From Proteiniphilum saccharofermentans (lineage in GTDB: Bacteria > Bacteroidota > Bacteroidia > Bacteroidales > Dysgonomonadaceae): a stretch of 64,000 nucleotides of DNA. The stretch lies in NCBI RefSeq assembly GCF_900095135.1, contig NZ_LT605205.1, forward strand, positions 558,001-622,000, in the 5' to 3' direction. Under the pieces are notes generated by a model, which had not been told where the DNA came from, made no database searches, and saw only the letters and a list, made by a program, of their open reading frames with translations. Positions 1 to 64,000 of this stretch are shown piece by piece. Numbering within the stretch: position 1 is the stretch's first letter; every line of letters starts with the position of its first letter. Position numbers and translations under genes: made by a program.

Positions 1-28
1 ATCCGACCACTGACTATTCATGACTTCA

Positions 29-595
29 TTATTTTAAAGACCTGTACTCATTAATCTGCTTTGCTAAAAAACTTTTAGCCCTGTGCAACTGTGATGCCGA
101 GGTATTTTCCGTAATATTCAATATCGATGCAATTTCTTTATGGCTTTTCTCTTCGAAAATATACAAGTTGAACACTGTCCTGTATCCCGCCGGAAGGGCT
201 CGGATCATCTCCAATATAGCGGATGCCGGAATTTGTTCAAAATCAGCTTCTTCTTCACTGATATCTGGTAAATCCCATATCGGGCTATTGATGACATTCA
301 ATTTCTCATTTTTTTTGAGAAACTTTAATGATTCATTGACCACTATACGGCTGCTCCATGCCTTTAGAGATCCCACTCCCTTATATTTAAAATTGGCTAT
401 TGATTTGAATATTTTTATAAAACTTTCCTGTAGAACATCCTTTACATCGTCCGTGTTAGAGATATAACGAGAGCATACTGTGGTAAGATACCCAGAATAA
501 TTATTATAGAACTCTTTCATAGCAATGATATCGCCCGATAAGATCTTTCTCAGTAGCTCTTGCTCCTTATCTTTCTCCTCTAACATTGACATCAA
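29..595 (-). CDS. ECF-type RNA polymerase sigma factor
   Basis: This 188-residue protein has the sigma-70 region 2 pattern in its first half (aligned with a stretch reading DDVKDVLQESFIKIFKSI) and a region 4 helix-turn-helix near the end (EEKSHKEIASILNITENT). That is the usual size of Bacteroidota ECF factors. It would direct RNA polymerase to a small regulon in response to an envelope signal. The start has three in-frame Met codons within the first four residues, so the exact one is open. No FecR-type anti-sigma gene is next to it in the visible DNA; one could lie before the window start, downstream of position 29. Two hairpins separate it from the NigD-like gene upstream, so the two are probably separate transcription units. 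Confidence 0.9.
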   Translation of the reverse strand: MMSMLEEKDKEQELLRKILSGDIIAMKEFYNNYSGYLTTVCSRYISNTDDVKDVLQESFIKIFKSIANFKYKGVGSLKAWSSRIVVNESLKFLKKNEKLNVINSPIWDLPDISEEEADFEQIPASAILEMIRALPAGYRTVFNLYIFEEKSHKEIASILNITENTSASQLHRAKSFLAKQINEYRSLK

Positions 596-612
596 AAAAC
601 TTTCTAAACCAG

Positions 613-685
613 AGGTTGTACCATTTTACAAAGGTACAACCTCATAATTATTCTGCCTGTAAAAAAACTTTTTATTTTACAGGCA
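613..685 (-). terminator. Two consecutive hairpins between nigD-like gene and sigma gene
   Basis: Two perfect inverted repeats sit in the gap. The first has arms TGCCTGTAAAA and TTTTACAGGCA (654-664 and 675-685). The second has arms AGGTTGTACC and GGTACAACCT (613-622 and 633-642). They follow the stop of the leftward NigD-like gene, so they are best read as its transcription end. Neither has a clean U-tract on the minus strand, so the assignment as an intrinsic terminator is moderate. Confidence 0.55.
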
Positions 686-716
686 CAGATATCCCGTTTT
701 TTGTCTTTATCGTTAC

Positions 717-1454
717 CTATTTTATATTAATCTCACTCCTGTTGTATGTTGTTGCTGATTGGACGGGCGATGAAGCTTGGGAGTTATAGTCAAATTCTAC
801 AGACTTCTCTCCGCTGAATGAATTCCATTTCAACTTCAATTTCACTGTTTCGCCTTCCGTATCAGGCAATCTATCCAGTTTGAATGCTACCAAAGCATCT
901 CCCATTGTTCCATGTACATCACCAGAGGCATTATGCCTGAATTCCACTTCATACGGTTTCTCGGGATCCGGGCTTTCAACAAGATTGACATAATGGATCT
1001 TTGTCGGATCTCCTCCCCATAAGGTCCTGAAACGCAAGGTTAGATAACCGTCCTCGACAATCGTTACCCAATCGTTGATGATCTCCACCGGATCATTTCC
1101 ATATACAGAATTATTTTCATCACCCAAATCAGGAACCATCGGTTTTGTCCGAATGCTGTCAATCCAGTTCACATGCACTGCTTTGCTATATATTCCACTG
1201 GGTTCATCGACTTCTTTGTAGTTCACCAAGGCACGGACCTCTTTGGAATCGAAGGGATGTTTCGTCAGGTTTACAGGCAGTAGCGTTGTGTTATCATCCA
1301 ATTGCAGATACACAGAGTTATCGTCGATCAGTTTGACTGTCACAAGCGCATTTGGCCAGTAAGTGTTTTCCGAATCATCCTTCAGACATGACTGAAATAA
1401 AAGGAGGAAACAAAGAAGACCTCCTGTCAATAAAAGTGGTTTTGTAATCTTCAT
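717..1454 (-). CDS. NigD-like lipoprotein
   Basis: A 245-residue secreted protein. The N-terminus has a lipoprotein signal peptide ending in a lipobox with Cys at residue 23 (LLLFQSC), so it should be anchored in a membrane. The rest matches the general plan of NigD-like proteins of Bacteroidota: an N-terminal OB-like beta domain (VTVKLIDDNSVYLQLDDNTTL) followed by a C-terminal beta-rich domain. The molecular function of the family is not established; it is named for a nigrescin-bacteriocin neighbour in Prevotella. It is transcribed leftward and looks monocistronic. The assignment rests on pattern recognition of the family and not on an alignment. Confidence 0.75.
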   Translation of the reverse strand: MKITKPLLLTGGLLCFLLLFQSCLKDDSENTYWPNALVTVKLIDDNSVYLQLDDNTTLLPVNLTKHPFDSKEVRALVNYKEVDEPSGIYSKAVHVNWIDSIRTKPMVPDLGDENNSVYGNDPVEIINDWVTIVEDGYLTLRFRTLWGGDPTKIHYVNLVESPDPEKPYEVEFRHNASGDVHGTMGDALVAFKLDRLPDTEGETVKLKLKWNSFSGEKSVEFDYNSQASSPVQSATTYNRSEINIK

Positions 1455-1784
1455 AACTTTAATATTGATAAATTGTTATACATCTTATATTTCTCTCGTT
1501 CTATAAATACTAAATCCCGGAAACAAGGAAACCTTGCATCAGGATAATTTATTTAACAAAATTTACCAACAAATTTCCATCATGATCCGTCCCTCTGGAT
1601 ATGCCGGGATTTTATCAGTATCCCATACAAATTGAATTGTTCATTAAAATTAGGCATTTTCTCGCAATGACATAGTCCAAGCAAGCTTGTCTTCTGTTCA
1701 TATTGCTTAACGAAAATGTTGTATTAAAATATCTTTGTGATAGACTAATTCTATCTCATTATGCAAAAATCTATCAAAAATATG

Positions 1785-1814
1785 TTGTATAACATGTTTT
1801 TTGTTGTATCTTTG
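1785..1814 (+). promoter_or_regulatory. Bacteroidota-type promoter
   Basis: TTG at 1785-1787 and TATCTTTG at 1807-1814 are separated by 19 bases, matching the primary sigma factor consensus of Bacteroidota. A second TATCTTTG lies upstream at 1730-1737 without a well-spaced TTG. Transcription would run rightward through the small ORF at 1943 to the terminator at 2178. The rest of the 870-base gap between 1454 and 2325 (1455-1720) is AT-rich and shows nothing else I can support. Confidence 0.7.
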
Positions 1815-1942
1815 TGTCGATTTAAATGGCAAGCGAGTTATTTGAAATCACTTTTAGGTTATCAATTAATTTACTGACAAGGGCTTCTTGTAACTTGTGA
1901 ACGGTTGCCGATAAATCATAACTTTTAAATGAAAGGAAAATT

Positions 1943-2089
1943 ATGACTATCAAAAGCCTAACTAAAGAAGAAATTCTGTCTCAGATAAAATATCTGGAGC
2001 AGAACATCTCAAACGGGTCTGCTGCATACCGTGCAAACAGGGTGAACAGGCTTAGGAGTTTGAGAGCCGGCTTGCGTATGGCGAGCTGA
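1943..2089 (+). CDS. Small ORF of unknown function in its own transcription unit
   Basis: An ATG at 1943 is preceded by an AG-rich stretch (GAAAGGAAAA, 1931-1940) and opens 48 codons beginning MTIKSLTKEEILSQIKYLEQ; the peptide is basic at its end. It lies between a good promoter (1785-1814) and an intrinsic terminator (2178-2204), so the segment is very likely transcribed. I do not recognise the peptide. The end is odd: the other two forward frames also read like protein beyond about 2060 (one gives SRLAYGELMKRTGV then stop at 2107, the other DEKDWCLKLSNPKRDYESF and stop near 2159). The gene may therefore be longer and frameshifted, or the transcript may be a structured RNA with a chance ORF. 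Confidence 0.45.
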   Translation: MTIKSLTKEEILSQIKYLEQNISNGSAAYRANRVNRLRSLRAGLRMAS

Positions 2090-2177
2090 TGAAAAGGACT
2101 GGTGTCTGAAGCTGAGTAATCCGAAAAGGGATTACGAAAGCTTTGATTTAAGAAACTAATTGAATAAAATATATAGT

Positions 2178-2204
2178 AAGGCTGTTTTATACAGCCTTTT
2201 TTGC
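2178..2204 (+). terminator. Intrinsic terminator after the small ORF
   Basis: Arms AAGGCTGT (2178-2185) and ACAGCCTT (2191-2198) with a five-base loop are followed directly by a run of T, giving a textbook rho-independent terminator on the plus strand. Confidence 0.85.
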
Positions 2205-2324
2205 TTTTTGTAAAGCAGTGCGATTGTATTATAATCATTTATATAGGAAATCGTCTATTGAAATAATATTTTTATATATCTTTGCCTCCGTTATCTAACA
2301 AAAAGTCTAAATTTATTACAATTT

Positions 2325-3521
2325 ATGAAGGATTTATTATCAGTCAGACTGACCGCCCTATCGCCTTCTGAAACGTTCGCGATGGCACAAAAGAGCAATG
2401 AACTGAAAGCTCAGGGCATTGATGTGATCAACATGAGTGTGGGGGAACCCGACTTTAATACCCCTAAGCATATAAAGGAGGCGGCCAAGAAAGCGATTGA
2501 CGATAATTTCTCTTTTTATTCTCCAGTGGCCGGATTTCCCGACCTGAAGAAAGCGATTTGCGAAAAGCTGCAAGCCGAAAATGAGCTGGAATATACTCCT
2601 GCTCAAATTGTAGTCTCCGGTGGAGCAAAACAGTCGTTGTGTAATGTTATCCTTTCTATTGTGGACAAGGGTGAAGAGGTGATTATTCCCGCACCTTACT
2701 GGGTGAGTTATCCGGAGATGGTAAAACTTGCGGAAGGAACACCGGTCTTCGTTTATGCCGGAATTGAGCAGAATTTTAAAATCACTCCGCAGCAACTGGA
2801 AGAAGCTATCACTCCGAAGACCAAAGCGCTGATCCTCTGTTCTCCGTCGAATCCGACCGGAAGTGTATATACCAAAGAAGAATTAGCTGCATTAGCCGGT
2901 GTACTGGAAAAATATCCACAAGTGTATGTGATTGCCGACGAGATATATGAACATATCAACTATATTGGACAACATGAGTCGATCGCGCAGTTCAGTACTG
3001 TTCGTGACCGGGTGGTAGTGATAAACGGTGTGTCGAAAGGATATGCCATGACTGGATGGCGTATAGGATGGATTGCCGCACCGCAGTGGATCGCATCGGC
3101 TTGCAGTATGTTGCAGGGGCAATATACATCGGGCCCGTCTTCAATCTCTCAAAAAGCAGCCCTGGCAGCCTATACCGGAGATCAATCCTGCGTGGGAGAG
3201 ATGCGGATAGCTTTTGAAAGGAGAAGGAACCTTATCGTAGAGTTACTGGGACAGATTCCCGGATTGAAAGTGAACAGCCCGATGGGTGCTTTCTATATTT
3301 TCCCTGATTGCTCAAGCTATTTGGGGCGGTCGTATAACGGAAAAACAATACAGACAGCTACAGATCTGGCAATGTATATACTGGAAGAGGCTCACGTGGC
3401 TTGTGTCGGGGGGGATGCATTCGGCGCACCCGGATGCATTCGTTTGTCGTATGCCACTTCCGATGAGAGCATTACCGAGGCGATAGCACGTATCAAAAAG
3501 GCGTTGGGAAAGTTATCGTAA
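2325..3521 (+). CDS. aspC: Aspartate aminotransferase, class I/II PLP enzyme
   Basis: A 398-residue cytosolic enzyme that would transfer the amino group between aspartate and 2-oxoglutarate using pyridoxal phosphate. The family marks are present in order: an N-terminal helix with the substrate loop (INMSVGEPDF), the PLP-contact segment SPSNPTGSVYT near residue 175, the aspartate of VIADEIYEH, and the Schiff-base lysine in VSKGYAMTGWRIGW at about residue 238. Length is normal for the family. A TATCTTTG box at 2277-2284 lies 40 bases upstream, though no TTG is well placed. The gene is followed by a hairpin terminator at 3563-3595 shared with the convergent hydrolase gene. Exact amino-acid preference cannot be read from the sequence. 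Confidence 0.93.
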   Translation: MKDLLSVRLTALSPSETFAMAQKSNELKAQGIDVINMSVGEPDFNTPKHIKEAAKKAIDDNFSFYSPVAGFPDLKKAICEKLQAENELEYTPAQIVVSGGAKQSLCNVILSIVDKGEEVIIPAPYWVSYPEMVKLAEGTPVFVYAGIEQNFKITPQQLEEAITPKTKALILCSPSNPTGSVYTKEELAALAGVLEKYPQVYVIADEIYEHINYIGQHESIAQFSTVRDRVVVINGVSKGYAMTGWRIGWIAAPQWIASACSMLQGQYTSGPSSISQKAALAAYTGDQSCVGEMRIAFERRRNLIVELLGQIPGLKVNSPMGAFYIFPDCSSYLGRSYNGKTIQTATDLAMYILEEAHVACVGGDAFGAPGCIRLSYATSDESITEAIARIKKALGKLS

Positions 3522-3562
3522 AGATTCAGACCATTTAGATCTTTACAATATGCTTATAGATT

Positions 3563-3595
3563 AAAACCCGGTTGATTTTATTCAAACCGGGTTTT
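3563..3595. terminator. Bidirectional terminator
   Basis: Arms AAAACCCGGTT (3563-3573) and AACCGGGTTTT (3585-3595) form a hairpin flanked by A and T tracts on both sides. It lies between the convergent aspartate aminotransferase and EEP-hydrolase genes and can serve both. Confidence 0.8.
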
Positions 3596-3638
3596 AAATC
3601 TTATTGTATGATTTGCAAGTGTACCTTGGTCAAGCCTC

Positions 3639-4499
3639 TTACATCTTTGCCTGAATTACTACCGGAAAGTGGTCGGAAGGAAACCGTCCGTATGGCCTGT
3701 CGTTGAGTACCCCGTATTTTTTGACTGTGATGCCGGAGCTGACCCAGATATAATCGATCCGGCTATTTGAAGGTGCGTCCGGTCTGAAGGCGTTGAAAGT
3801 GCCTTCTGTCCCGTAAGGCGGTTCCCCGGTTACAAGGTAGGAGTCGTTAAGTTTACCTGCATTATAAATGGTTTGAATAGGTTCATCGTCAGGGGTGGCG
3901 TTAAAGTCGCCGGTAGCGAATACCGGGCTGTCTCCCGTAATTTGCCCGATCTTTTCTATCAGTAACAGCGAAGAATTCTTGCGTGCCACTTTTCCTTCGT
4001 GGTCGTAGTGTGAGTTGAAAACGAAAAATTCCTTTCCCGATACCTGGTCTTTGAATTTTGCCCATGAGCAGATGCGGTTGCAGCAGGTGGCATCCCATCC
4101 TTTTCCCGGCACCTCAGGTGTTTCGGAGAACCAGAAATCACCATTGTCAAGCAATTCCAAACGATCTTTTTTGTAGATGATGGCCGAATGCTCACCGGCA
4201 TCTTTACCGTCATCACGCCCGGCTCCCACATAGGTATAGCCGTTCAATTCAAGAATATCATCAAGTTGATGCTTAAATCCTTCCTGAGTGCCGATAATGT
4301 CAAGATCGTGGAATCTGATCAGGCCTTTCACCATCTCTTTCCTGTTCGGCCAGGCATTCTCACCATCGTTTGGGGTGTCCATCCTCAGGTTGAACGATGC
4401 TACTCTCAGGTTGCATTCTTCCCCACTATTGTTATTCGTGCAGGCTGCTGCTATTATTGTCATAAGAGACAAACCTAAAATAAATACTGTTTTTTTCAT
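3639..4499 (-). CDS. Endonuclease/exonuclease/phosphatase-family lipoprotein
   Basis: A 286-residue secreted metal-dependent phosphoesterase. The N-terminus is a lipoprotein signal with Cys at residue 20 (IIAAAC). The EEP fold motifs follow: RVASFNLRMD, the metal-binding Glu in DIIGTQEGF, FVFNSHYDH, VFATGDFNATPD, SRIDYIW, and the terminal catalytic pair in FPSDHFPV. Such genes are frequent partners of SusC/SusD pairs, where they may cleave phosphodiester or phosphate groups from glycans, but the substrate is unknown. It lies downstream of the SusC/D operon but beyond a strong terminator. Its ATG overlaps the stop of a short reading frame (ATGA at 4496-4499), which would couple its translation to that remnant. 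Confidence 0.85.
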   Translation of the reverse strand: MKKTVFILGLSLMTIIAAACTNNNSGEECNLRVASFNLRMDTPNDGENAWPNRKEMVKGLIRFHDLDIIGTQEGFKHQLDDILELNGYTYVGAGRDDGKDAGEHSAIIYKKDRLELLDNGDFWFSETPEVPGKGWDATCCNRICSWAKFKDQVSGKEFFVFNSHYDHEGKVARKNSSLLLIEKIGQITGDSPVFATGDFNATPDDEPIQTIYNAGKLNDSYLVTGEPPYGTEGTFNAFRPDAPSNSRIDYIWVSSGITVKKYGVLNDRPYGRFPSDHFPVVIQAKM

Positions 4500-4645
4500 T
4501 TTTTTCCGTTGATTATATGTGTATGTAATGTTTTTCCTGACAAATCTTTCTGCCGTACATTTATCCTGGAGTCTACCGTGATGTCGAGGTAGGTCTCATC
4601 GTCATTGATAAGCACCTGTACCGATGGAGAGACTCGGTAAATGTT
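4496..4645 (-). pseudogene. Possible 3' remnant of a gene upstream of the EEP hydrolase
   Basis: A stretch of 49 sense codons without any ATG ends in TGA at 4496-4498 and overlaps the hydrolase start as ATGA. Its translation (for example VQVLINDDETYLDITVDSRI) has the composition of a beta-rich domain end. A stop codon lies immediately upstream at 4646-4648. It looks like the tail of a deleted gene left between the SusC/D terminator and the hydrolase, but a chance open frame is possible. I do not recognise the family. Confidence 0.35.
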
Positions 4646-4681
4646 TTAAAGCCCGAAATTACATTTTCCGATCAAGAAAAA

Positions 4682-4718
4682 CAAGCAAGCCTGTGAAAAT
4701 AATTGACAGGCTTGCTTG
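4682..4718 (-). terminator. Strong terminator of the SusC/SusD operon
   Basis: Perfect 13-base arms CAAGCAAGCCTGT (4682-4694) and ACAGGCTTGCTTG (4706-4718). On the minus strand the stem is followed by TTTTTCTT, so it ends the leftward susC-susD transcript 18 bases after the susD stop. Confidence 0.9.
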
Positions 4719-4735
4719 AGATACCGGTGACAATA

Positions 4736-6490
4736 CTATTCCCATCCGGGATTTTGTCCCAGATTGGGATTTTTCAGTAAATCCGCCTCAGGGATTGGGT
4801 ATAGGTACTTTTTATCCAACCACTCTCTTGCTCCCGGATTCCAGATAATTTCTCCGGAAGTGCCATTCGATAAAATCCTGCTGCCAACCCCGGCGGAGGT
4901 GACATCAACAAAAACTGAGGCTTGCGAAGAGGAAGGCCGTTCTCCCCGGTAAAAACAGACATCCATTATGCCGTCTTCGTTCAGGTCATAATCGCCCAAT
5001 GCAGGCACATACATTCCATTCATGGGAGCTTCGGCAAATAATTCGCCTAAACGCCATCTGATCAGGTCGTCGGGTCTTAACCCTTCCGTGATCATTTCCA
5101 CGGCGCGTTCGCGGAGCACCTCCAATAAAACCGGATCAGTGAATTTACCATCATAAAACTCAATCATATAAGGATCGGCTGTCGAAGGTTTTTGAGTGAG
5201 TGTCGCCCCTTGTATCCCGGCACGAGCTCTTAAAGAGCCGATCGTTGATGCCCACTGGGCATCTGTCATCGTACCCAGTTCGGCTAAAGCTTCCGCTTTA
5301 TTCAGGAGGATCTCGGCATAACGGAATATGAGGTGTGCGTTCTCATTCCGGCTTTCATCGTCATACGGGAATCGCTCGTCGTAACATCCTTTTATGATTT
5401 GGTAACCTGTATATGCCTGCTCCAGATTAGGAGGAGCAATGATCGGTACTCCGTTTTCGGTACGGTGGTAATCCCCGATCCGGATGGTTTGACCGAGACG
5501 CAGATCCCTGTTTTTTACCTCTTCTGTAAATGGGGTTGTTCTATAATCAGGATCGCTTGTAAAGGGAGTACCGTCGATATTCAGATAGGTATTGATAAAC
5601 CGGCGCGTCAGGGAAGGGCGGTTCCCGTAAGTAGGGCTTATCGTTCTTCTGTTTCTGGAACTGAATACCTGTAAATTTGCGTCCAGAGTAACTGCCAATA
5701 TCGTTTCATTGCTATTGGGAGTCTTCTGGAGGAACAGATTGCGGTAGGCGTTAGCCCCTTCTATCAAGGAGTAACCCTTGATCTCATCGGCTGTTTTCAC
5801 CACTTCTTCAAACCAAGTGTTGGCTGTGCCTTCTTTTCCATATTGCGTGTGATACTTCCTGAAAGAAGCTTCATAAAGACAGACGCGTGTCTTGAAGGCT
5901 CTCGCCACATCCTTCGTAATGAGAGTGCGGGTAGGCTCCGAGATTGTTGAGATATGCTCTATGGCGTAATTCAGATCTTCCAGTACATACTCCATCACCG
6001 CAAACCGGTCATGGCGGGGACCATACAGGGTTTCATCGTCATCAACATCTATCGTGCGGTCAATCCAGGGTACATCTCCGAAACGCTTTATCATTCCAAA
6101 ATAGAAGTAAGCTCTGAAGAAACGGGCCAATCCCAGGTAATGCTCTTTCTCCGCGACGGAGCTTTGTTCCGTGTTTTCAATAAAATAGTTGATATTCCGT
6201 AAGTTACTCCATGACCACCCGCTGCTTGTAGCGGGGCTTAATGCGTTAGGCATGAAACGAGAATCAACATTATTACGCGCGATCAAATCACTGTTATCGT
6301 CTATGGCAAAAACACCGTCGTAAGGGGTAGGCAGCATTTCATAAAACGAATTGGAATAAAGTTCCAGACCGCTTGCCGTTTCAAAAATGGCGATGCGCGA
6401 CGCGGTAGCCTGGGGCAATTCTTCCAGGTCGCAGGCTATAAAGTTCAATATAAAAGAGAAGCTTAAAAATATATAAATATATCGTTTCAT
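4736..6490 (-). CDS. SusD/RagB-family nutrient-binding outer-membrane lipoprotein
   Basis: A 584-residue surface lipoprotein with a signal peptide and lipobox Cys at residue 20 (FILNFIAC). It shows the SusD pattern: an N-terminal TPR-like helical region (ARFFRAYFYFGMIKRFGDVP near residues 120-140) and the typical C-terminal stretch with LIFRYAEILLNKAEALAELG and LLEVLRERAVEMITEGLR. SusD proteins sit on the outer face as a lid on the SusC channel and bind the incoming oligosaccharide or peptide. It starts 11 bases after the upstream susC stop, so the two are one operon. The ligand cannot be predicted because no glycoside hydrolase is linked to this pair. Confidence 0.93.
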   Translation of the reverse strand: MKRYIYIFLSFSFILNFIACDLEELPQATASRIAIFETASGLELYSNSFYEMLPTPYDGVFAIDDNSDLIARNNVDSRFMPNALSPATSSGWSWSNLRNINYFIENTEQSSVAEKEHYLGLARFFRAYFYFGMIKRFGDVPWIDRTIDVDDDETLYGPRHDRFAVMEYVLEDLNYAIEHISTISEPTRTLITKDVARAFKTRVCLYEASFRKYHTQYGKEGTANTWFEEVVKTADEIKGYSLIEGANAYRNLFLQKTPNSNETILAVTLDANLQVFSSRNRRTISPTYGNRPSLTRRFINTYLNIDGTPFTSDPDYRTTPFTEEVKNRDLRLGQTIRIGDYHRTENGVPIIAPPNLEQAYTGYQIIKGCYDERFPYDDESRNENAHLIFRYAEILLNKAEALAELGTMTDAQWASTIGSLRARAGIQGATLTQKPSTADPYMIEFYDGKFTDPVLLEVLRERAVEMITEGLRPDDLIRWRLGELFAEAPMNGMYVPALGDYDLNEDGIMDVCFYRGERPSSSQASVFVDVTSAGVGSRILSNGTSGEIIWNPGAREWLDKKYLYPIPEADLLKNPNLGQNPGWE

Positions 6491-6501
6491 TGTACTCTGT
6501 T

Positions 6502-9500
6502 TTAAAAGTTGATAGATAAACCTAAAGAGATTGATTGTAGTGTAGGATAATTGTAACCGTCGCCATCAGTCCGTCTATCATCACTGTTGAGTCCGGTTAG
6601 TTGAGTACCGGCACCCCAGATGTTTGTAACATCCGTGTCCCGCGTAATTTTATAGAGAGGCGACCATGTCCATAAGTTTTCCCCGGAGAGGTAAATTTTT
6701 ATATCATTCGCCTGGATCTTTGAAGAGATACCGGTAGGGAGCGTATATCCGAAATGAAGGTTTTTCAATCTTATATATGCTACATTCTGCAGGTACCGGT
6801 CATTGGGAAGGGCTAACTGACCGTTTGCATTCTGAGCGGTATAACCCGATATAAGCGGCAGGTAAGCATCGAAGTTTTGCAGCTCCGGACGGAATTGTTG
6901 ATCTTCCTGCCAGCGGGGATAAGCGTTGTAAGGACGATTGTATTGTCCCCAAAAGCGAGCTTCTCTGGAAGGATACCACTGCTGTTTACCCACACCCTGA
7001 AAGAAGGCCGTCAGGAAAAAGCGATTCCAGTCGGCACCCAGATTAAATCCGTAAACATACCGGGCGGAGTTATTGCCGATAATTGTTTTGTCGCCGGAAT
7101 CATCCGCGCGGTTCAAACCGTGATAAATCTCATCATCTCCATTGAGATTCCTGAACTTTAAATCACCTACATAATTTCTTCGGGTATTGTGAGCCAGGAT
7201 ATTGGATTGAGAGGGTGAATTGGCAATCTCCTCTTCCGATTGGAACAGGCCTTCTACCCGGTATCCCCATATTTCCCCGATTGTCTGGCCGATATAATAG
7301 TCCGTAAGGTTTTTATCGGGATTATAATAGTCTGTGATAACCGACTTCGAGTCTGCCAATGTTGCCCTGACACTGTAGTTGAACGGCTTTCCTCCCAGTA
7401 TGAATCTGTCTGTCCAGTGTAAGGATATTTCCCAGCCTGTGGTCTCCAGTGCTCCGTAGTTGCCTTTGGGGACGCTGGTACCGAAAATAGCAGGCACGCT
7501 GGGTCCCACGGTATACATGTCATCCGTCCATCGTCTGTAAATATCGCCGGTAAATGATAAGCGGTTGTTTAACGCGTTTATATCCAATCCTATGTTTCCC
7601 GTCGTGGCAGTCTCCCATGTCAGGGAATTAGGTATCACCCCGGGCTGGGCGGTACGTTGAGGACGTGTATCCCCTAGTATCCTCCCGGATTGGCTGATCC
7701 CGAAATTTTCCGTAAATGTATAAGGACTGATCGATCCGTTACCTAATGAACCGTAAGATATCCTGAATTTTACATTTGAAATTGCATTTGGATCCACTTG
7801 CCAGAAAGATTCTTCCGATAATCTCCATCCGGCAGATATGGAAGGAAAGAAAGCCCATTGCTGGTTGCTGGGGAATTTTGATGAACCGTCGTAACGACCG
7901 TTTACCTCCAGCAGGTAGCGCTCCATAAAATTATAATTTATCCGGAAGAAGCTGCCTGCAATCCGCCATTTACTGTATCCGCCTGATGTGGTGATATTAT
8001 TCCCCAATGCAAGATTAATATCCCTGGCATCTTCGTAAACGATTCCGTTCCGGGTCATGGTCACGTTTTTATATACGGATTGTTCATAGTTGAACCCGGC
8101 AAGAAATTCGAAGTTATGTTTTTGCTCAAATGATTTGATATAATTGGCATACACGTTTGTAGCCAGGTAATCCGTTGTGCTGCGACGTTCCTGCAAATCA
8201 TTGGTGTTGGTTCCGGTATACCCGGTCTGGCCTTCATAACGGCTGTACGGAACCTGTACCCTTACCTGCTGGTGGCCGTACTCCGTATTCTGGAAAGTAA
8301 AATCCGCACGCAGCGTTAAGCTTTTATCGAGAAAAACAGCTTCCAATGCGGTTTTATTCTTTATTATGTTCTGATGCAGATCCGCGCCGTTTTTTCCCAG
8401 ATACCTGTCCCCTAAGGTATACGCGGCAGGAAATGATAAGGTCCCGTCCGGATTGGTAAGCGGTGCCAAAGGATGGGCTTCGTCCGCCATGTTGCGCCAT
8501 ATATTGGATCCTTCACCCACATTGACAGGCTGCCGGTATTTCATAGAGGAATACTCTACATTATTATCGATGTTCAACCATTTGAATATCTGTATGTTGC
8601 CTCTCCCTCTCAGATTATACATTGAATACTTATCGGTATTATATTTATACAACCCATCCTCTCCATTATAGCGTCCGCTCAGATAAAATGAAGCAAGATC
8701 ATTTCCGCCGGACATGGATATGTTGTGATCCTGTGCAAAAAAACTATCCTTGTAAAGCTCTTTGTACCAATCCGTACTATAATAATATTCATATGCGCCC
8801 GTAACAGGATTCACTTCAATCCGGGGAAGAGACGGGTCTTCCCACCTTCTTTTGATCTCCTCCAGATAAGCAGGTGAAAATGACATTGTCTTGTTGATGG
8901 CAGTGGGCGTATTTCCGTTATCGTTCCAGTTAGCCCACGCATCACTGAATGATTTTGCCCATGGATAGGAATCTGTGATGTTGTCCGGAACCGTTGTAGG
9001 CCGTTTGGAGGTGAAATTCCCGGTATAATTCAATGATGTTCTTCCTTTGGATGCTGATTTTGTCGTAATCAGCACTACGCCGAATGCGGCTCTTGCACCG
9101 TAGATTGAAGCGGAAGCTGCATCTTTTAACACCGAAACACTTTCAATATCATTCGGGTTGAGCATACGGGGGTCTCCCTCTACGCCATCCACCAGGACCA
9201 GGGCGCTGCCTCCCTGACCGATAGAGGTTGTACCACGGACATTGTATGAAGGTGATTGAGTGGGTTTTCCATCGCTTAATTGTATATTTAGATTAGGTAT
9301 AACACCCACCAACGCCTGGGTCATATTGTTCACCGGCCTGTTTTCAAAAACCTCACTGGTTACCTGTTCTACAGCCCCTGTGAGATTTACTTTTTTTGAA
9401 GTTCCGTATCCGACTACCACCACTTCATCCAGAAGTTCCGCATCTTCCTGTAATACCATGTTTAAGACGGATTGCCCATCCCATTGGACTTCCTGTGTAG

Positions 9501-9756
9501 CAAAGCCAATATATGAAAAAACGATGGTTGCTCCGGAAGGCGCAGACAAGGTGTAATTCCCGTCGATATCGGTAATGGTACCGTTAGTGGTACCCTTTTC
9601 TACCACATTCACTCCGATAAGAGGCAGGTTGTTTGCATCCTTAACCGTTCCTCTTAACGTCACGTTTTGCGAATACACCGTACACCAGAATAAAACGCAG
9701 GCTGCAAGTAGATTCACACGTAACATGTTTTTTGATGTCATTTGTTTTTCTGTCAT
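6502..9756 (-). CDS. SusC/RagA-family TonB-linked outer-membrane transporter
   Basis: A 1084-residue TonB-dependent channel partner of the SusD protein just downstream. After the signal peptide comes a carboxypeptidase-like regulatory domain (about residues 32-110, with GTTNGTITDIDGNYTL), the TonB-box-like EVVVVGYG, the plug domain (GTTSIGQGGSALVLVDGVEG, then SVLKDAASASIYGARAAFGV), and the 22-strand barrel ending in Phe (LGLSINF). It has no STN domain, so it is probably not a signalling transporter with a FecR/ECF pair. A second in-frame Met (residue 6) is an equally good start. The 241 bases upstream hold only AT-rich promoter-like DNA. Confidence 0.95.
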   Translation of the reverse strand: MTEKQMTSKNMLRVNLLAACVLFWCTVYSQNVTLRGTVKDANNLPLIGVNVVEKGTTNGTITDIDGNYTLSAPSGATIVFSYIGFATQEVQWDGQSVLNMVLQEDAELLDEVVVVGYGTSKKVNLTGAVEQVTSEVFENRPVNNMTQALVGVIPNLNIQLSDGKPTQSPSYNVRGTTSIGQGGSALVLVDGVEGDPRMLNPNDIESVSVLKDAASASIYGARAAFGVVLITTKSASKGRTSLNYTGNFTSKRPTTVPDNITDSYPWAKSFSDAWANWNDNGNTPTAINKTMSFSPAYLEEIKRRWEDPSLPRIEVNPVTGAYEYYYSTDWYKELYKDSFFAQDHNISMSGGNDLASFYLSGRYNGEDGLYKYNTDKYSMYNLRGRGNIQIFKWLNIDNNVEYSSMKYRQPVNVGEGSNIWRNMADEAHPLAPLTNPDGTLSFPAAYTLGDRYLGKNGADLHQNIIKNKTALEAVFLDKSLTLRADFTFQNTEYGHQQVRVQVPYSRYEGQTGYTGTNTNDLQERRSTTDYLATNVYANYIKSFEQKHNFEFLAGFNYEQSVYKNVTMTRNGIVYEDARDINLALGNNITTSGGYSKWRIAGSFFRINYNFMERYLLEVNGRYDGSSKFPSNQQWAFFPSISAGWRLSEESFWQVDPNAISNVKFRISYGSLGNGSISPYTFTENFGISQSGRILGDTRPQRTAQPGVIPNSLTWETATTGNIGLDINALNNRLSFTGDIYRRWTDDMYTVGPSVPAIFGTSVPKGNYGALETTGWEISLHWTDRFILGGKPFNYSVRATLADSKSVITDYYNPDKNLTDYYIGQTIGEIWGYRVEGLFQSEEEIANSPSQSNILAHNTRRNYVGDLKFRNLNGDDEIYHGLNRADDSGDKTIIGNNSARYVYGFNLGADWNRFFLTAFFQGVGKQQWYPSREARFWGQYNRPYNAYPRWQEDQQFRPELQNFDAYLPLISGYTAQNANGQLALPNDRYLQNVAYIRLKNLHFGYTLPTGISSKIQANDIKIYLSGENLWTWSPLYKITRDTDVTNIWGAGTQLTGLNSDDRRTDGDGYNYPTLQSISLGLSINF

Positions 9757-9997
9757 GTTGAATAAACTTTTAATAAAATAACTGATTATTGAAATTCGAC
9801 CGCAAAGAAAGGCTAATAATGTTAAGGACCCGTGAAGAGAAAATGAAGAATAAGTTACTTAACATTCCATTTCTGGAGCGGGATCGAGTGTTTTTTTTGA
9901 TAAAATTAATCCGTATGTTTTCAATCTCATTGAATTAGATTTTATTATCAATAGAGTATTATTCCATTCGTTTAGATTTTTCTTTGTTGTATTGTTA

Positions 9998-10189
9998 TCA
10001 GGTCTCCGTTTTTTCTCCATATTTTGCCGCAGCTGCCTTTACGATCTTTATATAGGTTATCCCTTTTTGGGAACGCAAGGCGCGGCTGACGGTATTCGGA
10101 TGGATGCCCAGCGTCAGGGCGACTTCTTTTTTCCAGCCGTGCGGCAAAAGCAGGGGTAATTTAGGCGGCGGTAATTTTTTTGCTTCCAT
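9998..10189 (-). CDS. Short helix-turn-helix DNA-binding protein
   Basis: I place the start at 10189, giving 63 residues, because the promoter at 10248-10279 (minus strand) would start transcription near 10240 and exclude the longer 100-codon frame. The protein is almost only an HTH: GWKKEVALTLGIHPNTVSRALR with the recognition helix NTVSRALR, followed by a short basic helix. It resembles phage or plasmid Cro-like repressors of Bacteroidota. It diverges from another HTH gene across 109 bases that contain overlapping promoters and a small palindrome, an arrangement typical of a repressor pair. The proline- and lysine-rich N-terminus (MEAKKLPPPKLPLLL) is unusual. Confidence 0.7.
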   Translation of the reverse strand: MEAKKLPPPKLPLLLPHGWKKEVALTLGIHPNTVSRALRSQKGITYIKIVKAAAAKYGEKTET

Positions 10190-10215
10190 ATTCTTAGATT
10201 TTTTACAATTATATC

Positions 10216-10279
10216 TACCTTTGAAGACGTGGTGAGTATTCACACTGCAAAGATAAAGATAATTATCTATATTGTCCAA
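10216..10279. promoter_or_regulatory. Divergent promoter region with operator-like palindrome
   Basis: On the minus strand CAA at 10277-10279 (TTG) and CAAAGATA at 10248-10255 (TATCTTTG) have a 21-base spacer and would drive the 9998-10189 gene. On the plus strand TACCTTTG at 10216-10223 could drive the 10299 gene. Between the two boxes GTGAGTATTCAC (10232-10243) is an imperfect 12-base palindrome placed where a repressor could block both promoters. Confidence 0.6.
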
Positions 10280-10298
10280 ATTTTTAAAGATAAAAATC

Positions 10299-10715
10299 AT
10301 GACCGATAAGCAAAAAATATTGGAATACCTTAAATATAAAGGAATTAGTAAAAATAAATTTTACCTGAAAACAGGTTTGTCGGTAGGTTTTTTAGACAGT
10401 GGAAAGAGCTTGGGTGTGGATAAACTGAGAGAGATATTAGATATTTATCATGATTTGAATCCGGCTTGGTTTCTCCCGGGGGACGCTCCTATGCTTATAT
10501 CTGATAATGAGTTGAATGAAAAAGAGGAACAATATATCCGACCAATAGATATATCCGATTTGATAAGAAAAATAGAGGAGTTATCCGTTCAATTGGGTGC
10601 CCAAATCAATGAAAACAAACATCTCCATGAAACCAACCAGCGCTTGCTTGCGCAAATCGATGATTTAAAAAAGAGCTGTTCTAATGATGTGCAGCATGGT
10701 ATTGAAGATAAATAA
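10299..10715 (+). CDS. Phage-repressor-like regulator with coiled-coil tail
   Basis: 138 residues from the ATG at 10299; nine upstream in-frame codons overlap the divergent promoter and are not used. The first 65 residues look like the N-terminal HTH domain of Bacteroidota phage-type repressors (KQKILEYLKYKGISKNKF, then GVDKLREILDIYHDLNPAWFL, with the conserved Trp-Phe-Leu-Pro-Gly ending). The second half is a predicted coiled coil (ISDLIRKIEELSVQLGAQI), likely for dimerisation. There is no peptidase domain of the LexA/CI type. It is divergent from the short HTH gene and may control it. Confidence 0.72.
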   Translation: MTDKQKILEYLKYKGISKNKFYLKTGLSVGFLDSGKSLGVDKLREILDIYHDLNPAWFLPGDAPMLISDNELNEKEEQYIRPIDISDLIRKIEELSVQLGAQINENKHLHETNQRLLAQIDDLKKSCSNDVQHGIEDK

Positions 10716-10761
10716 TTCTGCCCAGTGGTATAGTGGTTGAAGTCCTATTTGTCCACTGAAG

Positions 10762-12117
10762 TCAGACTGTTTTTTGTACTTCTTTCAATATTTCTTTGAG
10801 TACGCCGATATAATAAAACGGCAGGTTGACCAGTTTGAATTTTTTCCCCTTTTGTGTCGTGACTTTGTCAATTGAAAACGGCTGTGACCAAATCCTTACT
10901 GCAATATCGTGCGGCGCTTCTTCCATAAACAAATGTAAGGACCGGAGTTTAGCATTATGTCCTGATTTTACTTCTATGGGGATAACCTGACTGTCATATT
11001 GCAATACAAAATCCACTTCCGCATCGGAGTCTTTTTTGTTTCGTACCCAAAAGTTCCGTTGATTCGAAACGCGGTTATCTAAAGCAAGTAGTTCCTGCGC
11101 CACAATTTGTTCGGCAATTTTTCCCCGCCACGCGTCTAAAATGTCGGTTGCCCCAAACACTTCTTTTTGCACATTTGCAGCATAATTTACCAGACCGCAA
11201 TCGAGCCAGAATAATTTCGGCGAGCGTTTCAAATTTTTTGTTATGGGGACAACCGTATCGGTTGTCGGATGGCAAAGTTCCAGGACAAAGGTTTTTTCCA
11301 ATGTGCGAAACGCTTCTCCCATTTCACGTGCCTTATACGAGGATCCGGCAAAACCTCCTAAAGTAATGCGTTCTGCGGTAAATTTCCATCCCGCTTGTAA
11401 AATGTGGCGGACAGTTTGACTCATTGTATCGTTTCGGGCATATTTTTCAACATCATCACGATAACTTGTCAGTAAACTTTCATAAATGCTGTTCAGGCCA
11501 ACAAAATTCTTGTTTGCGGCATAGTCTGCAATTACTTCAGGCATGCCGCCGATAAGTGTGAAAGTGTTGAACAAATTTATTGTTTTAGCATGTAATGCTT
11601 CGGGTATTTGACCGTCAGGCAAGGCTTTTTCAAGTTGCGTTTCGCCGATAGCCCTCAGAAATTCGTTGAAAACGCAGGGGCGGACAGCCAAATATTCTAC
11701 CCGTCCGACAGGAAAAGATGCTTTTTTGTTCAACATCGTTTCCAATAGTGAACCCGCTGCTATCACATATAAATCAGGTATTTTTGCCTCATAAAAATAA
11801 CGGAGTTTAGTGATGGCCCTGTTTGAATTTTGAATTTCGTCAATAAACAGAAGCGTTTTGCCCGGTTTGTTTTCCTTGTTGCAAAAAAGGAAAATTTCAG
11901 CCATAAGATTGTCAATTTCCTGTTCTTTTTCGAACAAAGCCATTGTGCTCGGATTTTTTTCAAAATTCAAATACAGGTAATTTGTGAAATTCTTCGAAAA
12001 ACAGTCCACAAGCGTAGTTTTGCCAACTTGACGAGATCCTCTTAATATCAATGGTTTGTGGTTCGATTTTGCAGCCCATTTCTCTAATTCTGCAATAATA
12101 TTTCGTTCAAACATAGC
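10762..12117 (-). CDS. AAA-type ATPase with DUF4143 domain
   Basis: 451 residues from Met at 12117 (FERNIIAELEKW is the usual start of this family). The longer open frame back to 12267 reads through DNA repeats and is rejected. It has a P-loop (GSRQVGKTTL), Walker B (TLLFIDEIQNS) and sensor-like AAGSLLETML, a central helical region, and the C-terminal DUF4143 region with the nuclease-like pattern DAEVDFVLQYDSQVIPIEVKSG. Such ATPases are common and mobile in anaerobic Bacteroidota, and their cellular role is unknown; the C-terminal D-x-D/E-x-K pattern suggests a restriction-endonuclease-like fold. It is a single gene between unrelated neighbours. Three 33-bp repeats lie directly upstream. Confidence 0.88.
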   Translation of the reverse strand, partial: AMFERNIIAELEKWAAKSNHKPLILRGSRQVGKTTLVDCFSKNFTNYLYLNFEKNPSTMALFEKEQEIDNLMAEIFLFCNKENKPGKTLLFIDEIQNSNRAITKLRYFYEAKIPDLYVIAAGSLLETMLNKKASFPVGRVEYLAVRPCVFNEFLRAIGETQLEKALPDGQIPEALHAKTINLFNTFTLIGGMPEVIADYAANKNFVGLNSIYESLLTSYRDDVEKYARNDTMSQTVRHILQAGWKFTAERITLGGFAGSSYKAREMGEAFRTLEKTFVLELCHPTTDTVVPITKNLKRSPKLFWLDCGLVNYAANVQKEVFGATDILDAWRGKIAEQIVAQELLALDNRVSNQRNFWVRNKKDSDAEVDFVLQYDSQVIPIEVKSGHNAKLRSLHLFMEEAPHDIAVRIWSQPFSIDKVTTQKGKKFKLVNLPFYYIGVLKEILKEVQKTV

Positions 12118-12146
12118 TTCAATATTTCTGCAAATATAATATTTTG

Positions 12147-12233
12147 TGTCAAATCGGGGGTAGAAAATGGTAATATTTGTATCAAATCGGGGGTGTAAAT
12201 TGTTGAATTTTGTATCAAATCGGGGGTGTAAAT
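12147..12233. repeat. Three direct repeats at an exact 33-bp period upstream of the ATPase
   Basis: The core TCAAATCGGGGGT (minus strand ACCCCCGATTTGA) occurs three times, with AAATCGGGGG starting at 12151, 12184 and 12217. The longer unit is TGTATCAAATCGGGGGTGTAAAT, with the first copy slightly diverged. They lie 30-115 bases upstream of the ATPase start and also between it and the divergent ileS promoter. Because 33 is a multiple of three they translate in frame as HPRFDT repeats, which produced a spurious N-terminal extension. Confidence 0.85.
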
Positions 12234-12267
12234 TGCAGAAATAAGTTTTTTTTGTACCGGGTTTCAA

Positions 12268-12297
12268 TTGCCGTTTCTCAATTTATTGTTACCTTTG
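12268..12297 (+). promoter_or_regulatory. ileS promoter
   Basis: TTG (12268-12270) and TACCTTTG (12290-12297) with a 19-base spacer fit the Bacteroidota consensus and lie 36 bases before the ileS ATG. Confidence 0.75.
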
Positions 12298-12333
12298 CAC
12301 CTTAATTTTTGTGTGGTATAAATTTCATTGACA

Positions 12334-15300
12334 ATGAATAAGAAATTTCCGGAATACAGCCATTTAGACCTCTCGGCAATAAACAGGGAGATGTTGAAAG
12401 CCTGGGATGAAAAAGAGGTTTTCAGGAAAAGTCTGGAGACGCGGGAGGGACATACGCCGTTTGTATTTTACGAAGGGCCGCCCTCGGCTAACGGGATGCC
12501 GGGCATCCATCATGTGATTGCACGTTCCATTAAAGATATTTTCTGTCGTTATAAAACCATGAAAGGTTTTCTGGTCAACCGGAAAGCAGGGTGGGATACG
12601 CACGGGTTACCCGTGGAATTAGGTGTGGAGAAATCGCTGGGAATTACCAAGGAGGATATCGGTAAAAAAATATCGGTCGAAGAGTACAATGCGGCGTGCC
12701 GTACCGAAGTAATGAAATATACCCGGGAGTGGGAAGACCTTACCCGGAAGATGGGATACTGGGTGGATATGAACGATCCCTATATCACTTATGACAACCG
12801 TTATATCGAAACCCTGTGGTATCTCCTGAAAGATTTATACGAAAAAGGATATCTCTATAAGGGATACACCATACAACCATACTCGCCCGCGGCCGGTACA
12901 GGCCTCAGTACACATGAACTGAATCAGCCGGGGTGTTACCGCGATGTAAAAGATACGACCTGTACGGCTCAGTTCTTAATAAAGAATCCGCTGCCGGAGT
13001 GGACTGAATTCGGGGAGCCGTTCTTCCTGGCATGGACCACTACGCCCTGGACTCTGCCCTCCAACGTACTGCTCGCTGTAGGACCCAAGATCGATTATGT
13101 AGCGGTGCAGACCTATAATCCTTACAGCGGCAGGCCGATGACTGCCGTGCTGGCTAAAAACCTGCTGAATACCTATTTCCCCGCGAAAAACGCTGAACTT
13201 TCGTGGGATGATTATAAGCTGGGCGACAAGAATATTCCTTTCCGTGTAATTGATAAGGAGTGGAAAGGCGCTGAACTGGCCGGTATAGCTTATGAACAGC
13301 TTATTCCCTGGGTGAAAGTGTCGGACAACGGTTTGAAAGTGGTGACGGGTGATTTCGTAACCACGGAAGACGGTACAGGTATCGTACATATAGCCCCTAC
13401 TTTTGGTGCGGACGACGCGAAAGTAGGAAAGGAGAATGATGTGCCCGGATTAACCCTTACCGACAAAGAAGGGAATCTTCGCCCCATGGTTGACCTCACC
13501 GGGAAATATTTCCGTATTGAAGACCTCGATCCCGGATTTGTGCGGCATAATGTAAATACAGAACTATACGGTGAATATGCCGGCCGGTATGTGAAAAATG
13601 CCTATGACGATTCGCTTACCGATGAGGATGCTACGCTCGATGTGGATCTCTCGGTCATGTTGAAACAGCAGAACCGCGCATTCCGTATAGAAAAACAGGT
13701 GCACAACTACCCGCACTGCTGGCGGACCGATAAACCGGTATTGTATTATCCGCTGGATAGCTGGTTTATCCGTACGACGGCATGTCGCGATAAGATGATA
13801 GAACTTAATAACACCATCAACTGGAAGCCGCAATCTACCGGTACCGGACGTTTCGGGAAATGGCTCGAGAACCTGCAGGACTGGAATCTGAGCCGCAGCC
13901 GCTATTGGGGTACGCCCCTTCCGGTATGGCGCACCGAGGATGGTAAAGAGGAGAAATGCATCGGTTCCGTAAAGGAATTGTTTGGAGAGATACGCAAGGC
14001 AATGGATGCCGGTGTGATGAAAGAGTTGCCTTGGAGTGGCCTGAATCTGGAAGAAGGCCAGGGGGCGGACTATGATAAGATAGATTTGCATCGTCCCTAT
14101 GTGGATGATATCGTGCTGTTGTCCGATAGCGGCAAACCGATGAAGCGTGAGACGGACCTGATCGACGTATGGTTCGACAGTGGTGCCATGCCTTTTGCGC
14201 AGGTATTTTATCCCCATATTGCAGAAGATGATTTTCAAAAAATATTTCCTGCCGATTTTATTGCGGAGGGAGTAGACCAGACACGCGGATGGTTCTATAC
14301 CCTGCACGCCATCGCTTCAATGGTAAAAGGAAGCGTAGCTTTTAAAAATGTGGTGTCCAACGGGTTGGTGCTCGATAAGAACGGCAATAAAATGTCGAAG
14401 CGGCTGGGTAACGCGGTAGATCCGTTTGAAACGATAGAACGGCATGGTTCCGACCCGTTACGCTGGTATATGATCACCAATGCTGCTCCATGGGAGAATC
14501 TGAAATTCGATATAGAAGGAGTGGAAGAGGCACGTCGTAAATTTTTCGGGACACTCTATAACACTTATTCATTCTTTGTATTATATGCCAACGTGGATGA
14601 TTTCCACGATCAATATCAGCGGATCGCCCTCGATGAACGGCCCGAAATCGACCGTTGGATTTTGTCGATGTTACATTCGCTGATAAAAGAGGTCGATCAA
14701 AGTTATGAGGCATACGAACCCACCAAAGCGGGACGTGCTATTGCAGATTTCGTGAACGATCATCTCAGCAACTGGTATGTACGCCTCAATCGTAAACGTT
14801 TCTGGGGAGGAGAGATGACCGATGATAAGTTGTCGGCCTACCAGACGCTGTACCAATGTCTGGTGACCGTGGCAAAGCTGATGGCACCTATCGCTCCCTT
14901 TTATGCTGACCGGCTCTATCTCGATCTGACTTCAGCAACAGATAGTGAGCAGTTTGAATCGGTACATCTGGCTGATTTTCCATTGTGGGACGATTCGCTT
15001 ATCGATAAGCAACTCGAAGAACAGATGTATCTTGCCCAGACTGCTTCGTCCATTGTACTCTCGTTACGCCGTAAGGTGAATATCAAGGTGCGCCAGCCGC
15101 TCTCCAAGATTATGATCCCCGTCGTAGATGAGCAGCAGAAAAGAAATATCCAGGCTGTAGAGTCGTTGATCCTCAGTGAGGTGAATGTGAAAGAGTTGCA
15201 GTTTGTCGATACGGCAAGCGAGATATTAGTGAAACGGGTGAAGCCCGATTTCAAGAAACTGGGCCCACGCTACGGGAAAATAATGAAGCAGCTTGCCCCG

Positions 15301-15750
15301 AGAATACAGGGCATGACACCCCAAGAGATCCAGGAACTGGAAAAGAACGGTCGCTTCGGTTTAACTATAGAAGGACAGGAAGCGTTGGTGACACTCGATG
15401 ATGTGGAGATCATCTCAGAAGATATCCCGGGATGGCTGGTGGCTAACGAAGGATGGCTGATGGTGGCACTGGATGTCACCCTTACGGCTGAACTCAAAGA
15501 AGAGGGGATCGCCCGCGAATTGGTGAACAGGATACAAAACCTGCGCAAAGCGAAGGAATTCGAAATTACTGATAGGATCAATGTCAGGATTTCGTCCAAT
15601 CCTGCTTTTGATGATGCTGTTACCCATAATGCCGCTTATATTAAAAATCAGGTGCTGGCCGATGAGATCATCATGGTGAGCGGACCGCTTGAAGATGTGA
15701 TAGAGATTGATGATGAAACGCTCACTATCAGCATTGTAAGAAACAGTTGA
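12334..15750 (+). CDS. ileS: Isoleucyl-tRNA synthetase
   Basis: 1138 residues from the ATG at 12334; a TTG two codons upstream is unlikely to be used. It charges tRNA-Ile with isoleucine in the cytosol. The class I signatures are visible: a HIGH variant (GMPGIHH, about residue 55) and KMSKR (about residue 687). The editing domain lies between them (AWTTTPWTLPSN, and the GTGIVHIAPTFGADD block). The C-terminal anticodon-binding region contains FVNDHLSNWYVRLNRKRFW. The length fits the long eukaryote-like IleS type found in many Bacteroidota, which lacks the short zinc-finger tail. It heads a run of rightward genes (dksA-like, lspA, DUF4296), with separate spacing of 50-100 bases. Confidence 0.97.
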   Translation: MNKKFPEYSHLDLSAINREMLKAWDEKEVFRKSLETREGHTPFVFYEGPPSANGMPGIHHVIARSIKDIFCRYKTMKGFLVNRKAGWDTHGLPVELGVEKSLGITKEDIGKKISVEEYNAACRTEVMKYTREWEDLTRKMGYWVDMNDPYITYDNRYIETLWYLLKDLYEKGYLYKGYTIQPYSPAAGTGLSTHELNQPGCYRDVKDTTCTAQFLIKNPLPEWTEFGEPFFLAWTTTPWTLPSNVLLAVGPKIDYVAVQTYNPYSGRPMTAVLAKNLLNTYFPAKNAELSWDDYKLGDKNIPFRVIDKEWKGAELAGIAYEQLIPWVKVSDNGLKVVTGDFVTTEDGTGIVHIAPTFGADDAKVGKENDVPGLTLTDKEGNLRPMVDLTGKYFRIEDLDPGFVRHNVNTELYGEYAGRYVKNAYDDSLTDEDATLDVDLSVMLKQQNRAFRIEKQVHNYPHCWRTDKPVLYYPLDSWFIRTTACRDKMIELNNTINWKPQSTGTGRFGKWLENLQDWNLSRSRYWGTPLPVWRTEDGKEEKCIGSVKELFGEIRKAMDAGVMKELPWSGLNLEEGQGADYDKIDLHRPYVDDIVLLSDSGKPMKRETDLIDVWFDSGAMPFAQVFYPHIAEDDFQKIFPADFIAEGVDQTRGWFYTLHAIASMVKGSVAFKNVVSNGLVLDKNGNKMSKRLGNAVDPFETIERHGSDPLRWYMITNAAPWENLKFDIEGVEEARRKFFGTLYNTYSFFVLYANVDDFHDQYQRIALDERPEIDRWILSMLHSLIKEVDQSYEAYEPTKAGRAIADFVNDHLSNWYVRLNRKRFWGGEMTDDKLSAYQTLYQCLVTVAKLMAPIAPFYADRLYLDLTSATDSEQFESVHLADFPLWDDSLIDKQLEEQMYLAQTASSIVLSLRRKVNIKVRQPLSKIMIPVVDEQQKRNIQAVESLILSEVNVKELQFVDTASEILVKRVKPDFKKLGPRYGKIMKQLAPRIQGMTPQEIQELEKNGRFGLTIEGQEALVTLDDVEIISEDIPGWLVANEGWLMVALDVTLTAELKEEGIARELVNRIQNLRKAKEFEITDRINVRISSNPAFDDAVTHNAAYIKNQVLADEIIMVSGPLEDVIEIDDETLTISIVRNS

Positions 15751-15800
15751 GAATTATGTGATTTATGCCTATATTTGCAAAAAATAAATAATGAACTATT

Positions 15801-16181
15801 ATGAGCGAAAAGACGAGATATTCAGACGAGGAATTGGAAGAATTCCGTGCTATCATTAATGAGAAATTGCAGATAGCCAAACAGGAGTATGAAAATTACC
15901 GTGCTGCCGTCACCAATGCCGACGGAAACGATACGGTGGATACTTCCCCTACCTATAAAGTGTTGGAAGAAGGTGCGTCTACCCTCTCCAAAGAAGAAGC
16001 GGGAAGGCTGGCACAACGTCAGATGAAGTTTATCCAGAATCTTCAGGCTGCCATGGTACGCATTGAGAACGGAACTTATGGCATATGTCGTGAAACCGGC
16101 AAGCTGATCCCGAAAGAACGTCTTCGTGCCGTACCCCATGCCACATTGAGTATTGAAGCTAAATCGCAAAAGAAGAAATAA
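15801..16181 (+). CDS. DksA/TraR-family RNA polymerase-binding regulator
   Basis: 126 residues. The family binds in the secondary channel of RNA polymerase and modulates transcription with ppGpp. The N-terminal half is a coiled coil (YSDEELEEFRAIINEKLQIA), then the conserved DTSPTYKVLEEGA segment, and a C-terminal globular part with IENGTYGICRETGKLIPKER. Classical DksA carries four zinc cysteines there; this protein keeps only one (YGIC), which I recall as normal for the Bacteroidota branch, where the fold is retained without zinc. It lies between ileS and lspA, the usual order in this phylum. Confidence 0.9.
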   Translation: MSEKTRYSDEELEEFRAIINEKLQIAKQEYENYRAAVTNADGNDTVDTSPTYKVLEEGASTLSKEEAGRLAQRQMKFIQNLQAAMVRIENGTYGICRETGKLIPKERLRAVPHATLSIEAKSQKKK

Positions 16182-16279
16182 TCACTTTCCCGATGAAGAT
16201 GTGGGCGGTACTTGTGAAAGTAGGAAGAAGGGTGAAGCTCTTCTCAGGCTTTCTGTGCCCGTAAAACAAAGAAAAGCGC

Positions 16280-16957
16280 ATGAAGAATAGTATACGAAAT
16301 AGATGGATTGCCATTGCCGTTGTTGTGGCGGTGCTCCTTGTCGATCAACTTTCTAAAATATGGGTGAAAACACATATGGGTCTGTATGATGCCATTGATG
16401 TTTTCGACTGGTTTAAGATCTATTTTGTAGAGAATAACGGGATGGCATTCGGTATTGAGGCGGGAGGAAAATTGTTTCTCTCGCTTTTCCGTATCATTGC
16501 CGTGGTTTTTATTGTCATTTATTTGTCGCGGCTGATAAAGCAGAATTACGGAGCCGGATTTATTGCCTGTGTGGCGCTGATCCTTGCCGGAGCTTCGGGA
16601 AATATTATTGATAGTATCTTTTATGGTGTTATCTTTGAAGCCAGTTATCCGGGACATGTCGCCTCCTTTGTTCCCTGGGGAGAAGGATACGCTTCACTGT
16701 TGCACGGGAGAGTGGTAGACATGTTCTACTTTCCCTTGATCAGTGGTACATACCCCGATTGGATCCCTTTTCTGGGGGGAGAGGAATTCCTTTTCTTCCG
16801 GTTCATATTTAATATTGCCGATTCGGCTATTACTGTGGGGGTTATCCTGATACTACTTTTTTACAGAAGAACATTATCCTATTCATTGCTCTCGAAAGTT
16901 GAGCGTGAAAAACTGGAAAACGAGAAACAAGATCAGCAAATCAGAAGTGAAGAGTAA
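16280..16957 (+). CDS. lspA: Lipoprotein signal peptidase II
   Basis: 225 residues with four membrane helices. LspA is the inner-membrane aspartyl protease that cleaves prolipoproteins before the lipidated cysteine. Visible family marks are VAVLLVDQLSKIWV in helix 1, VENNGMAFG, the first catalytic Asp region GASGNIIDSIFYG, VVDMFYFPL, and the second catalytic Asp in FNIADSAITVG. At 225 residues it is longer than the roughly 165 of the E. coli enzyme, from an extra loop between helices 3 and 4 that is usual in Bacteroidota. Its 3' end overlaps the next gene, suggesting coupled expression. It would process the many lipoproteins encoded in this window. Confidence 0.95.
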   Translation: MKNSIRNRWIAIAVVVAVLLVDQLSKIWVKTHMGLYDAIDVFDWFKIYFVENNGMAFGIEAGGKLFLSLFRIIAVVFIVIYLSRLIKQNYGAGFIACVALILAGASGNIIDSIFYGVIFEASYPGHVASFVPWGEGYASLLHGRVVDMFYFPLISGTYPDWIPFLGGEEFLFFRFIFNIADSAITVGVILILLFYRRTLSYSLLSKVEREKLENEKQDQQIRSEE

Positions 16958-17822
16958 AAAGAGTGTTGCATATTTTTTTCTGTTCATTCTGTTAGGTGGA
17001 CTGGCCTATTCCTGTCAGAATCGCCCCAAGGAGGTGTTGAACAGGAAGCAGATGGAGCGGCTGATGTATGACGTGTATATCGCCGAGGCAACTATGGAAA
17101 ACGACTACCAGAATTTCAACACTCCCGAAAAGAAAGAAGCATATATCAATAAGGTATTCCAGGCACATAGGACTACCCAGGCACAATGGGATACCTCATT
17201 ATCGTGGTATTCCGATAGGATTGATCTTTATCTGAAAATGAACGATTCAGTAAAGGCCCGTTTGCAGCGGAACCGGCAGCAGATTGATGCTATGGTGGCA
17301 CAACAGAATCAGGGGCAGCAGGTCGATCCCGCACTACTGCCACCCTCTTACCTGCCTCCTGTTTATATATTCTCGATGCCCGACACAAAAAGAGGATTCA
17401 GGTTTCATTTCGACTCCTCTGAAATTTCCTCAAGAGTTGCCGGAGATGATTTTGTGTTTAGATTCAGTGCAGTCGGAATTTCACCAAACTTATCCCCTTC
17501 CCTTATATCATTGCTTACAATGGTTTATTCAGATACTACCATCTATCGGTTTCAGGAAATAAGGGAAAATAAAGTATATGAACTTTCCGGATCAAAATAT
17601 ATTCCGGGAGATACTATCACCGAAATAAGGGGTTTTGTACACCTGCAGGATCCGACGGGTTTAATGCCTCATATTCAGATATATGATGTATTTTTTGGAG
17701 GTAAACAATCCGCTTTTTTAGAAACAGATACTTTAACGGCAGGGTTGGATACTCTGGACGGAGAACCGTTAAATCCTGATTCTGCGAGGCTTCCAGTCCC
17801 GGATTCCATACAAGAGATATAA
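16899..17822 (+). CDS. DUF4296-family lipoprotein
   Basis: About 300 residues, overlapping lspA by some 59 bases. No ATG is available before the signal peptide; the start is a TTG (16899) or GTG (16905), so the exact first residue is uncertain. A hydrophobic segment ends in a lipobox with Cys (LLGGLAYSC), followed by the DUF4296 pattern (RKQMERLMYDVYIAEATM, then TTQAQWDTSLSWYSDRID), a helical region thought to lie in the periplasm. The second half is a beta-rich domain without a recognised family. The lspA-DUF4296 order is conserved in Bacteroidota. Function is unknown. Confidence 0.82.
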   Translation: MSVKNWKTRNKISKSEVKSKKSVAYFFLFILLGGLAYSCQNRPKEVLNRKQMERLMYDVYIAEATMENDYQNFNTPEKKEAYINKVFQAHRTTQAQWDTSLSWYSDRIDLYLKMNDSVKARLQRNRQQIDAMVAQQNQGQQVDPALLPPSYLPPVYIFSMPDTKRGFRFHFDSSEISSRVAGDDFVFRFSAVGISPNLSPSLISLLTMVYSDTTIYRFQEIRENKVYELSGSKYIPGDTITEIRGFVHLQDPTGLMPHIQIYDVFFGGKQSAFLETDTLTAGLDTLDGEPLNPDSARLPVPDSIQEI

Positions 17823-17881
17823 TATAATACCCTATAGAGAAAAGTAATATGTCATAATGATTTATATTTTAGATAAATTGC

Positions 17882-17889
17882 TATATTTG
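17882..17889 (+). promoter_or_regulatory. Promoter -7 box for ppdK
   Basis: TATATTTG fits TAnnTTTG and lies 62 bases before the ppdK ATG in AT-rich DNA; a well-spaced TTG is not evident. Confidence 0.5.
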
Positions 17890-17951
17890 CCGGATTATAA
17901 TAAAAATAATAATAAAATTTTAACATTTACTTGTCATAACTTAATATCAAA

Positions 17952-20672
17952 ATGAAAAAAAAGAGAGTTTATACCTTTGGAAACGGTGCAGCTGAAGGGC
18001 GGGCAGATATGAAAAACCTGCTTGGCGGGAAGGGTGCGAATCTTGCAGAAATGAATTTAATTGGCGTTCCCGTTCCTCCGGGTTTCACTATTACTACTGA
18101 AGTCTGTACGGAATATAACGAATTGGGTAGAGATTATGTGGTAGGTCTCCTGAAGGAGGAAGTTGAGCAAGCAGTAGCCCAGATTGAAGAGTTGACAGGA
18201 ACAAAGTTCGGAGACAAGGAGAACCCCTGTCTGGTATCTGTCCGTTCCGGCTCGCGTGTATCCATGCCCGGAATGATGGACACCGTGTTAAATCTTGGCC
18301 TGAATGATGATGCCGTGGAGGGAATTGCCAAAAAGTCGGGTAATGAGCGTTTTGCCTGGGATTCCTATCGCCGTTTCGTGCAGATGTATGGGGATGTGGT
18401 ATTGGGAATGAAACCCCAAAGCAAAGAAGATATTGATCCTTTCGAAGAGATTATGGATGAGGTGAAGGAATCCAAAGGAATAGAACTGGATACCGATCTT
18501 ACCACCGATGACCTGAAAGAACTTGTGAAAAGATTCAAGACGGCCGTAAAGGAAAATACCGGTAATGATTTTCCGGTAGATCCCTGGGATCAGTTGTGGG
18601 GAGCTGTTTGTGCCGTCTTCGATAGTTGGATGAACGAACGTGCGATCCTCTATCGTAAGATGAACAATATCCCTGAAGAGTGGGGTACCGCTGTCAATGT
18701 GCAGGCAATGGTGTATGGTAATATGGGTAAGACCTCCGGTACAGGAGTTGCTTTCACCCGCGATGCTGCTACCGGGGAAGATATCTTCAACGGTGAGTAT
18801 CTGATCGATGCCCAGGGCGAAGATGTGGTTGCCGGAGTACGCACACCTCAGCAGATTACTATCGAGGGGTCCCGTCGTTGGGCAAAACTGCAGGGTATTT
18901 CAGAAGAGGAGCGTGCTGCAAAATATCCTTCACTCGAAGAAGCGCTTCCCGAATGTGCAAAGGAATTAATTGAAGTTCAGCAGAAACTGGAGGACTATTT
19001 CAAGGATATGCAAGACCTTGAGTTCACCATCCAGGACGGAAAACTCTGGTTATTGCAGACCCGTAGTGGAAAACGTACCGGTGCTGCGATGGTGAAAATC
19101 GCTATTGATATGCTCCACCAGGGATATATTGATGAAAAAACTGCACTGAAACGGTGTGACGCTGAAAAGTTGGATGAGTTGCTCCATCCTGTTTTCGATA
19201 AGAAATTGTTAGCTCAGGCAAAACCGCTGACCAATGGTCTGCCTGCTTCCCCGGGAGCTGCTACCGGTCAGGTGGTATTTCATGCCGATGAGGCCGAAGA
19301 ATGGAGCAAGCAAGGTAAACAAGTAATCCTTTGCCGTATTGAAACATCGCCTGAAGATTTACGCGGTATGGCTACTGCGCAGGGAATCCTTACCGCACGC
19401 GGCGGAATGACTTCCCATGCAGCCGTAGTGGCAAGAGGAATGGGTAAATGTTGTGTTTCGGCTGCCAACAATGTGGTGATCAATTATAAAGAACGTACCA
19501 TGACCATTCACGGCAAGGAACTGAAAGAGGGAGACTGGATATCATTGAACGGTTCCACCGGTCTTGTATATGAAGGTAGAATAGAAACCCAGGATGCTGA
19601 ACTGGATGCCGATTTTAACGAACTGATGGAGATCGCCGATAAATATGCCCGTATGGATGTGAGAACCAATGCCGACACCCCGCGTGATGCCAAAGTGGCC
19701 CGCGATTTTGGAGCTAGAGGTATTGGTTTGTGCCGTACGGAACATATGTTCTTTGAAGAAGATAAGATTATTCCCATGAGGGAGATGATCCTCGCAAAAG
19801 ATGAAGAGGGACGTAGAAAAGCGCTGGAGAAACTGCTCCCATTGCAGAAAAAGGATTTTGCCGGAATTTTCAGGGCGATGGACGGCCTGCCCGTTACTGT
19901 TCGCCTGCTCGATCCGCCATTGCACGAGTTTGTCCCTCACGATGAAAAAGGGCAGATGGAAATGGCCAGGGTAATGGGGATCTCTTACAAAGATATTCAC
20001 GAACGGGTGGAAGGATTGCTCGAATCAAACCCGATGCTCGGATTGCGTGGTTGCCGCCTTGGAAACCTCTATCCGGAGATCACCGAGATGCAGGCCCGAG
20101 CCATAATGGAAGTGGCCATTGAGCTGAAGGAAGAAGGTATTACCGCTTGTCCTGAAATCATGGTTCCCCTCACCGGTATCGTCCATGAGTTCAAAGCCCA
20201 GAAAGACATCATCGAAAATACTATCCAAAAAGTATTTGCAGAAAAGAACGATTCGGTAGAGTATAAGATCGGTACGATGATTGAGATACCACGTGCAGCG
20301 CTTACGGCGCATAAGATTGCCAGAGAAGCCGATTTCTTCTCATTCGGAACGAACGACCTTACGCAAATGACCTTCGGTTATAGTCGTGACGACGTAGCTA
20401 AATTCCTGCCGATGTATCTGGATAAGGGAATCCTGAAACATGATCCGTTTGCGGTACTCGACCAAAATGGAGTGGGACAGCTTGTAAGTATGGCTGTGCA
20501 GAAAGGACGTGAAGTCAGACCCACCCTTAAGTGCGGTATTTGTGGAGAGCACGGGGGCGAACCGTCGTCAGTGAAATTCTGCCATACGGTGGGACTGAAC
20601 TATGTTTCCTGTTCCCCGTTCCGTGTGCCTATAGCACGCTTAGCCGCAGCACAGGCAGCAATCGAAGGATAA
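17952..20672 (+). CDS. ppdK: Pyruvate phosphate dikinase
   Basis: 906 residues. The enzyme interconverts pyruvate + ATP + Pi and phosphoenolpyruvate + AMP + PPi in the cytosol; in anaerobes it can work in either glycolysis or gluconeogenesis. Domain order is standard: N-terminal ATP-grasp (GGKGANLAEM, SVRSGSRVSMPGMMDTVLN), the swivelling phosphohistidine domain with the catalytic His in GGMTSHAAVVARGMGK at about residue 489, and the C-terminal TIM barrel ending with the catalytic Cys in KCGICGEHGGEP near residue 860. The length matches the bacterial enzyme. It is monocistronic, with its own promoter box and a terminator at 20696. Confidence 0.97.
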   Translation: MKKKRVYTFGNGAAEGRADMKNLLGGKGANLAEMNLIGVPVPPGFTITTEVCTEYNELGRDYVVGLLKEEVEQAVAQIEELTGTKFGDKENPCLVSVRSGSRVSMPGMMDTVLNLGLNDDAVEGIAKKSGNERFAWDSYRRFVQMYGDVVLGMKPQSKEDIDPFEEIMDEVKESKGIELDTDLTTDDLKELVKRFKTAVKENTGNDFPVDPWDQLWGAVCAVFDSWMNERAILYRKMNNIPEEWGTAVNVQAMVYGNMGKTSGTGVAFTRDAATGEDIFNGEYLIDAQGEDVVAGVRTPQQITIEGSRRWAKLQGISEEERAAKYPSLEEALPECAKELIEVQQKLEDYFKDMQDLEFTIQDGKLWLLQTRSGKRTGAAMVKIAIDMLHQGYIDEKTALKRCDAEKLDELLHPVFDKKLLAQAKPLTNGLPASPGAATGQVVFHADEAEEWSKQGKQVILCRIETSPEDLRGMATAQGILTARGGMTSHAAVVARGMGKCCVSAANNVVINYKERTMTIHGKELKEGDWISLNGSTGLVYEGRIETQDAELDADFNELMEIADKYARMDVRTNADTPRDAKVARDFGARGIGLCRTEHMFFEEDKIIPMREMILAKDEEGRRKALEKLLPLQKKDFAGIFRAMDGLPVTVRLLDPPLHEFVPHDEKGQMEMARVMGISYKDIHERVEGLLESNPMLGLRGCRLGNLYPEITEMQARAIMEVAIELKEEGITACPEIMVPLTGIVHEFKAQKDIIENTIQKVFAEKNDSVEYKIGTMIEIPRAALTAHKIAREADFFSFGTNDLTQMTFGYSRDDVAKFLPMYLDKGILKHDPFAVLDQNGVGQLVSMAVQKGREVRPTLKCGICGEHGGEPSSVKFCHTVGLNYVSCSPFRVPIARLAAAQAAIEG

Positions 20673-20695
20673 CTTCAGGTTAGATATTTTGCTAT

Positions 20696-20725
20696 AGAGG
20701 CGTCTTGATGGCGCCTCTGTTTGTT
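20696..20725 (+). terminator. ppdK terminator
   Basis: Arms AGAGGCG (20696-20702) and CGCCTCT (20712-20718) followed by a T-rich run (GTTTGTTTTT). Confidence 0.85.
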
Positions 20726-20749
20726 TTTATCCAGTGGCCAACGGGGAAA

Positions 20750-21781
20750 TCAATGCATAATTGTCTCGTAAACGGCCTTTCTTAGGTCTCCCGCTTCGTT
20801 GTCACAGTTATACTCCCAATACATGGCGCCTAGCAGTCCCTGGTCTTTTACATATTGGCATTTGATTGTTAATGAACGAGGATTCTCAAAACCGCAGACC
20901 AATTGTCCGATTGAATCGACAAGATAGGGAACCTGCCCTCTTTCATCCCAAAGAGTGGTGAAACCTGTCAGTTTCTCAATCTCTTTATAATCGATGAAGT
21001 CAGGGATCTTGTTTTTCTCGCCTCGGCCATAAAATGGCATACCAAGCACTAGTTTATGCTTGGGGCATCCTGCCGCAAGGTGTCTTTTTACCGCTTCGTC
21101 GGATGTTAAACGGCCACTATGCTCGGAAGGATACAGTGCTGAAAGGTGTTTTGGGGCAGTAGCCATATCGTAAGCCATGATGTTCACAAAATCCACATAG
21201 GGGTCAATGGCCTTGAAGTCGATATATTTGGCAGATGCTGCAGAAGCCAATGTTAGCAACTTTTCTTTTCCAATGGCGCCTCTTATATCCTTCATAAGGA
21301 GGGTGAAATTGTCAGTGTCATCGGGAGAAGATGAGATATTTGCGGCAGAACTCGTAGGGTATTCCCAGTCGAGATCAATACCATCAAGATTGAATTCATT
21401 TACAATCTGCCGGCATTCTTCCGCAAACTGTTCTCTGTTCTTTGCCGTGGCGGCCATCTCGGAGAATCGGCCGCTGCCCCATCCTCCAATCGACAGTAGT
21501 ACTTTTAGGGACGGTTTTTTCCTTTTTAGGGAAACGATTTGTTTTAATCGGTCTGGATTGTCGATACGTACTCCGTTAAATGAATCGTTTACATGTCCGA
21601 AAGCGTAATTAATATGTGTCATATATGCCGGATCAGGCATAATTGAACTCCCGGAAGTAACATATGCTACAATCACTTTTGGAGGGGTGTCCGATTTCCC
21701 TGTTGTTGAAGTCGTAGATGAAGAAAATATAACGAGCATCAATGCCAACAGAACGTAAATCTCTTTTAAGGTTGTTTTCAT
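20750..21781 (-). CDS. Glycoside hydrolase family 18 protein (chitinase/ENGase-like)
   Basis: 343 residues with an N-terminal signal segment and no clear lipobox. The single TIM barrel carries the GH18 signatures SIGGWG (beta-3) and the catalytic DGIDLDWEYP (DxxDxDxE, Glu near residue 140), plus IMAYDM and GMPFYGRG. GH18 enzymes cut beta-1,4 GlcNAc linkages by substrate-assisted catalysis and act on chitin, peptidoglycan-derived sugars or the chitobiose core of N-glycans. No carbohydrate-binding module is attached. It is not linked to a SusC/D pair. The 414-base upstream gap to the SurA-like gene contains one copy of a repeat that also occurs at 39.2 kb. Confidence 0.92.
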   Translation of the reverse strand: MKTTLKEIYVLLALMLVIFSSSTTSTTGKSDTPPKVIVAYVTSGSSIMPDPAYMTHINYAFGHVNDSFNGVRIDNPDRLKQIVSLKRKKPSLKVLLSIGGWGSGRFSEMAATAKNREQFAEECRQIVNEFNLDGIDLDWEYPTSSAANISSSPDDTDNFTLLMKDIRGAIGKEKLLTLASAASAKYIDFKAIDPYVDFVNIMAYDMATAPKHLSALYPSEHSGRLTSDEAVKRHLAAGCPKHKLVLGMPFYGRGEKNKIPDFIDYKEIEKLTGFTTLWDERGQVPYLVDSIGQLVCGFENPRSLTIKCQYVKDQGLLGAMYWEYNCDNEAGDLRKAVYETIMH

Positions 21782-22003
21782 CTTACTAAGATATTAAAAG
21801 GACAAATATCTATAAATAAAAAAGAAAAACAAAAAGAAATTTTATTTTAAATCAAAAGGCTGCTTGCTTTTTTAAAATCGGCGAACCTTCCCTTCTGCCG
21901 ATATAACTACTTTTAACCATCAAACTATTTTGCTGCTAAGGGGATTATCATTACTTTTACACTCCCAGAATTGGGGTGTAAGAGTTGGAATGTAGTTTTT
22001 CAG

Positions 22004-22099
22004 ATGAAACGAGCATGAAAATTGTTCTCGCTCAAGAACATGATAATATGCGAGTTCCATACGGGCACAGTGTAAAAAATTAAATATTATCGTATGAAA
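22004..22099. repeat. Interspersed palindromic repeat, copy A
   Basis: A 96-base unit that recurs at 39230-39324; by hand alignment 52 of the first 60 positions agree. It can fold: ATGAAACGAGCAT (22004-22016) pairs imperfectly with ATGCGAGTTCCAT (22048-22060), with an inner perfect stem GTTCT/AGAAC (22024-22028, 22035-22039). It ends with CGTATGAAA. It lies between the divergent GH18 and SurA-like genes. No coding sense is apparent. The remainder of the gap (21782-22003, 22100-22195) is AT-rich with nothing else I can support. Confidence 0.7.
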
Positions 22100-22195
22100 C
22101 CGACATGTTTAAAATAATCATTAAACACCCGAAGGTAATGATTATTTTGAACATCAAAGGTTCCATATACCGAAATAAAACAATAAAATAATCAT

Positions 22196-23566
22196 ATGAA
22201 ATATTCAGTGAAGATATTGTTCTTTTTTATGGCGATGTTATTCGTTCCCAGTCTGATGATTGCCCAGAATAATGTGGTCGATGAGATTGTATGGGTGGTA
22301 GGCGATGAAGCTATCCTGAAATCAGAGGTGGAAGAATACCGCAAAGAGATACTGATGCAGAATCAGCGTATTGAAGGTGATCCCTATTGTTTTATTCCCG
22401 AGCAGTTGGCTATTAGGAAACTGTTTCTCGATCAGGCGAAGCTCGACAGTATTGAAGTGCAGGAATCACAGGTGACCCGTTCACTGGAGTACATGATCAA
22501 TGAATATATTGCTTCCGTTGGTTCAGTAGAGAGGTTGGAAGAATATTGGGGTAAAAGTATGACTGCCATCCGGGAAGACCTGCGTGAGCAGCTCCGTGAA
22601 CAGCAACTCATAGAAGGTGTGCAACAGAAGCATTTCGGAAGCGTGCAATTGACACCTTCCGAAATCCGGAAATATTATAACAGCCTTCCCCAGGACAGCC
22701 TTCCCTTCATTCCGACGACACTGGAAGTGCAGATCATCACGGTAGAGCCGGAAATTCCATTGGAGGAAATTGATAGGGTCAAGGCGCAGTTGAGAGATTA
22801 TACGGAACAGATAACCAGTGGCAAAAATAGCATGTCTACATTGGCCATACTCCATTCCGAAGACCAGGGATCGGCTATGAGAGGAGGAGAATTGGGCTTT
22901 ATGAACCGTTCTTCTTTGTCTCCTGAGTTTGCCAATGTGGCCTTCGCGCTGAATGACCCGCAAAGAGTATCGAATGTTGTGGAGACTGAATATGGTTTTC
23001 ATATCATCCAGTTGATCGAACGGAGAAACGATATGGGAAACTTCCGGCATATATTGTTGAAGCCGAAAGCACCTAAGGTGTCTCTCGATACGGCGATCAT
23101 CCGCCTCGACTCTATCAGGACTGGAATCATGGACAAGAAAATTACGTTTGACGATGCAGCCACTTACCTCTCTGCAGATAAAGACACCCGGAATAACAGA
23201 GGGATCATGGTGAATAATACCCCCAGAAGTGCCAATGCCGGTACGCCACGGTTTGCCCTGAACGAGTTAAATCAGGACATTGCGAAGGTTGCGGGCGAAA
23301 TGAAGAAAGGAGACGTGTCCACGCCATTTATTATGATAAATGATAAAGGGCGGGAGGTGGCAGCAGTTATTAAAATTACCGACCGTAACGAAGGGCATAG
23401 GGCTAATATCAATAACGATTACCAGATCATCAAACAGATGGCCGAGAATGCCAAACAGCAAAAGCTGGTGGATGAATGGCTGCAGGATAAAATCAGGAAA
23501 ACGTATGTTCGTATAGATCCCGAATGGCAAGGATGCGAATATAAATACAAGGATTGGCTAAAATAA
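22196..23566 (+). CDS. SurA-like periplasmic peptidyl-prolyl isomerase
   Basis: 456 residues with a cleavable signal peptide (ending near SLMIAQ). The N-terminal chaperone helices (IVWVVGDEAILKSEVEEY) match SurA, followed by one clear parvulin domain (HSEDQGSAMRGGELGFMNR, with YGFHIIQLIERR at its end) and a second, weaker one (FRHILLKPKAP onwards). It would assist folding of outer-membrane barrels in the periplasm. It is followed after 16 bases by the OstA-like gene, so the two envelope genes probably form an operon, consistent with outer-membrane assembly. In Bacteroidota several SurA-like paralogues coexist, so I leave the symbol blank. Confidence 0.9.
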   Translation: MKYSVKILFFFMAMLFVPSLMIAQNNVVDEIVWVVGDEAILKSEVEEYRKEILMQNQRIEGDPYCFIPEQLAIRKLFLDQAKLDSIEVQESQVTRSLEYMINEYIASVGSVERLEEYWGKSMTAIREDLREQLREQQLIEGVQQKHFGSVQLTPSEIRKYYNSLPQDSLPFIPTTLEVQIITVEPEIPLEEIDRVKAQLRDYTEQITSGKNSMSTLAILHSEDQGSAMRGGELGFMNRSSLSPEFANVAFALNDPQRVSNVVETEYGFHIIQLIERRNDMGNFRHILLKPKAPKVSLDTAIIRLDSIRTGIMDKKITFDDAATYLSADKDTRNNRGIMVNNTPRSANAGTPRFALNELNQDIAKVAGEMKKGDVSTPFIMINDKGREVAAVIKITDRNEGHRANINNDYQIIKQMAENAKQQKLVDEWLQDKIRKTYVRIDPEWQGCEYKYKDWLK

Positions 23567-23582
23567 CTGTGTTCTTACGGCA

Positions 23583-25205
23583 ATGAGGAAACAACGCTTG
23601 CAATCTTTCAGAGGAGGCATACTTTTGTTCGGGCTACTTTCGCTTATGTTAGCGTCGACTTATGCACAGCAGCCTCCCCGGCAACAATCTGCGGATCCTC
23701 CGGTGGAGATTGTGGAAATGAGGCAGGCTGATCTTTTGAGCAAGAGGGATGGATTCGATGCGCAAATCTTTACAGGTAATGTGGTCTTTTATCACGAAGG
23801 GGCATTCATGTATTGCGATAGTGCTTACCTCTATCAGCAGGCCAATTCATTTGAAGCATTCAGCAATGTGAGGATGGAGCAGGGGGATACCATTTTTGTG
23901 TATGGCGACTACCTGCACTACGATGGAAATATCCGGTTGGCACGGCTTCGTGATAATATCCGGATGGAAGACCGGACTGCTACGCTCTTTACCGATAGCC
24001 TCGATTACGACCGTACTACCAATCTGGGATATTACTTCGATGGAGGGATGCTGGTGGATGAGAAGAACGAGTTGACTTCTTACTGGGGGCAATATAGCCC
24101 TGATACTAAGGAGGCACTGTTCAATGACAGTGTGAAACTGGTCAATGAAGACTATATTATTTATGCCGATACGTTGAAATACAACACCGAGTCGAAATTT
24201 GTCGATATCCTGGGTCCTTCACGTATTGTATCCGACAGCGGTTATGTGCATACAAGCAAGGGATGGTATAATACTGTGACAGACGACTCCAAATTATTGG
24301 ACCGTTCGGAAGTGTATAGCAATGACGGGACAAAAGTACTTATCGGCGATACTATACTCTATAACCGTCAAACGGGACAGGGAGAGGTGTTTGGCGATAT
24401 GTTCCTGGAGGATAAGGCCCAGAAGGCTATCCTGAGGGGGAATTATGGCTATTATGATGAAAAGACGGAGTATGGAATGGCTACAGACAAGGCATATGCC
24501 ATTGACTACTCCCAAGGCGACAGCCTGTATGTGCACGGTGACACGCTCATCATGAAAACCGATTCAATATACCGGGATGTGAAGGCTTTCTATAACGTAC
24601 GTTTCTATCGCTCAGACCTTCAGGGTGTATGTGACTCGCTGCACTATGCCTCAGCCGACTCCATACTTTATATGATTGGTGATCCTGTAATATGGAGCGA
24701 TAATAATCAGATACTGGGAAACCGGATCGATGTTTTCCTGAACGACTCCACCATCGAAAAAGCTATTGTGAGAGATTATGCACTGGCTATCCAGGAAAGG
24801 ATGGAAGAGGATCAGTTCAATCAATTGAGCGGTAGGGATATGACCGCTTTCTTCCGTGACGGGGAACTCTATCATGTCCTGGTGGAAGGTGATGCAGTTT
24901 CACTATACTATGCAATGCAGGAAGACAGTACTATCATCGGGTTGAATAGGATGGAGAGTGCTTATCTGGAGATGGATACAGAAAAGGACCGGATTACGAA
25001 ATTAAAGACGTATTCAGCGACTTCAGGAGTCATGACTCCTTTGCCCCTGTTAAAACCCGAAGAGACTCGACTGAAAGAATTTGTCTGGCTCAATTATTTG
25101 CGACCTACTGGTTCTGATGATATTTTCCGCAGGAATGAACGGCGTAGCTCCGAAGCCACAGAACCCCGTCGGGGACGCTTTGAGAGAGAAGATATCACGC
25201 TCTAA
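23583..25205 (+). CDS. OstA-like (LptA/LptD N-terminal-like) protein
   Basis: 540 residues with a signal peptide (MLASTYAQ). The body is built of repeated short beta hairpins of the OstA type (VVFYHEGAFMYCDSAYLYQQ, RMEQGDTIFVYGDYLHYDG, with recurring DSL and YADTLKYN patterns), as in LptA and the periplasmic part of LptD, which bridge lipopolysaccharide across the periplasm. It has no LptD barrel. It probably takes part in lipopolysaccharide transport. It sits directly after the SurA-like gene, which fits because LptD folding depends on SurA in E. coli. The C-terminus is basic and low in complexity. Confidence 0.85.
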   Translation: MRKQRLQSFRGGILLFGLLSLMLASTYAQQPPRQQSADPPVEIVEMRQADLLSKRDGFDAQIFTGNVVFYHEGAFMYCDSAYLYQQANSFEAFSNVRMEQGDTIFVYGDYLHYDGNIRLARLRDNIRMEDRTATLFTDSLDYDRTTNLGYYFDGGMLVDEKNELTSYWGQYSPDTKEALFNDSVKLVNEDYIIYADTLKYNTESKFVDILGPSRIVSDSGYVHTSKGWYNTVTDDSKLLDRSEVYSNDGTKVLIGDTILYNRQTGQGEVFGDMFLEDKAQKAILRGNYGYYDEKTEYGMATDKAYAIDYSQGDSLYVHGDTLIMKTDSIYRDVKAFYNVRFYRSDLQGVCDSLHYASADSILYMIGDPVIWSDNNQILGNRIDVFLNDSTIEKAIVRDYALAIQERMEEDQFNQLSGRDMTAFFRDGELYHVLVEGDAVSLYYAMQEDSTIIGLNRMESAYLEMDTEKDRITKLKTYSATSGVMTPLPLLKPEETRLKEFVWLNYLRPTGSDDIFRRNERRSSEATEPRRGRFEREDITL

Positions 25206-25270
25206 TCTTGTGTGATTTGCCTGTTTTACTTCGTTTTTTTATTTTTTCATAAACCAAACAGCAGCTTATT

Positions 25271-25594
25271 ATGGGTGTTTTCTTTTTTTATAATAACCGA
25301 AAACCGCGTAAATTCAATTATACGCCTATCCTTTATAATCCGGAAGAGGAGGAGCGCAAGAAGAACTTGCAAGACAGGATCGAGAAAGTTAAAAGGGAGA
25401 TGGGGGTATTGCCGGAGGAAAAACCGGTCGAAAGGAAGGATTTTAAGACGGAATTTGTTTCCCAGACACGTCATCTGAAAAAACGTAAGGAGAAGGAAAG
25501 TTCCGGGATAAATTCTTTTTTCGCTAATAATGGATTGCTTATCATTATCCTTGTGGTTCTTTTCGCGATCTTCTTTTTCTGGTTTTTACGTTAG
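25271..25594 (+). CDS. Small membrane protein of unknown function between ostA-like and mutL
   Basis: 107 residues. A basic, charged N-terminal cytoplasmic part with a short predicted coil (EERKKNLQDRIEKVKREMG) is followed by one C-terminal membrane helix (GLLIIILVVLFAIFFFWFL), so it is a tail-anchored protein. I recognise no domain. It starts 65 bases after the OstA-like gene and ends 18 bases before mutL, and I recall a similar small gene at this position in other Bacteroidales, which supports it being real. Codon use is like its neighbours. Confidence 0.8.
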   Translation: MGVFFFYNNRKPRKFNYTPILYNPEEEERKKNLQDRIEKVKREMGVLPEEKPVERKDFKTEFVSQTRHLKKRKEKESSGINSFFANNGLLIIILVVLFAIFFFWFLR

Positions 25595-25612
25595 ATAGCA
25601 CGGATATAGAAT

Positions 25613-27448
25613 ATGCCTGATATTATTCATCTCCTTCCGGATTCCATTGCCAACCAAATTGCTGCGGGTGAGGTAATACAGCGCCCTGCATCGGTAGTGA
25701 AGGAACTGATCGAGAACTCGCTCGACGCCGGCGCTACACATATTATTCTCAGTGTGAAGGACGCCGGACGTACCTTTATCCAGGTTATTGATAATGGCAA
25801 AGGGATGTCTGCTACCGATCTACGGATGGCTTTCGAACGTCATGCCACCTCCAAGATACGGAGTGCCGATGATCTGTTTTCACTTACCACGATGGGATTT
25901 CGGGGTGAAGCTCTCCCTTCTATTGCTGCGATCTCCCATATAGAGGTAAAGAGTCGGAGGGAAGAGGATGAATTGGGATCGCTGCTGGTCATTTCCGGAT
26001 CGAAGGTCGAAAAACAGGAGATGGTGGCAGCAGCTACCGGGACCTCAATCACCGTGAAGAATATTTTCTTCAATGTGCCGGCAAGGAGAAAATTCCTGAA
26101 ATCCAATGAGACGGAACGACGAAATATTTTTACCGAATTCGAGCGTATCGTGTTGGTTAATCCTGATGTGGAGTTCACACTGATTGAAAATGGAGTGGAA
26201 ACACTCCATCTGCCCAAAACGGGACTGAGGCAACGCATCGTTCAGATAGAAGGGAAAAATACGAATCAGCAGTTGATCGAAATCAACGAGGAGACTACGC
26301 TTGGGAAGATTTATGGCTATATAGCCCGGCCCGAATTTGCCAGGAAGGGGAAAGTAAACCAGTTCTTTTTCGTCAATAACCGGTATATCCGGCATCCCTA
26401 CTTCCACCGTGCGGTCACTACCGCGTTTGAGCCGCTTATTGCGGCCAACGAGAAACCAGGTTACTACATCTATTTTCAAGTCGACCCGGATACGATTGAT
26501 GTGAATATTCATCCAACCAAGACGGAGGTTAAATTCGAGAACGAACAGGCTCTTTGGCAGATACTGATGGTGACTGTAAAAGAGTCGCTGGGGAAATTCA
26601 ATGCGATTCCTACCATCGACTTTGACAGGGATGATGCACCCGAAATACCGGTCTACGACCCTTCCCGCACCTCTTCGATGCCGAAGGTGAATGTTGATCC
26701 CGGTTATAATCCTTTTCACAGTCACCGTACTGAAACCCCGCAGCCGAAAGTGCCTGCTTTTGGCTGGGAGCAGCTTTATAAAGGATTCGAAAAAGAAAAG
26801 GAATTGGTTGATGAGATAGAGGGTAGAACCCCCGCTACCTTGTTCAAGCCGGCGGGGGGCGATCGTAATTTGCCTGAGACTGAACTTTCCCCGGAACATT
26901 ACCAGTATAAGCAGAAATATATACTCACCTCGGTCAAGTCGGGATTGATGATTATTGATCAGCACAAGGCGCATGTACGTATCCTTTTCGATAAATATCT
27001 GGAGCAGATAAGGAATAAAAGGGGAATCTCCCAACGGGTATTATTCCCCGAAGTGTTGGAACTGTCGGCTTCCGAGGCAGCCGCCTTGCCTTCCATCATG
27101 GAGGATTTGGAGGCGCTGGGTTTTGAATTGAGCGATCTGGGTAATCACAGCTTTGCCATACAGGCTGTCCCTTCTGAAATTGAAAATGCTGCTCCTGCCG
27201 CACTGATCCGTTCCATGATCGGAAAAAGTATGGAGACGGGAAGTGACGTGAAATCGGAAATACAGGAATCAATAGCGCTTTCGCTTGCCAATCTGACGGC
27301 TATTCCTTACGGAAATACATTGACTACGGAGGAGATGTTGCTTATAGTGAGCCAACTCTTTGCGTCACCTTCTCCTACTTATACCCCCGACGGACAAACT
27401 ATAATCAGCGTGATATCGGATGCTGAGATTGAAAAGAGAATGCAATGA
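25613..27448 (+). CDS. mutL: DNA mismatch repair protein MutL
   Basis: 611 residues. MutL couples MutS mismatch recognition to strand removal. The N-terminal GHKL ATPase motifs are clear: ENSLDAGATHI, DNGKGM, and GFRGEALPSIAA; the transducer domain follows (FFFVNNRYIRHP, HPTKTEVKF). The C-terminal dimerisation domain holds a DQH (MIIDQHKAHVRILFDKYL) but not the full endonuclease pattern DQHA-x2-E-x4-E, so it is probably not a nicking-type MutL by this motif. It starts 18 bases after the small membrane protein gene and is followed by an aldo/keto reductase gene 29 bases later. Confidence 0.96.
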   Translation: MPDIIHLLPDSIANQIAAGEVIQRPASVVKELIENSLDAGATHIILSVKDAGRTFIQVIDNGKGMSATDLRMAFERHATSKIRSADDLFSLTTMGFRGEALPSIAAISHIEVKSRREEDELGSLLVISGSKVEKQEMVAAATGTSITVKNIFFNVPARRKFLKSNETERRNIFTEFERIVLVNPDVEFTLIENGVETLHLPKTGLRQRIVQIEGKNTNQQLIEINEETTLGKIYGYIARPEFARKGKVNQFFFVNNRYIRHPYFHRAVTTAFEPLIAANEKPGYYIYFQVDPDTIDVNIHPTKTEVKFENEQALWQILMVTVKESLGKFNAIPTIDFDRDDAPEIPVYDPSRTSSMPKVNVDPGYNPFHSHRTETPQPKVPAFGWEQLYKGFEKEKELVDEIEGRTPATLFKPAGGDRNLPETELSPEHYQYKQKYILTSVKSGLMIIDQHKAHVRILFDKYLEQIRNKRGISQRVLFPEVLELSASEAAALPSIMEDLEALGFELSDLGNHSFAIQAVPSEIENAAPAALIRSMIGKSMETGSDVKSEIQESIALSLANLTAIPYGNTLTTEEMLLIVSQLFASPSPTYTPDGQTIISVISDAEIEKRMQ

Positions 27449-27477
27449 GATATTCAACCCTTCATAATTAAACAGAT

Positions 27478-28446
27478 ATGACACATTATTCTTATTGTGG
27501 AAACAGCGGCGTACAACTCCCTAAAATATCACTGGGGCTTTGGCATAATTTTGGATTTGCCGATGATTATGAGACTGCACGTGAAATGGTAATACATGCT
27601 TTTGAACAGGGCATAACCCATTTCGACCTGGCAAATAATTATGGTCCTCCTCCGGGATCAGCAGAATCGAACTTCGGAAAGATCCTGAAAGAGGATCTCT
27701 CTTCCCATCGCGACCAAATGATCATTTCCTCCAAAGCGGGGCATCTGATGTGGGATGGCCCCTATGGAGACGGTTCATCGAGGAAATATCTTATGGCCAG
27801 CATCAATCAGAGTCTTAAACGGACAGGATTGGAGTATTTCGATATCTTCTATTCACATCGTTATGACCCCAATACGCCGGTAGAGGAGACAATGCAGGCG
27901 CTGGTCGATATTGTGCGACAGGGGAAGGCTCTTTACATAGGCTTGTCCAAATATCCACCCGTACAGGCGCGTGTTGCTATGAACTACCTGAAAGAAAGAG
28001 ATGTTCCCTGTTTCATCTTTCAGGATAAATATAGTATGTTCAATCGCCTGCCTGAAAAGGATATCCTGGACATCACAGAAGAATTCGGTTCCGGATTTAT
28101 TGCCTTTTCCCCGTTGGCGCAAGGGCTCCTTACCGATAAGTATTTGAATGGAATTCCTGAAGATTCGCGTGCCGCCAATCCATCCGGTTTCTTGCAGAAA
28201 GAACAGGTGACCTCATTGCTTGTGGATAAGGTGAAGCAGTTGAATGCGATGGCTATACAGAGAGGGCAGACCATGGCCGAAATGGCATTGGCCTGGACAT
28301 TGAGAGATAAGAGAGTCACGTCTCTTATTGTGGGTGCACGTAATGTATCGCAGTTGAAGGATAATCTCAAGGCGTTAGAGAATACCTCATTCACGAAAGA
28401 AGAACTGGAACGGATTGATGCGATCCTTGACGGAGCTACATTATGA
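27478..28446 (+). CDS. Aldo/keto reductase, YghZ-like
   Basis: 322 residues with a TIM-barrel AKR pattern: catalytic tetrad candidates Asp and Tyr in HFDLANNYGPPPGSAE, Lys in SSKAGHLMWDGPYG, and His in YFDIFYSHRYDP. The C-terminal NADPH site is SLIVGARNVSQLKDNL. The GPPPGSAE motif after the Tyr is typical of the YghZ/Kv-beta branch, which reduces L-glyceraldehyde 3-phosphate and other aldehydes; the true substrate is unknown. Its last four bases overlap the start of the next gene (ATGA), so the two are translationally coupled. Confidence 0.92.
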   Translation: MTHYSYCGNSGVQLPKISLGLWHNFGFADDYETAREMVIHAFEQGITHFDLANNYGPPPGSAESNFGKILKEDLSSHRDQMIISSKAGHLMWDGPYGDGSSRKYLMASINQSLKRTGLEYFDIFYSHRYDPNTPVEETMQALVDIVRQGKALYIGLSKYPPVQARVAMNYLKERDVPCFIFQDKYSMFNRLPEKDILDITEEFGSGFIAFSPLAQGLLTDKYLNGIPEDSRAANPSGFLQKEQVTSLLVDKVKQLNAMAIQRGQTMAEMALAWTLRDKRVTSLIVGARNVSQLKDNLKALENTSFTKEELERIDAILDGATL

Positions 28447-28913
28447 GACGGATGGTGTTTGTCCTTTCGGTTATTATCCTGCTTGCATTTTCCTGCGGGG
28501 ACGAAACAGCCCGTCAGACCGTTCCGTATGCACCTGTGAATTTCAGGGTTGACCCCAGTGGTTATGACGCCATATTGAATAATCCGCACTCATATAAAAT
28601 CTTTACCGAGGAAGAGCGACGTCTTCCTTCCGACCGTTTTGGCTACGCCGGGGTGTTGGTCGTCTCCGACGCAAGAGGGGATCTGCACGCCTTTGATCTT
28701 TGCTGTCCTCACGAGGACAGCAAAGGAATAACCGTAACCCCCGATTATGAAGAGAATGAGGGATATAACGGTAAGGTAAAATGTGTCTCATGCGGTTCCG
28801 TTTTTGTTACTATGTTCGGTCTCGGCAGTGTGGAGTCGGGGCCTTCAACGGAGCCCTTGCAACGGTACAATGTGTTACCGCTGCAGGATGGCAGTTACCG
28901 GGTAGTCAATTAA
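28443..28913 (+). CDS. Rieske-like lipoprotein with Cys in place of the second His
   Basis: 156 residues. The signal peptide ends with a lipobox Cys near residue 18 (LLAFSC), placing it in the periplasm or an outer-membrane leaflet. It has a Rieske-like arrangement: C88-P-H90 and, 24 residues later, C114-V-S-C117 followed by GSVF. In classical Rieske proteins the second pair is C-x-x-H. With Cys instead, the ligand set would be three Cys and one His, unless the cluster differs or is lost. The gene overlaps the aldo/keto reductase by four bases, which suggests a joint redox role. The cluster-motif DNA contains a 28-base near-perfect palindrome (28698-28725). Confidence 0.75.
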   Translation: MRRMVFVLSVIILLAFSCGDETARQTVPYAPVNFRVDPSGYDAILNNPHSYKIFTEEERRLPSDRFGYAGVLVVSDARGDLHAFDLCCPHEDSKGITVTPDYEENEGYNGKVKCVSCGSVFVTMFGLGSVESGPSTEPLQRYNVLPLQDGSYRVVN

Positions 28914-29004
28914 CCTCAGGGGGATTTAATATTATTTTTGATAAAAAACACGCCTTTTTTTGATCCCGCTGCCATTATCGTGGTGGTAATTCGATTTTTT
29001 TTAC

Positions 29005-29012
29005 TACCTTTG
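29005..29012 (+). promoter_or_regulatory. Promoter -7 box for the antiporter gene
   Basis: TACCTTTG fits TAnnTTTG and is followed by a 69-base leader before the ATG at 29082; a TTG at the right spacing is not evident. Confidence 0.5.
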
Positions 29013-29081
29013 CACCCTAATTTTTCACGGGTATAATTCTTTTTACTTATTTTTCTGTTATACCCTTAATAATTCTACTGA

Positions 29082-30290
29082 ATGAAAAAAGTTTTTATTT
29101 TCTCTTTCTTGCTGGTTACCGGCCTTATTTTATCACAGCTTGTCCCTCATCTTTTAGGTGATAATTTCTATTCGTTCAAGATTTTCTTAGATGCATTATT
29201 ATATGTTTCGCTGGCGTTTATCATGATCAATGTAGGGCGCGAGTTCGAAATAAATAAAGAACAATGGCGATCCTATTCGAAAGATTATCTGGTGGCTATG
29301 GGAGCGGCTGCATTCCCCTGGATACTGGTAGCCCTGTATTATCTGTTTGCGGTAGCGCCGTCCGGGATGCAACTATGGGGGAGTGGAGATGCTTGGAAGG
29401 AAACATTCCTGTTGAGCCGTTTCGCGGCTCCCACTTCGGCAGGTATTCTGTTCACGATGCTGATTGCTGCCGGATTAAAGCATACATGGGTGTATAAAAA
29501 GGTACAGGTGCTGGCTATTTTTGACGACCTGGATACCATCCTGCTAATGATCCCTTTGCAGATACTGATGATCGGAATGCGTTGGCAGATGTTCGTGATA
29601 CTTATTGTCGCCATCATGTTGATATGGGTGGGCTGGAAAAAGATGAACACCTACAATCTCCGTCAGGACTGGAAGTCAATATTATTGTATTCTGTCATTA
29701 TGTATGCCCTGATTGAAGCCCTTTACCGGGTGTCGACCTATTTTTTCGGCGGTGACGGCAGTATTCATATAGAGATTCTTCTTCCGGCTTTTGTTCTGGG
29801 GATGATTATGAAAGGTGACCATAATGCTGCACCCGATCTGAAAAGTGAAAGGGTAGGAAATTCTATATCTTACCTCTTTATGTTATTGGTTGGGATGAGT
29901 ATGCCTTTGTTTCTTGGAGTCGACTTCGGTACAGTTGCGGAGCAGTCGTCCTCTATAATTTCCCGCATACCGATACCTTCCTGGGGAGTGATTGCTTTGC
30001 ATGTCGTTTTGGTAACTCTGATTTCCAATATAGGAAAGCTCTTTCCATTACTTTTTTATCGGGATCGCAAGATTGGCGAAAGACTTGCCGTTTCAGTGGG
30101 TATGTTTACCCGTGGAGAGGTAGGTGCCGGAGTGTTATTTATAGCGATCGGATATCAATTGGGAGGTGTGTTGCTGATTGTCTCGGTTTTGGCTATGTGT
30201 TTGAATCTGTTACTCACCGGATTCTTTATCAGTTATGCCAAGAAACTGACTCAGGATGCTGTGCGGGAAACGATAGAAATAGGTGTGTAG
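29082..30290 (+). CDS. Cation/proton antiporter, CPA2-like membrane protein
   Basis: 402 residues with about 11-12 membrane helices. The pattern matches the Na+/H+ exchanger domain: LDALLYVSLAFIMINVGREFE in the early helices, a mid-protein AIFDDLDTILLMIP segment that resembles the ion-binding DD pair, and GMFTRGEVGAGVLFIAIGY near the end, which is characteristic of CPA2 exchangers. No RCK/TrkA domain is attached. It would exchange Na+ or K+ against protons across the inner membrane. It is monocistronic, with its own promoter box; the next features are tRNA genes. Confidence 0.88.
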   Translation: MKKVFIFSFLLVTGLILSQLVPHLLGDNFYSFKIFLDALLYVSLAFIMINVGREFEINKEQWRSYSKDYLVAMGAAAFPWILVALYYLFAVAPSGMQLWGSGDAWKETFLLSRFAAPTSAGILFTMLIAAGLKHTWVYKKVQVLAIFDDLDTILLMIPLQILMIGMRWQMFVILIVAIMLIWVGWKKMNTYNLRQDWKSILLYSVIMYALIEALYRVSTYFFGGDGSIHIEILLPAFVLGMIMKGDHNAAPDLKSERVGNSISYLFMLLVGMSMPLFLGVDFGTVAEQSSSIISRIPIPSWGVIALHVVLVTLISNIGKLFPLLFYRDRKIGERLAVSVGMFTRGEVGAGVLFIAIGYQLGGVLLIVSVLAMCLNLLLTGFFISYAKKLTQDAVRETIEIGV

Positions 30291-30433
30291 GGCGGTATAA
30301 ACAAGATAAATTAAGTTCTGCTTGTAAAAATTCTCCTTATTGCTTTGAAATACGGAGAAACATATTTACATTTGCAGTCGCAAAAAAGGGCAGAGTTTTT
30401 AATGCGTTAATAATCTTTGTTCTAAATATTATT

Positions 30434-30502
30434 GCGGAAGTAGCTCAGTTGGTAGAGCATAACCTTGCCCCAAAAAGGAAATGGGAACTAACCTTGGCAA
30501 GG
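30434..30502 (+). pseudogene. Partial tRNA-Gly duplicate (broken)
   Basis: Bases 30423-30469 repeat the region 30534-30580, i.e. 11 bases of upstream sequence plus the 5' half of tRNA-Gly up to the anticodon. The copy then diverges and lacks the anticodon 3' arm, T arm and acceptor 3' strand. A 15-base stretch at 30488-30502 is the reverse complement of the true anticodon region (30574-30588). It cannot fold as a tRNA, and looks like a local duplication or recombination scar. Confidence 0.8.
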
Positions 30503-30544
30503 AAGTAACGGGCAGCGGATCCGGTAAAAGAATTAAATATTATT

Positions 30545-30617
30545 GCGGAAGTAGCTCAGTTGGTAGAGCATAACCTTGCCAAGGTTAGGGTCGCGGGTTC
30601 GAGTCCCGTCTTCCGCT
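30545..30617 (+). tRNA. tRNA-Gly (anticodon GCC)
   Basis: 73 bases. The acceptor strands GCGGAAG and CTTCCGC pair fully, with discriminator T at 30617. The D arm is TAGCTCAGTTGGTAGAGCA, the anticodon stem TAACC/GGTTA with loop TTGCCAA gives anticodon GCC at 30578-30580, and the T arm is CGGGTTCGAGTCCCG. CCA is not encoded. It is separated by eight bases from tRNA-Leu and probably cotranscribed with it. Confidence 0.96.
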
Positions 30618-30625
30618 CAAGGTGC

Positions 30626-30712
30626 GCTCGGATGGTGGAATGGTAGACACGCAAGACTTAAAATCTTGTGACCATTACGGTTGTGCGGGTTCAAGTCCCG
30701 CTCCGAGTACCA
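30626..30712 (+). tRNA. tRNA-Leu (anticodon TAA)
   Basis: Acceptor GCTCGGA pairs with TCCGAGT (one G-T), followed by A and an encoded CCA at 30710-30712. It has a long variable arm as expected for Leu, the anticodon stem CAAGA/TCTTG with loop CTTAAAA gives anticodon TAA at 30659-30661, and the T arm has GGGTTCAAGTCCC. A strong terminator follows within three bases. Confidence 0.96.
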
Positions 30713-30714
30713 AG

Positions 30715-30752
30715 AAAAACTGCTGTAAATCAATTGATTTACAGCAGTTTTT
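30715..30752 (+). terminator. Terminator of the tRNA operon
   Basis: Perfect 17-base arms (AAAAACTGCTGTAAATC at 30715-30731 and its complement at 30736-30752) with a four-base loop, followed by CTTTTTT. It ends the tRNA-Gly/tRNA-Leu transcript. Confidence 0.92.
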
Positions 30753-30759
30753 CTTTTTT

Positions 30760-31206
30760 GCAGGACGCCAAAGGGCTCCAAAGAAAACGAGATATAAGAT
30801 TTAAACAACTTTAACCATGAGCCACTCTTTTCCCGTTCCACTTACCTATATTTTCCCTTTTATCCTTATTTTTGCAATACATCACTTCAGCAATTATGGT
30901 ATGGAATCAATCTTCACCCGCTTACAACATTTTATCAATAAATTCACTTCATGACGGTTGAAAAAATTCAATCGACCTTCTTGAGTTGAAATCCGAATAT
31001 TGGAATGACAAGACCCTACACAGGTTGTCCGTGAAGAAATTTATAAGTCATCATGCGAGTTGGTCAAGAAGTAGAACGCTTGAAACAAGAAGCGAAAAAG
31101 CTATCCTATTATTAAAAAAACTAAAATAATGCAGTGTTTTTCAGTTTTATGTGTCTTTATTATGAATTTCTCTTTTAATCCATTATTAAGGTGAAGACGA
31201 CAACGA
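30760..31206. other. Intergenic stretch without a recognisable gene
   Basis: About 450 AT-rich bases between the tRNA terminator and the GT92 gene. I see only short open frames; the longest that reads like protein is a 20-codon piece near 31056 (VGQEVERLKQEAKKLS) which could be a remnant. No promoter of the full consensus form is evident. Confidence 0.5.
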
Positions 31207-32190
31207 ATGATCATAAATAAATCAATGGCAAACTTTCTGACGGCATTTATTCCTAACAGATCGAAAAGGGAGAAGTGGCGTGAGGAATTGGTAAAATCTG
31301 ATCTATCCTTTTTGATGCGTAAGGGGTTTGCGGAGGTCATGGCAGGAATCATCCCACACAAAATGACGAGGAACCAATGGCGGGGAATTTTGCGTTATGG
31401 ATTACTACGGGCCCTTAAACTCCGCTGGAAGGTATATCGCAATAGGACGGTATCTCCGAAGCATTATCTGGCTGTCTGCGCAATAGCAAAAAACGAAGGC
31501 CCCTATTTTCAGGAATGGATAGAATGGCATCATAATTTAGGAATAGAGAAGTTTTACATATATGACAACGAAAGTACGGATAATACCAAAGAAGTATTGG
31601 AACCTTACATAGTATCAGGGTTGGTGGAATATGTGTTTAGGAAGGGGGTGAAACAACAACTGCCGGTCTATGATGATTGCTTGGAAAAACATCGTTTGGA
31701 TGCACGTTGGATTGCGTTTATTGATCTGGATGAGTTCATAGTGCCTATGCAAGACAAAACGATTCCCCAGTTTTTGTGCAGGTTCGAGGGTGCGTCCGCA
31801 GTAGAAGTTAATTGGTTGGTATATGGTAGCGGTGGAGCCAGAAAAAAAGTGGCCGGAGGGGTCATGGAGCGATTTAAAAGACATTCGGAACCAAGCCATA
31901 TTTTGAACAGGAATGTTAAGAGTATTGTCAATCCACGTCGTGTCTTTTCATTTATCGGTTGCCATGAAGTAGCAAGAATGTCCGGAAAAACTGTTGATTC
32001 GCACGGTCAATCGGTTCGAAAGAATTTCAGAGATCGCAACCCCCAGCACGATGTTATTCGTATCAACCATTATGCTGTAAAATCCTACGAAGAGTTTTTG
32101 GAAAAACGTGCCAGAGGTCGGGCTAGGGCACTTAGTATCCGGAATTTGGACTATTTTGAACAATTCGACCTTAATGATATAGAGGGGTGA
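31207..32190 (+). CDS. Glycosyltransferase family 92-like protein
   Basis: 327 residues (or 321 if the second Met at 31225 is used). The core from about residue 85 matches the GT92/DUF23 pattern: AVCAIAKNEGPYFQEWIEWH, FYIYDNESTDNT, a D-x-D metal site in WIAFIDLDEFIVP, and INHYAVKSYEEFLEKRARGR near the end. GT92 proteins transfer galactose or related sugars in animals; bacterial members are usually in surface-glycan loci. There is no signal peptide, and it is probably cytosolic or membrane-associated through its basic N-terminus. It stands alone next to a tRNA gene pair in an AT-rich stretch, which suggests acquisition at a tRNA locus, but no integrase is nearby. Confidence 0.85.
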   Translation: MIINKSMANFLTAFIPNRSKREKWREELVKSDLSFLMRKGFAEVMAGIIPHKMTRNQWRGILRYGLLRALKLRWKVYRNRTVSPKHYLAVCAIAKNEGPYFQEWIEWHHNLGIEKFYIYDNESTDNTKEVLEPYIVSGLVEYVFRKGVKQQLPVYDDCLEKHRLDARWIAFIDLDEFIVPMQDKTIPQFLCRFEGASAVEVNWLVYGSGGARKKVAGGVMERFKRHSEPSHILNRNVKSIVNPRRVFSFIGCHEVARMSGKTVDSHGQSVRKNFRDRNPQHDVIRINHYAVKSYEEFLEKRARGRARALSIRNLDYFEQFDLNDIEG

Positions 32191-32550
32191 TCAATCGAAA
32201 AACCGAGCAAGCCGGGTAATTCTTGTTGTGGTTGATTCGAGATTTGGCCAATAACTCCCGTTCCCCAAGCCCCTTCGCTCGATTTTCCCGATACAAATTC
32301 CCCGATACCGTAATACAGCGACAGTAACTCTTGGATGATGCTTAACAACTATATTTTTATATCCCGATATGGTTCTTTCGTGAAAAAAATGTAACTTTGT
32401 CTTGTATGCTAAACCTGTATTGAGGTGAATTTTTATAAACTGATATGCCGGGAATCCTGTGCCTGAACCGGCCATGAGGATTAATATAAAGATAGAAGCT
32501 GGTATTTTGGCATTGATCGTGAGAAATTAATATATAAAAAATATAGTCGT
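32191..32550. other. Intergenic stretch with a promoter box
   Basis: 360 bases between the GT92 and DHOD-like genes. TAACTTTG at 32392-32399 fits the -7 consensus and would give a leader of about 145 bases for the downstream gene. No coding sense or strong hairpin is apparent in the rest. Confidence 0.5.
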
Positions 32551-33579
32551 ATGAAGAACCTGGAAACATCCTACATGGGCATTCCGCTCAAAAACCCGGT
32601 CATACTGGGGGCATCAGAACTGTCATCTGAGATCGATTCACTGAAAAAAGCCGAGCAGGCGGGAGCTGCAGCCATAGTCTATAAAACACTCTTTGAAGAA
32701 CAGATACAGTTGGAAGATCTGCAATTCGACGAGTTGAAGGACGAGTATAACGATATCCATGCCGAGATGACTTCGCTTCACCCTGATATCGATCGTTCCG
32801 AGATCGAGTATTACTTGGTAAAGATCCGCAATGCGAAAGAAAGCCTTTCCGTACCGGTGATAGCCAGTCTGAATGCCGTGAACGAATCATCCTGGTTCCG
32901 CTATGCACGCCTGATCGAAGAGACCGGAGTGGACGGAATAGAACTCAATCTTTATCAGACACCCACGCAGTTCGACCTTGATGCGGCAGAAATCGAAAAT
33001 CGACAGATAGCGATGGTTACTGAGATAAAAAAACAACTGTCCATACCGGTGAGTGTAAAACTCAGTTCCGACTATACCAATATTCTTCACTTCGCGAAAC
33101 GTCTCGATGAAGCGGGCGTGGACGGAATGGTGCTTTTTAATTCTTTTTTTCAGCCTGATATCGATATTGAGAAGGAGAGTCACAGAAGAGCATTTAACCT
33201 GAGTAAAAAGGGTGATTACAAACAGTCGTTGCGTATCGCCGGAATGCTCTACGGCCGTGTGAATGCTGCCGTATGTGGTAGCAGGGGTGTCTTCAACGGG
33301 GATGATGTGATCAAGCTGATCCTCTCCGGTGCAACCTGTGTACAGGTGGTAAGCGTTGTCTACAGGCATGGGATGAAACAGATCACAGGAATGATCCGTG
33401 AGATTGAGGAATGGATGGAAAGGAAAGGTTACGATACTTTGGATCAGTTCAGGGGAAAACTTTCGGACAGTGTACTCAATAAAAACGACAATCTGTTAAT
33501 CTACAAGAGGGCACAGTACGTCGACCTGATACTTCATTCCGACACGATCTTCGGGAATATGCAGCACCGAGGTTTTTAA
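32551..33579 (+). CDS. Dihydroorotate dehydrogenase-like flavoprotein
   Basis: 342 residues with the TIM-barrel FMN fold of class 1 DHODs: MGIPLKNPVILGASELSS at the start, PVIASLNAVNESSW, GIELNLYQTP, IPVSVKLSSDYTN, and the C-terminal phosphate-binding AAVCGSRGVFNGDDVIKLIL with GATCVQVVSVVYRHG. It lacks the usual catalytic Cys/Ser loop context of PyrD that I would expect, and belongs to the branch annotated as DHOD-like in Bacteroidota, whose substrate is unknown. No pyrimidine gene is adjacent. Its last four bases overlap the 3' end of the convergent nhaC gene. Confidence 0.85.
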   Translation: MKNLETSYMGIPLKNPVILGASELSSEIDSLKKAEQAGAAAIVYKTLFEEQIQLEDLQFDELKDEYNDIHAEMTSLHPDIDRSEIEYYLVKIRNAKESLSVPVIASLNAVNESSWFRYARLIEETGVDGIELNLYQTPTQFDLDAAEIENRQIAMVTEIKKQLSIPVSVKLSSDYTNILHFAKRLDEAGVDGMVLFNSFFQPDIDIEKESHRRAFNLSKKGDYKQSLRIAGMLYGRVNAAVCGSRGVFNGDDVIKLILSGATCVQVVSVVYRHGMKQITGMIREIEEWMERKGYDTLDQFRGKLSDSVLNKNDNLLIYKRAQYVDLILHSDTIFGNMQHRGF

Positions 33580-34880
33580 GAATAGCGTTTCGGGTAACGC
33601 ACTGCAATGGCAATAGTGGCGGCTATACCGATCAGGAAGGGATAGTAAAGCCTGGGGACGATTTCTACAGGATTGATATTCGCTATTCCGGCGGCAATGA
33701 GTAATTGTGCGCCGTAAGGGATCATACCTTGCACAAAGCAGGAGAAGGTATCCATCAGGCTGGCCGTTTTGCGGTTGTCGAGTTCGAAACGGGTACTGAT
33801 ATCTTTGGCAATCGGACCGGTGATGATACAGGCGATAGTATTGTTGGCGGTGCAGAAGTTGGTGAACATCACCAAACCGGCAATGGAGAATTCCGCACCA
33901 CGTTTCGACGATATTTTGCGCGTGAGTATATGGATAAGCCAATCGATCCCTTTGTTGTATTTGATAACTTCGAAAACTCCGCCTGCCATAATAGTGACTA
34001 TGATAAGTTCACCCATATCCGAGACAATACCTGTTCTCGCTGATAACGTCAGATCCCATATTGAAAAATCGGGAGAGATCAATCCGAAAAATGACGAAAG
34101 TACTATTCCGGTCAGGAGGACGATAATCACATCCACACCTGCCAATGCAGTGATCAATACGACGAGATAGGGGATTACCTTTATCCAGTCGGCACTGTCG
34201 AAAGCCACTTTGTCGGTGACGGTAATATCACGTCCCATGAAGATATAGATCATCACCATAATGATTGCCATCGGGATAACAATCATGGAGTTGACACGGA
34301 ACTTATCGGTCATTTTACAGCCTTGTGTTTTGGTTACTACAATAGTAGTGTCGGAGATGAACGAGAGGTTGTCACCGAACATGGAACCCCCGATTACTAC
34401 ACCTAGTATCATGGCCGGGGCTATATCGGTTTGCCCTGAAATACCGACGGCAATGGGTGCCAGCGCGGCAACGGTCCCGCTTGAAGTGCCCATTGACATG
34501 GAGATCACACATGCCGCTACGAACAATCCTGCCATGATGGCCTGTGGCGGCATGGTATAAAGGATCAGGTTTACGGTAGCGTCTACAGCTCCCATTGAAC
34601 CGGCAATGGCAGAAAAAGCGCCGGCAAGGATGAAGATGACGACCATGAGCATGATAGTTTCATTACCGGCACCTTTTGAGAAGATACGTAACCGCTCCGG
34701 GAAAGGAGTCCGTCGCACAGAAAGAATGGCGACGGCCGTAGCTATTGTAAAAGCCACTGAGACGGGCATATTGCGTAGGTCACGTGTGATAGCGTACGTG
34801 ATGGCGTAAAGTATAAGGAAAAGTACGAAAGGGAGCAAAGCCCAGCCGTTCCCTCTGTTCCTGTTAGTTTGAGAATCCAT
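33576..34880 (-). CDS. NhaC-family Na+/H+ antiporter
   Basis: 434 residues with about 11 membrane helices, matching the NhaC/ArsB-like ion transporter fold. Recognisable stretches are MSMGTSSGTVAALAPIAVGI, GGSMFGDNLSFISDTTIV and FTNFCTANNTIACIITGPIA, typical of NhaC. It would exchange external protons with internal Na+, or act as an amine- or malate-coupled antiporter as some NhaC homologues do. The start ATG is at 34880. An IS4-family element begins 39 bases upstream and now separates the gene from a promoter-like sequence at 36617-36624. Confidence 0.9.
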   Translation of the reverse strand: MDSQTNRNRGNGWALLPFVLFLILYAITYAITRDLRNMPVSVAFTIATAVAILSVRRTPFPERLRIFSKGAGNETIMLMVVIFILAGAFSAIAGSMGAVDATVNLILYTMPPQAIMAGLFVAACVISMSMGTSSGTVAALAPIAVGISGQTDIAPAMILGVVIGGSMFGDNLSFISDTTIVVTKTQGCKMTDKFRVNSMIVIPMAIIMVMIYIFMGRDITVTDKVAFDSADWIKVIPYLVVLITALAGVDVIIVLLTGIVLSSFFGLISPDFSIWDLTLSARTGIVSDMGELIIVTIMAGGVFEVIKYNKGIDWLIHILTRKISSKRGAEFSIAGLVMFTNFCTANNTIACIITGPIAKDISTRFELDNRKTASLMDTFSCFVQGMIPYGAQLLIAAGIANINPVEIVPRLYYPFLIGIAATIAIAVRYPKRYS

Positions 34881-34974
34881 TCTTTAATTTATTCCCTGCC
34901 TGATAAACGGTAAGGTGACTGATGTTTCGCAGTTAAAAATGAAGTTGATAATCAGAGGATAAGAGATAAAAAAA

Positions 34975-35049
34975 GCAGCATATTTTAGCTGATATATCAT
35001 TGAAAATGATTATCTTAGCGATGGAAGCCAAACCATTAAAATATGCTGC
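34975..35049 (+). promoter_or_regulatory. Inverted repeat covering the transposase start codon
   Basis: GCAGCATATTTTA (34975-34987) and TAAAATATGCTGC (35037-35049) are perfect 13-base complements. The right arm contains the ATG at 35043. A transcript entering from outside the element would fold and hide the start; one starting between the arms would not. Confidence 0.7.
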
Positions 35050-36485
35050 GGGACAAAGATGTTAAAAAGATTCAAGAGTTGAAAGCGGACTTTACCCCCG
35101 GCAGGGTTTCCGCGGAAGATATTTTTAGCCGCTTCAAGGCGTTGAAGCTAAGCGAAGGTCTTTCTGAGTTCAAATGGTTCAAGACCCGGGGATATGATTT
35201 TAAAATGGTCCTGGCCCTGCTGGTCTCCATGGTGGTCAGTTCAGACAAGACGGTCAACTCCTATCTGAACAGCCCCACAGGTGAAGGTTCCACCATGGGC
35301 AAGGATGTGTTCTATCGCCTGAAGAACAGTCCCTTTATATGCTGGCGGATGCTTATGTGGCATCTTGTGCATCGTTTTCTGACGGTGACGTCCAAAGATA
35401 GTGATGTAGATGATACCTCATCCCGTTACCTGATCTTCGATGACACCACCCTGTCCAAAACCGGTAAGCGTATAGAGAAGATCGGGAAGGTATGGGATCA
35501 TGTAACAAACAGCTACGTGCTTGGATTCAAGCTGTTGGTGATGATGTACTGGGACGGCAAGTCCTCCATGCCACTGGATTTCAGTCTTCACCGGGAGAAA
35601 GGGAAGAATCAGGAACGCCCCTTTGGGATGAGCAAAAAGCAGATCCGCAAGCAATACAGTTGCAAGCGTATCAAGGACTCGTATACCGCTAAACGTGTGG
35701 AAGAAGTGGACACGAACAAGATCCAGATGGTCCTGCGGATGTTTTTCACGGCCATCTATCGCGGGCTTCGCGTTGATTACGTCCTGGTGGACAGCTGGTT
35801 TACTTGCGATGCGTTGATACAGGCTATCCGGGGTGTGAAGGACAAGGAAGTTCACCTGATCGGGATGTACAAGTTTGCAAAGACTAAGTTTGAGTACCAG
35901 GGTAAGAGCCTGACCCACGCCCAGATCAATAACATGCTGGGCAAAGCCAGGCGCTGCCGTTCCCTGGGTTACCAGTACAAACAGGCCAAAGTGCTGTACC
36001 AAGGTGTTGAGATCTGCCTTTTCTTTAGTCGTCGGGGCAAAAATGACAAATGGAAGGTTTTGTTGACGACGGACACGAAGCTGACGTTCAAGGGATTGAT
36101 CAGGCATTACCAGGTAAGATGGGTTGTGGAGGTGTTCAATCGAGAATCGAAGCAATTGTTGAACCTGGGAAGATGTCAATCCAGTAACTTTGACGCCCAG
36201 GTAGCAGAAACGACCATCAGCATGATAGCCTATCTGTTATTGACACTGCGTTTCCGGTACGATAACTACGAGTCGAAAGGGGCACTCTATCGGTCAATGA
36301 ACGCCGATGTGCTCAGGGAAACACTCGACAGACGGCTATGGGGGCTGTTCATCGAGTTAGCCTGCTCAGTATGCGAGGTATTGGAGATGGATGCCGATGA
36401 TTTACTTGAAAAAATGTTGGCCAATCCAAAAGCAGAATCCATGATCATTGCACTGTGTTGTTCGGTGATGGTTAAGGACGATTGA
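35043..36485 (+). CDS. IS4-family DDE transposase
   Basis: 480 residues with the DDE transposase plan: first Asp in RYLIFDDTTLSKTGKRIEKI near residue 138, second Asp in VDYVLVDSWFTCD, and the catalytic Glu in the IS4 signature Y-x2-R-x3-E-x6-K (YQVRWVVEVFNRESKQ), which assigns the family. It would catalyse cut-and-paste transposition with hairpin intermediates as in IS10/IS50. The frame is intact and fills the element. The start codon is buried in an inverted repeat. Confidence 0.93.
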   Translation: MLRDKDVKKIQELKADFTPGRVSAEDIFSRFKALKLSEGLSEFKWFKTRGYDFKMVLALLVSMVVSSDKTVNSYLNSPTGEGSTMGKDVFYRLKNSPFICWRMLMWHLVHRFLTVTSKDSDVDDTSSRYLIFDDTTLSKTGKRIEKIGKVWDHVTNSYVLGFKLLVMMYWDGKSSMPLDFSLHREKGKNQERPFGMSKKQIRKQYSCKRIKDSYTAKRVEEVDTNKIQMVLRMFFTAIYRGLRVDYVLVDSWFTCDALIQAIRGVKDKEVHLIGMYKFAKTKFEYQGKSLTHAQINNMLGKARRCRSLGYQYKQAKVLYQGVEICLFFSRRGKNDKWKVLLTTDTKLTFKGLIRHYQVRWVVEVFNRESKQLLNLGRCQSSNFDAQVAETTISMIAYLLLTLRFRYDNYESKGALYRSMNADVLRETLDRRLWGLFIELACSVCEVLEMDADDLLEKMLANPKAESMIIALCCSVMVKDD

Positions 36486-36672
36486 GAAATTGTAAAATAT
36501 AAAATGTTATAGTACAGAGATATAGATAATAATGCATTTCCCTTCTATTTCTTTGTCAATGGTTTGAGGGAAGTGCGAAACATGAGTAAGGTGATAACCT
36601 GTTTTGTTATGAATGGCAAAAATACAAGATAGTTTTTAAAATAAAAAAAATCGTAAGTTATTCTGTAAAACA

Positions 36673-37689
36673 TTGCCATATCCTAAGTTGAACTTAGGGG
36701 TGGTTTCGGATGACGATATTGTAACCGGCCTGTTGGCAAATGATCATCAGCTTTTCTTTTTCAGAAATGGATATAGATACGCCGGCGAAGTTCCTCCTGC
36801 GTATCAGGGAGAGACAGCATCCACCGTTGAAGTGGTCAAATATGCTGCCAATAAAAAGTATGGCATAGAAGGTAGTGAGGGACAATATGAGATCCCTGAA
36901 TCAAAAACAGAGGATAACCTTTTAACTTCCCGGATTGAAGTGATTATTCCAACTGATAATCCGTCCCATCTGAACGTAAAACGTAATTTAAGATGTACGG
37001 GTAATGTGAAAGAAGATTATTGGCAACTGCTGCTTTATGAAGATTGGGATAAAGAAATGAGAGAAAAGCTGGGTATACGGCAAACATTAATGGAGGAATT
37101 GCAGGAAAACAAATCAACCCGCAAGCGTGTTGATGAGTATACTTCTGTGTTAGAGAGTCATAAGAAGGAACAAAAAGAGAATGTTGAGCTGGAACTTACC
37201 GTATATCATGGACAAAAACCGGAAAAGATCGGGGACTATTTTTTCAGTTCGATGGGTATAGCAACCGACCGTCCGGCATTGGATTATATGGTGTCTTATA
37301 CAGTGGACGGATTGGTGAAGAATGCAGGGAATAATCTTATCCTTGAAGTGGGCAGACTGATAGGACAACATTGGGAACCCACAGAACGGGATGAAAAACG
37401 TACTATTGAAGCCTATCTCCCGACTGCCATGAGCCTGAACTATGATATTGAGATAGAGATTCCTGAAGGATATACCGTTGATGGGTTAGATGCGTTGTCT
37501 TCCGACTATTCGAATGACTACGGTGGGTTTCGCTCCGATTATAAACTCGAAGGAAATAAATTATTCATATCAGCGAGTAAGACATATGGAAAGTCTTATG
37601 TCCCACTTGAGAGATGGAATGAAATCCTCCTGATTGCGAAGAAAACGAACGATTTCCAGGCAAAAACAGTTATTCTTAAAAAGATATAG
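36673..37689 (+). pseudogene. 3' part of a DUF3857/transglutaminase/DUF3858 protein, 5' part missing
   Basis: The 338-codon open frame has no proper start (a TTG is the first candidate) and no signal peptide. It resembles the C-terminal half of secreted Bacteroidota proteins of about 650 residues with DUF3857, a transglutaminase-like domain and DUF3858: the tail LNYDIEIEIPEGYTVDGLDAL and the final KTVILKK are typical of DUF3858. The N-terminal DUF3857 and catalytic transglutaminase part are absent. The break coincides with the palindrome CCTAAGTTGAACTTAGG (36682-36698), whose 16-base core also forms the left tip of the IS30 element at 47543. It is convergent with the CE15-like gene and outside the IS4 element. 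Confidence 0.7.
36682..36698. repeat. 17-base palindrome at the gene break
   Basis: CCTAAGTTGAACTTAGG is self-complementary apart from the central base. 16 bases of its complement recur at 47543-47558 at the left tip of the IS30-family element, where another gene is interrupted. Confidence 0.75.
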
Positions 37690-37740
37690 GAAAAATAAAA
37701 CTGAATATCAAATTTGCTATTATCTGCTCTTCGGGGATCG

Positions 37741-38991
37741 TTATTTGAAATGCTTATCTGCAAAATCCAGGTAACACTCCCAGTCGTATTCGGTTACATC
37801 ATGTTTGCCAGCCCTTATATGGTAACCGATATCTCTCATGATTGGTTTATGCAACGCCGGCATTTCTCCCGAATCAATAGTAGTTAATCCGTATAGGCGA
37901 TAGACCGGGCCGGCAAGGTAAGCAGATAAAAATTCACCTCTCGGGTCTGCCCAAAGATCTTCTTCGGCACTTGCCACATATACCTTTCCTGGTGCTATCA
38001 AGGCGATAAGTTGGTGCTGATCCACCGGGAGGGTCTCCTCCTTATCGTTGTATTGTCGGAAATTTTTACAGAACCAATGGGGGAAATTCTTATTGATGAC
38101 GGCTGCGGTTTCACCGAATTTCCTTCTGAAAAGGGCAGCGCCCCCACATCCGGAATCATTGGATATCACAATCCGGAAACGTTCGTCCTGAGCACCGGCC
38201 CATAGAGCTGCCTTCCCCTGGCGGGAGTGTCCCATGATGGCAATCTTGTCACTGTCTATTTTCTCCTGAGTTTCCAAAAAATCCACGATCCGGCTCGACC
38301 CCCAGGCCCAGGCACCGATGGCCTGCCATTCGTCGGGAGCAATAACTTCAGGATCGTATTCCGGAAAAAGAGAGACAATGCTGTGATCCCTTAGCTCCGG
38401 GTTATCGGGGTAGATATCGTGGTAGCACATTGTCGCAATGGCATATCCACGATCGATAATTTTATCGTAACTCCATCGATTTGCCTGATTCCCTCTTTCC
38501 CAATCAGGATGATCCGGTTCTTTCACCAAATGGAAAGCAGGAGAATATAGTACCGTTGTATCAAAAGTAGTACTATGGTTTCCTTTGAAATTATACCCTA
38601 CAAAAACAGGCATTTTACCCGTCGGCTTGTTGGGTATGTACATCCATAAAAGAGCTTCAATTTTTTTCTTTCCATTCGAAAAAATAAATCTCACCTGCTT
38701 GGAGGTTACCTTCCCATCCATGGCATTGGGATTTTCCGTTACTATTTCATAGGCGACATCGATATTGTCTTCTGGTGTACGGCCGTACATCTGTGAAGCG
38801 AATAACTCCAGTAGTTCCGGTCTCCTCTGCGTTTCCCACTGTGTCGCACTGGTAATCTTTTCTCCGTTATTAGCCTGCAATAGGTTGGGAAGGATATACG
38901 CAGGTACTTTCGACTCATCGTAATTCACATTTTGTTGGGCGCATAAACACACTGCAACCAGCCATGCTATTAATCCAAAATATGTTTTCAT
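37741..38991 (-). CDS. CE15-like (glucuronoyl esterase family) hydrolase, paralogue 1
   Basis: 416 residues with a signal peptide (ending CLCAQ). It is an alpha/beta hydrolase of the CE15 type: nucleophile Ser in the GHSRQGKAALW elbow, the RIVISNDSGCGGAALFRRKFGET segment that carries the acid in many members, and the catalytic His in GYHIRAGKHDVTEYDW. CE15 enzymes split esters between glucuronic acid on a glycan and an alcohol, typically lignin on xylan, but members with other targets are likely. It is about as long as its paralogue at 41562 and nearly identical over long stretches. A TTACATTTG box (CAAATGTA at 39020-39027) may give it its own promoter because a terminator separates it from GH92. 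Confidence 0.85.
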   Translation of the reverse strand: MKTYFGLIAWLVAVCLCAQQNVNYDESKVPAYILPNLLQANNGEKITSATQWETQRRPELLELFASQMYGRTPEDNIDVAYEIVTENPNAMDGKVTSKQVRFIFSNGKKKIEALLWMYIPNKPTGKMPVFVGYNFKGNHSTTFDTTVLYSPAFHLVKEPDHPDWERGNQANRWSYDKIIDRGYAIATMCYHDIYPDNPELRDHSIVSLFPEYDPEVIAPDEWQAIGAWAWGSSRIVDFLETQEKIDSDKIAIMGHSRQGKAALWAGAQDERFRIVISNDSGCGGAALFRRKFGETAAVINKNFPHWFCKNFRQYNDKEETLPVDQHQLIALIAPGKVYVASAEEDLWADPRGEFLSAYLAGPVYRLYGLTTIDSGEMPALHKPIMRDIGYHIRAGKHDVTEYDWECYLDFADKHFK

Positions 38992-39229
38992 CTTTATTGC
39001 CCGATTAAGTATATATATGCAAATGTAATAATTATTTGTTACTCTGGGTCACTGGTATCTGATTAAAACTGAGATATTATTAAAATCAAATAAACCTCGT
39101 CCATTGAACCCAAATTGTTTTCTGTCGTTTCGAAATTCAATTTTGTCAAAAAGGATCCTTAAGGTGGGTTTTATCGGTCAACGGCATCCTACTTTCAATC
39201 AACAACAATTATTCTCAAATAGTTATAGT

Positions 39230-39324
39230 ATGAAACGAGCATGATAATTGTTCTCACACAAGAGCATGACTAAAAGCGAGTTCCATACGACACCATTGAA
39301 AATAAATATTTTAGTCGTATGAAA
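39230..39324. repeat. Interspersed palindromic repeat, copy B
   Basis: 95 bases matching copy A at 22004-22099, including ATGAAACGAGCATGA at the left, GCGAGTTCCATACG in the middle and CGTATGAAA at the end. It lies in the 389-base gap between GH92 and the downstream CE15-like gene, just beyond the GH92 terminator. The rest of the gap (38992-39229) contains a -7-like box and no gene. Confidence 0.7.
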
Positions 39325-39328
39325 ATAA

Positions 39329-39359
39329 AGGACCGGATCCTTTCCCCGGGTCCGGTCCT
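39329..39359 (-). terminator. Terminator after GH92
   Basis: AGGACCGGATCC (39329-39340) pairs with GGGTCCGGTCCT (39348-39359) with one mismatch; on the minus strand the stem is followed by TTATTTT. It ends the CE15-GH92 transcript. Confidence 0.82.
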
Positions 39360-39380
39360 GTAAATAGAGTATTCCTGATA

Positions 39381-41531
39381 CTATTCAGTAGATATTACCA
39401 ATTCTTTACCCTGTAGGAGTTGGTTGTGTTGAATAAACCATCCTTCTATGGGTTCATTGCCATATCTGATCTGCCGTATCTTCTTTCCGCTGCCTTCTTT
39501 TCTGATTGTAAATTCCTTTCCTTTACCCAGAGAGAACTTCACTTCGTCGAACAGGGGTACAGAGATGATATATTCCGGATCGGCAGGCGAGTAGGTATAA
39601 AGTCCGATAGCGTTGAACACGTACCAGGCCGACATCTCACCCGCATCGTCCATCCCGGCATAAGCCAGTTTCTCAGCACCCATATCGTAAAAACGATCCA
39701 TGATGCTATCCAGCACGCATTGTGCTTTCTCCTGTCTGTCGATAAAGTAATAGGTGTAAGGTATCGAGTGGGAGGGTTGGTTACCGTGACAGTAATTACC
39801 GATAAAGCCGGTCATATTGTGCGCCTCATATCCTCTCCACGGTTCGGTAAAGAGTGAGTCGAGCTTTTGTTCCACCACCCGGTGGCTGGGATATAAAGCG
39901 ATCATCCCTTCCGGGTCGTGAGGAGCGAAAAAGAGCGATTGCCAGGCATTCGCTTCCCGGTACATATAGGCAAAGTAGGGATAGTAGGGGTCAAAATCCT
40001 CAATCCAGTTTCCATTATCTATCTTCCCGCGCCAAAAACCGGTGGATGGGTCAAACAGGTTCTTGTAATTGTTGGAACGTCCCATCAGCAACGTGTAATG
40101 CTCTTCATCGCCCAGCTCTTTGGCGATTAAAGCTGTGGCATAATCGTCATAGGCATATTCCACTGTTTTGGTGACAGCAGCCTTGTATTCATCCCACGTA
40201 GGTACGTTGGTAGTATCTTTCTCCGCAATCCAACCCCGTTCGATATATTCATCAAGATAGGGTCTGCCGCCGCGTCCCGGGACGGTGGCATTCTTCAGTA
40301 ACAGCTTGTAGGCACGTTCGAGATCGAAATCAGTAATACCGCGCAGATAACTGCCAGCCACGAATACCGAGGCATGGTCGCCGTGAAAGAAAGTTGGCAT
40401 ATAACCGCCTCTTTTCTCCCCCTTGTCAGTAATCGATTTGATGATATCAGCAGTCACATCGGGTGATAGCATAGCCAGTAGTACCAACTTGTTGCGATAG
40501 TCGTCCCAGAACGAGGGATTGGTATAATAGCGGAATCCTTCATTGGTGACTTCTCCTGTTTCATCCGTGAAATCCCCGTTTATATCGCTGCGCAGGGCAG
40601 GCCAGAGGAATGAGCGATAGAGGGTAGAGTAGAAGATCCCTTTTTCACGCTCGCTACCGCCTGATACTTTGATCTTTGAGAGTAAACTGTTCCATGTTAC
40701 ATCGGCTTCTTCCCGTACCTGATTGAAGCTTTTATTCAGCATCTCCTCTTCCAAGTTCATCTTTGCATTTTCGATGCTGACAAAGGAGAATCCTATTTTG
40801 AGTTCCAGCGGGTCTTCCTGACGGTTTTCCCCGAAATTTACCAGTGAAATTTCATGCTGATCGTCTTTTACCTGTTGGATATCCTCTACCGGATAATTGG
40901 ATACTGCATAGAAATACATTTTTCCTTCGGCATCCTGAAAACCGGAAAAAGTATACTCATCTACCTTTTGGATGCTCCAGTCCTTTACCCGATTGTTGGA
41001 ACGGGTCATATCGGCAATCAGCTTTTTGTCTTCCCCCTTGGGATAGGTATACCGGTGAAATCCGCAACGCAGGGTGGTAGTCAGTTCCACGTCGATACTA
41101 TATGTTTCGAGGAATACCTGATAGTAGCCCGGGTGAGCCGATTCGTTATCATGACTGAAAGCGGAGGCATAATTTCCAGGAGCAATCTCTCCGGTAACAG
41201 GTAACAGGGGAATATGCAACAGATTCCAGTGCCCTTTATTTGTATGTGAGAACCCGTAGATCACCGTATCTTCGTATTGATATCCCGCTCCGCTCCGGAA
41301 CTGGGTGACGGGACTCAACTGCACCATGGCGTTGGGCAGGGAACTTCCGGGAAAGACTTCGGCCCCCCAGGTACGTACATCCCAGGTACGTACATATCCC
41401 AGATCCTCAGGTTCCCATAGGGTGGCTGTACCTAAGAAAGGGTTCACATAGTCAGTGAGTTTTTTCTCTGCTGTACCTGTGCAACCGAATAAAACGATCG
41501 ACAGGAGAATAATGGATGAAATTAGTTTCAT
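39381..41531 (-). CDS. Glycoside hydrolase family 92 alpha-mannosidase-like protein
   Basis: 716 residues with a lipoprotein signal (IVLFGC, Cys at residue 17), so probably on the outer membrane or periplasmic face. The GH92 plan is clear: VNPFLGTATLWEPEDLG at the start, SHTNKGHWNL, and the C-terminal (alpha/alpha)6 domain with CHGNQPSHSIPYTY and GMDDAGEMSAWYVFNAIGLY, the latter carrying the proposed base Asp. GH92 enzymes are calcium-dependent inverting exo-mannosidases. The usual GNEPS motif reads GNQPS here, with Gln at residue 585 where the general-acid Glu is expected. A 15-base tandem duplication (41366-41395) gives VRTWDVRTW near the N-terminus. It lies between two CE15-like paralogues in one locus. 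Confidence 0.92.
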   Translation of the reverse strand: MKLISSIILLSIVLFGCTGTAEKKLTDYVNPFLGTATLWEPEDLGYVRTWDVRTWGAEVFPGSSLPNAMVQLSPVTQFRSGAGYQYEDTVIYGFSHTNKGHWNLLHIPLLPVTGEIAPGNYASAFSHDNESAHPGYYQVFLETYSIDVELTTTLRCGFHRYTYPKGEDKKLIADMTRSNNRVKDWSIQKVDEYTFSGFQDAEGKMYFYAVSNYPVEDIQQVKDDQHEISLVNFGENRQEDPLELKIGFSFVSIENAKMNLEEEMLNKSFNQVREEADVTWNSLLSKIKVSGGSEREKGIFYSTLYRSFLWPALRSDINGDFTDETGEVTNEGFRYYTNPSFWDDYRNKLVLLAMLSPDVTADIIKSITDKGEKRGGYMPTFFHGDHASVFVAGSYLRGITDFDLERAYKLLLKNATVPGRGGRPYLDEYIERGWIAEKDTTNVPTWDEYKAAVTKTVEYAYDDYATALIAKELGDEEHYTLLMGRSNNYKNLFDPSTGFWRGKIDNGNWIEDFDPYYPYFAYMYREANAWQSLFFAPHDPEGMIALYPSHRVVEQKLDSLFTEPWRGYEAHNMTGFIGNYCHGNQPSHSIPYTYYFIDRQEKAQCVLDSIMDRFYDMGAEKLAYAGMDDAGEMSAWYVFNAIGLYTYSPADPEYIISVPLFDEVKFSLGKGKEFTIRKEGSGKKIRQIRYGNEPIEGWFIQHNQLLQGKELVISTE

Positions 41532-41561
41532 CTTATGTTGTTGAAGTTGATTAAAAACAAA

Positions 41562-42815
41562 TTAATTCTTGAAATGCTTATCTGCAAAATCCAGATAACA
41601 CTCCCAATCATATTCCGTCACATCATGTTTGCCTGCTCTTATATGGTAACCTATGTCTCCCATGATCGGTTTATGCAATTGCGGCATCTTGTCAGAATCG
41701 ATGGCTGTCAATCCGTAGAGAAGATATACCGGGCCTGCATGATAGGCGGATAAGAATTCACCTTTGGGGTCTGCCCAAAGATCTTCTTCGGCGCTCGCCA
41801 CATACACTTTTCTGGGCGCTATCAAGGCAATAAGCTGATGCTGGTCTACCGGCAATATTTCTTCCCGGTTATTATACTGATGAAAGTTCTTACAGAACCA
41901 GTGTGGGAAGTTTTTATTGATAATGTCGATGGTTTCCCCGAATTCCCTTCGGAAGAGTGCCGCGCCACCGCAACCCGAATCATTGGATATCACAATACGA
42001 AAACGATCGTCCTGGGCGCCGGCCCAAAGCGCAGCCTTTCCTTGCCGGGAATGTCCCATGATGGCGATCTTGTCACTGTCTATCCTTTCCTGGGTTTCCA
42101 GAAAATCGACGATCCGGCTCGATCCCCAGGCCCAGGCACCTATGGCTTGCCATTCATCGGGGACAATGGTATCGGGGTTATAATCAGGGAAAAGGGAAAC
42201 GATACTATGGTTTCTTAGTTCCGGTTTATCGGGATAAATATCGTGATAGCACATAGTTGCCACGGCATATCCCCGGTCGATAATTTTATCGTAACTCCAT
42301 CGGCTTGTTTGATTCCCTCTTTCCCAATCGGGATGATCCGGTTCTTTTACCAGATGGAAAACGGGAGAGTAAAGAACCGTTGTGTCTGAAGTAGTACTGT
42401 GATTTCCTTTGAAATTGTAGCCGACAAAAACAGGCACTTTGCCTGCCGGTTTATTGGGAATATACAACAGAAGGATAGCTTCTGTTTTTTTCTTCCCATT
42501 GGAAAAAGTAAATTTCACCTGCTTGCCGGTTGCTTTACCGTTCAGCGCACCAGGGTTCTCCGTCAGTATTTCGTAGGTAACGTCGATCTTTCCCTCAGGC
42601 TTACATCCATACACCTGTGAAGTGAATAACTCCAGCAGTTCCGGCCTTCTCTGCGTTTCCCACTGCTCTATGGTCGAGACCACCTTTCCGTTCTCACATT
42701 GCAAAAGCCCGGGCAGCACATACGAAGGGACTTTCGACTCATCGTAATTCACATTTTGCTGGGCATACATAAGAGAGGCAAAAAGCCATACTGTTAATAC
42801 GGTAATTTTTTTCAT
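41562..42815 (-). CDS. CE15-like (glucuronoyl esterase family) hydrolase, paralogue 2
   Basis: 417 residues with a signal peptide (LFASLMYAQ). It has the same active-site pattern as the 37741 gene: GHSRQGKAALW, SGCGGAALFRREFGET and GYHIRAGKHDVTEYDW. The two proteins can be aligned end to end without long gaps, so this is a lineage-specific duplication. It is the first gene of a three-gene leftward group (CE15, GH92 30 bases later, then CE15), with a promoter box at 42976-42983. Secretion to the periplasm is expected; the ester it cuts is unknown. Confidence 0.86.
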   Translation of the reverse strand: MKKITVLTVWLFASLMYAQQNVNYDESKVPSYVLPGLLQCENGKVVSTIEQWETQRRPELLELFTSQVYGCKPEGKIDVTYEILTENPGALNGKATGKQVKFTFSNGKKKTEAILLLYIPNKPAGKVPVFVGYNFKGNHSTTSDTTVLYSPVFHLVKEPDHPDWERGNQTSRWSYDKIIDRGYAVATMCYHDIYPDKPELRNHSIVSLFPDYNPDTIVPDEWQAIGAWAWGSSRIVDFLETQERIDSDKIAIMGHSRQGKAALWAGAQDDRFRIVISNDSGCGGAALFRREFGETIDIINKNFPHWFCKNFHQYNNREEILPVDQHQLIALIAPRKVYVASAEEDLWADPKGEFLSAYHAGPVYLLYGLTAIDSDKMPQLHKPIMGDIGYHIRAGKHDVTEYDWECYLDFADKHFKN

Positions 42816-42975
42816 TGTCTAAGATCCTTTGTTTTTAAGTAGGTCAGCGTGGTTATACCTGTTTTCCGCTTTAGAATACCATCAGGTTATTCTCGTCGCT
42901 TGTTTCTTTAGCTGCTATTAACGGAATAATAGCTTTAATCGCGTTCGTCTCAGTTATTTAGTTGATTTCTTGCAG

Positions 42976-42983
42976 CAAAGATA
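42976..42983 (-). promoter_or_regulatory. Promoter -7 box of the CE15-GH92 operon
   Basis: CAAAGATA (minus strand TATCTTTG) lies about 160 bases upstream of the CE15 start, giving a long leader of AT-rich sequence. A correctly spaced TTG is not seen. Its presence suggests the enzymes can be expressed without the upstream, broken susC operon. Confidence 0.55.
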
Positions 42984-43102
42984 GAGTTATTTATTTGGGA
43001 AAATAGGTAAAAGGTCATTTTTTTAATCATGAAAAAATAACAAAAACGACTATTTATCATGATAAATATAGATCTAGGGTAGATTAAGTAAGGGATTAAA
43101 GA

Positions 43103-43133
43103 GAAAAGGTGGAAACTAAAATTCCACCTTTTC
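43103..43133 (-). terminator. Terminator after susD of the split locus
   Basis: GAAAAGGTGGAA (43103-43114) and TTCCACCTTTTC (43122-43133) pair perfectly; the minus strand continues with TCTTT. It lies nine bases after the susD stop. Confidence 0.85.
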
Positions 43134-43141
43134 CCGATTTA

Positions 43142-45022
43142 TCAATCTAAATCTATACCATAATAGGGTCTGAATTCATCATTTGACTTGTAAAAATAAT
43201 AAACAGATGGGTTAGTGTATGGATTATTGTAGCGATAAAGAGCCTGATTGGCATTCAATTCCGCCTGATTCCAGCCGGGAGTCCATCCAACAAATACGTC
43301 ATCCATATTGAGTGCGTGTTGATAACGTTCACAATTAGTACCCAAATATCCACGATGGATTCCCAATTCCAGCCGTTTGGCGTCGAAGTAATTGATACCC
43401 TCCCCCCAGAATTCAATTCCTTTCTGGAATGTATATTCGTCGATAAAATCTTCAGCAGAAGAGGCCGTGAAGCTGTAAGTGATGTTCCTTGTTTTTATGA
43501 TATCTTCCAATGCCTTGGAAGCTTCGGCTATACCGGAAGTATGAAGAAGAGCTTCGGCTTTCAGAAAATACATCTCCTCCACACGCATAATCGGATAATC
43601 AGTTGCTCCTCCAACAGCGTATGTTCTGTAATCGCCTTTATTAGGACGGAACTTAATATTTACATAAAGCCATGGCCAAGACATAAAACCATACCCTTTA
43701 TTAATGCGTGAACGGATCCAAGAAGGACTACTGTTCAATTTGTATTGATAATTATCAACTCCAAAACCGGAATAGCCGTCACTCCAATCGCTTTGGACAG
43801 AGCTGGAATTGTCTTGCCCCATTGTCCATTTATTATTTACCAAATTACCTTCCGCATCTTTCTCAACCAGGTAAGGTTCTCCTTCTTTCTGGTTAGTCGA
43901 TTCATAAAAGAAATTGGGAGCTAACCATGATTTTTTGCGGAAATCGTAGTCAGAAAGGCGTTCGTACCATTTACGGTCTAATGAACGTCCCACTCGCCAT
44001 CCATAGGCAGAAAAGTTAGTTTCCGTTCCCATGATCATTGCAAGAACGAAGGATCCTGTGGACGAAGCCGTAGTATTACTCTCAGAAATTGATGTAGCCC
44101 ACATCCATGAGTTTTGCGAATTGCGATTGTTAAAACCATTTGTCGGATCAGTCCATTCCGCTTCGGTGAGAGGAGTACATCCTGAGGCGACAATCGCTCG
44201 GTCTGCATACTCGAAAGCGCTTTTCCAGTAATCAATTTCATCTTTGTAAGTTGCTGAAATCTTTACCCGGGAAGCGAGGTTGGTGTAGGCGCGTGCATAG
44301 AGGCCATACACTACGGCAAGGTCAGGCTGTGTCTTATCGGTACGGGTATATCCTGTTAAATAGGTCTCGGCTTTTTGTAAATCACTTAAAATTAGGTCGT
44401 AAATTTCATCTACGGTGGCCCGTGGATTATTGGAAGCCTCCTCTGATGTAGTGGTTTCTGTCACGATGGGTACACCTTTATTTGTGAGATCATTTTCAGG
44501 TTCCACATAGGTATAACGATTATCAGTGGGTTTTTTATATTCCATAATTTGTACTAAATCCATATAATAGAGGGCACGATAAGCGTAACAAATACCAAGG
44601 AACCCTTTTTTGGTGTCATTCAGATCATCAATGTCTATCAATCTAATCACGTCATTCACATTTTTGATATAGCCATAATAGAGGTAAGAGGGGTAAATTC
44701 CGCGATTGGAGCCAGTAGCACTTACAGCCCCGTAGCTCCATGCACCCATTGTATTATAGCCGTTTGCTCCCGTACATATCATCGGAGTTGTAGCATGTTC
44801 AAGCATGGCACGCATACTGCCATATGAGATCGTTTCAATACCTCCGTCTTCGTTGGAATAACCGGCCATGGTAGTATAAATGGAGTTTACCATTCCCTTC
44901 AAAGCGGTTTCGGAAGCCTGTATCTGTGAGTCCAACACATACTCTGTCGGTAATGTTTCTTGTATACAGCTATTAAAAGATAACAGAGCGGCTACTATAA
45001 AAATTATTTGATATTTTTTCAT
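43142..45022 (-). CDS. SusD/RagB-family lipoprotein of the split locus
   Basis: 626 residues with lipobox Cys at residue 19 (LSFNSC). It shows SusD marks: GFLGICYAYRALYYMDLVQIM, the TPR-like helical region, YPIMRVEEMYFLKAEALLHTSG and the late FQKGIEFWGEGINYFDAKRL. It would bind its glycan on the cell surface and close over the SusC channel. It starts 18 bases after the 3' susC fragment, as in a normal susC-susD operon. The frame is intact although its partner is broken, so the interruption is either recent or the fragment is still transcribed from within the insertion. Confidence 0.93.
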   Translation of the reverse strand: MKKYQIIFIVAALLSFNSCIQETLPTEYVLDSQIQASETALKGMVNSIYTTMAGYSNEDGGIETISYGSMRAMLEHATTPMICTGANGYNTMGAWSYGAVSATGSNRGIYPSYLYYGYIKNVNDVIRLIDIDDLNDTKKGFLGICYAYRALYYMDLVQIMEYKKPTDNRYTYVEPENDLTNKGVPIVTETTTSEEASNNPRATVDEIYDLILSDLQKAETYLTGYTRTDKTQPDLAVVYGLYARAYTNLASRVKISATYKDEIDYWKSAFEYADRAIVASGCTPLTEAEWTDPTNGFNNRNSQNSWMWATSISESNTTASSTGSFVLAMIMGTETNFSAYGWRVGRSLDRKWYERLSDYDFRKKSWLAPNFFYESTNQKEGEPYLVEKDAEGNLVNNKWTMGQDNSSSVQSDWSDGYSGFGVDNYQYKLNSSPSWIRSRINKGYGFMSWPWLYVNIKFRPNKGDYRTYAVGGATDYPIMRVEEMYFLKAEALLHTSGIAEASKALEDIIKTRNITYSFTASSAEDFIDEYTFQKGIEFWGEGINYFDAKRLELGIHRGYLGTNCERYQHALNMDDVFVGWTPGWNQAELNANQALYRYNNPYTNPSVYYFYKSNDEFRPYYGIDLD

Positions 45023-45040
45023 CTTGTTTTGTTCTTATTG

Positions 45041-47542
45041 TTAGAATATCAACGAAATACCACCCGAAAGCGTACGTATTGGGGAGTACAGTTCCGGATT
45101 AGAATACCCTTTCAACGTATAACGAGGATCAAACCCCTGACGTGAGGAGAGATAAAAAAGATTCTCACCGGAGAAATAGATACGGATATTTTCAATATCA
45201 AATTTGCGGGTGAGATAAGATGGTAATGTATATCCCAGATTGATATTCTGTATGTTCAGATAACTTGCGCTGGTGATAAAGCGGTCGGAACGAGGATTTT
45301 GAGAATACTTCTCGGAGTATAGTAAACGTGGAATATCTGTATTTGTGTTAGCAGGAGTCCAAGCTTTAAGTATGTCAAGATGCCAGGTAGTCGCTGTAGT
45401 TCCACCAGTGTGCATCAATGTTTGGTAGGTATAGTCGTATGCTTTCCCTCCTAGCTGAAAATTGGTGTTGATCGAAAAATCAAAGCCGCGATACCTGAGC
45501 GTGGTACCCAAACCGCCATAAAAGGATGGAAGTGCGTCACCTATCAAATAATCAGTAGCCTGGTTGACGTCTTTGGTTGTCTCCTGACCCGTAACATTGC
45601 CTTCTTCATCCACAATATCCTTGTAATAGAGGGATTCCCCCGTCTCAGTGTCCAGGCCGGCATACTTAGGCAAATACCATGTATACAGAGAAAGACCTTC
45701 ACCTACAAAATATTTGTATTTAGATACGAATGAAATATCGAGATTTACATATCCATTATATCCTTCCACATTCATGGACTTGATCGCTTCGGGAAGACTT
45801 AATACCTTGTTTTTTACATGAGAAATATTGAAATTGACACTCCATTGGAGGTCTTTATTATCTATCAATACACCTTGTAAATCAAATTCAACCCCCGAGT
45901 TACGCATGTCTCCCATATTAGTCACATAACTGGTGTAACCAATAGAAGGTGGAGTATTTAAGGAAAAAAGCATATCGGTGGTTTTCCGGTAAAAATAGTC
46001 AATACTACCATTCAGGCGACGATTAAAAAGTTCAAATTCCACTCCGGTATTCCAGTTGGTATTGGTTTCCCATGTAATTGTCTCAGAGCCTTTCTGACGC
46101 CACTGGTAAGCTACTTCGTTATCATTATTGACAATATTGTAGGAATTGGCATAAAGATAATTTCCGATATTATCGTTCCCCTGGGAGCCTACGGATAGTT
46201 TGAGTTTTAAAGAGTTGATCTTAGTCGAATTAAAAAAATCTTCCTTGGAAACAATCCAGGCACCGCCGAGTGACCAGAAATTACCCCAACGATGCTTTTT
46301 GGAGAATCGGGAAGAGGCGTCCCGGCGATAAGATACGGAAGCGTAATATTTTTGATCGTAGTTATACATTCCTCGGAAGAAGTAACCTTCATTATTGTAT
46401 GCCGAAGAATATGAATATGGATTAGAATATTTATTCAGCATAGCAGAGAGCTCATAGACGCCGTCAATGCCAAAATTATATCCGGAAGCGCTTAGAGACT
46501 CATATTTATAGTTATAGTATTCATGACCGAGAAGAGTCGTTATTTCATGTTTATCGAACTGCTTCATATAGTTTAAAAGTTGTTGCATATTATATGAAGA
46601 GGTACGATATGAACCTTTGGATAGGTAACCGTTATTGGAAGAGTCGGTATAGTAATCTACGAAAGGACTAGTTACATAAGTGCTCCGACGGTCATAAATA
46701 TAGCTATTGGCATTCATTGTGAAAGTCAAATCGTCTGTTAATAAGAAATCTACGAAGCCACTAGCCGTATTTGAATTGCCGTTTGTCTCATCATTTCTGT
46801 ATTTGTTGCTGAAAATAGCATTGCCTCCGACACCGCCTGCACGGCTCAAATCATAGTTTCTTGCGAAATCATACATCTTCTCACCCCATTGGTCGATCAT
46901 AATATTTTTGTTTTCATCACGGTAGTAGACCGGATAAACAGGCGCTAAAGTTTTTATTGTACTCCAGATGGTTCCGGTACCGATAGTGCCTTCGGATGTT
47001 TGACCGTATTTATATTTGGTGTAATTAAAGTTCGCTCCGACTCTCATCCACTTTTTTGCCTGATAATCCAGTTTCACGCGCGCTGTCAATCGATCTTGGG
47101 ATGACCCCTCTTGAATTCCTTCCTGACTGAGGTAGCCCAATGACGTATAGTAATTGACACGATTGGATGTTCCTGAGACTGATACATTATATTCCTGACG
47201 GAATCCATTCTGTAAACCTTCTTTCTCCCAATCGTCGGCTTGTAACCAGAATTTTTGGTTGTTGTAGGTATAGAGAGTTCCCATAGTAGCATTGGGATTC
47301 ATCACTCCACCTTGCTGAATAAAATCCTCTCCATTTGGAACCGAATAAACCATATAACCCGGGCCAACACCGCTGGATGAATTGATCAAATGGCTATTTG
47401 CCAAGGAATGCGCATCAGCGGCGGACATATCACCTCCATCGGCTGTTACATAATAGTTATATAACATTTTATAATATGTTTCATAAAACTGTTGAGAGTT
47501 CGTGGTCTCATAATTTCTCAAACCGTTGGAGTTATATCCCCA
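45041..47542 (-). pseudogene. 3' part of a split susC (barrel part)
   Basis: About 833 codons encode the barrel of a SusC-type transporter, from the first strands (YNSNGLRNYETT) through the C-terminal NIQNINLGYTLPSYLT and the terminal LSGGISLIF. The regulatory domain, TonB box and plug are missing. The coding frame continues upstream past the first ATG (47519-47521) to the Trp codon at 47540-47542, then meets the tip of the IS30-family element. The missing 5' part is at 57002-58091, also on the minus strand, and ends with the same Trp codon; the two would give about 1195 residues. Without a signal peptide and plug this fragment cannot work. Confidence 0.88.
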
Positions 47543-48699
47543 CCTAAGTTCAACTTAGAAGTGCAACATCCACGTGTTGTTTTTTGAAATGATTCTTCAC
47601 AACAATCATGAAAAACACCGCGGGGGTTTGCCTAACGGCCGGGGGCGCGCAAGCCCCCGAAGAGAGTCGGACAGCAACATAAAAGAAAAAGGAGACCGAA
47701 GTCTCCCTAAAATTAACTATTATGTTGCTTATGAAAAAATACAAACAGTTAACTTCAGAACAAAGGTACGCGATTTATTTAGGTTTAGAAAACGGTGACA
47801 CCCAGCGGACGATCGCGAGCTTGATAGGTGTCAGTCCTTCAGCGGTGTCCAGGGAGTTGCAGCGCAACAAGGACAAGCGCGGGGGCTACTCGTGGCGACT
47901 GGCCCACGAGATGGCGATGGAGAGAAGGGAACGCCTGCCCGGCAACCGGGCCACCCCGGAATGGATCAAACAAAAGGTGATCCGGCTCGTGCGCAAGGAC
48001 TGGTCGCCCGGGCAAATCAGCGGACACCTGAGAAAGAAGGAGAATATCCGGGTCTCCCACGAGACCATCTACAAGTGGATCCGGGAGGACAAGAAGGCCG
48101 GGGGCGACCTTTACAAGCATTGCCGTCACAGGCTCAAGCACCGCAAGAGACCGGTGGGCTCCGTTAGAGGCATCCCCAACCGCAGGAGCATCCGGGAAAG
48201 GCCCGTGGAGGCCGACGGGAAGCGCTTCGGCGACTTCGAGATGGACACGATGATAGGGGCCGACCAGTCGGAGGCGATACTGACGGTGACGGAAAGGAAG
48301 ACGAACCTCGTGATGATCGGGGAACTGCCCCGCGGAAGGGACTCGAAAGGGTTGGCCAAGGTGCTGTGCCGCATGTTGCTACCCTACAAGGACGTGATAA
48401 GGACGATCACCACGGACAACGGCTTGGAGTTCGCGGCGCACGAACGGATCACGGAGATGCTGGAAGCCCCGGTGTACTTCACCGACCCCTATTCGGCATG
48501 GCAAAAAGGATCGATCGAAAACGCGAACAAGCTCATCCGGCAATACATCCCCAAGGGGGCGTCCTTCAAGGACTATCCACCCGACAGATTGAAGCGGATA
48601 CAGCACAGGCTGAATGAAAGACCGAGGAAAAAATTGGACTTTAACACACCCAAAGTTGAGTTTTACAAACAATTAATGTAAATTGCACTTGCTGCTTGA
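47543..48699 (+). mobile_element. IS30-family insertion sequence
   Basis: About 1.16 kb around one IS30-type transposase gene. The left tip starts CCTAAGTTCAACTTAGAAGTGCAA at 47543, directly at the susC break. The right end is set at 48699 from an imperfect inverted repeat (TCAACTTAGAAGTGCAA at 47550-47566 against the complement of TTGCACTTGCTGCTTGA at 48683-48699; 12 of 17 agree). A GC hairpin (GGGGGC/GCCCCC, 47641-47658) lies ahead of the gene. The right boundary is less certain than the left. Confidence 0.8.
47722..48681 (+). CDS. IS30-family transposase
   Basis: 319 residues from ATG 47722 (or 316 from 47731). The N-terminal HTH is typical of IS30 (YKQLTSEQRYAIYLGLENG, then SPSAVSRELQRN), and the DDE residues are in FGDFEMDTMIG, TTDNGLEF and KGSIENANKLIRQYIPKG. 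The family inserts with 2-3 bp duplications and can form abutted dimers. The gene is clearly richer in G+C than most of the window, which suggests recent arrival. The frame is intact. Confidence 0.95.
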   Translation: MLLMKKYKQLTSEQRYAIYLGLENGDTQRTIASLIGVSPSAVSRELQRNKDKRGGYSWRLAHEMAMERRERLPGNRATPEWIKQKVIRLVRKDWSPGQISGHLRKKENIRVSHETIYKWIREDKKAGGDLYKHCRHRLKHRKRPVGSVRGIPNRRSIRERPVEADGKRFGDFEMDTMIGADQSEAILTVTERKTNLVMIGELPRGRDSKGLAKVLCRMLLPYKDVIRTITTDNGLEFAAHERITEMLEAPVYFTDPYSAWQKGSIENANKLIRQYIPKGASFKDYPPDRLKRIQHRLNERPRKKLDFNTPKVEFYKQLM

Positions 48700-48790
48700 C
48701 TCTGCCTGATCAATATTTATTAAATATTTTTCAATAATAACTCAAATATGGCTATTTTTGTACGAGAAACATTTTTTTTAAAATCATGTC

Positions 48791-50791
48791 ATGCGATTAG
48801 ATTTAAGCTCTTACATCACACTTGATCGAATACCTCAAAGGTATTACAGGCCTGAAAACGATTTTGAAGAATATACGCTCAGCCGCTTCGAAAAGATTCC
48901 GGTTCACATCTATGAAAAGTCGGATCGTGCAGCAAGAAAAATTGCAGCCAATATTGCGAAGCTGATGCTAAAACATCAGAAAGAGGGTAAGAAGTTTATC
49001 CTTGGCGTATCGGGTGGATCTTCTCCCATCCAGGTGTATGAGGAACTGATCAGGATGCACAAGGAGGAGGGTGTCAGTTTCAGTAATCTGGTCGTATTCA
49101 ATATCTACGAGTTCTATCCGGTTACCGAACCCGCCCTGACCAATCTGCAGTTCATCAAGGATAGCTTCCTGAATCACATCGATATTGATCCCGACAACAT
49201 CTACTCGATTGATGCCGATATCGAGAAGGATCTTATCGCTGAAAAATGTGAGGAGTATGAAGAGGCGCTGCATCAATTGGGAGGGTTGGACTACCTGCTG
49301 CTGGGACTGGGCAGCAAGGGAAATATCGGCTTTAACATGCCGGGGAGCAACCTTCACTCACAGACGCGCCTTGTGGTGCTCGACGGAGATTCACGCCGCG
49401 ATATTGCATCCAGCTATGAATCGCTGGACAAGGTGCCTGTCAGTGCCATCACCATGGGTATAGCCGACATGATGCGTGCAAAACGGATCACACTAATTGC
49501 ATGGGGCGAACAGAAGGCCGAAAGCATCAAGCAGATGGTAGAAGGAAGCGTCACTGAATCGGCTCCCGCATCGGTACTGCAGACACATCCCGATGCAGAT
49601 GTCTATATCGACCTGGCAGCCGCAAGCAACCTGACGCGCATCAGCCAACCCTGGCTCGTCACCAACTGTGAATGGACCAGCAAGCTTATCCGCAGGGCAA
49701 TCGTCTGGTTGTGCGGCATTGTGAACAAGCCTATACTGAAACTGACCAACAAGGACTACAACGATTACGGACTGAGCGAGCTCATTACCCTTTACGGTTC
49801 AGCATATAATGTCAATATCAAGATTTTCAACGACCTACAGCACACCATCACCGGATGGCCAGGCGGGAAACCAAATGCCGACGACTCCAACCGTCCCGAA
49901 AGGGCAAAACCCTATCCCAAGCGTGTAATCATCTTCAGCCCCCACCCCGACGACGACGTGATCTCCATGGGTGGCACCTTCCAACGCCTGGTGAACCAGG
50001 GACACGATGTGCATGTAGCCTATCAGACTTCAGGTAATATTGCCGTGGGCGACGAGGAGGTGATCCGTTACCTGTCGGTATTCAAACACCTCATCAGGGA
50101 GTACGACCCTGACAACAAGGCCGCCCTGGATAAATTATCCAGCATACTGCATCACCTTTTCCATGAAAAGGGTTCGGACGATGTGGATATTCCTGAAGTT
50201 CGATTCCTGAAGGGACGGATCCGCAGGGAAGAGGCCCGTTCGGCCGACAGATATGTGGGGCTGCCTCACAGCCATGTCCACTTCCTCGACCTGCCGTTCT
50301 ACGAAACCGGAAAGGTGAAGAAAGATCCCATCTCGGAGAAGGATGTGGTGATTGTCAAGAACTTCATTGAAAGCATCAAACCCCACCAGATATACGTTGC
50401 TGGCGACCTCGCCGATCCGCACGGGACCCACAAAGTGTGTCTCGATGCCATCCTGGCCGCAATAGACCTGATGAAAGATGACGACTGGTTCAAGGATTGC
50501 CGTATCTGGATGTACCGTGGTGCCTGGAAGGAATGGGAAATCGACCACATCGAAATGGCTGTACCGATCTCTCCCGAAGAGCTTCGTCAAAAGAGAAACG
50601 CCATCCTGCGTCACCAGTCACAAATGGAGAGCGCACCTTTCCTCGGTGATGATGAGCGGTTATTCTGGCAACGTTCCGAAGAGCGCAACCGGGCCACGGC
50701 CAACATGTACGACAAACTGGGACTGGCTTCATACGAAGCGATTGAGGCATTTGTAGAATACAAGCCATTACGCGACAACATCGAAGGGTAA
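48791..50791 (+). CDS. NagB-like/PIG-L fusion protein with degenerate deaminase site
   Basis: 666 residues. The first 280 resemble glucosamine-6-phosphate deaminase, the second part (from about residue 375) is a PIG-L/LmbE deacetylase with the metal motif SPHPDDDVISMGGT and the late DPHGTHK. The fusion is a known Bacteroidota architecture. In the NagB part the E. coli FNMDEY motif reads FNIYEFY, and the DGHIAFNEP motif reads KGNIGFNMP, so the residues for ring opening and deamination are changed. The deacetylase site looks complete. It may act on GlcNAc-type substrates, with the NagB part binding rather than converting. It lies at the start of the cargo in the susC insertion, convergent with a response regulator gene. 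Confidence 0.88.
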   Translation: MRLDLSSYITLDRIPQRYYRPENDFEEYTLSRFEKIPVHIYEKSDRAARKIAANIAKLMLKHQKEGKKFILGVSGGSSPIQVYEELIRMHKEEGVSFSNLVVFNIYEFYPVTEPALTNLQFIKDSFLNHIDIDPDNIYSIDADIEKDLIAEKCEEYEEALHQLGGLDYLLLGLGSKGNIGFNMPGSNLHSQTRLVVLDGDSRRDIASSYESLDKVPVSAITMGIADMMRAKRITLIAWGEQKAESIKQMVEGSVTESAPASVLQTHPDADVYIDLAAASNLTRISQPWLVTNCEWTSKLIRRAIVWLCGIVNKPILKLTNKDYNDYGLSELITLYGSAYNVNIKIFNDLQHTITGWPGGKPNADDSNRPERAKPYPKRVIIFSPHPDDDVISMGGTFQRLVNQGHDVHVAYQTSGNIAVGDEEVIRYLSVFKHLIREYDPDNKAALDKLSSILHHLFHEKGSDDVDIPEVRFLKGRIRREEARSADRYVGLPHSHVHFLDLPFYETGKVKKDPISEKDVVIVKNFIESIKPHQIYVAGDLADPHGTHKVCLDAILAAIDLMKDDDWFKDCRIWMYRGAWKEWEIDHIEMAVPISPEELRQKRNAILRHQSQMESAPFLGDDERLFWQRSEERNRATANMYDKLGLASYEAIEAFVEYKPLRDNIEG

Positions 50792-50799
50792 CGGGACAG

Positions 50800-51411
50800 T
50801 CACACCAGTTTCCGCTCCAGCGCTACACGTACCAGAACCGCCGTATTGCGGGCGTTGAGCTTGCACAGGAGCTTCTTGCGGTAATTGTTGATGGTTTCCA
50901 CGGAGAGAAACATCTTTTCCGCAATCTCGGGATTGGTATATCCATCCACGATAAGTCTCAGTAGTGCTCTCTCACGCGGGGTCAGCCAGATCTGCTCAAG
51001 GGATCTTTTGCTCATCAGGCAGTCGATCTCCTCGCACAAGAAGGTCTTGTCGTCTGCAACGGTCTGGATACCCAACAGGATCTCTTCGGGCATGGCATTT
51101 TTAATGACATAGCCCGAAGCTCCGTTTTCAAGCATCTGCCTCACAATGGTGTATTCGGAATAACTGGTAAGTGCCACTATCTTCACCCCCGGGAATCTGT
51201 TTTTTATCGTTTTGCAGAGTTCAATGCCACTACAATCGGGCAGATTGATATCGAGCAGGAGCACCTGAGGCTGGTTAAATCCCAGTTTCCAGAGGCATTC
51301 AGCTCCGGTATAACTCAGATCAACAGTAGTGGCAAAGCCGGAACTGTCGATCAGTTTTTTCAATCCTTCCACCAGGATCTTGTGGTCATCAACGATATGA
51401 ACGGTTATCAT
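50800..51411 (-). CDS. LuxR/NarL-type response regulator
   Basis: 203 residues. The receiver domain has the acidic pair (VDDHK) and the phospho-acceptor Asp54 in LLLDINLPD, with the late Lys in SGYVIKNAMPEE. The C-terminal LuxR HTH is complete (LTPRERALLRLIVDGYTNPEIAEKMFLSVETINNYRKKLL). It would activate or repress target genes when phosphorylated by the histidine kinase encoded one base upstream in the same operon. The targets are unknown; the divergent Yip1/OmpA genes are candidates by position. Confidence 0.95.
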   Translation of the reverse strand: MITVHIVDDHKILVEGLKKLIDSSGFATTVDLSYTGAECLWKLGFNQPQVLLLDINLPDCSGIELCKTIKNRFPGVKIVALTSYSEYTIVRQMLENGASGYVIKNAMPEEILLGIQTVADDKTFLCEEIDCLMSKRSLEQIWLTPRERALLRLIVDGYTNPEIAEKMFLSVETINNYRKKLLCKLNARNTAVLVRVALERKLV

Positions 51412-51412
51412 C

Positions 51413-53338
51413 TTACAAGATCTTTATTTCCACATCCACTTCGGTTCCTTCACCCGGTGCAGAGTGGATATTCATGGAGCCGTTTACTGCGGCCACACGA
51501 GTACGGATATTGTCCAGCCCCGCCCCGGATGTTTCGGCAGCAGTATCAAATCCCTTGCCGTCGTCCTGGACGTTGAGCGAAATCAGGTCGGGTCCGCACA
51601 CCAACTGGACATTGACAGTTTCAGCACCGGAATGTTTCAATGCGTTGTTTATCAACTCCGTCGCAGCACGGTGAATCACCGTCTCTATCTTCTTTTCAAG
51701 CCGTTGCTCTGTTCCAAAGTAATGGAACTTCACATTTCTGAAGTTATTGCAGAAATCGTTCAGGGCACTCTTCAAACCGTAACGGGAAAGTGTTTCGGGC
51801 ATCATGTTGTGTGCCACACGCCGAAGTTCCCTGATCGAAGCGTCCAACATCTCCATCACCTTATTGAACCGTGCCACATCCTCCTCTTCAATGATTACAT
51901 TCTGTTTCATATCAAATAGGTTTAATTTCACAGCCGAGAGCATTCCACCCAGGCCATCGTGAAGGTCACGGGCAAGTCGTGTGCGCTCGGCAGTCTCACC
52001 ACTCATCACAGCCTGGGCCGCAATGAGCTGCTTCTCCTGTTCCAGTTGAATAATCTTCTGCCGGTTCAACTCCTCGTTGGCCTTTATCGTCTTGGTACGC
52101 AAATAGAGTACCAGCAGGAAGAGAAAAAGACCAAAAGTACTCACCAGATAGATAATAAAATGGAGCCGCTTCTCCTTCTCCAGGTTCCGTATGCGGAGCT
52201 CCTTCTTTTCGGTTTGATACTTTTTCTCCAATTCAGCCATCGCCCGTTCGAACTCTGTCGAAGAGCGGATATCGATGAGCCTGCGGTACTTGTCGAAATA
52301 CTCCAGCGTCTCCTGGTGATTGTTCAGAAATATGCCGGCCCGAACCATGTTTGCATAAAGATTGGTGGTCACGTTGGCATCCGTAGTGTCGGTGGCTATC
52401 GCCTCCCGTGCCGAATTCAAACAGTTTACATAATCTTTTTCGTTAAAATAGATATTCGACAAGATATTCAACGAACCGACAATATCGGCACCGTAACCGA
52501 TCTCCTGTGTCAACTTCAACGCTTTCAGCGCATACTCCTTCGCCTTGGCATAATCCTTGAAATCGAGGTAGTAGACCATGGCTATCCCTTGAAGTGCAAT
52601 CGCCTCCGATGACTTGTAACCTCCCTTGTGAAATATTTCGGCCGCCTTTTCCGAATATTCCAGCGAAGACCTAAAATCATTCCGCTTCAGCGCAATCTTG
52701 CTGAATCCCTCATATGCACGACCTATATTGTATAGATCGTTGGCCTCCTCGCTCGCCTTTTCGAGTTCCATATAATACTTCTCGGCCTGGTTCAGATTGA
52801 TCAGGCTGAAGTAAAGGGTTGCAATGTTTCCAAGTAGCGACCGGATCCGGTCCTTGTTATTGTACCTCTCGAATATGGGGAGTGCCTTCAGGTAATAGGT
52901 CAGTGCCTCTTTGTAATCACCCGACACATTGTGCAGGTTACCGATGGCACTGTAAACAGCAGCCTCCAGCTGCTCATCATTGAGGTGGACCGCTTTCTCG
53001 AGCGACCGGTTCAGGTATGCCAGGGCCGTATCCATCTGGCTGTTCATGTAGTAGGCCACACCCAGATTCCGGTAAAGTCTTGCCTCCATGAGCGGATTCT
53101 TGTCCGATTTTGCCCGCTCGATACCCAACAGGGCATACTGTCTTGATTTTCCGAAATCGTGGTCGAGATAACCCCAACTCAAATCATCGCATACCGTCAG
53201 GTACTCCTCCGACGAGAGGCTGTTTCCACTCAACAGGTTCTCTAGGCTATCCAGACTCTGGGCTGTTCCGCAGAGAGATCGCATGAACAACCCGAGAAAC
53301 AGGACGATCAAGCCTCTACTCCTAATGAAAGTCCCCAT
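51413..53338 (-). CDS. TPR-containing sensor histidine kinase (HisKA_3 type)
   Basis: 641 residues from Met at 53338; the longer frame to 53398 adds a non-signal stretch and is less likely. A signal peptide (ending SLCGTAQS) leads to a periplasmic TPR array of about six to seven repeats (residues 50-360, for example DTALAYLNRSLEKAVHLNDE), a coiled coil, one membrane helix (FIIYLVSTFGLFLFLLVLYL), and a NarX/DesK-type kinase with the His in TRLARDLHDGLGGMLSAVKL near residue 458 and the ATP site ELINNALKHSG and DDGKGFD. It partners the adjacent response regulator. The TPRs suggest sensing through protein contact in the periplasm. Confidence 0.93.
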   Translation of the reverse strand: MGTFIRSRGLIVLFLGLFMRSLCGTAQSLDSLENLLSGNSLSSEEYLTVCDDLSWGYLDHDFGKSRQYALLGIERAKSDKNPLMEARLYRNLGVAYYMNSQMDTALAYLNRSLEKAVHLNDEQLEAAVYSAIGNLHNVSGDYKEALTYYLKALPIFERYNNKDRIRSLLGNIATLYFSLINLNQAEKYYMELEKASEEANDLYNIGRAYEGFSKIALKRNDFRSSLEYSEKAAEIFHKGGYKSSEAIALQGIAMVYYLDFKDYAKAKEYALKALKLTQEIGYGADIVGSLNILSNIYFNEKDYVNCLNSAREAIATDTTDANVTTNLYANMVRAGIFLNNHQETLEYFDKYRRLIDIRSSTEFERAMAELEKKYQTEKKELRIRNLEKEKRLHFIIYLVSTFGLFLFLLVLYLRTKTIKANEELNRQKIIQLEQEKQLIAAQAVMSGETAERTRLARDLHDGLGGMLSAVKLNLFDMKQNVIIEEEDVARFNKVMEMLDASIRELRRVAHNMMPETLSRYGLKSALNDFCNNFRNVKFHYFGTEQRLEKKIETVIHRAATELINNALKHSGAETVNVQLVCGPDLISLNVQDDGKGFDTAAETSGAGLDNIRTRVAAVNGSMNIHSAPGEGTEVDVEIKIL

Positions 53339-53554
53339 TTTACTTAACGTTATAATTATTAATATCACAGCGTTGCCCCGGCAAACCAGGATGGTCATTT
53401 CAGGACAAAGTTAAATTCATCCACAGCATTAAAAAACTCCCTTTTGGGTCTATTTTCACCCTTTTTCAACCCCTAATTTTGTATTCGATGAACCGGAAAT
53501 AAAGATCTACTGGAAAAACAGTCAATGAACAAACAAAATTAAAATAAGTGTTTT

Positions 53555-54139
53555 ATGGAAATCATAAGCAAAGTAAAAAACATTTTGTTGAATCCCAAAA
53601 CAGAATGGGAAGTAATATCGGAGAAAAACGACACACACTCAAAAGTATTGGTCTCCTACCTGATCCCCCTGGCACTTATCCCGGCCATTGCGGGATTCAT
53701 TGGATTCGGACTCTTCAGATTCAACCTGATGGGTCTTCACTCGAGTTTTATCGGATTGGGCATCCGGCACGCGGTAACATCGCTCGTCTCCACATTGGGC
53801 GGAGCTTACCTATCGGCCTGGATCATCGCTAACCTTGCCGATAAATTTGGTTCTACGAACAATTTCGACAGGTCATTCTCACTGGTAGCCTATTCCTACA
53901 CGCCAATGTGCGTGGCCGGGATACTCCTGCTGCTACCCAACCTGTCGGTTGTTGCGGCATTGTGCGGACTTTACGGTCTATACCTGCTTTATCTGGGCCT
54001 TGTACCCATGATGAGTACGCCGGAAGAGAAAAAGAGCACCTATTTCATCGTGAGCCTGCTCTGTGTGATAGTGGTCTCGGCCATCCTCTCCACAGTCATG
54101 GGCGCATTGATCCTTTCAACTTCAGGACTCATTTTTTAA
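53555..54139 (+). CDS. Yip1-domain membrane protein
   Basis: 194 residues with about five membrane helices and the Yip1 pattern: an N-terminal amphipathic stretch (VKNILLNPKTEWEVISEKN) and LVAYSYTPMCVAGILLLLP in the core. Bacterial Yip1 proteins have no settled role. It starts 216 bases from the divergent kinase gene and precedes the OmpA-family gene by 14 bases, so the two likely form an operon. The N-terminal PKTEW motif is what I remember as conserved in Bacteroidota members. Confidence 0.88.
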   Translation: MEIISKVKNILLNPKTEWEVISEKNDTHSKVLVSYLIPLALIPAIAGFIGFGLFRFNLMGLHSSFIGLGIRHAVTSLVSTLGGAYLSAWIIANLADKFGSTNNFDRSFSLVAYSYTPMCVAGILLLLPNLSVVAALCGLYGLYLLYLGLVPMMSTPEEKKSTYFIVSLLCVIVVSAILSTVMGALILSTSGLIF

Positions 54140-54153
54140 TTAAACGTAGTGAG

Positions 54154-55431
54154 ATGAAAAAGATCATTATCCTTTTAAGTTTTTGCCTGCTGTTCATTGC
54201 CGGGGCAGATGCGCAAAGTTGGCTGAACAAGCTGGGCAACGCGGCAAAAGAGGCTGCAAAGAATACAGTAGAGCGACGTGTGGAACAGAAAGCGGAAGAG
54301 GTGACCGAAAAAACGCTGAATAAAGCCGAGGAGTCAGTGACAAGAAGAGAGGTAACAGAGGAAGAGGCTGACATGGAGGAGGAAGCGAGCCGGGAGGAGA
54401 CGACCGGGAAGGCAAGGCAGACAGCCTCGCAAAAGCTGGTCAGCACCAGCCAGTACGACTTCGTCCCGGGCGACAAGATCCTCTATTTCGAGGATTTCTC
54501 GCAGGACGCCATTGGTGATTTTCCGGCACTGTGGACGACAGACGGCAGTGGTGAAGTGAAGACGGTCAATATCGCTCCGGGAAAGTGGTTTCACTTGAAC
54601 GGGGATAATGCCTGCTACTGTTACACCCGTCAGATCGATTTTCCCGACAATTTCATCGTGGAGTTCGACATCATTCCCGATGAGGAGTTTGGTCATGGAA
54701 TCCAGTTCACGCTCTACCAGGATGAAGAGGGAAAACCGAAGGAGATGAACGATGGTCTATTTCCCGGTGTGGCGGGACTACACATCGTTGCCAGTCACGA
54801 CCGGTGGGAGACGAATGGCTACAAGGATTCGGAGGATTGGATTACAGGCAGTGCAACCCGGAATCCGGTGATCCGCGAGCAGGAGAACCATGTAATCATC
54901 TGGATACAGAAACGGCGGGTACGTATCTATCACCAGAATGCAAAGGTACTGGACATGCCGACCAATATCTATCCCGACGTGAAGTTCAACCGTATCCGCT
55001 TCTCGGGATGGGACCGCCACAGCGCCCCTCTCGTGTCGAATATCAAGATCACCACGGCGTCGCCCGACACCCGCAGCAAGCTGATCACCGAAGGGAGACT
55101 GATTACCTACGGCATCACATTCGATGTGAACAAGGCCGAGGTGAAAGCCGAATCGTTCGGCACCCTGAAAAACATTGCCGAAGTACTGAAGGAGAATGAA
55201 TCGGTAAGGGTAAAGATTGTGGGTCATACCGACAGTGATGGCGATGATGCCAAAAATCTGGAACTCTCTCAACGTCGTGCAGAATCGGTAAAGAATGAAC
55301 TGGTAACCCGGTTCGGTATCGATGCATCTCGCATGGAGACCGATGGAGCGGGTGAAACCTCTCCCGTGGCACCTAATGATACTCCGGTCAACAAAGCGTT
55401 GAATCGCAGGGTAGAGTTTGTGAAACTGTAA
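54154..55431 (+). CDS. OmpA-family outer-membrane protein
   Basis: 425 residues from the ATG at 54154; the longer open frame starting at 53908 overlaps the Yip1 gene and is rejected. A signal peptide (FIAGADAQS) is followed by a helical, charged region rich in Glu and Lys/Arg (about residues 25-90), then a beta-sandwich-like domain (ILYFEDFSQDAIGDFPALW) and a C-terminal OmpA peptidoglycan-binding domain (FDVNKAEVKAES, VKIVGHTDSDGD, LSQRRAESVKNEL, NRRVEF). The membrane part is not an eight-strand barrel. It probably links the outer membrane to peptidoglycan. Two further small secreted-protein genes follow in the same direction. Confidence 0.9.
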   Translation: MKKIIILLSFCLLFIAGADAQSWLNKLGNAAKEAAKNTVERRVEQKAEEVTEKTLNKAEESVTRREVTEEEADMEEEASREETTGKARQTASQKLVSTSQYDFVPGDKILYFEDFSQDAIGDFPALWTTDGSGEVKTVNIAPGKWFHLNGDNACYCYTRQIDFPDNFIVEFDIIPDEEFGHGIQFTLYQDEEGKPKEMNDGLFPGVAGLHIVASHDRWETNGYKDSEDWITGSATRNPVIREQENHVIIWIQKRRVRIYHQNAKVLDMPTNIYPDVKFNRIRFSGWDRHSAPLVSNIKITTASPDTRSKLITEGRLITYGITFDVNKAEVKAESFGTLKNIAEVLKENESVRVKIVGHTDSDGDDAKNLELSQRRAESVKNELVTRFGIDASRMETDGAGETSPVAPNDTPVNKALNRRVEFVKL

Positions 55432-55442
55432 AAAAAATCATC

Positions 55443-56208
55443 ATGAGAAGATTTGTGATATTGACTCTCTGTCAGCTGATCCTCTCCTGTACGTTTGCAA
55501 CGAATCTCCTGGATACAATCAGGGCTGTTGTCCCGGACGATTCCAAGCTGCCTCATCAGGATCTGAACACCCTGGAGGATCAGTTGAGCCAAGCCCAAAT
55601 GGTGCAGCAGATGCTTGGCGGTGTTCGAGATGCAGTTAATCTGATTGAACAGCATAAGTTAGGGGATGGATCGGTTTTGGTATTCGAAGTGCCGTCGGAG
55701 TTACTGAATATTCTACCGGAAGGGTGTCGCACGGTAGGCAGGGCGAGCTGCATTCTCTATCCCCTTTTTGCCTCTATCAATTTTGATACGTTGACCGGTA
55801 GAAATGACGGCAAGGGGTACAACTTTACCGTCTCGCTCAATATCTATAATTCGGAAAGCGGCGACGAAGAGGTTAAAGCCCGGACAGAAATGGAGAGCAT
55901 GGTATTGTCCATGAAGCTCGAAAAGATAAAAAAAAAGGATCCATCCAAATCATGACGGGAAGCTGTCGGATATCAGGATCCGGGAGTGGGGTGCCGGCGG
56001 AAGCTACAGGTATACTGCGGAATGGGACGGAAAAGAGATGGTGCGTTACTCCAGCTACTACACGGGACGGGTGGAGGATATCTTCTTCACCCTGGAGGCG
56101 GAGGGCGATGACATTGCGGTTCCGCAGATGGTAGTCGAGAAGCTGGTCTCGCTTGCCAGAGAAAGCATGAAATATAAATCACTGAAAAGTAGAATTGTAA
56201 AAGAGTGA
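55443..56208 (+). pseudogene. Secreted protein gene interrupted by a frameshift at an A9 run
   Basis: The ATG at 55443 opens 170 codons with a signal peptide (LILSCTFATN) and ends at 55955, just after a run of nine A (55928-55936). In the +1 frame, coding sense continues from about 55939 to a stop at 56206-56208, with clear protein character (REWGAGGSYRYTAEWDGKEM, VVEKLVSLARESMKYKSLK). Removing one A joins both parts into a protein of about 254 residues. The joined protein would be periplasmic and of unknown family. The break may be a real mutation, a phase-variable tract, transcript slippage or an assembly error. The gene lies between the OmpA and lipoprotein genes and its 3' end is five bases from the next ATG. 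Confidence 0.75.
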
Positions 56209-56213
56209 CAATC

Positions 56214-56873
56214 ATGAAAAAGGTAATATCCATTTTATTGTTGGCCCTGCTTCTGGGCGGCTGCTCAGGAGAGAAGAGGGGGCAAGATACCGGAGAAGAA
56301 AAGTTATCGGTAAAAGAGCTGCAAGCGGATGCTGGCAAGAGAAGATACCCCATCGAGCAGGGAATCATACGCTCCACTTCCAAGGCAATGGGCATGAAGA
56401 TGGAGATCGTCACCTATTTCGATAAGTGGGGCGAGTGGGAGGCAATCGAGACAACAGTACCGATGGAGGTGATGGGAGAGGATTACTCCTCCCACACGCT
56501 GGAGATCATCAAAGGGGACGATCACTGGAAAATCGACCTGGACAAGAAGAGCGGTGAACATTATAAGCAGACCCGGGCAATCAATCCGCTGGGGGTGGAT
56601 GTCGAGAGCTTGACAGACGAGTTGCTGGGAAAGATGAAGATGGAAGATCTCGGAGAGGTGAAATTTCTGGGCTATAAATGCCGCAAGATGCGCATAAGGA
56701 GCGATAAGGGAACGGAAGTGGAATATGTGATGTGGGGCAACGTGATGATGAAGATGGAGGGTGAGACGATGGGCATAGCCACCTCTTCGGAAGTTATATC
56801 GGTGGAAGAGGTGGCACCTCCGCAAGAGAAATTTGAAATACCGAGCGATATTGTCATTACTGAATCGGAATAA
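56214..56873 (+). CDS. Lipoprotein with GYKC-type (DUF4412-like) domain
   Basis: 219 residues from the ATG at 56214, with a lipobox Cys at residue 17 (LLLGGC). The mature part is one beta-rich domain with LGYKCRKMRIRSDKGTEVEY and a late Met-rich strand (NVMMKMEGETMG). A similar GYKC-plus-strand motif occurs in the N-terminal half of the PNGase F protein at 59628. I recall this from DUF4412/GLPGLI-type periplasmic proteins; their function is unknown. It is the last gene of the rightward group in the insertion, followed by a GC-rich hairpin. Confidence 0.7.
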   Translation: MKKVISILLLALLLGGCSGEKRGQDTGEEKLSVKELQADAGKRRYPIEQGIIRSTSKAMGMKMEIVTYFDKWGEWEAIETTVPMEVMGEDYSSHTLEIIKGDDHWKIDLDKKSGEHYKQTRAINPLGVDVESLTDELLGKMKMEDLGEVKFLGYKCRKMRIRSDKGTEVEYVMWGNVMMKMEGETMGIATSSEVISVEEVAPPQEKFEIPSDIVITESE

Positions 56874-56883
56874 TCTCCTGCCT

Positions 56884-56909
56884 CTCCCGGGAGCCGCAAC
56901 TCCCGGGAG
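56884..56909 (+). terminator. GC-rich hairpin after the lipoprotein gene
   Basis: CTCCCGGGAG occurs twice (56884-56893 and 56900-56909). Each copy is palindromic and the two pair with a six-base loop. No T-run follows, so termination is less certain than the hairpin itself. Confidence 0.6.
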
Positions 56910-57001
56910 CGACCGGCGGAAGCAAAATGGATGACCTTGGATCCACCGTTCTGGAGACGGAAACAGTCTGTTTTTCGCACTGTAACGAGATGATTCGGAG
57001 G

Positions 57002-58091
57002 CCCATTTGGAATCGAAGGTAATTTTTGCATCCCCACTTGTACCTCGTTTGGTGGTAATCATGATTACACCGTTTGCACCGCGTGCTCCATAAAGAGCAT
57101 TTGAAGCGGCATCTTTCAGTACAGTCATCGATTCAATATCGCTTGAATTAATCAAATTGAGGTCTCCGTCGAAAGGCATCCCGTCCACCACAATTAAAGG
57201 CTCCGTATCGGAAGAAATAGAACCGAATCCGCGAATTGTTATAGAAGGGGAACTGCCTAATTGAGACGAAGAGTTGGACAACTGTACACCGGCTACGCGT
57301 CCGGCCAACGCACTGGCGGGATTACTCACCTGCGCTTTAACCAGATCATCCGATTTCATGACACCGGCAGAACCTGTAAAGGCTTCTTTTTTCATCTTGC
57401 CGAAAGCAACAACCACTACTTCATCTAGCGATTTCAGGTCTTCCTGTAAAACGATTTCTAAAATTGTCCTTCCTGTCGTAGGAATATCTTGTGTTATGTA
57501 TCCAATATAGGAAACATGAAGTACGGCATTATTTTCCACACTTAAGGTGAAATTCCCATCGATATCCGTTACCGTACCGTTGGTAGTGCCTTTCTCCATA
57601 ATGTTCGCCCCAATAATGGCTTCACTGTTATTATCCCTGACTTTTCCGGTAATTGTCTTTTTCTGTTGCTGTACTTTTTCTTCTAGGATAATAGTGCGGA
57701 TTTCCGAGACATCGATTTTTTTCTCTTCCTTGTAAAGAACCACTTGTTTATCTAATATCCTATATTCCAGTCCTGTATCGGAAAGCAGGTTATCCATAAT
57801 ATTACTGATGGATCGGCTGCTTACACGGATATTTACTTTTTTCTCCGTAGCGTCTTCGGTATTGTCAGCAAAGACAAACACAAGTCCGCTCTGCTTCTCT
57901 ATTTCTTTACAAGCCTCTTTTATGGTTGTCGATTTTAAATGAAGCGAGAGTTTCGCTTCCTGAGAATGGCTTGTGGCTGCGTGAGAAAAGACAATGCAGA
58001 AAAAGAACAAGAATACTGTTATTCTCATAATTTTTAGAATGCGTTGGATATAATTGGAATTTTTTTCTTTCCCAATAGATTGTTTATTCAT
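57002..58091 (-). pseudogene. 5' part of a split susC (STN, regulatory and plug part)
   Basis: 363 codons from the ATG at 58091 to the Trp codon at 57003-57005. Order: signal peptide (FSHAATSHSQ), STN domain (LHLKSTTIKEACKEIEKQSG), carboxypeptidase-like regulatory domain (GTTNGTVTDIDGNFTL), TonB-box-like EVVVVAFG, and plug (ITIRGFGSISSDTEPLIVVD, SMTVLKDAASNALYGARGAN). After KITFDSKW the frame runs on into 233 meaningless codons antisense to the lipoprotein gene. The barrel is at 45041-47542. The STN domain identifies it as a signalling transporter working with the FecR and ECF sigma proteins upstream. The gene is 121 bases downstream of fecR. Confidence 0.88.
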
Positions 58092-58141
58092 ATATTTGCA
58101 TGATTTAATTATTATTGCACTAAGAAAATTAAATTATCTCC

Positions 58142-58172
58142 GGTCGGACGATATTCGCAGTATCGTTCGACC
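58142..58172 (-). terminator. Hairpin between fecR-like gene and susC
   Basis: GGTCGGACGATA (58142-58153) pairs with TATCGTTCGACC (58161-58172) with one mismatch. It lies after the anti-sigma stop and before susC on the minus strand, where an attenuator or partial terminator would limit read-through. The T-run is on the plus side, so termination leftward is not certain. Confidence 0.5.
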
Positions 58173-58212
58173 TTTTTCACTTTTCATTTTACTTATCCAT
58201 AGGCATATCAAT

Positions 58213-59403
58213 TTAAGAGAGTTCATTGGTAATAAGGATTTTATTTTCAGTTCTCTGATAGGACGTGGAAGATAGTAAACTTATAATCGTCATAACATTA
58301 TCCAGATTATCAGATAAATATATTTTCCCCGTACAAGTCCGTTTTTGCAGGTTTATATCATTTTCAAAATCGAACGAAAGGTTGTAATATCTGCCGATCT
58401 GCTGCAACACTTCGGTCATTGGTGTCTTGTCGAAAGAAAGATAGCCGTCCTTCCAACTGATGAATTGATTTACATCGACTTTTTGTGTATCGAATGTACC
58501 GCTTCCGGAATAAACGGCCTTTTCGCTAGGTGTTATAAACAATTCCTTGTGATCTTTCGATTGCAGGCTGACACTCCCTTCCACCAATACTACCGATTGC
58601 GGTGAACCGGAATAAGTTGAAATATTGAATTTGGTTCCATATACTTTTACGTTGAAATCACCGGTCTGTACGTAGAAGGGTTTTTCTTTGTTGTGGGCGA
58701 CTTCGATATACATCTCTCCCGATGCCAGACGTATTTCCCGTTTTTTACCGCTGAATTGTGCCGGAAATTCGAGTACTGATCCGGAATTGAGCCACACCCT
58801 ACTACCATCAGCCAGAGTGAGTGTAGAGCGCTTACCATATGGGATAACCAGCGAATTAAGCTTATCCCGGTCAATTTTCACTTTACTGGTCTCATTATTG
58901 GCCTGTACAATTTCAGCTGTTCCTTCTTCATTGAGCGTTACCTCTACATCATTTTTAAATATAATAGCTTCTCCACTTGTAATAAGCTGAATATCCTCAT
59001 TATTCAACAGTTCTCCTGTAATAAGTTCTTTATCCGGAATGTCGATGGATACCGAAGATGGATAAAACAGTGTAATTCCAATAATAATCAATGCAATCGC
59101 AGCTGCAGAGGCTGATGTATACCAAAAAAGTTTGCGCTGCTTTATCTTTTTCTCTTGCCGGATGGTCCTCTGAATTTTTTCAAGGAGCACTGTGCGTTCA
59201 TTCTCACTTAAATCGCTTTCATTTAGCCCTATCTTTTTGAGATAAGTAATTGCCTTTTGTATATTTTTTTTGTGCTCAGCGTGGTGTCCGATGAAACTTT
59301 GCCAGTAGATATCTAAATTTTCATTGGGCATCAGTTGCCATTGGATGAATTTTTTATCTTTTAAAAAATCCGTATAGCTGGTATAAGTATTGTCAGTATT
59401 CAT
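58213..59403 (-). CDS. FecR-family anti-sigma factor
   Basis: 396 residues: a cytoplasmic N-terminal region (about 1-95) that would hold the sigma factor, one membrane helix (ASAAAIALIIIGITLFYP), a periplasmic FecR domain (VIPYGKRSTLTLADGSRVWLNSGS, VEGSVSLQS) and a C-terminal DUF4974/STN-contact domain (LSFDKTPMTEVLQQIGRYYNLSF). It would relay binding of a substrate at the STN domain of SusC to the ECF sigma factor. The matching sigma gene is 2 kb upstream at 61382-61978, separated by the oppositely oriented PNGase F gene, whereas such pairs are normally adjacent. The frame is intact. Confidence 0.94.
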   Translation of the reverse strand: MNTDNTYTSYTDFLKDKKFIQWQLMPNENLDIYWQSFIGHHAEHKKNIQKAITYLKKIGLNESDLSENERTVLLEKIQRTIRQEKKIKQRKLFWYTSASAAAIALIIIGITLFYPSSVSIDIPDKELITGELLNNEDIQLITSGEAIIFKNDVEVTLNEEGTAEIVQANNETSKVKIDRDKLNSLVIPYGKRSTLTLADGSRVWLNSGSVLEFPAQFSGKKREIRLASGEMYIEVAHNKEKPFYVQTGDFNVKVYGTKFNISTYSGSPQSVVLVEGSVSLQSKDHKELFITPSEKAVYSGSGTFDTQKVDVNQFISWKDGYLSFDKTPMTEVLQQIGRYYNLSFDFENDINLQKRTCTGKIYLSDNLDNVMTIISLLSSTSYQRTENKILITNELS

Positions 59404-59592
59404 TCAAGTGTTTGTTACTGTATGCTAAAAGGATATGTTAGTGTTTCAAGGCATCCTTTTTATATTAAGACGACTTTGGATTTTGTTTATACCCTTTTTC
59501 TGATAAAATCTCATAATTTTAACATATTTGTGATGGGAAAATAATGAATTGGATGAAGTGACGGCGAAACTTTCCCTAAATTTGCACATTGT

Positions 59593-59633
59593 ATGAGAGG
59601 AGTATGATAGTCTAAATAAATAATCGTATGAAA
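59593..59633 (+). repeat. Possible shortened copy of the palindromic repeat at the PNGase F start
   Basis: ATGAGAGGAGTATGATA (59593-59609) agrees with the repeat start ATGAAACGAGCATGATA at 14 of 17 positions, and TAAATAATCGTATGAAA up to 59633 resembles the repeat end. The central hairpin is missing. The ATG within the terminal CGTATGAAA is the PNGase F start codon. A TAAATTTG box (59577-59584) places this at the very 5' end of the transcript. Chance resemblance is possible. Confidence 0.35.
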
Positions 59634-61370
59634 CGAACTATATCAATATTTTTGACAGGGATCCTTACTATTGTGGCGGTGCTTGCTGTAGAAACATCGA
59701 AAATGCAATTGTCAACGGATAGGAAGGATACTTTTGAAGGTGAAAAAGAGTATAAAACGATCAGGATTACCTATCCTATGGGATCAAGAGAGGGTGCTTC
59801 CGGAGCCAAAACCGTGATGGAGATATCAGGAAACTGGGCAAAAATTACCACTGTCTCCCACAGAAGGGACACCGATGCGCCGGTGCAGCCTACCTATCTC
59901 GATTACAACACAGGAAGAGAGATCAAAACAGCGCTCCTGAAAGGTGAAGAATCTATTTATACCATCCGTTCGTTTACCATCAACGAGGGGCTTGAGTTTT
60001 TAGATGAGACGGAGGTGATTGCCGGTTATAAATGCAAGAAAGCAAAAACTATCATCAATTCCAATACTCTCGAAATTTGGTACACTACCGAACTGGGTAT
60101 GTATGGCTCCGTACAGCCGGGAGTAGCAATCCCCGAAGGGATAGTATTGAAAGTAGTAAGGAATGGTAATCCTACGGCAGTGGCAAGTAAGGTGGAATTG
60201 CTCAACGAAGAGACAGTGTTGGAGCCTACGCTGCGGGGAGTTGAGTTGAAAGCACCGGCTTTTAACTACAAAATCCAGCAAAGCCGGGTGATCGCGGTCA
60301 ATGTGTTTGATCACGAAAGCATATATTTCAGGGATATTCCCAAAGTGACACAGTTGGATGAAGAAAAAGTCCTCCGGTTTGCCAACGGATCGATCCTGAT
60401 GAGAAAGGTAAAACTTCCGGAAGAAAATATGGGTTACTCCATCTTTACTGAGTTATCACATTATTCGGAAGGGGATGCTTATGACCGTACCGGATCGATT
60501 TTTATTATTCCGACGGAAAGGGAGCGATCCTTCTTCGATGGCCTTCTCCACGGCAAGGAAAGCCTTCCCGTATATCATGACAAGGATGGGAATCCGTATG
60601 AAGGGATGGTTGTGACCGATGATTATCTTCCCCCGTTTGAATTAATGCGCTTCTATACTTCATTTGGAGTACGCGGATACAATCATATTGAAGTGGCGGA
60701 TTATAATTGGCCCGATTCCGTAGTTTTCAAGCAGGAGGTTACTGATTATGCTTCCATCCTTAAAGGTGATGTATGGGTAGGTGCATGGATCGGTAATTAT
60801 TCACATGACGGGCATAATGTTACGCTTGACATTAAATATTACCCACAACGGGAAAGCGCACCAAAAGAGGTCTATCCGCTTTTCGCAACTGTTAATATTA
60901 TGGAGATGGCCGGTCAGGCATATCCCGAAAATATGTTCCGGAACGATTCTCTTACCGTCAATTTCAAAATTGATAGGGATCTGAAAGACGGATATATCCG
61001 TTACATATCCACCGGACATGGTGGTTGGGGCGGTGGAGACGAATTCAACCCGAAACTGAACGAGATATTTCTGGATGGAAAACGGATTATTGCATACACT
61101 CCGTGGAGAGAGGATTGTGGCAGCTATCGTGAACTCAATCCGGCTTCGGGCAACTTTGCAAACGGACTCTCTTCTTCCGACCTGAGCAGGTCGGGCTGGT
61201 GCCCCGGCACAGTAAGTTATCCGGTATATATCCGTGTGGGTGATATGAAAGCAGGGGAACATCAACTTAAGGTTACTATTCCCGTGGGCGATCCTGCCGG
61301 AAACAGTCTTAGCTACTGGTGTATTTCCGGTGTGCTGGTCGGTGATGTGGACGGTAATCCGGCTGACTGA
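59628..61370 (+). CDS. PNGase F-like peptide-N-glycosidase with extra N-terminal domain
   Basis: 580 residues with an N-terminal signal segment. Residues about 40-200 form a GLPGLI/DUF4412-like beta domain (IAGYKCKKAKTIINSNTLEIWY). From about 215 on it follows PNGase F: the first jelly-roll with VFDHESIYFRDIPKV and SFGVRGYNHIEVADYNWPD, and the second with STGHGGWGGGDEFNPKLNEI, YTPWREDCGSYRELNPASGN and LSRSGWCPGTVSYPVYI. The strong likeness to the Elizabethkingia enzyme supports release of whole N-glycans from glycoproteins by cutting the glycan-Asn amide. The N-terminal extension is not in the classical enzyme. It is transcribed opposite to its neighbours and lies between the sigma and anti-sigma genes. 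Confidence 0.92.
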   Translation: MKRTISIFLTGILTIVAVLAVETSKMQLSTDRKDTFEGEKEYKTIRITYPMGSREGASGAKTVMEISGNWAKITTVSHRRDTDAPVQPTYLDYNTGREIKTALLKGEESIYTIRSFTINEGLEFLDETEVIAGYKCKKAKTIINSNTLEIWYTTELGMYGSVQPGVAIPEGIVLKVVRNGNPTAVASKVELLNEETVLEPTLRGVELKAPAFNYKIQQSRVIAVNVFDHESIYFRDIPKVTQLDEEKVLRFANGSILMRKVKLPEENMGYSIFTELSHYSEGDAYDRTGSIFIIPTERERSFFDGLLHGKESLPVYHDKDGNPYEGMVVTDDYLPPFELMRFYTSFGVRGYNHIEVADYNWPDSVVFKQEVTDYASILKGDVWVGAWIGNYSHDGHNVTLDIKYYPQRESAPKEVYPLFATVNIMEMAGQAYPENMFRNDSLTVNFKIDRDLKDGYIRYISTGHGGWGGGDEFNPKLNEIFLDGKRIIAYTPWREDCGSYRELNPASGNFANGLSSSDLSRSGWCPGTVSYPVYIRVGDMKAGEHQLKVTIPVGDPAGNSLSYWCISGVLVGDVDGNPAD

Positions 61371-61381
61371 TTGTAGGTATA

Positions 61382-61978
61382 TTATTTAAGGGTAAGAAGA
61401 AAATAGGAGTGGTAACCCAGAAGAAAAAAAATACCGAATTTCTCCCGAAGGCTGAGAATAGCTTTAGATACCAGTTTACGACAGCCATGTACCGAAATTT
61501 GAAGTAATTCGGCAATTTGTGGATAATCGTAACCCTGTACATAACGAAGATAGATTATTTCCCGCTGTCGGTCGGTAAGAGAATTGAGCATCTGTTCAAT
61601 ACCTGTTTTTATCTGCATCTGTTCCTCTTCTTCGATCATCAGGTCTTCTATATTCACTTGTATATTGAAAGGTATTTCCTGTAGAAGATCTATATTTTCC
61701 AGGTCAATATGCTCCCTTTGATTTTTATGGATATCCAGAAGCCTGTTCTTCAGTGATCTGAAAAGGTAGAATTTAATATTGGATATATTGTCCAACTTAT
61801 TGCTGTCGGTAGTGATTTTTATAAAAATATCGTGAATGGCATCTTTCACGATCTCTCTGGCAAAGCCTAAATAACAACCATATGTGAATAGGTCATCCAC
61901 ATACAGGGTATAAATTGAAGCAATATCTTTCTCTCTTTTCACCAACTTGGAAGGATCCCTCATATAATTGAAATGCAA
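61382..61978 (-). CDS. ECF sigma factor of the glycan locus
   Basis: 198 residues of the Bacteroidota-expanded ECF type: region 2 with YTLYVDDLFTYGCYLGF and KDAIHDIFIKI, region 4 with NSLTDRQREIIYLRYVQGYDYPQIAEL and an HTH ending CRKLVSKAILSLRE. It would direct transcription of the susC operon once released by the FecR protein. It converges with the PNGase F gene across 11 bases. Its separation from fecR by that gene is unusual. Confidence 0.94.
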   Translation of the reverse strand: MHFNYMRDPSKLVKREKDIASIYTLYVDDLFTYGCYLGFAREIVKDAIHDIFIKITTDSNKLDNISNIKFYLFRSLKNRLLDIHKNQREHIDLENIDLLQEIPFNIQVNIEDLMIEEEEQMQIKTGIEQMLNSLTDRQREIIYLRYVQGYDYPQIAELLQISVHGCRKLVSKAILSLREKFGIFFLLGYHSYFLLTLK

Positions 61979-62044
61979 AATAAGTGAAAAATATTGGGAT
62001 TATGACTAATAAAGGGAATCTGCTTTTGCTGTTTTACCGGATTA

Positions 62045-62075
62045 TTGTGACTCCGTCAAAAAGTGACTATCTTTG
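62045..62075 (+). promoter_or_regulatory. Promoter immediately before the aspartate dehydrogenase ATG
   Basis: TTG (62045-62047), a 20-base spacer and TATCTTTG (62068-62075) form a full consensus promoter. The ATG follows only five bases later at 62081, so transcription should start at or within a few bases of the start codon. Confidence 0.75.
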
Positions 62076-62080
62076 CATAT

Positions 62081-62869
62081 ATGAAAAAACTAGTGATTGT
62101 TGGATGCGGTTATCTGGCCGATATTGTGGCCGACGCCCTTTTACAAGGGTTGTTACCCGGTTATGACCTGGTAGGTGTCTATTCCAGAACGGTGTTGAAA
62201 GCTGAACGACTCGCCGCCAGAATGGAATCAGAAGGGCGTGTATGTAAAGCATGTTCCTCATTGGAGGAGTTGCTGGCTTTAAAGCCGGACTTCCTGATAG
62301 AAGCTGCTTCTCCTGCAGCGATGAAAGAATTGGCTCTGCCTGCACTTAAAAACGGAACATCTATTGTAACCTTGTCGATTGGTGCTTTAGCCGATACGCC
62401 CTTTTATGAAGAGGTGAAGAGGGCAGCTATTGCCCATGGTACGCGGGTATACATTGCTTCCGGTGCCACAGGCGGATTTGATGTGCTCAGAACCGCTACA
62501 CTGATGGGAAATGCTTCCGCGGATTTTCGGAATGTAAAAGGTGTAAGGGCATTGAGAAGATCTCCTTTTTATACTCCCGAAATGGAGACTGCCAATAAGG
62601 TGGTCTTCTTGGGAACAGCCAGGGAAGCGATAGCGACCTTTCCTACCGGCCTGAATGTAGCAGTAGCGGCTTCACTGGCGACAGTCGGTCCCGAGAAATT
62701 GAAGGTGGCTATGGAGTCGACCCCCGACTTTGTAGGGGACAGGCAGCGGGTGGAAATAAAGAATGAACAGGTGCATGCTGTGGTCGATGTATATAGTGCC
62801 ACACCCGAAATTGCCGCTTGGTCGGTAGTAAGCACCCTTCAGAATATTGATTCTCCTATTGTATTCTGA
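62081..62869 (+). CDS. L-aspartate dehydrogenase-like protein (DUF108)
   Basis: 262 residues from the ATG at 62081; an earlier GTG at 62063 overlaps the promoter and is excluded. The N-terminal Rossmann fold has VIVGCGYLADIVADAL and VGVYSRT; the C-terminal DUF108 domain has IASGATGGFDVLRTA and FPTGLNVAVAASLA. Aspartate dehydrogenases (NadX) oxidise aspartate to iminoaspartate for NAD synthesis or run as reductive aminases; no nadA/nadC neighbour is visible to decide. The last 14 bases overlap the 3' end of the convergent 2-hydroxyacid dehydrogenase gene. Confidence 0.87.
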   Translation: MKKLVIVGCGYLADIVADALLQGLLPGYDLVGVYSRTVLKAERLAARMESEGRVCKACSSLEELLALKPDFLIEAASPAAMKELALPALKNGTSIVTLSIGALADTPFYEEVKRAAIAHGTRVYIASGATGGFDVLRTATLMGNASADFRNVKGVRALRRSPFYTPEMETANKVVFLGTAREAIATFPTGLNVAVAASLATVGPEKLKVAMESTPDFVGDRQRVEIKNEQVHAVVDVYSATPEIAAWSVVSTLQNIDSPIVF

Positions 62870-63752
62870 TACCGGTATAATCCGATAGATTCCGGAGTAC
62901 CTTTTCACTCAGGCGACCGAACGCCTGTCGTGTACGTCCGGTAGATGTCTGCATGCAACGTACATTCGGGTGATTGAGAAGATGTTCTCCTCCCAGTGCA
63001 CCGGCTGTATCACAAAAGCATAGGTTATCTCCCTGAAGCCATTGCAGGAAAGGGACTTCATCCCATGCGGGAGAGAGACCTGTATTGAAAAGTATCTTTT
63101 TATTGCCTAATTTTTTAAATTGTGCTTCATGCAATAATATGGTATTCCTGTTGAGACAACAGCAAATCACTTCCGATTCATAAAGTAAGTCATCTAATGG
63201 CAGGAAACGATACCCCTTTGCCTTGGCATCTTCTTTCTCACTGCGGGCAAAATAGGATATCTCTGCCCCGAAGAAACGGAGAGCATCTGCGATCATACCC
63301 CCTGATTTGCCGAGACCTATAATACCTGCTTTGATCCCCGTGATTTCCCTTGCCATACCGTCCCATGGTTCCTGGTCGAATCCGTGCAGACAACGTACCA
63401 ACTCACTGATCACATACTCAACAACACCTTCGTCTCCATAATCACGTATGCCTGTGACGGTTATTCCCCTGCTGTTGGCATAGTGGATATCTACATTGGC
63501 ACTTTCGGGAGAATAGAGGGAGCAGCACATGCCAATATATTTCACATTGGGACATTGTTCCAGAGCCGGTTTGCCGAGGTGCGAAGTATAGCTGAGCAAT
63601 ACAGCATCGGCATCCCCGATTCGGTGTGCGATTTCGTTATCATCATCAGGAATGTCATGATAAAGAGTTACTTCCCTGGCAAATGAATCCAACTTTTGTT
63701 CTGCAGATGGAATTAAGCTGATTGGTTCAATAGCAACTAATTTTCGGAACAT
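62856..63752 (-). CDS. D-isomer-specific 2-hydroxyacid dehydrogenase-like protein
   Basis: 298 residues with the NAD-binding core GIIGLGKSGGMIADALRFFG and the family's flanking catalytic-domain pieces (GVRDYGDEGVVEYVISELVR; then INTGLSPAWDEV in place of the usual NxxRG). The classical catalytic Arg-Glu-His set is not fully evident: the NxxRG Arg is replaced in FNTGLS, and the C-terminal His region is short. It may therefore act on an unusual substrate or be a divergent member. A good promoter lies upstream (63787-63817). Confidence 0.8.
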   Translation of the reverse strand: MFRKLVAIEPISLIPSAEQKLDSFAREVTLYHDIPDDDNEIAHRIGDADAVLLSYTSHLGKPALEQCPNVKYIGMCCSLYSPESANVDIHYANSRGITVTGIRDYGDEGVVEYVISELVRCLHGFDQEPWDGMAREITGIKAGIIGLGKSGGMIADALRFFGAEISYFARSEKEDAKAKGYRFLPLDDLLYESEVICCCLNRNTILLHEAQFKKLGNKKILFNTGLSPAWDEVPFLQWLQGDNLCFCDTAGALGGEHLLNHPNVRCMQTSTGRTRQAFGRLSEKVLRNLSDYTGIRIQ

Positions 63753-63786
63753 ATCGTTACTGTTTGGATATTCATAGATAAAAGAT

Positions 63787-63817
63787 CAAATATACAATTT
63801 TGATCTTACTTTGTCAA
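63787..63817 (-). promoter_or_regulatory. Promoter of the 2-hydroxyacid dehydrogenase gene
   Basis: On the minus strand TTG (CAA at 63815-63817), a 20-base spacer and TATATTTG (CAAATATA at 63787-63794) match the Bacteroidota consensus, 35 bases before the ATG at 63752. Confidence 0.75.
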
Positions 63818-63820
63818 AAT

Positions 63821-63886
63821 AAAAACGCCGCCACAGGTGAAATAGCCTCTTGTAACATGTAGGCTATCCATCTACCTGTAGCAGCG
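63821..63886 (-). terminator. Two-tier terminator
   Basis: On the minus strand CGCTGCTACAGGT pairs along its full length with ACCTGTGGCGGCG (two G-U pairs; 63874-63886 with 63826-63838), enclosing a second perfect stem ATAGCCT/AGGCTAT, and TTTTTATTTT follows. It ends the leftward gene that enters from the right edge. Confidence 0.88.
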
Positions 63887-63908
63887 ATGCATTCTTATGT
63901 TTATAATT

Positions 63909-64000
63909 TTATAATTTTATAGTTGCCCCTCCCGATAACCAGAATCCCGGCTGGGGGATATTGCCGAAATCTACATGTGTGGAGTTGAATATATTATTTG
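63909..64000 (-). CDS. 3' end of a leftward gene, probably an outer-membrane receptor
   Basis: Only the last 30 codons are in the window. The tail (STHVDFGNIPQPGFWLSGG then ATIKL and stop) resembles the final strand of TonB-dependent receptors, where IPQPG-type segments precede a last beta strand, but it does not end in the usual Phe. It is closed by the two-tier terminator at 63821-63886. The assignment is tentative. Confidence 0.4.
   Translation of the reverse strand, partial: NNIFNSTHVDFGNIPQPGFWLSGGATIKL

Follow-up and report, generated by a model that had tools for sequence, protein, structure and literature searches.

IS-borne gene transfers have mostly been noticed through resistance genes. 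ISEcp1-type elements, which lie outside the IS30 family, capture neighbouring genes via surrogate right ends. For the IS30-family element ISApl1, most single-ended forms have been interpreted as decay products of two-IS composites, and a test of pseudo-ends was cited as having failed, with a reservation for very low frequencies (PMC5821093, in the part of that article consulted here). A literature search found no publication joining horizontal gene transfer in Proteiniphilum or Petrimonas with IS30 transposition, and the sole match for one-ended transposition in the IS30 family concerned Tn3-derived elements. We analysed a 64,000-nucleotide stretch of Proteiniphilum saccharofermentans M3/6 (the window), in which an IS30-family element seems to have moved an 8.3-kb piece of ordinary Petrimonas chromosome into a Proteiniphilum sugar-uptake gene (Table 1).

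Table 1. Features at the interrupted susC locus, in window coordinates; G101 is the Petrimonas genome described in the text.
Feature	Position	Strand	Remarks
susD	43142-45022	-	PF14322, PF07980; complete open frame
susC, C-terminal half	45041-47542	-	barrel
Target site duplication CCA, left copy	47540-47542		reverse complement TGG is the susC Trp codon at the cut
IS30-family element, complete	47543-48706	+	1164 bp; tips CCTAAG...CTCTGCC
IS30 family transposase	47722-48681	+	319 aa; NF033563, 256 bits (cut-off 80); complete frame
Petrimonas chromosomal DNA	48707-57002		8,296 bp; 99.855% identical to G101:C1:1667767-1676061 (minus strand)
Glucosamine-6-phosphate deaminase-like (nagB)/PIG-L protein	48791-50791	+	NF002557, PF01182, PF02585
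LuxR-type response regulator	50800-51411	-	protein identical to that of G101
TPR sensor histidine kinase	51413-53398	-	HisKA_3
Yip1-domain membrane protein	53555-54139	+	identical to that of G101
Protein with C-terminal OmpA domain	54154-55431	+	start at MKKIIILL
170-aa frame	55443-55955	+	frameshifted form of a 254-aa G101 gene
Lipoprotein-like protein	56205-56873	+	weak DUF4412; likely ATG start 56214
Target site duplication CCA, right copy	57003-57005		donor reads ACAAAA at this point
susC, N-terminal half	57003-58091	-	STN, CarboxypepD_reg, Plug
fecR regulator	58213-59403	-	PF04773, PF16344; complete open frame
ECF sigma factor	61382-61963	-	TIGR02937, PF08281

The insert measures 9,460 bp (47543-57002), and a first-pass annotation had described it as an IS30-linked insertion of 9.46 kb cutting a single susC gene. 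This description was borne out by comparison with relatives, in which the two halves were used as separate queries with no joined query: in all nine relative loci, a non-random sample chosen from matches to one half or both, the N and C halves mapped by position and open frame to one gene. In six of the nine (L094, L095, L096, L099, L100 and L101), the bases matching N-half residue 362 and C-half residue 1 were immediate neighbours, L099 reaching a contig end after 130 C-half residues; L092 and L093 had a short unaligned stretch at the junction, exceeding the length in the window by one and two codons, and L097 matched the C half weakly (25% over residues 390-833). The interrupted gene belongs to the STN-bearing SusC/RagA proteins, with TIGR04056 spread across both halves (model positions 1-217 in the N half, 262-981 in the C half), an STN domain, fecR and a sigma factor gene beside it, and susD, intact as annotated, after it. 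The N half alone scored 315.8 bits, under the cut-off of 368.25 that the C half exceeded, and its open frame continues for 232 codons inside the insert. The predicted cost of the insertion is one signalling SusC transporter.

The susC bases flanking the insert show no sign of loss, and this completeness on both sides is the sole point in favour of a reversible phase switch, raised in the first-pass annotation, in which excision of the block would toggle susC. Such a switch is extremely improbable, since the families found for the block genes include no site-specific recombinase, the block is bounded by a 3-bp repeat only, and it consists of recent foreign DNA.

The eight gene-sized units that had been counted in the block are the transposase and seven cargo genes, six of them intact and one frameshifted relative to G101; the Pfam domain search matched no family to the frameshifted one. 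The host has its own nagB at G000:C1:2192975 (G000 being the host genome), which makes the cargo nagB a second copy. Within the host genome, the only additional match to the block was nagB at 73%, and the cluster of sensor kinase, OmpA and lipoprotein genes had no second DNA-level copy there. A plasmid collection yielded one record, covering 5% of the query at 71%. Searching for the block away from susC flanks, as had been proposed, we found it at its native chromosomal place: among 101 family genomes, host included, the sole other near-identical copy was that of G101, taken as Petrimonas mucosa ING2-E5A, which differs from the host in genus. Laboratory biogas reactors were the source from which the two species were described.

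The block and G101 differ by 11 mismatches and one gap in 8,296 positions. Because this identity of about 99.86% compares with only 69-73% between the donor and the host's orthologous nagB locus, the sequences point to seven genes, beside one IS copy, having been transferred recently between genera, from Petrimonas to Proteiniphilum. Recency had been offered earlier as one of two options; the foreign origin of the block, with a known native place, goes beyond that view. Four further genomes from the genus of the donor (G109, G102, G110 and G106) have a corresponding region that is 75-77% identical to the block and collinear with G101, and homology extends beyond the left edge in all four. At the right edge, homology resumes within 2 bp in both G109 and G102; none was seen there in G110, and the piece from G106 is too short to cover the edge. 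We set this resumption aside as an element boundary, because a conserved gene starts 28 bp beyond the edge and the homology falls in its upstream region. G101 carries no IS at the native place of the block; its copies of the window IS at a reported 100% identity, which the host genome also has, sit elsewhere, among 29 full or partial matches in G101.

The 12 differences between the window and G101 were polarised against two to three other Petrimonas genomes, G106 contributing no states: G101 is derived at three and the window at five, with four undecided. On this polarity, the source of the block looks like a sister lineage of G101 rather than the G101 strain read with errors. The distinction bears on whether the insert is an assembly artefact or cross-contamination between the two type strains, which, as far as the part of the sequencing report consulted goes, came from one study with the same protocol, in which 8-kb mate pairs were used and gaps were closed in silico. 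Among the five window-derived changes, four alter proteins and none is silent, and one further difference shifts a frame, a pattern that low-depth read errors could resemble. However, 8 of the 11 substitutions are transitions, G101 has no IS bordering the block on the left, so that its reads could not yield the junction between IS and donor DNA, and the right junction coincides with the IS duplication. Taking the polarity into account as well, we regard an artefact as very improbable.

The left junction is the IS30 tip, as had been annotated, with the element starting at 47543 directly after the left CCA. Its assignment to the IS30 family follows from the transposase, from inverted tips that align over the common core AAGTGCAA, and from short target duplications at its copies. 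Donor DNA begins at the first base after the right tip of the IS and ends at the last base before the second CCA (GGAGGC/CCA); the IS itself is followed by TGA instead of CCA at its right edge. The right CCA is recipient sequence, because the donor continues differently at that point. The first-pass annotation had read CCCA at both junctions; the repeat is present, but it is best taken as the 3-bp CCA, which has the usual length, the extra C being assignable to donor or recipient. Duplications of 3 bp flank 7 of 10 full-length IS copies in the host genome (3 of 4 for the window IS, 4 of 6 for a sister IS 83-84% identical to it), as counted among 15 IS loci with five partial or distant ones omitted. 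In G101, only one of four full-length copies of the window IS has one, which shows that the 3-bp rule is not strict; of two internally shortened G101 copies, one has a duplication and one lacks it, and a copy in G010 has it. A 3-bp match alone would arise by chance once in 64.

A duplication of the usual length thus encloses the IS tip and the far end together. With the exact donor edges and a donor locus without IS, it argues that the IS and its neighbouring DNA very probably transposed into susC as one unit by an IS30-borne process. A different account is homology-facilitated illegitimate recombination, in which an IS30 copy already in susC anchored incoming IS-bearing Petrimonas DNA while a non-homologous joint formed at the opposite end. 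The near-identical IS of 1.16 kb could serve as such an anchor, but the joint must by chance have landed precisely where the right-hand duplication begins, sparing every susC base, and the donor has no CCA at the joint; we judge this account very improbable.

For the preferred IS30-borne transposition, we give about an even chance to putative single-ended use of the left IS tip with a surrogate far end. In the predicted state of the donor locus, a Petrimonas mucosa-like strain would have carried an IS30 copy 84 bp upstream of nagB and immediately preceding TGATCAATATT. After entry of this DNA into Proteiniphilum, the transposase would have taken as ends the left tip of the IS and, 8.3 kb past its right tip, a sequence that is not part of an IS, and may have pasted the whole 9,460-bp unit into susC, duplicating 3 bp; the host would have lost its signalling SusC and gained an extra nagB together with the sensor-kinase/OmpA/lipoprotein cluster. 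Against single-ended use, the far end resembles the inverted tips of the IS no more than expected by chance: of 21,001 donor positions, 8.3% scored as well with gaps allowed and 97.8% did so without them.

The insert's sole IS match is the left copy, the remainder being donor DNA up to CCA, and its right end holds no second IS. It is nevertheless possible, if rather unlikely, that two IS30 copies once flanked the Petrimonas segment, that the composite moved into susC, and that abortive transposition subsequently deleted the right-hand copy; the likelihood given to this course is part of that given to IS30-borne transfer as a whole. Decay of this kind is known for ISApl1 and mcr-1, where single-ended forms have lost about one IS length with joints of 1-4 bp, and the published junctions are ragged (PMC5821093, in the part consulted). 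The far junction here is compatible with a joint of 1 bp, and matches to the IS, full or partial, number 29 in G101. Composite decay nevertheless requires one extra event, and, unlike the ragged junctions, the one in the window coincides with the duplication to the base; nothing is added or missing, and no remnant of an IS is seen on the right.

No second single-ended case was found at two of the three duplication-less full-length IS copies in G101 that we compared with relatives (L212 and L196; L208 was left out, and the host copies L007 and L010 were viewed as ORF maps only). L212 proved to be a simple insertion, the sequences on its two sides being adjacent in all four relatives; L196 adjoins another repeated element, and its left flank had no match in these four. 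We propose tentatively, at somewhat less than an even chance, that one IS30-family copy is enough to take seven genes, on over 8 kb of adjacent chromosome, between genera via a surrogate far end without clear similarity to its inverted repeats. If true, lone IS copies, besides two-IS composites, would spread ordinary chromosomal genes among biogas Bacteroidales. The IS-free donor locus, the recipient gene and the target duplication are all readable, and the event can be reconstructed almost base by base. This recent inter-genus transfer, which apparently cost the host a signalling SusC transporter, offers a natural case for testing single-ended IS30 transposition.

The event is recent and of a known kind. 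As in a simple IS insertion into a SusC-type gene, a TonB-dependent receptor gene is disrupted by an IS; here, however, 8.3 kb from the donor chromosome arrived with the IS. The likeness to ISEcp1-type capture is that one IS tip and a poorly conserved far end would move neighbouring genes. The single-ended Tn6330 variants of ISApl1-mcr-1 share with the window one IS30-family copy bounding a foreign segment and a short target duplication; they measure about 2.6 kb, are mostly plasmid-borne, have 2-bp duplications and are ascribed to composite decay (PMC5821093, in the part consulted). In contrast, the cargo in the window is 8.3 kb long, consists of ordinary chromosomal genes (for a sugar-phosphate deaminase and for a sensor cluster) moved between two genera, and is accompanied by a 3-bp duplication and a known donor locus without IS.

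A single susC gene was found to be interrupted at a Trp codon by an insert of 9,460 bp bounded by two copies of CCA, which is that codon; the window (G000:C1:558001-622000) lies in the single 4,414,963-bp contig of the host genome, taken as P. saccharofermentans M3/6 (G000). When the two halves were queried separately, both fell within a single gene in all nine relative loci selected from the hits, as judged by positions and open frames, and in six of these the N half ended and the C half began on adjoining bases. Near the cut, loci L092 and L093 differ by one and two codons, and L097 gave a weak C-half match (25%). The closest locus, L099 (genome G014), has DARVTFDSKWGYNFKGVRNYETVN at the place of the window's DAKITFDSK and WGYNSNGLRNYETTN. 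The relative loci are only 50-64% (N half) and 25-51% (C half) identical to the window, and therefore no same-species empty site was found among them. Top hits over 61 genomes differed by half (N half, G010, 52%; C half, G031, 45%); the G031 gene (L094) can be aligned to the N half too, beginning at residue 147 and reaching right up to the cut, so that two susC sources are unneeded and the reading as one susC by the first-pass annotation holds.

Coordinates of the split gene, the insert and related elements (positions without prefix, window; C1, contig 1; G101, donor-like genome)
Feature	Position	Strand	Content
susC N half	57003-58091	minus	STN, CarboxypepD_reg, Plug; TIGR04056 model positions 1-217
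susC C half	45041-47542	minus	barrel; TIGR04056 model positions 262-981
Insert	47543-57002		first 1,164 bp, complete IS30-family element (NF033563)
Block	48707-57002		part matched in G101
170-aa frame	55443-55955		frameshifted relative to its 254-aa counterpart in G101
Block counterpart	G101:C1:1667767-1676061		
Host orthologous locus	G000:C1:2189000-2199000		
Sister IS	G000:C1:3328893-3330055 (L007)		full length, no 3-bp duplication
Sister IS	G000:C1:1451983-1453162 (L010)		full length, no 3-bp duplication
Sister IS	G000:C1:624024-625198		CAT duplication
Deleted IS	G101:C1:624606-625286		internal deletion
Deleted IS	G101:C1:902010-902691		internal deletion
Deleted IS	G101:C1:985719-986400		internal deletion
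Deleted IS	G101:C1:2008576-2009257		internal deletion
Deleted IS	G101:C1:3709249-3709931		internal deletion
Deleted IS	G101:C1:1097169-1097724		internal deletion; left end gone too

Beside the split gene, fecR, an ECF sigma factor gene and susD are complete open frames. Beyond the plug the SusC frame no longer makes sense, as had already been noted, and continues through 232 residues of the insert; therefore, from the domain content, SusC transport should be lost and signalling to FecR presumably with it. The alternative of a reversible switch found no support.

As had been envisaged for this block, a near-identical copy without susC flanks exists: the block is 99.855% identical (11 mismatches and 1 gap in 8,296 aligned) to part of the 3,717,632-bp genome taken as Petrimonas mucosa ING2-E5A (G101), the sole other near-identical block among 101 family genomes, host included. 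Four further genomes of that genus carry most of the block, in one match each, at 75-77%. The donor neighbourhood has a 460-aa gene before nagB and a 145-aa gene after the cluster, and the left edge of the block carries no IS there. The window IS has 29 full or partial matches in G101. Five copies there share an internal deletion (about element positions 427-901); together with the sixth, they make up a family of non-autonomous, MITE-like elements in Petrimonas mucosa.

The host orthologous locus aligns with this donor stretch at 69-73% identity, without the six-gene cluster; the host has thus retained its native nagB and gained a second copy via the block. Further gains are a two-component sensor pair, a Yip1 protein, an OmpA-domain protein, the 170-aa frame and a lipoprotein-like protein; no second DNA-level copy of any of these was found in the host. 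Gene lengths equal those of G101 in six of the seven block genes; the frameshift in the seventh may be either post-transfer decay or a base-run sequencing error. In Petrimonas (L191/L192, G101) the sensor/OmpA/lipoprotein cluster lies between nagB and the 145-aa gene, and the native host locus (L047) is the same locus without it. Similar clusters occur at other places in several Proteiniphilum relatives.

The window IS has CCA at its left edge but TGA at its right edge and therefore no duplication of its own; CCA is found again at the block's far edge. The ends of the unit are exact and the duplication has the usual length for this IS, 3-bp duplications flanking 7/10 full-length IS copies in the host, which holds three more copies of the window IS, equal in length. 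The transposase may have taken the left IS tip and a distant non-IS sequence as its two ends, and we give such single-ended use about an even chance. The far end resembles the tips no more than many other positions do (its gapped score is reached by 8.3% of 21,001 positions), which counts against easy recognition. Single-ended forms of the IS30 relative ISApl1 are read in PMC5821093 mostly as composites from which abortive transposition removed one IS, which favours a unit that once had two IS copies and later lost one; the decay junctions described there are ragged, whereas that of the window is clean and points to single-ended use. We rate such decay as the less likely of the two. In G101, one of four full-length IS copies has a 3-bp duplication, and no second single-ended case was seen at the two of the three others compared with relatives. 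As to the sister IS (83-84% identical), two full-length host copies lack duplications (L007, L010), and at L007 the right-hand frame enters the element, as would follow from a deletion or rearrangement linked to the IS; a further copy stands some 2 kb beyond the right end of the window.

The genomes of the two type strains come from a single study, which used 8-kb mate pairs and closed gaps in silico (PMC5684752), and therefore cross-contamination or an assembly artefact had to be weighed. Six of seven coding substitutions change the protein (one is silent), as do four of the five window-derived differences (one is non-coding), and one indel between the window and G101 breaks a gene; read errors would also yield such changes, which may alternatively reflect relaxed selection on newly acquired DNA. 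However, the IS-donor junction does not exist in G101, and the other junction lies exactly at the IS duplication. Moreover, errors in reads of the G101 strain would be window-derived only, yet, against two to three other Petrimonas genomes, 3 of the 12 differences are derived in G101 (5 in the window, 4 undecided). An artefact is thus very improbable.

Our literature search found no report of a lone IS30 with an inter-genus transfer of 8.3 kb of chromosome. IS-borne transfer is already a known kind of event, and a lone IS30 element with 8.3 kb of chromosome moved across genera, in which donor locus, recipient gene and duplication can all be read, is a clean new example of it.
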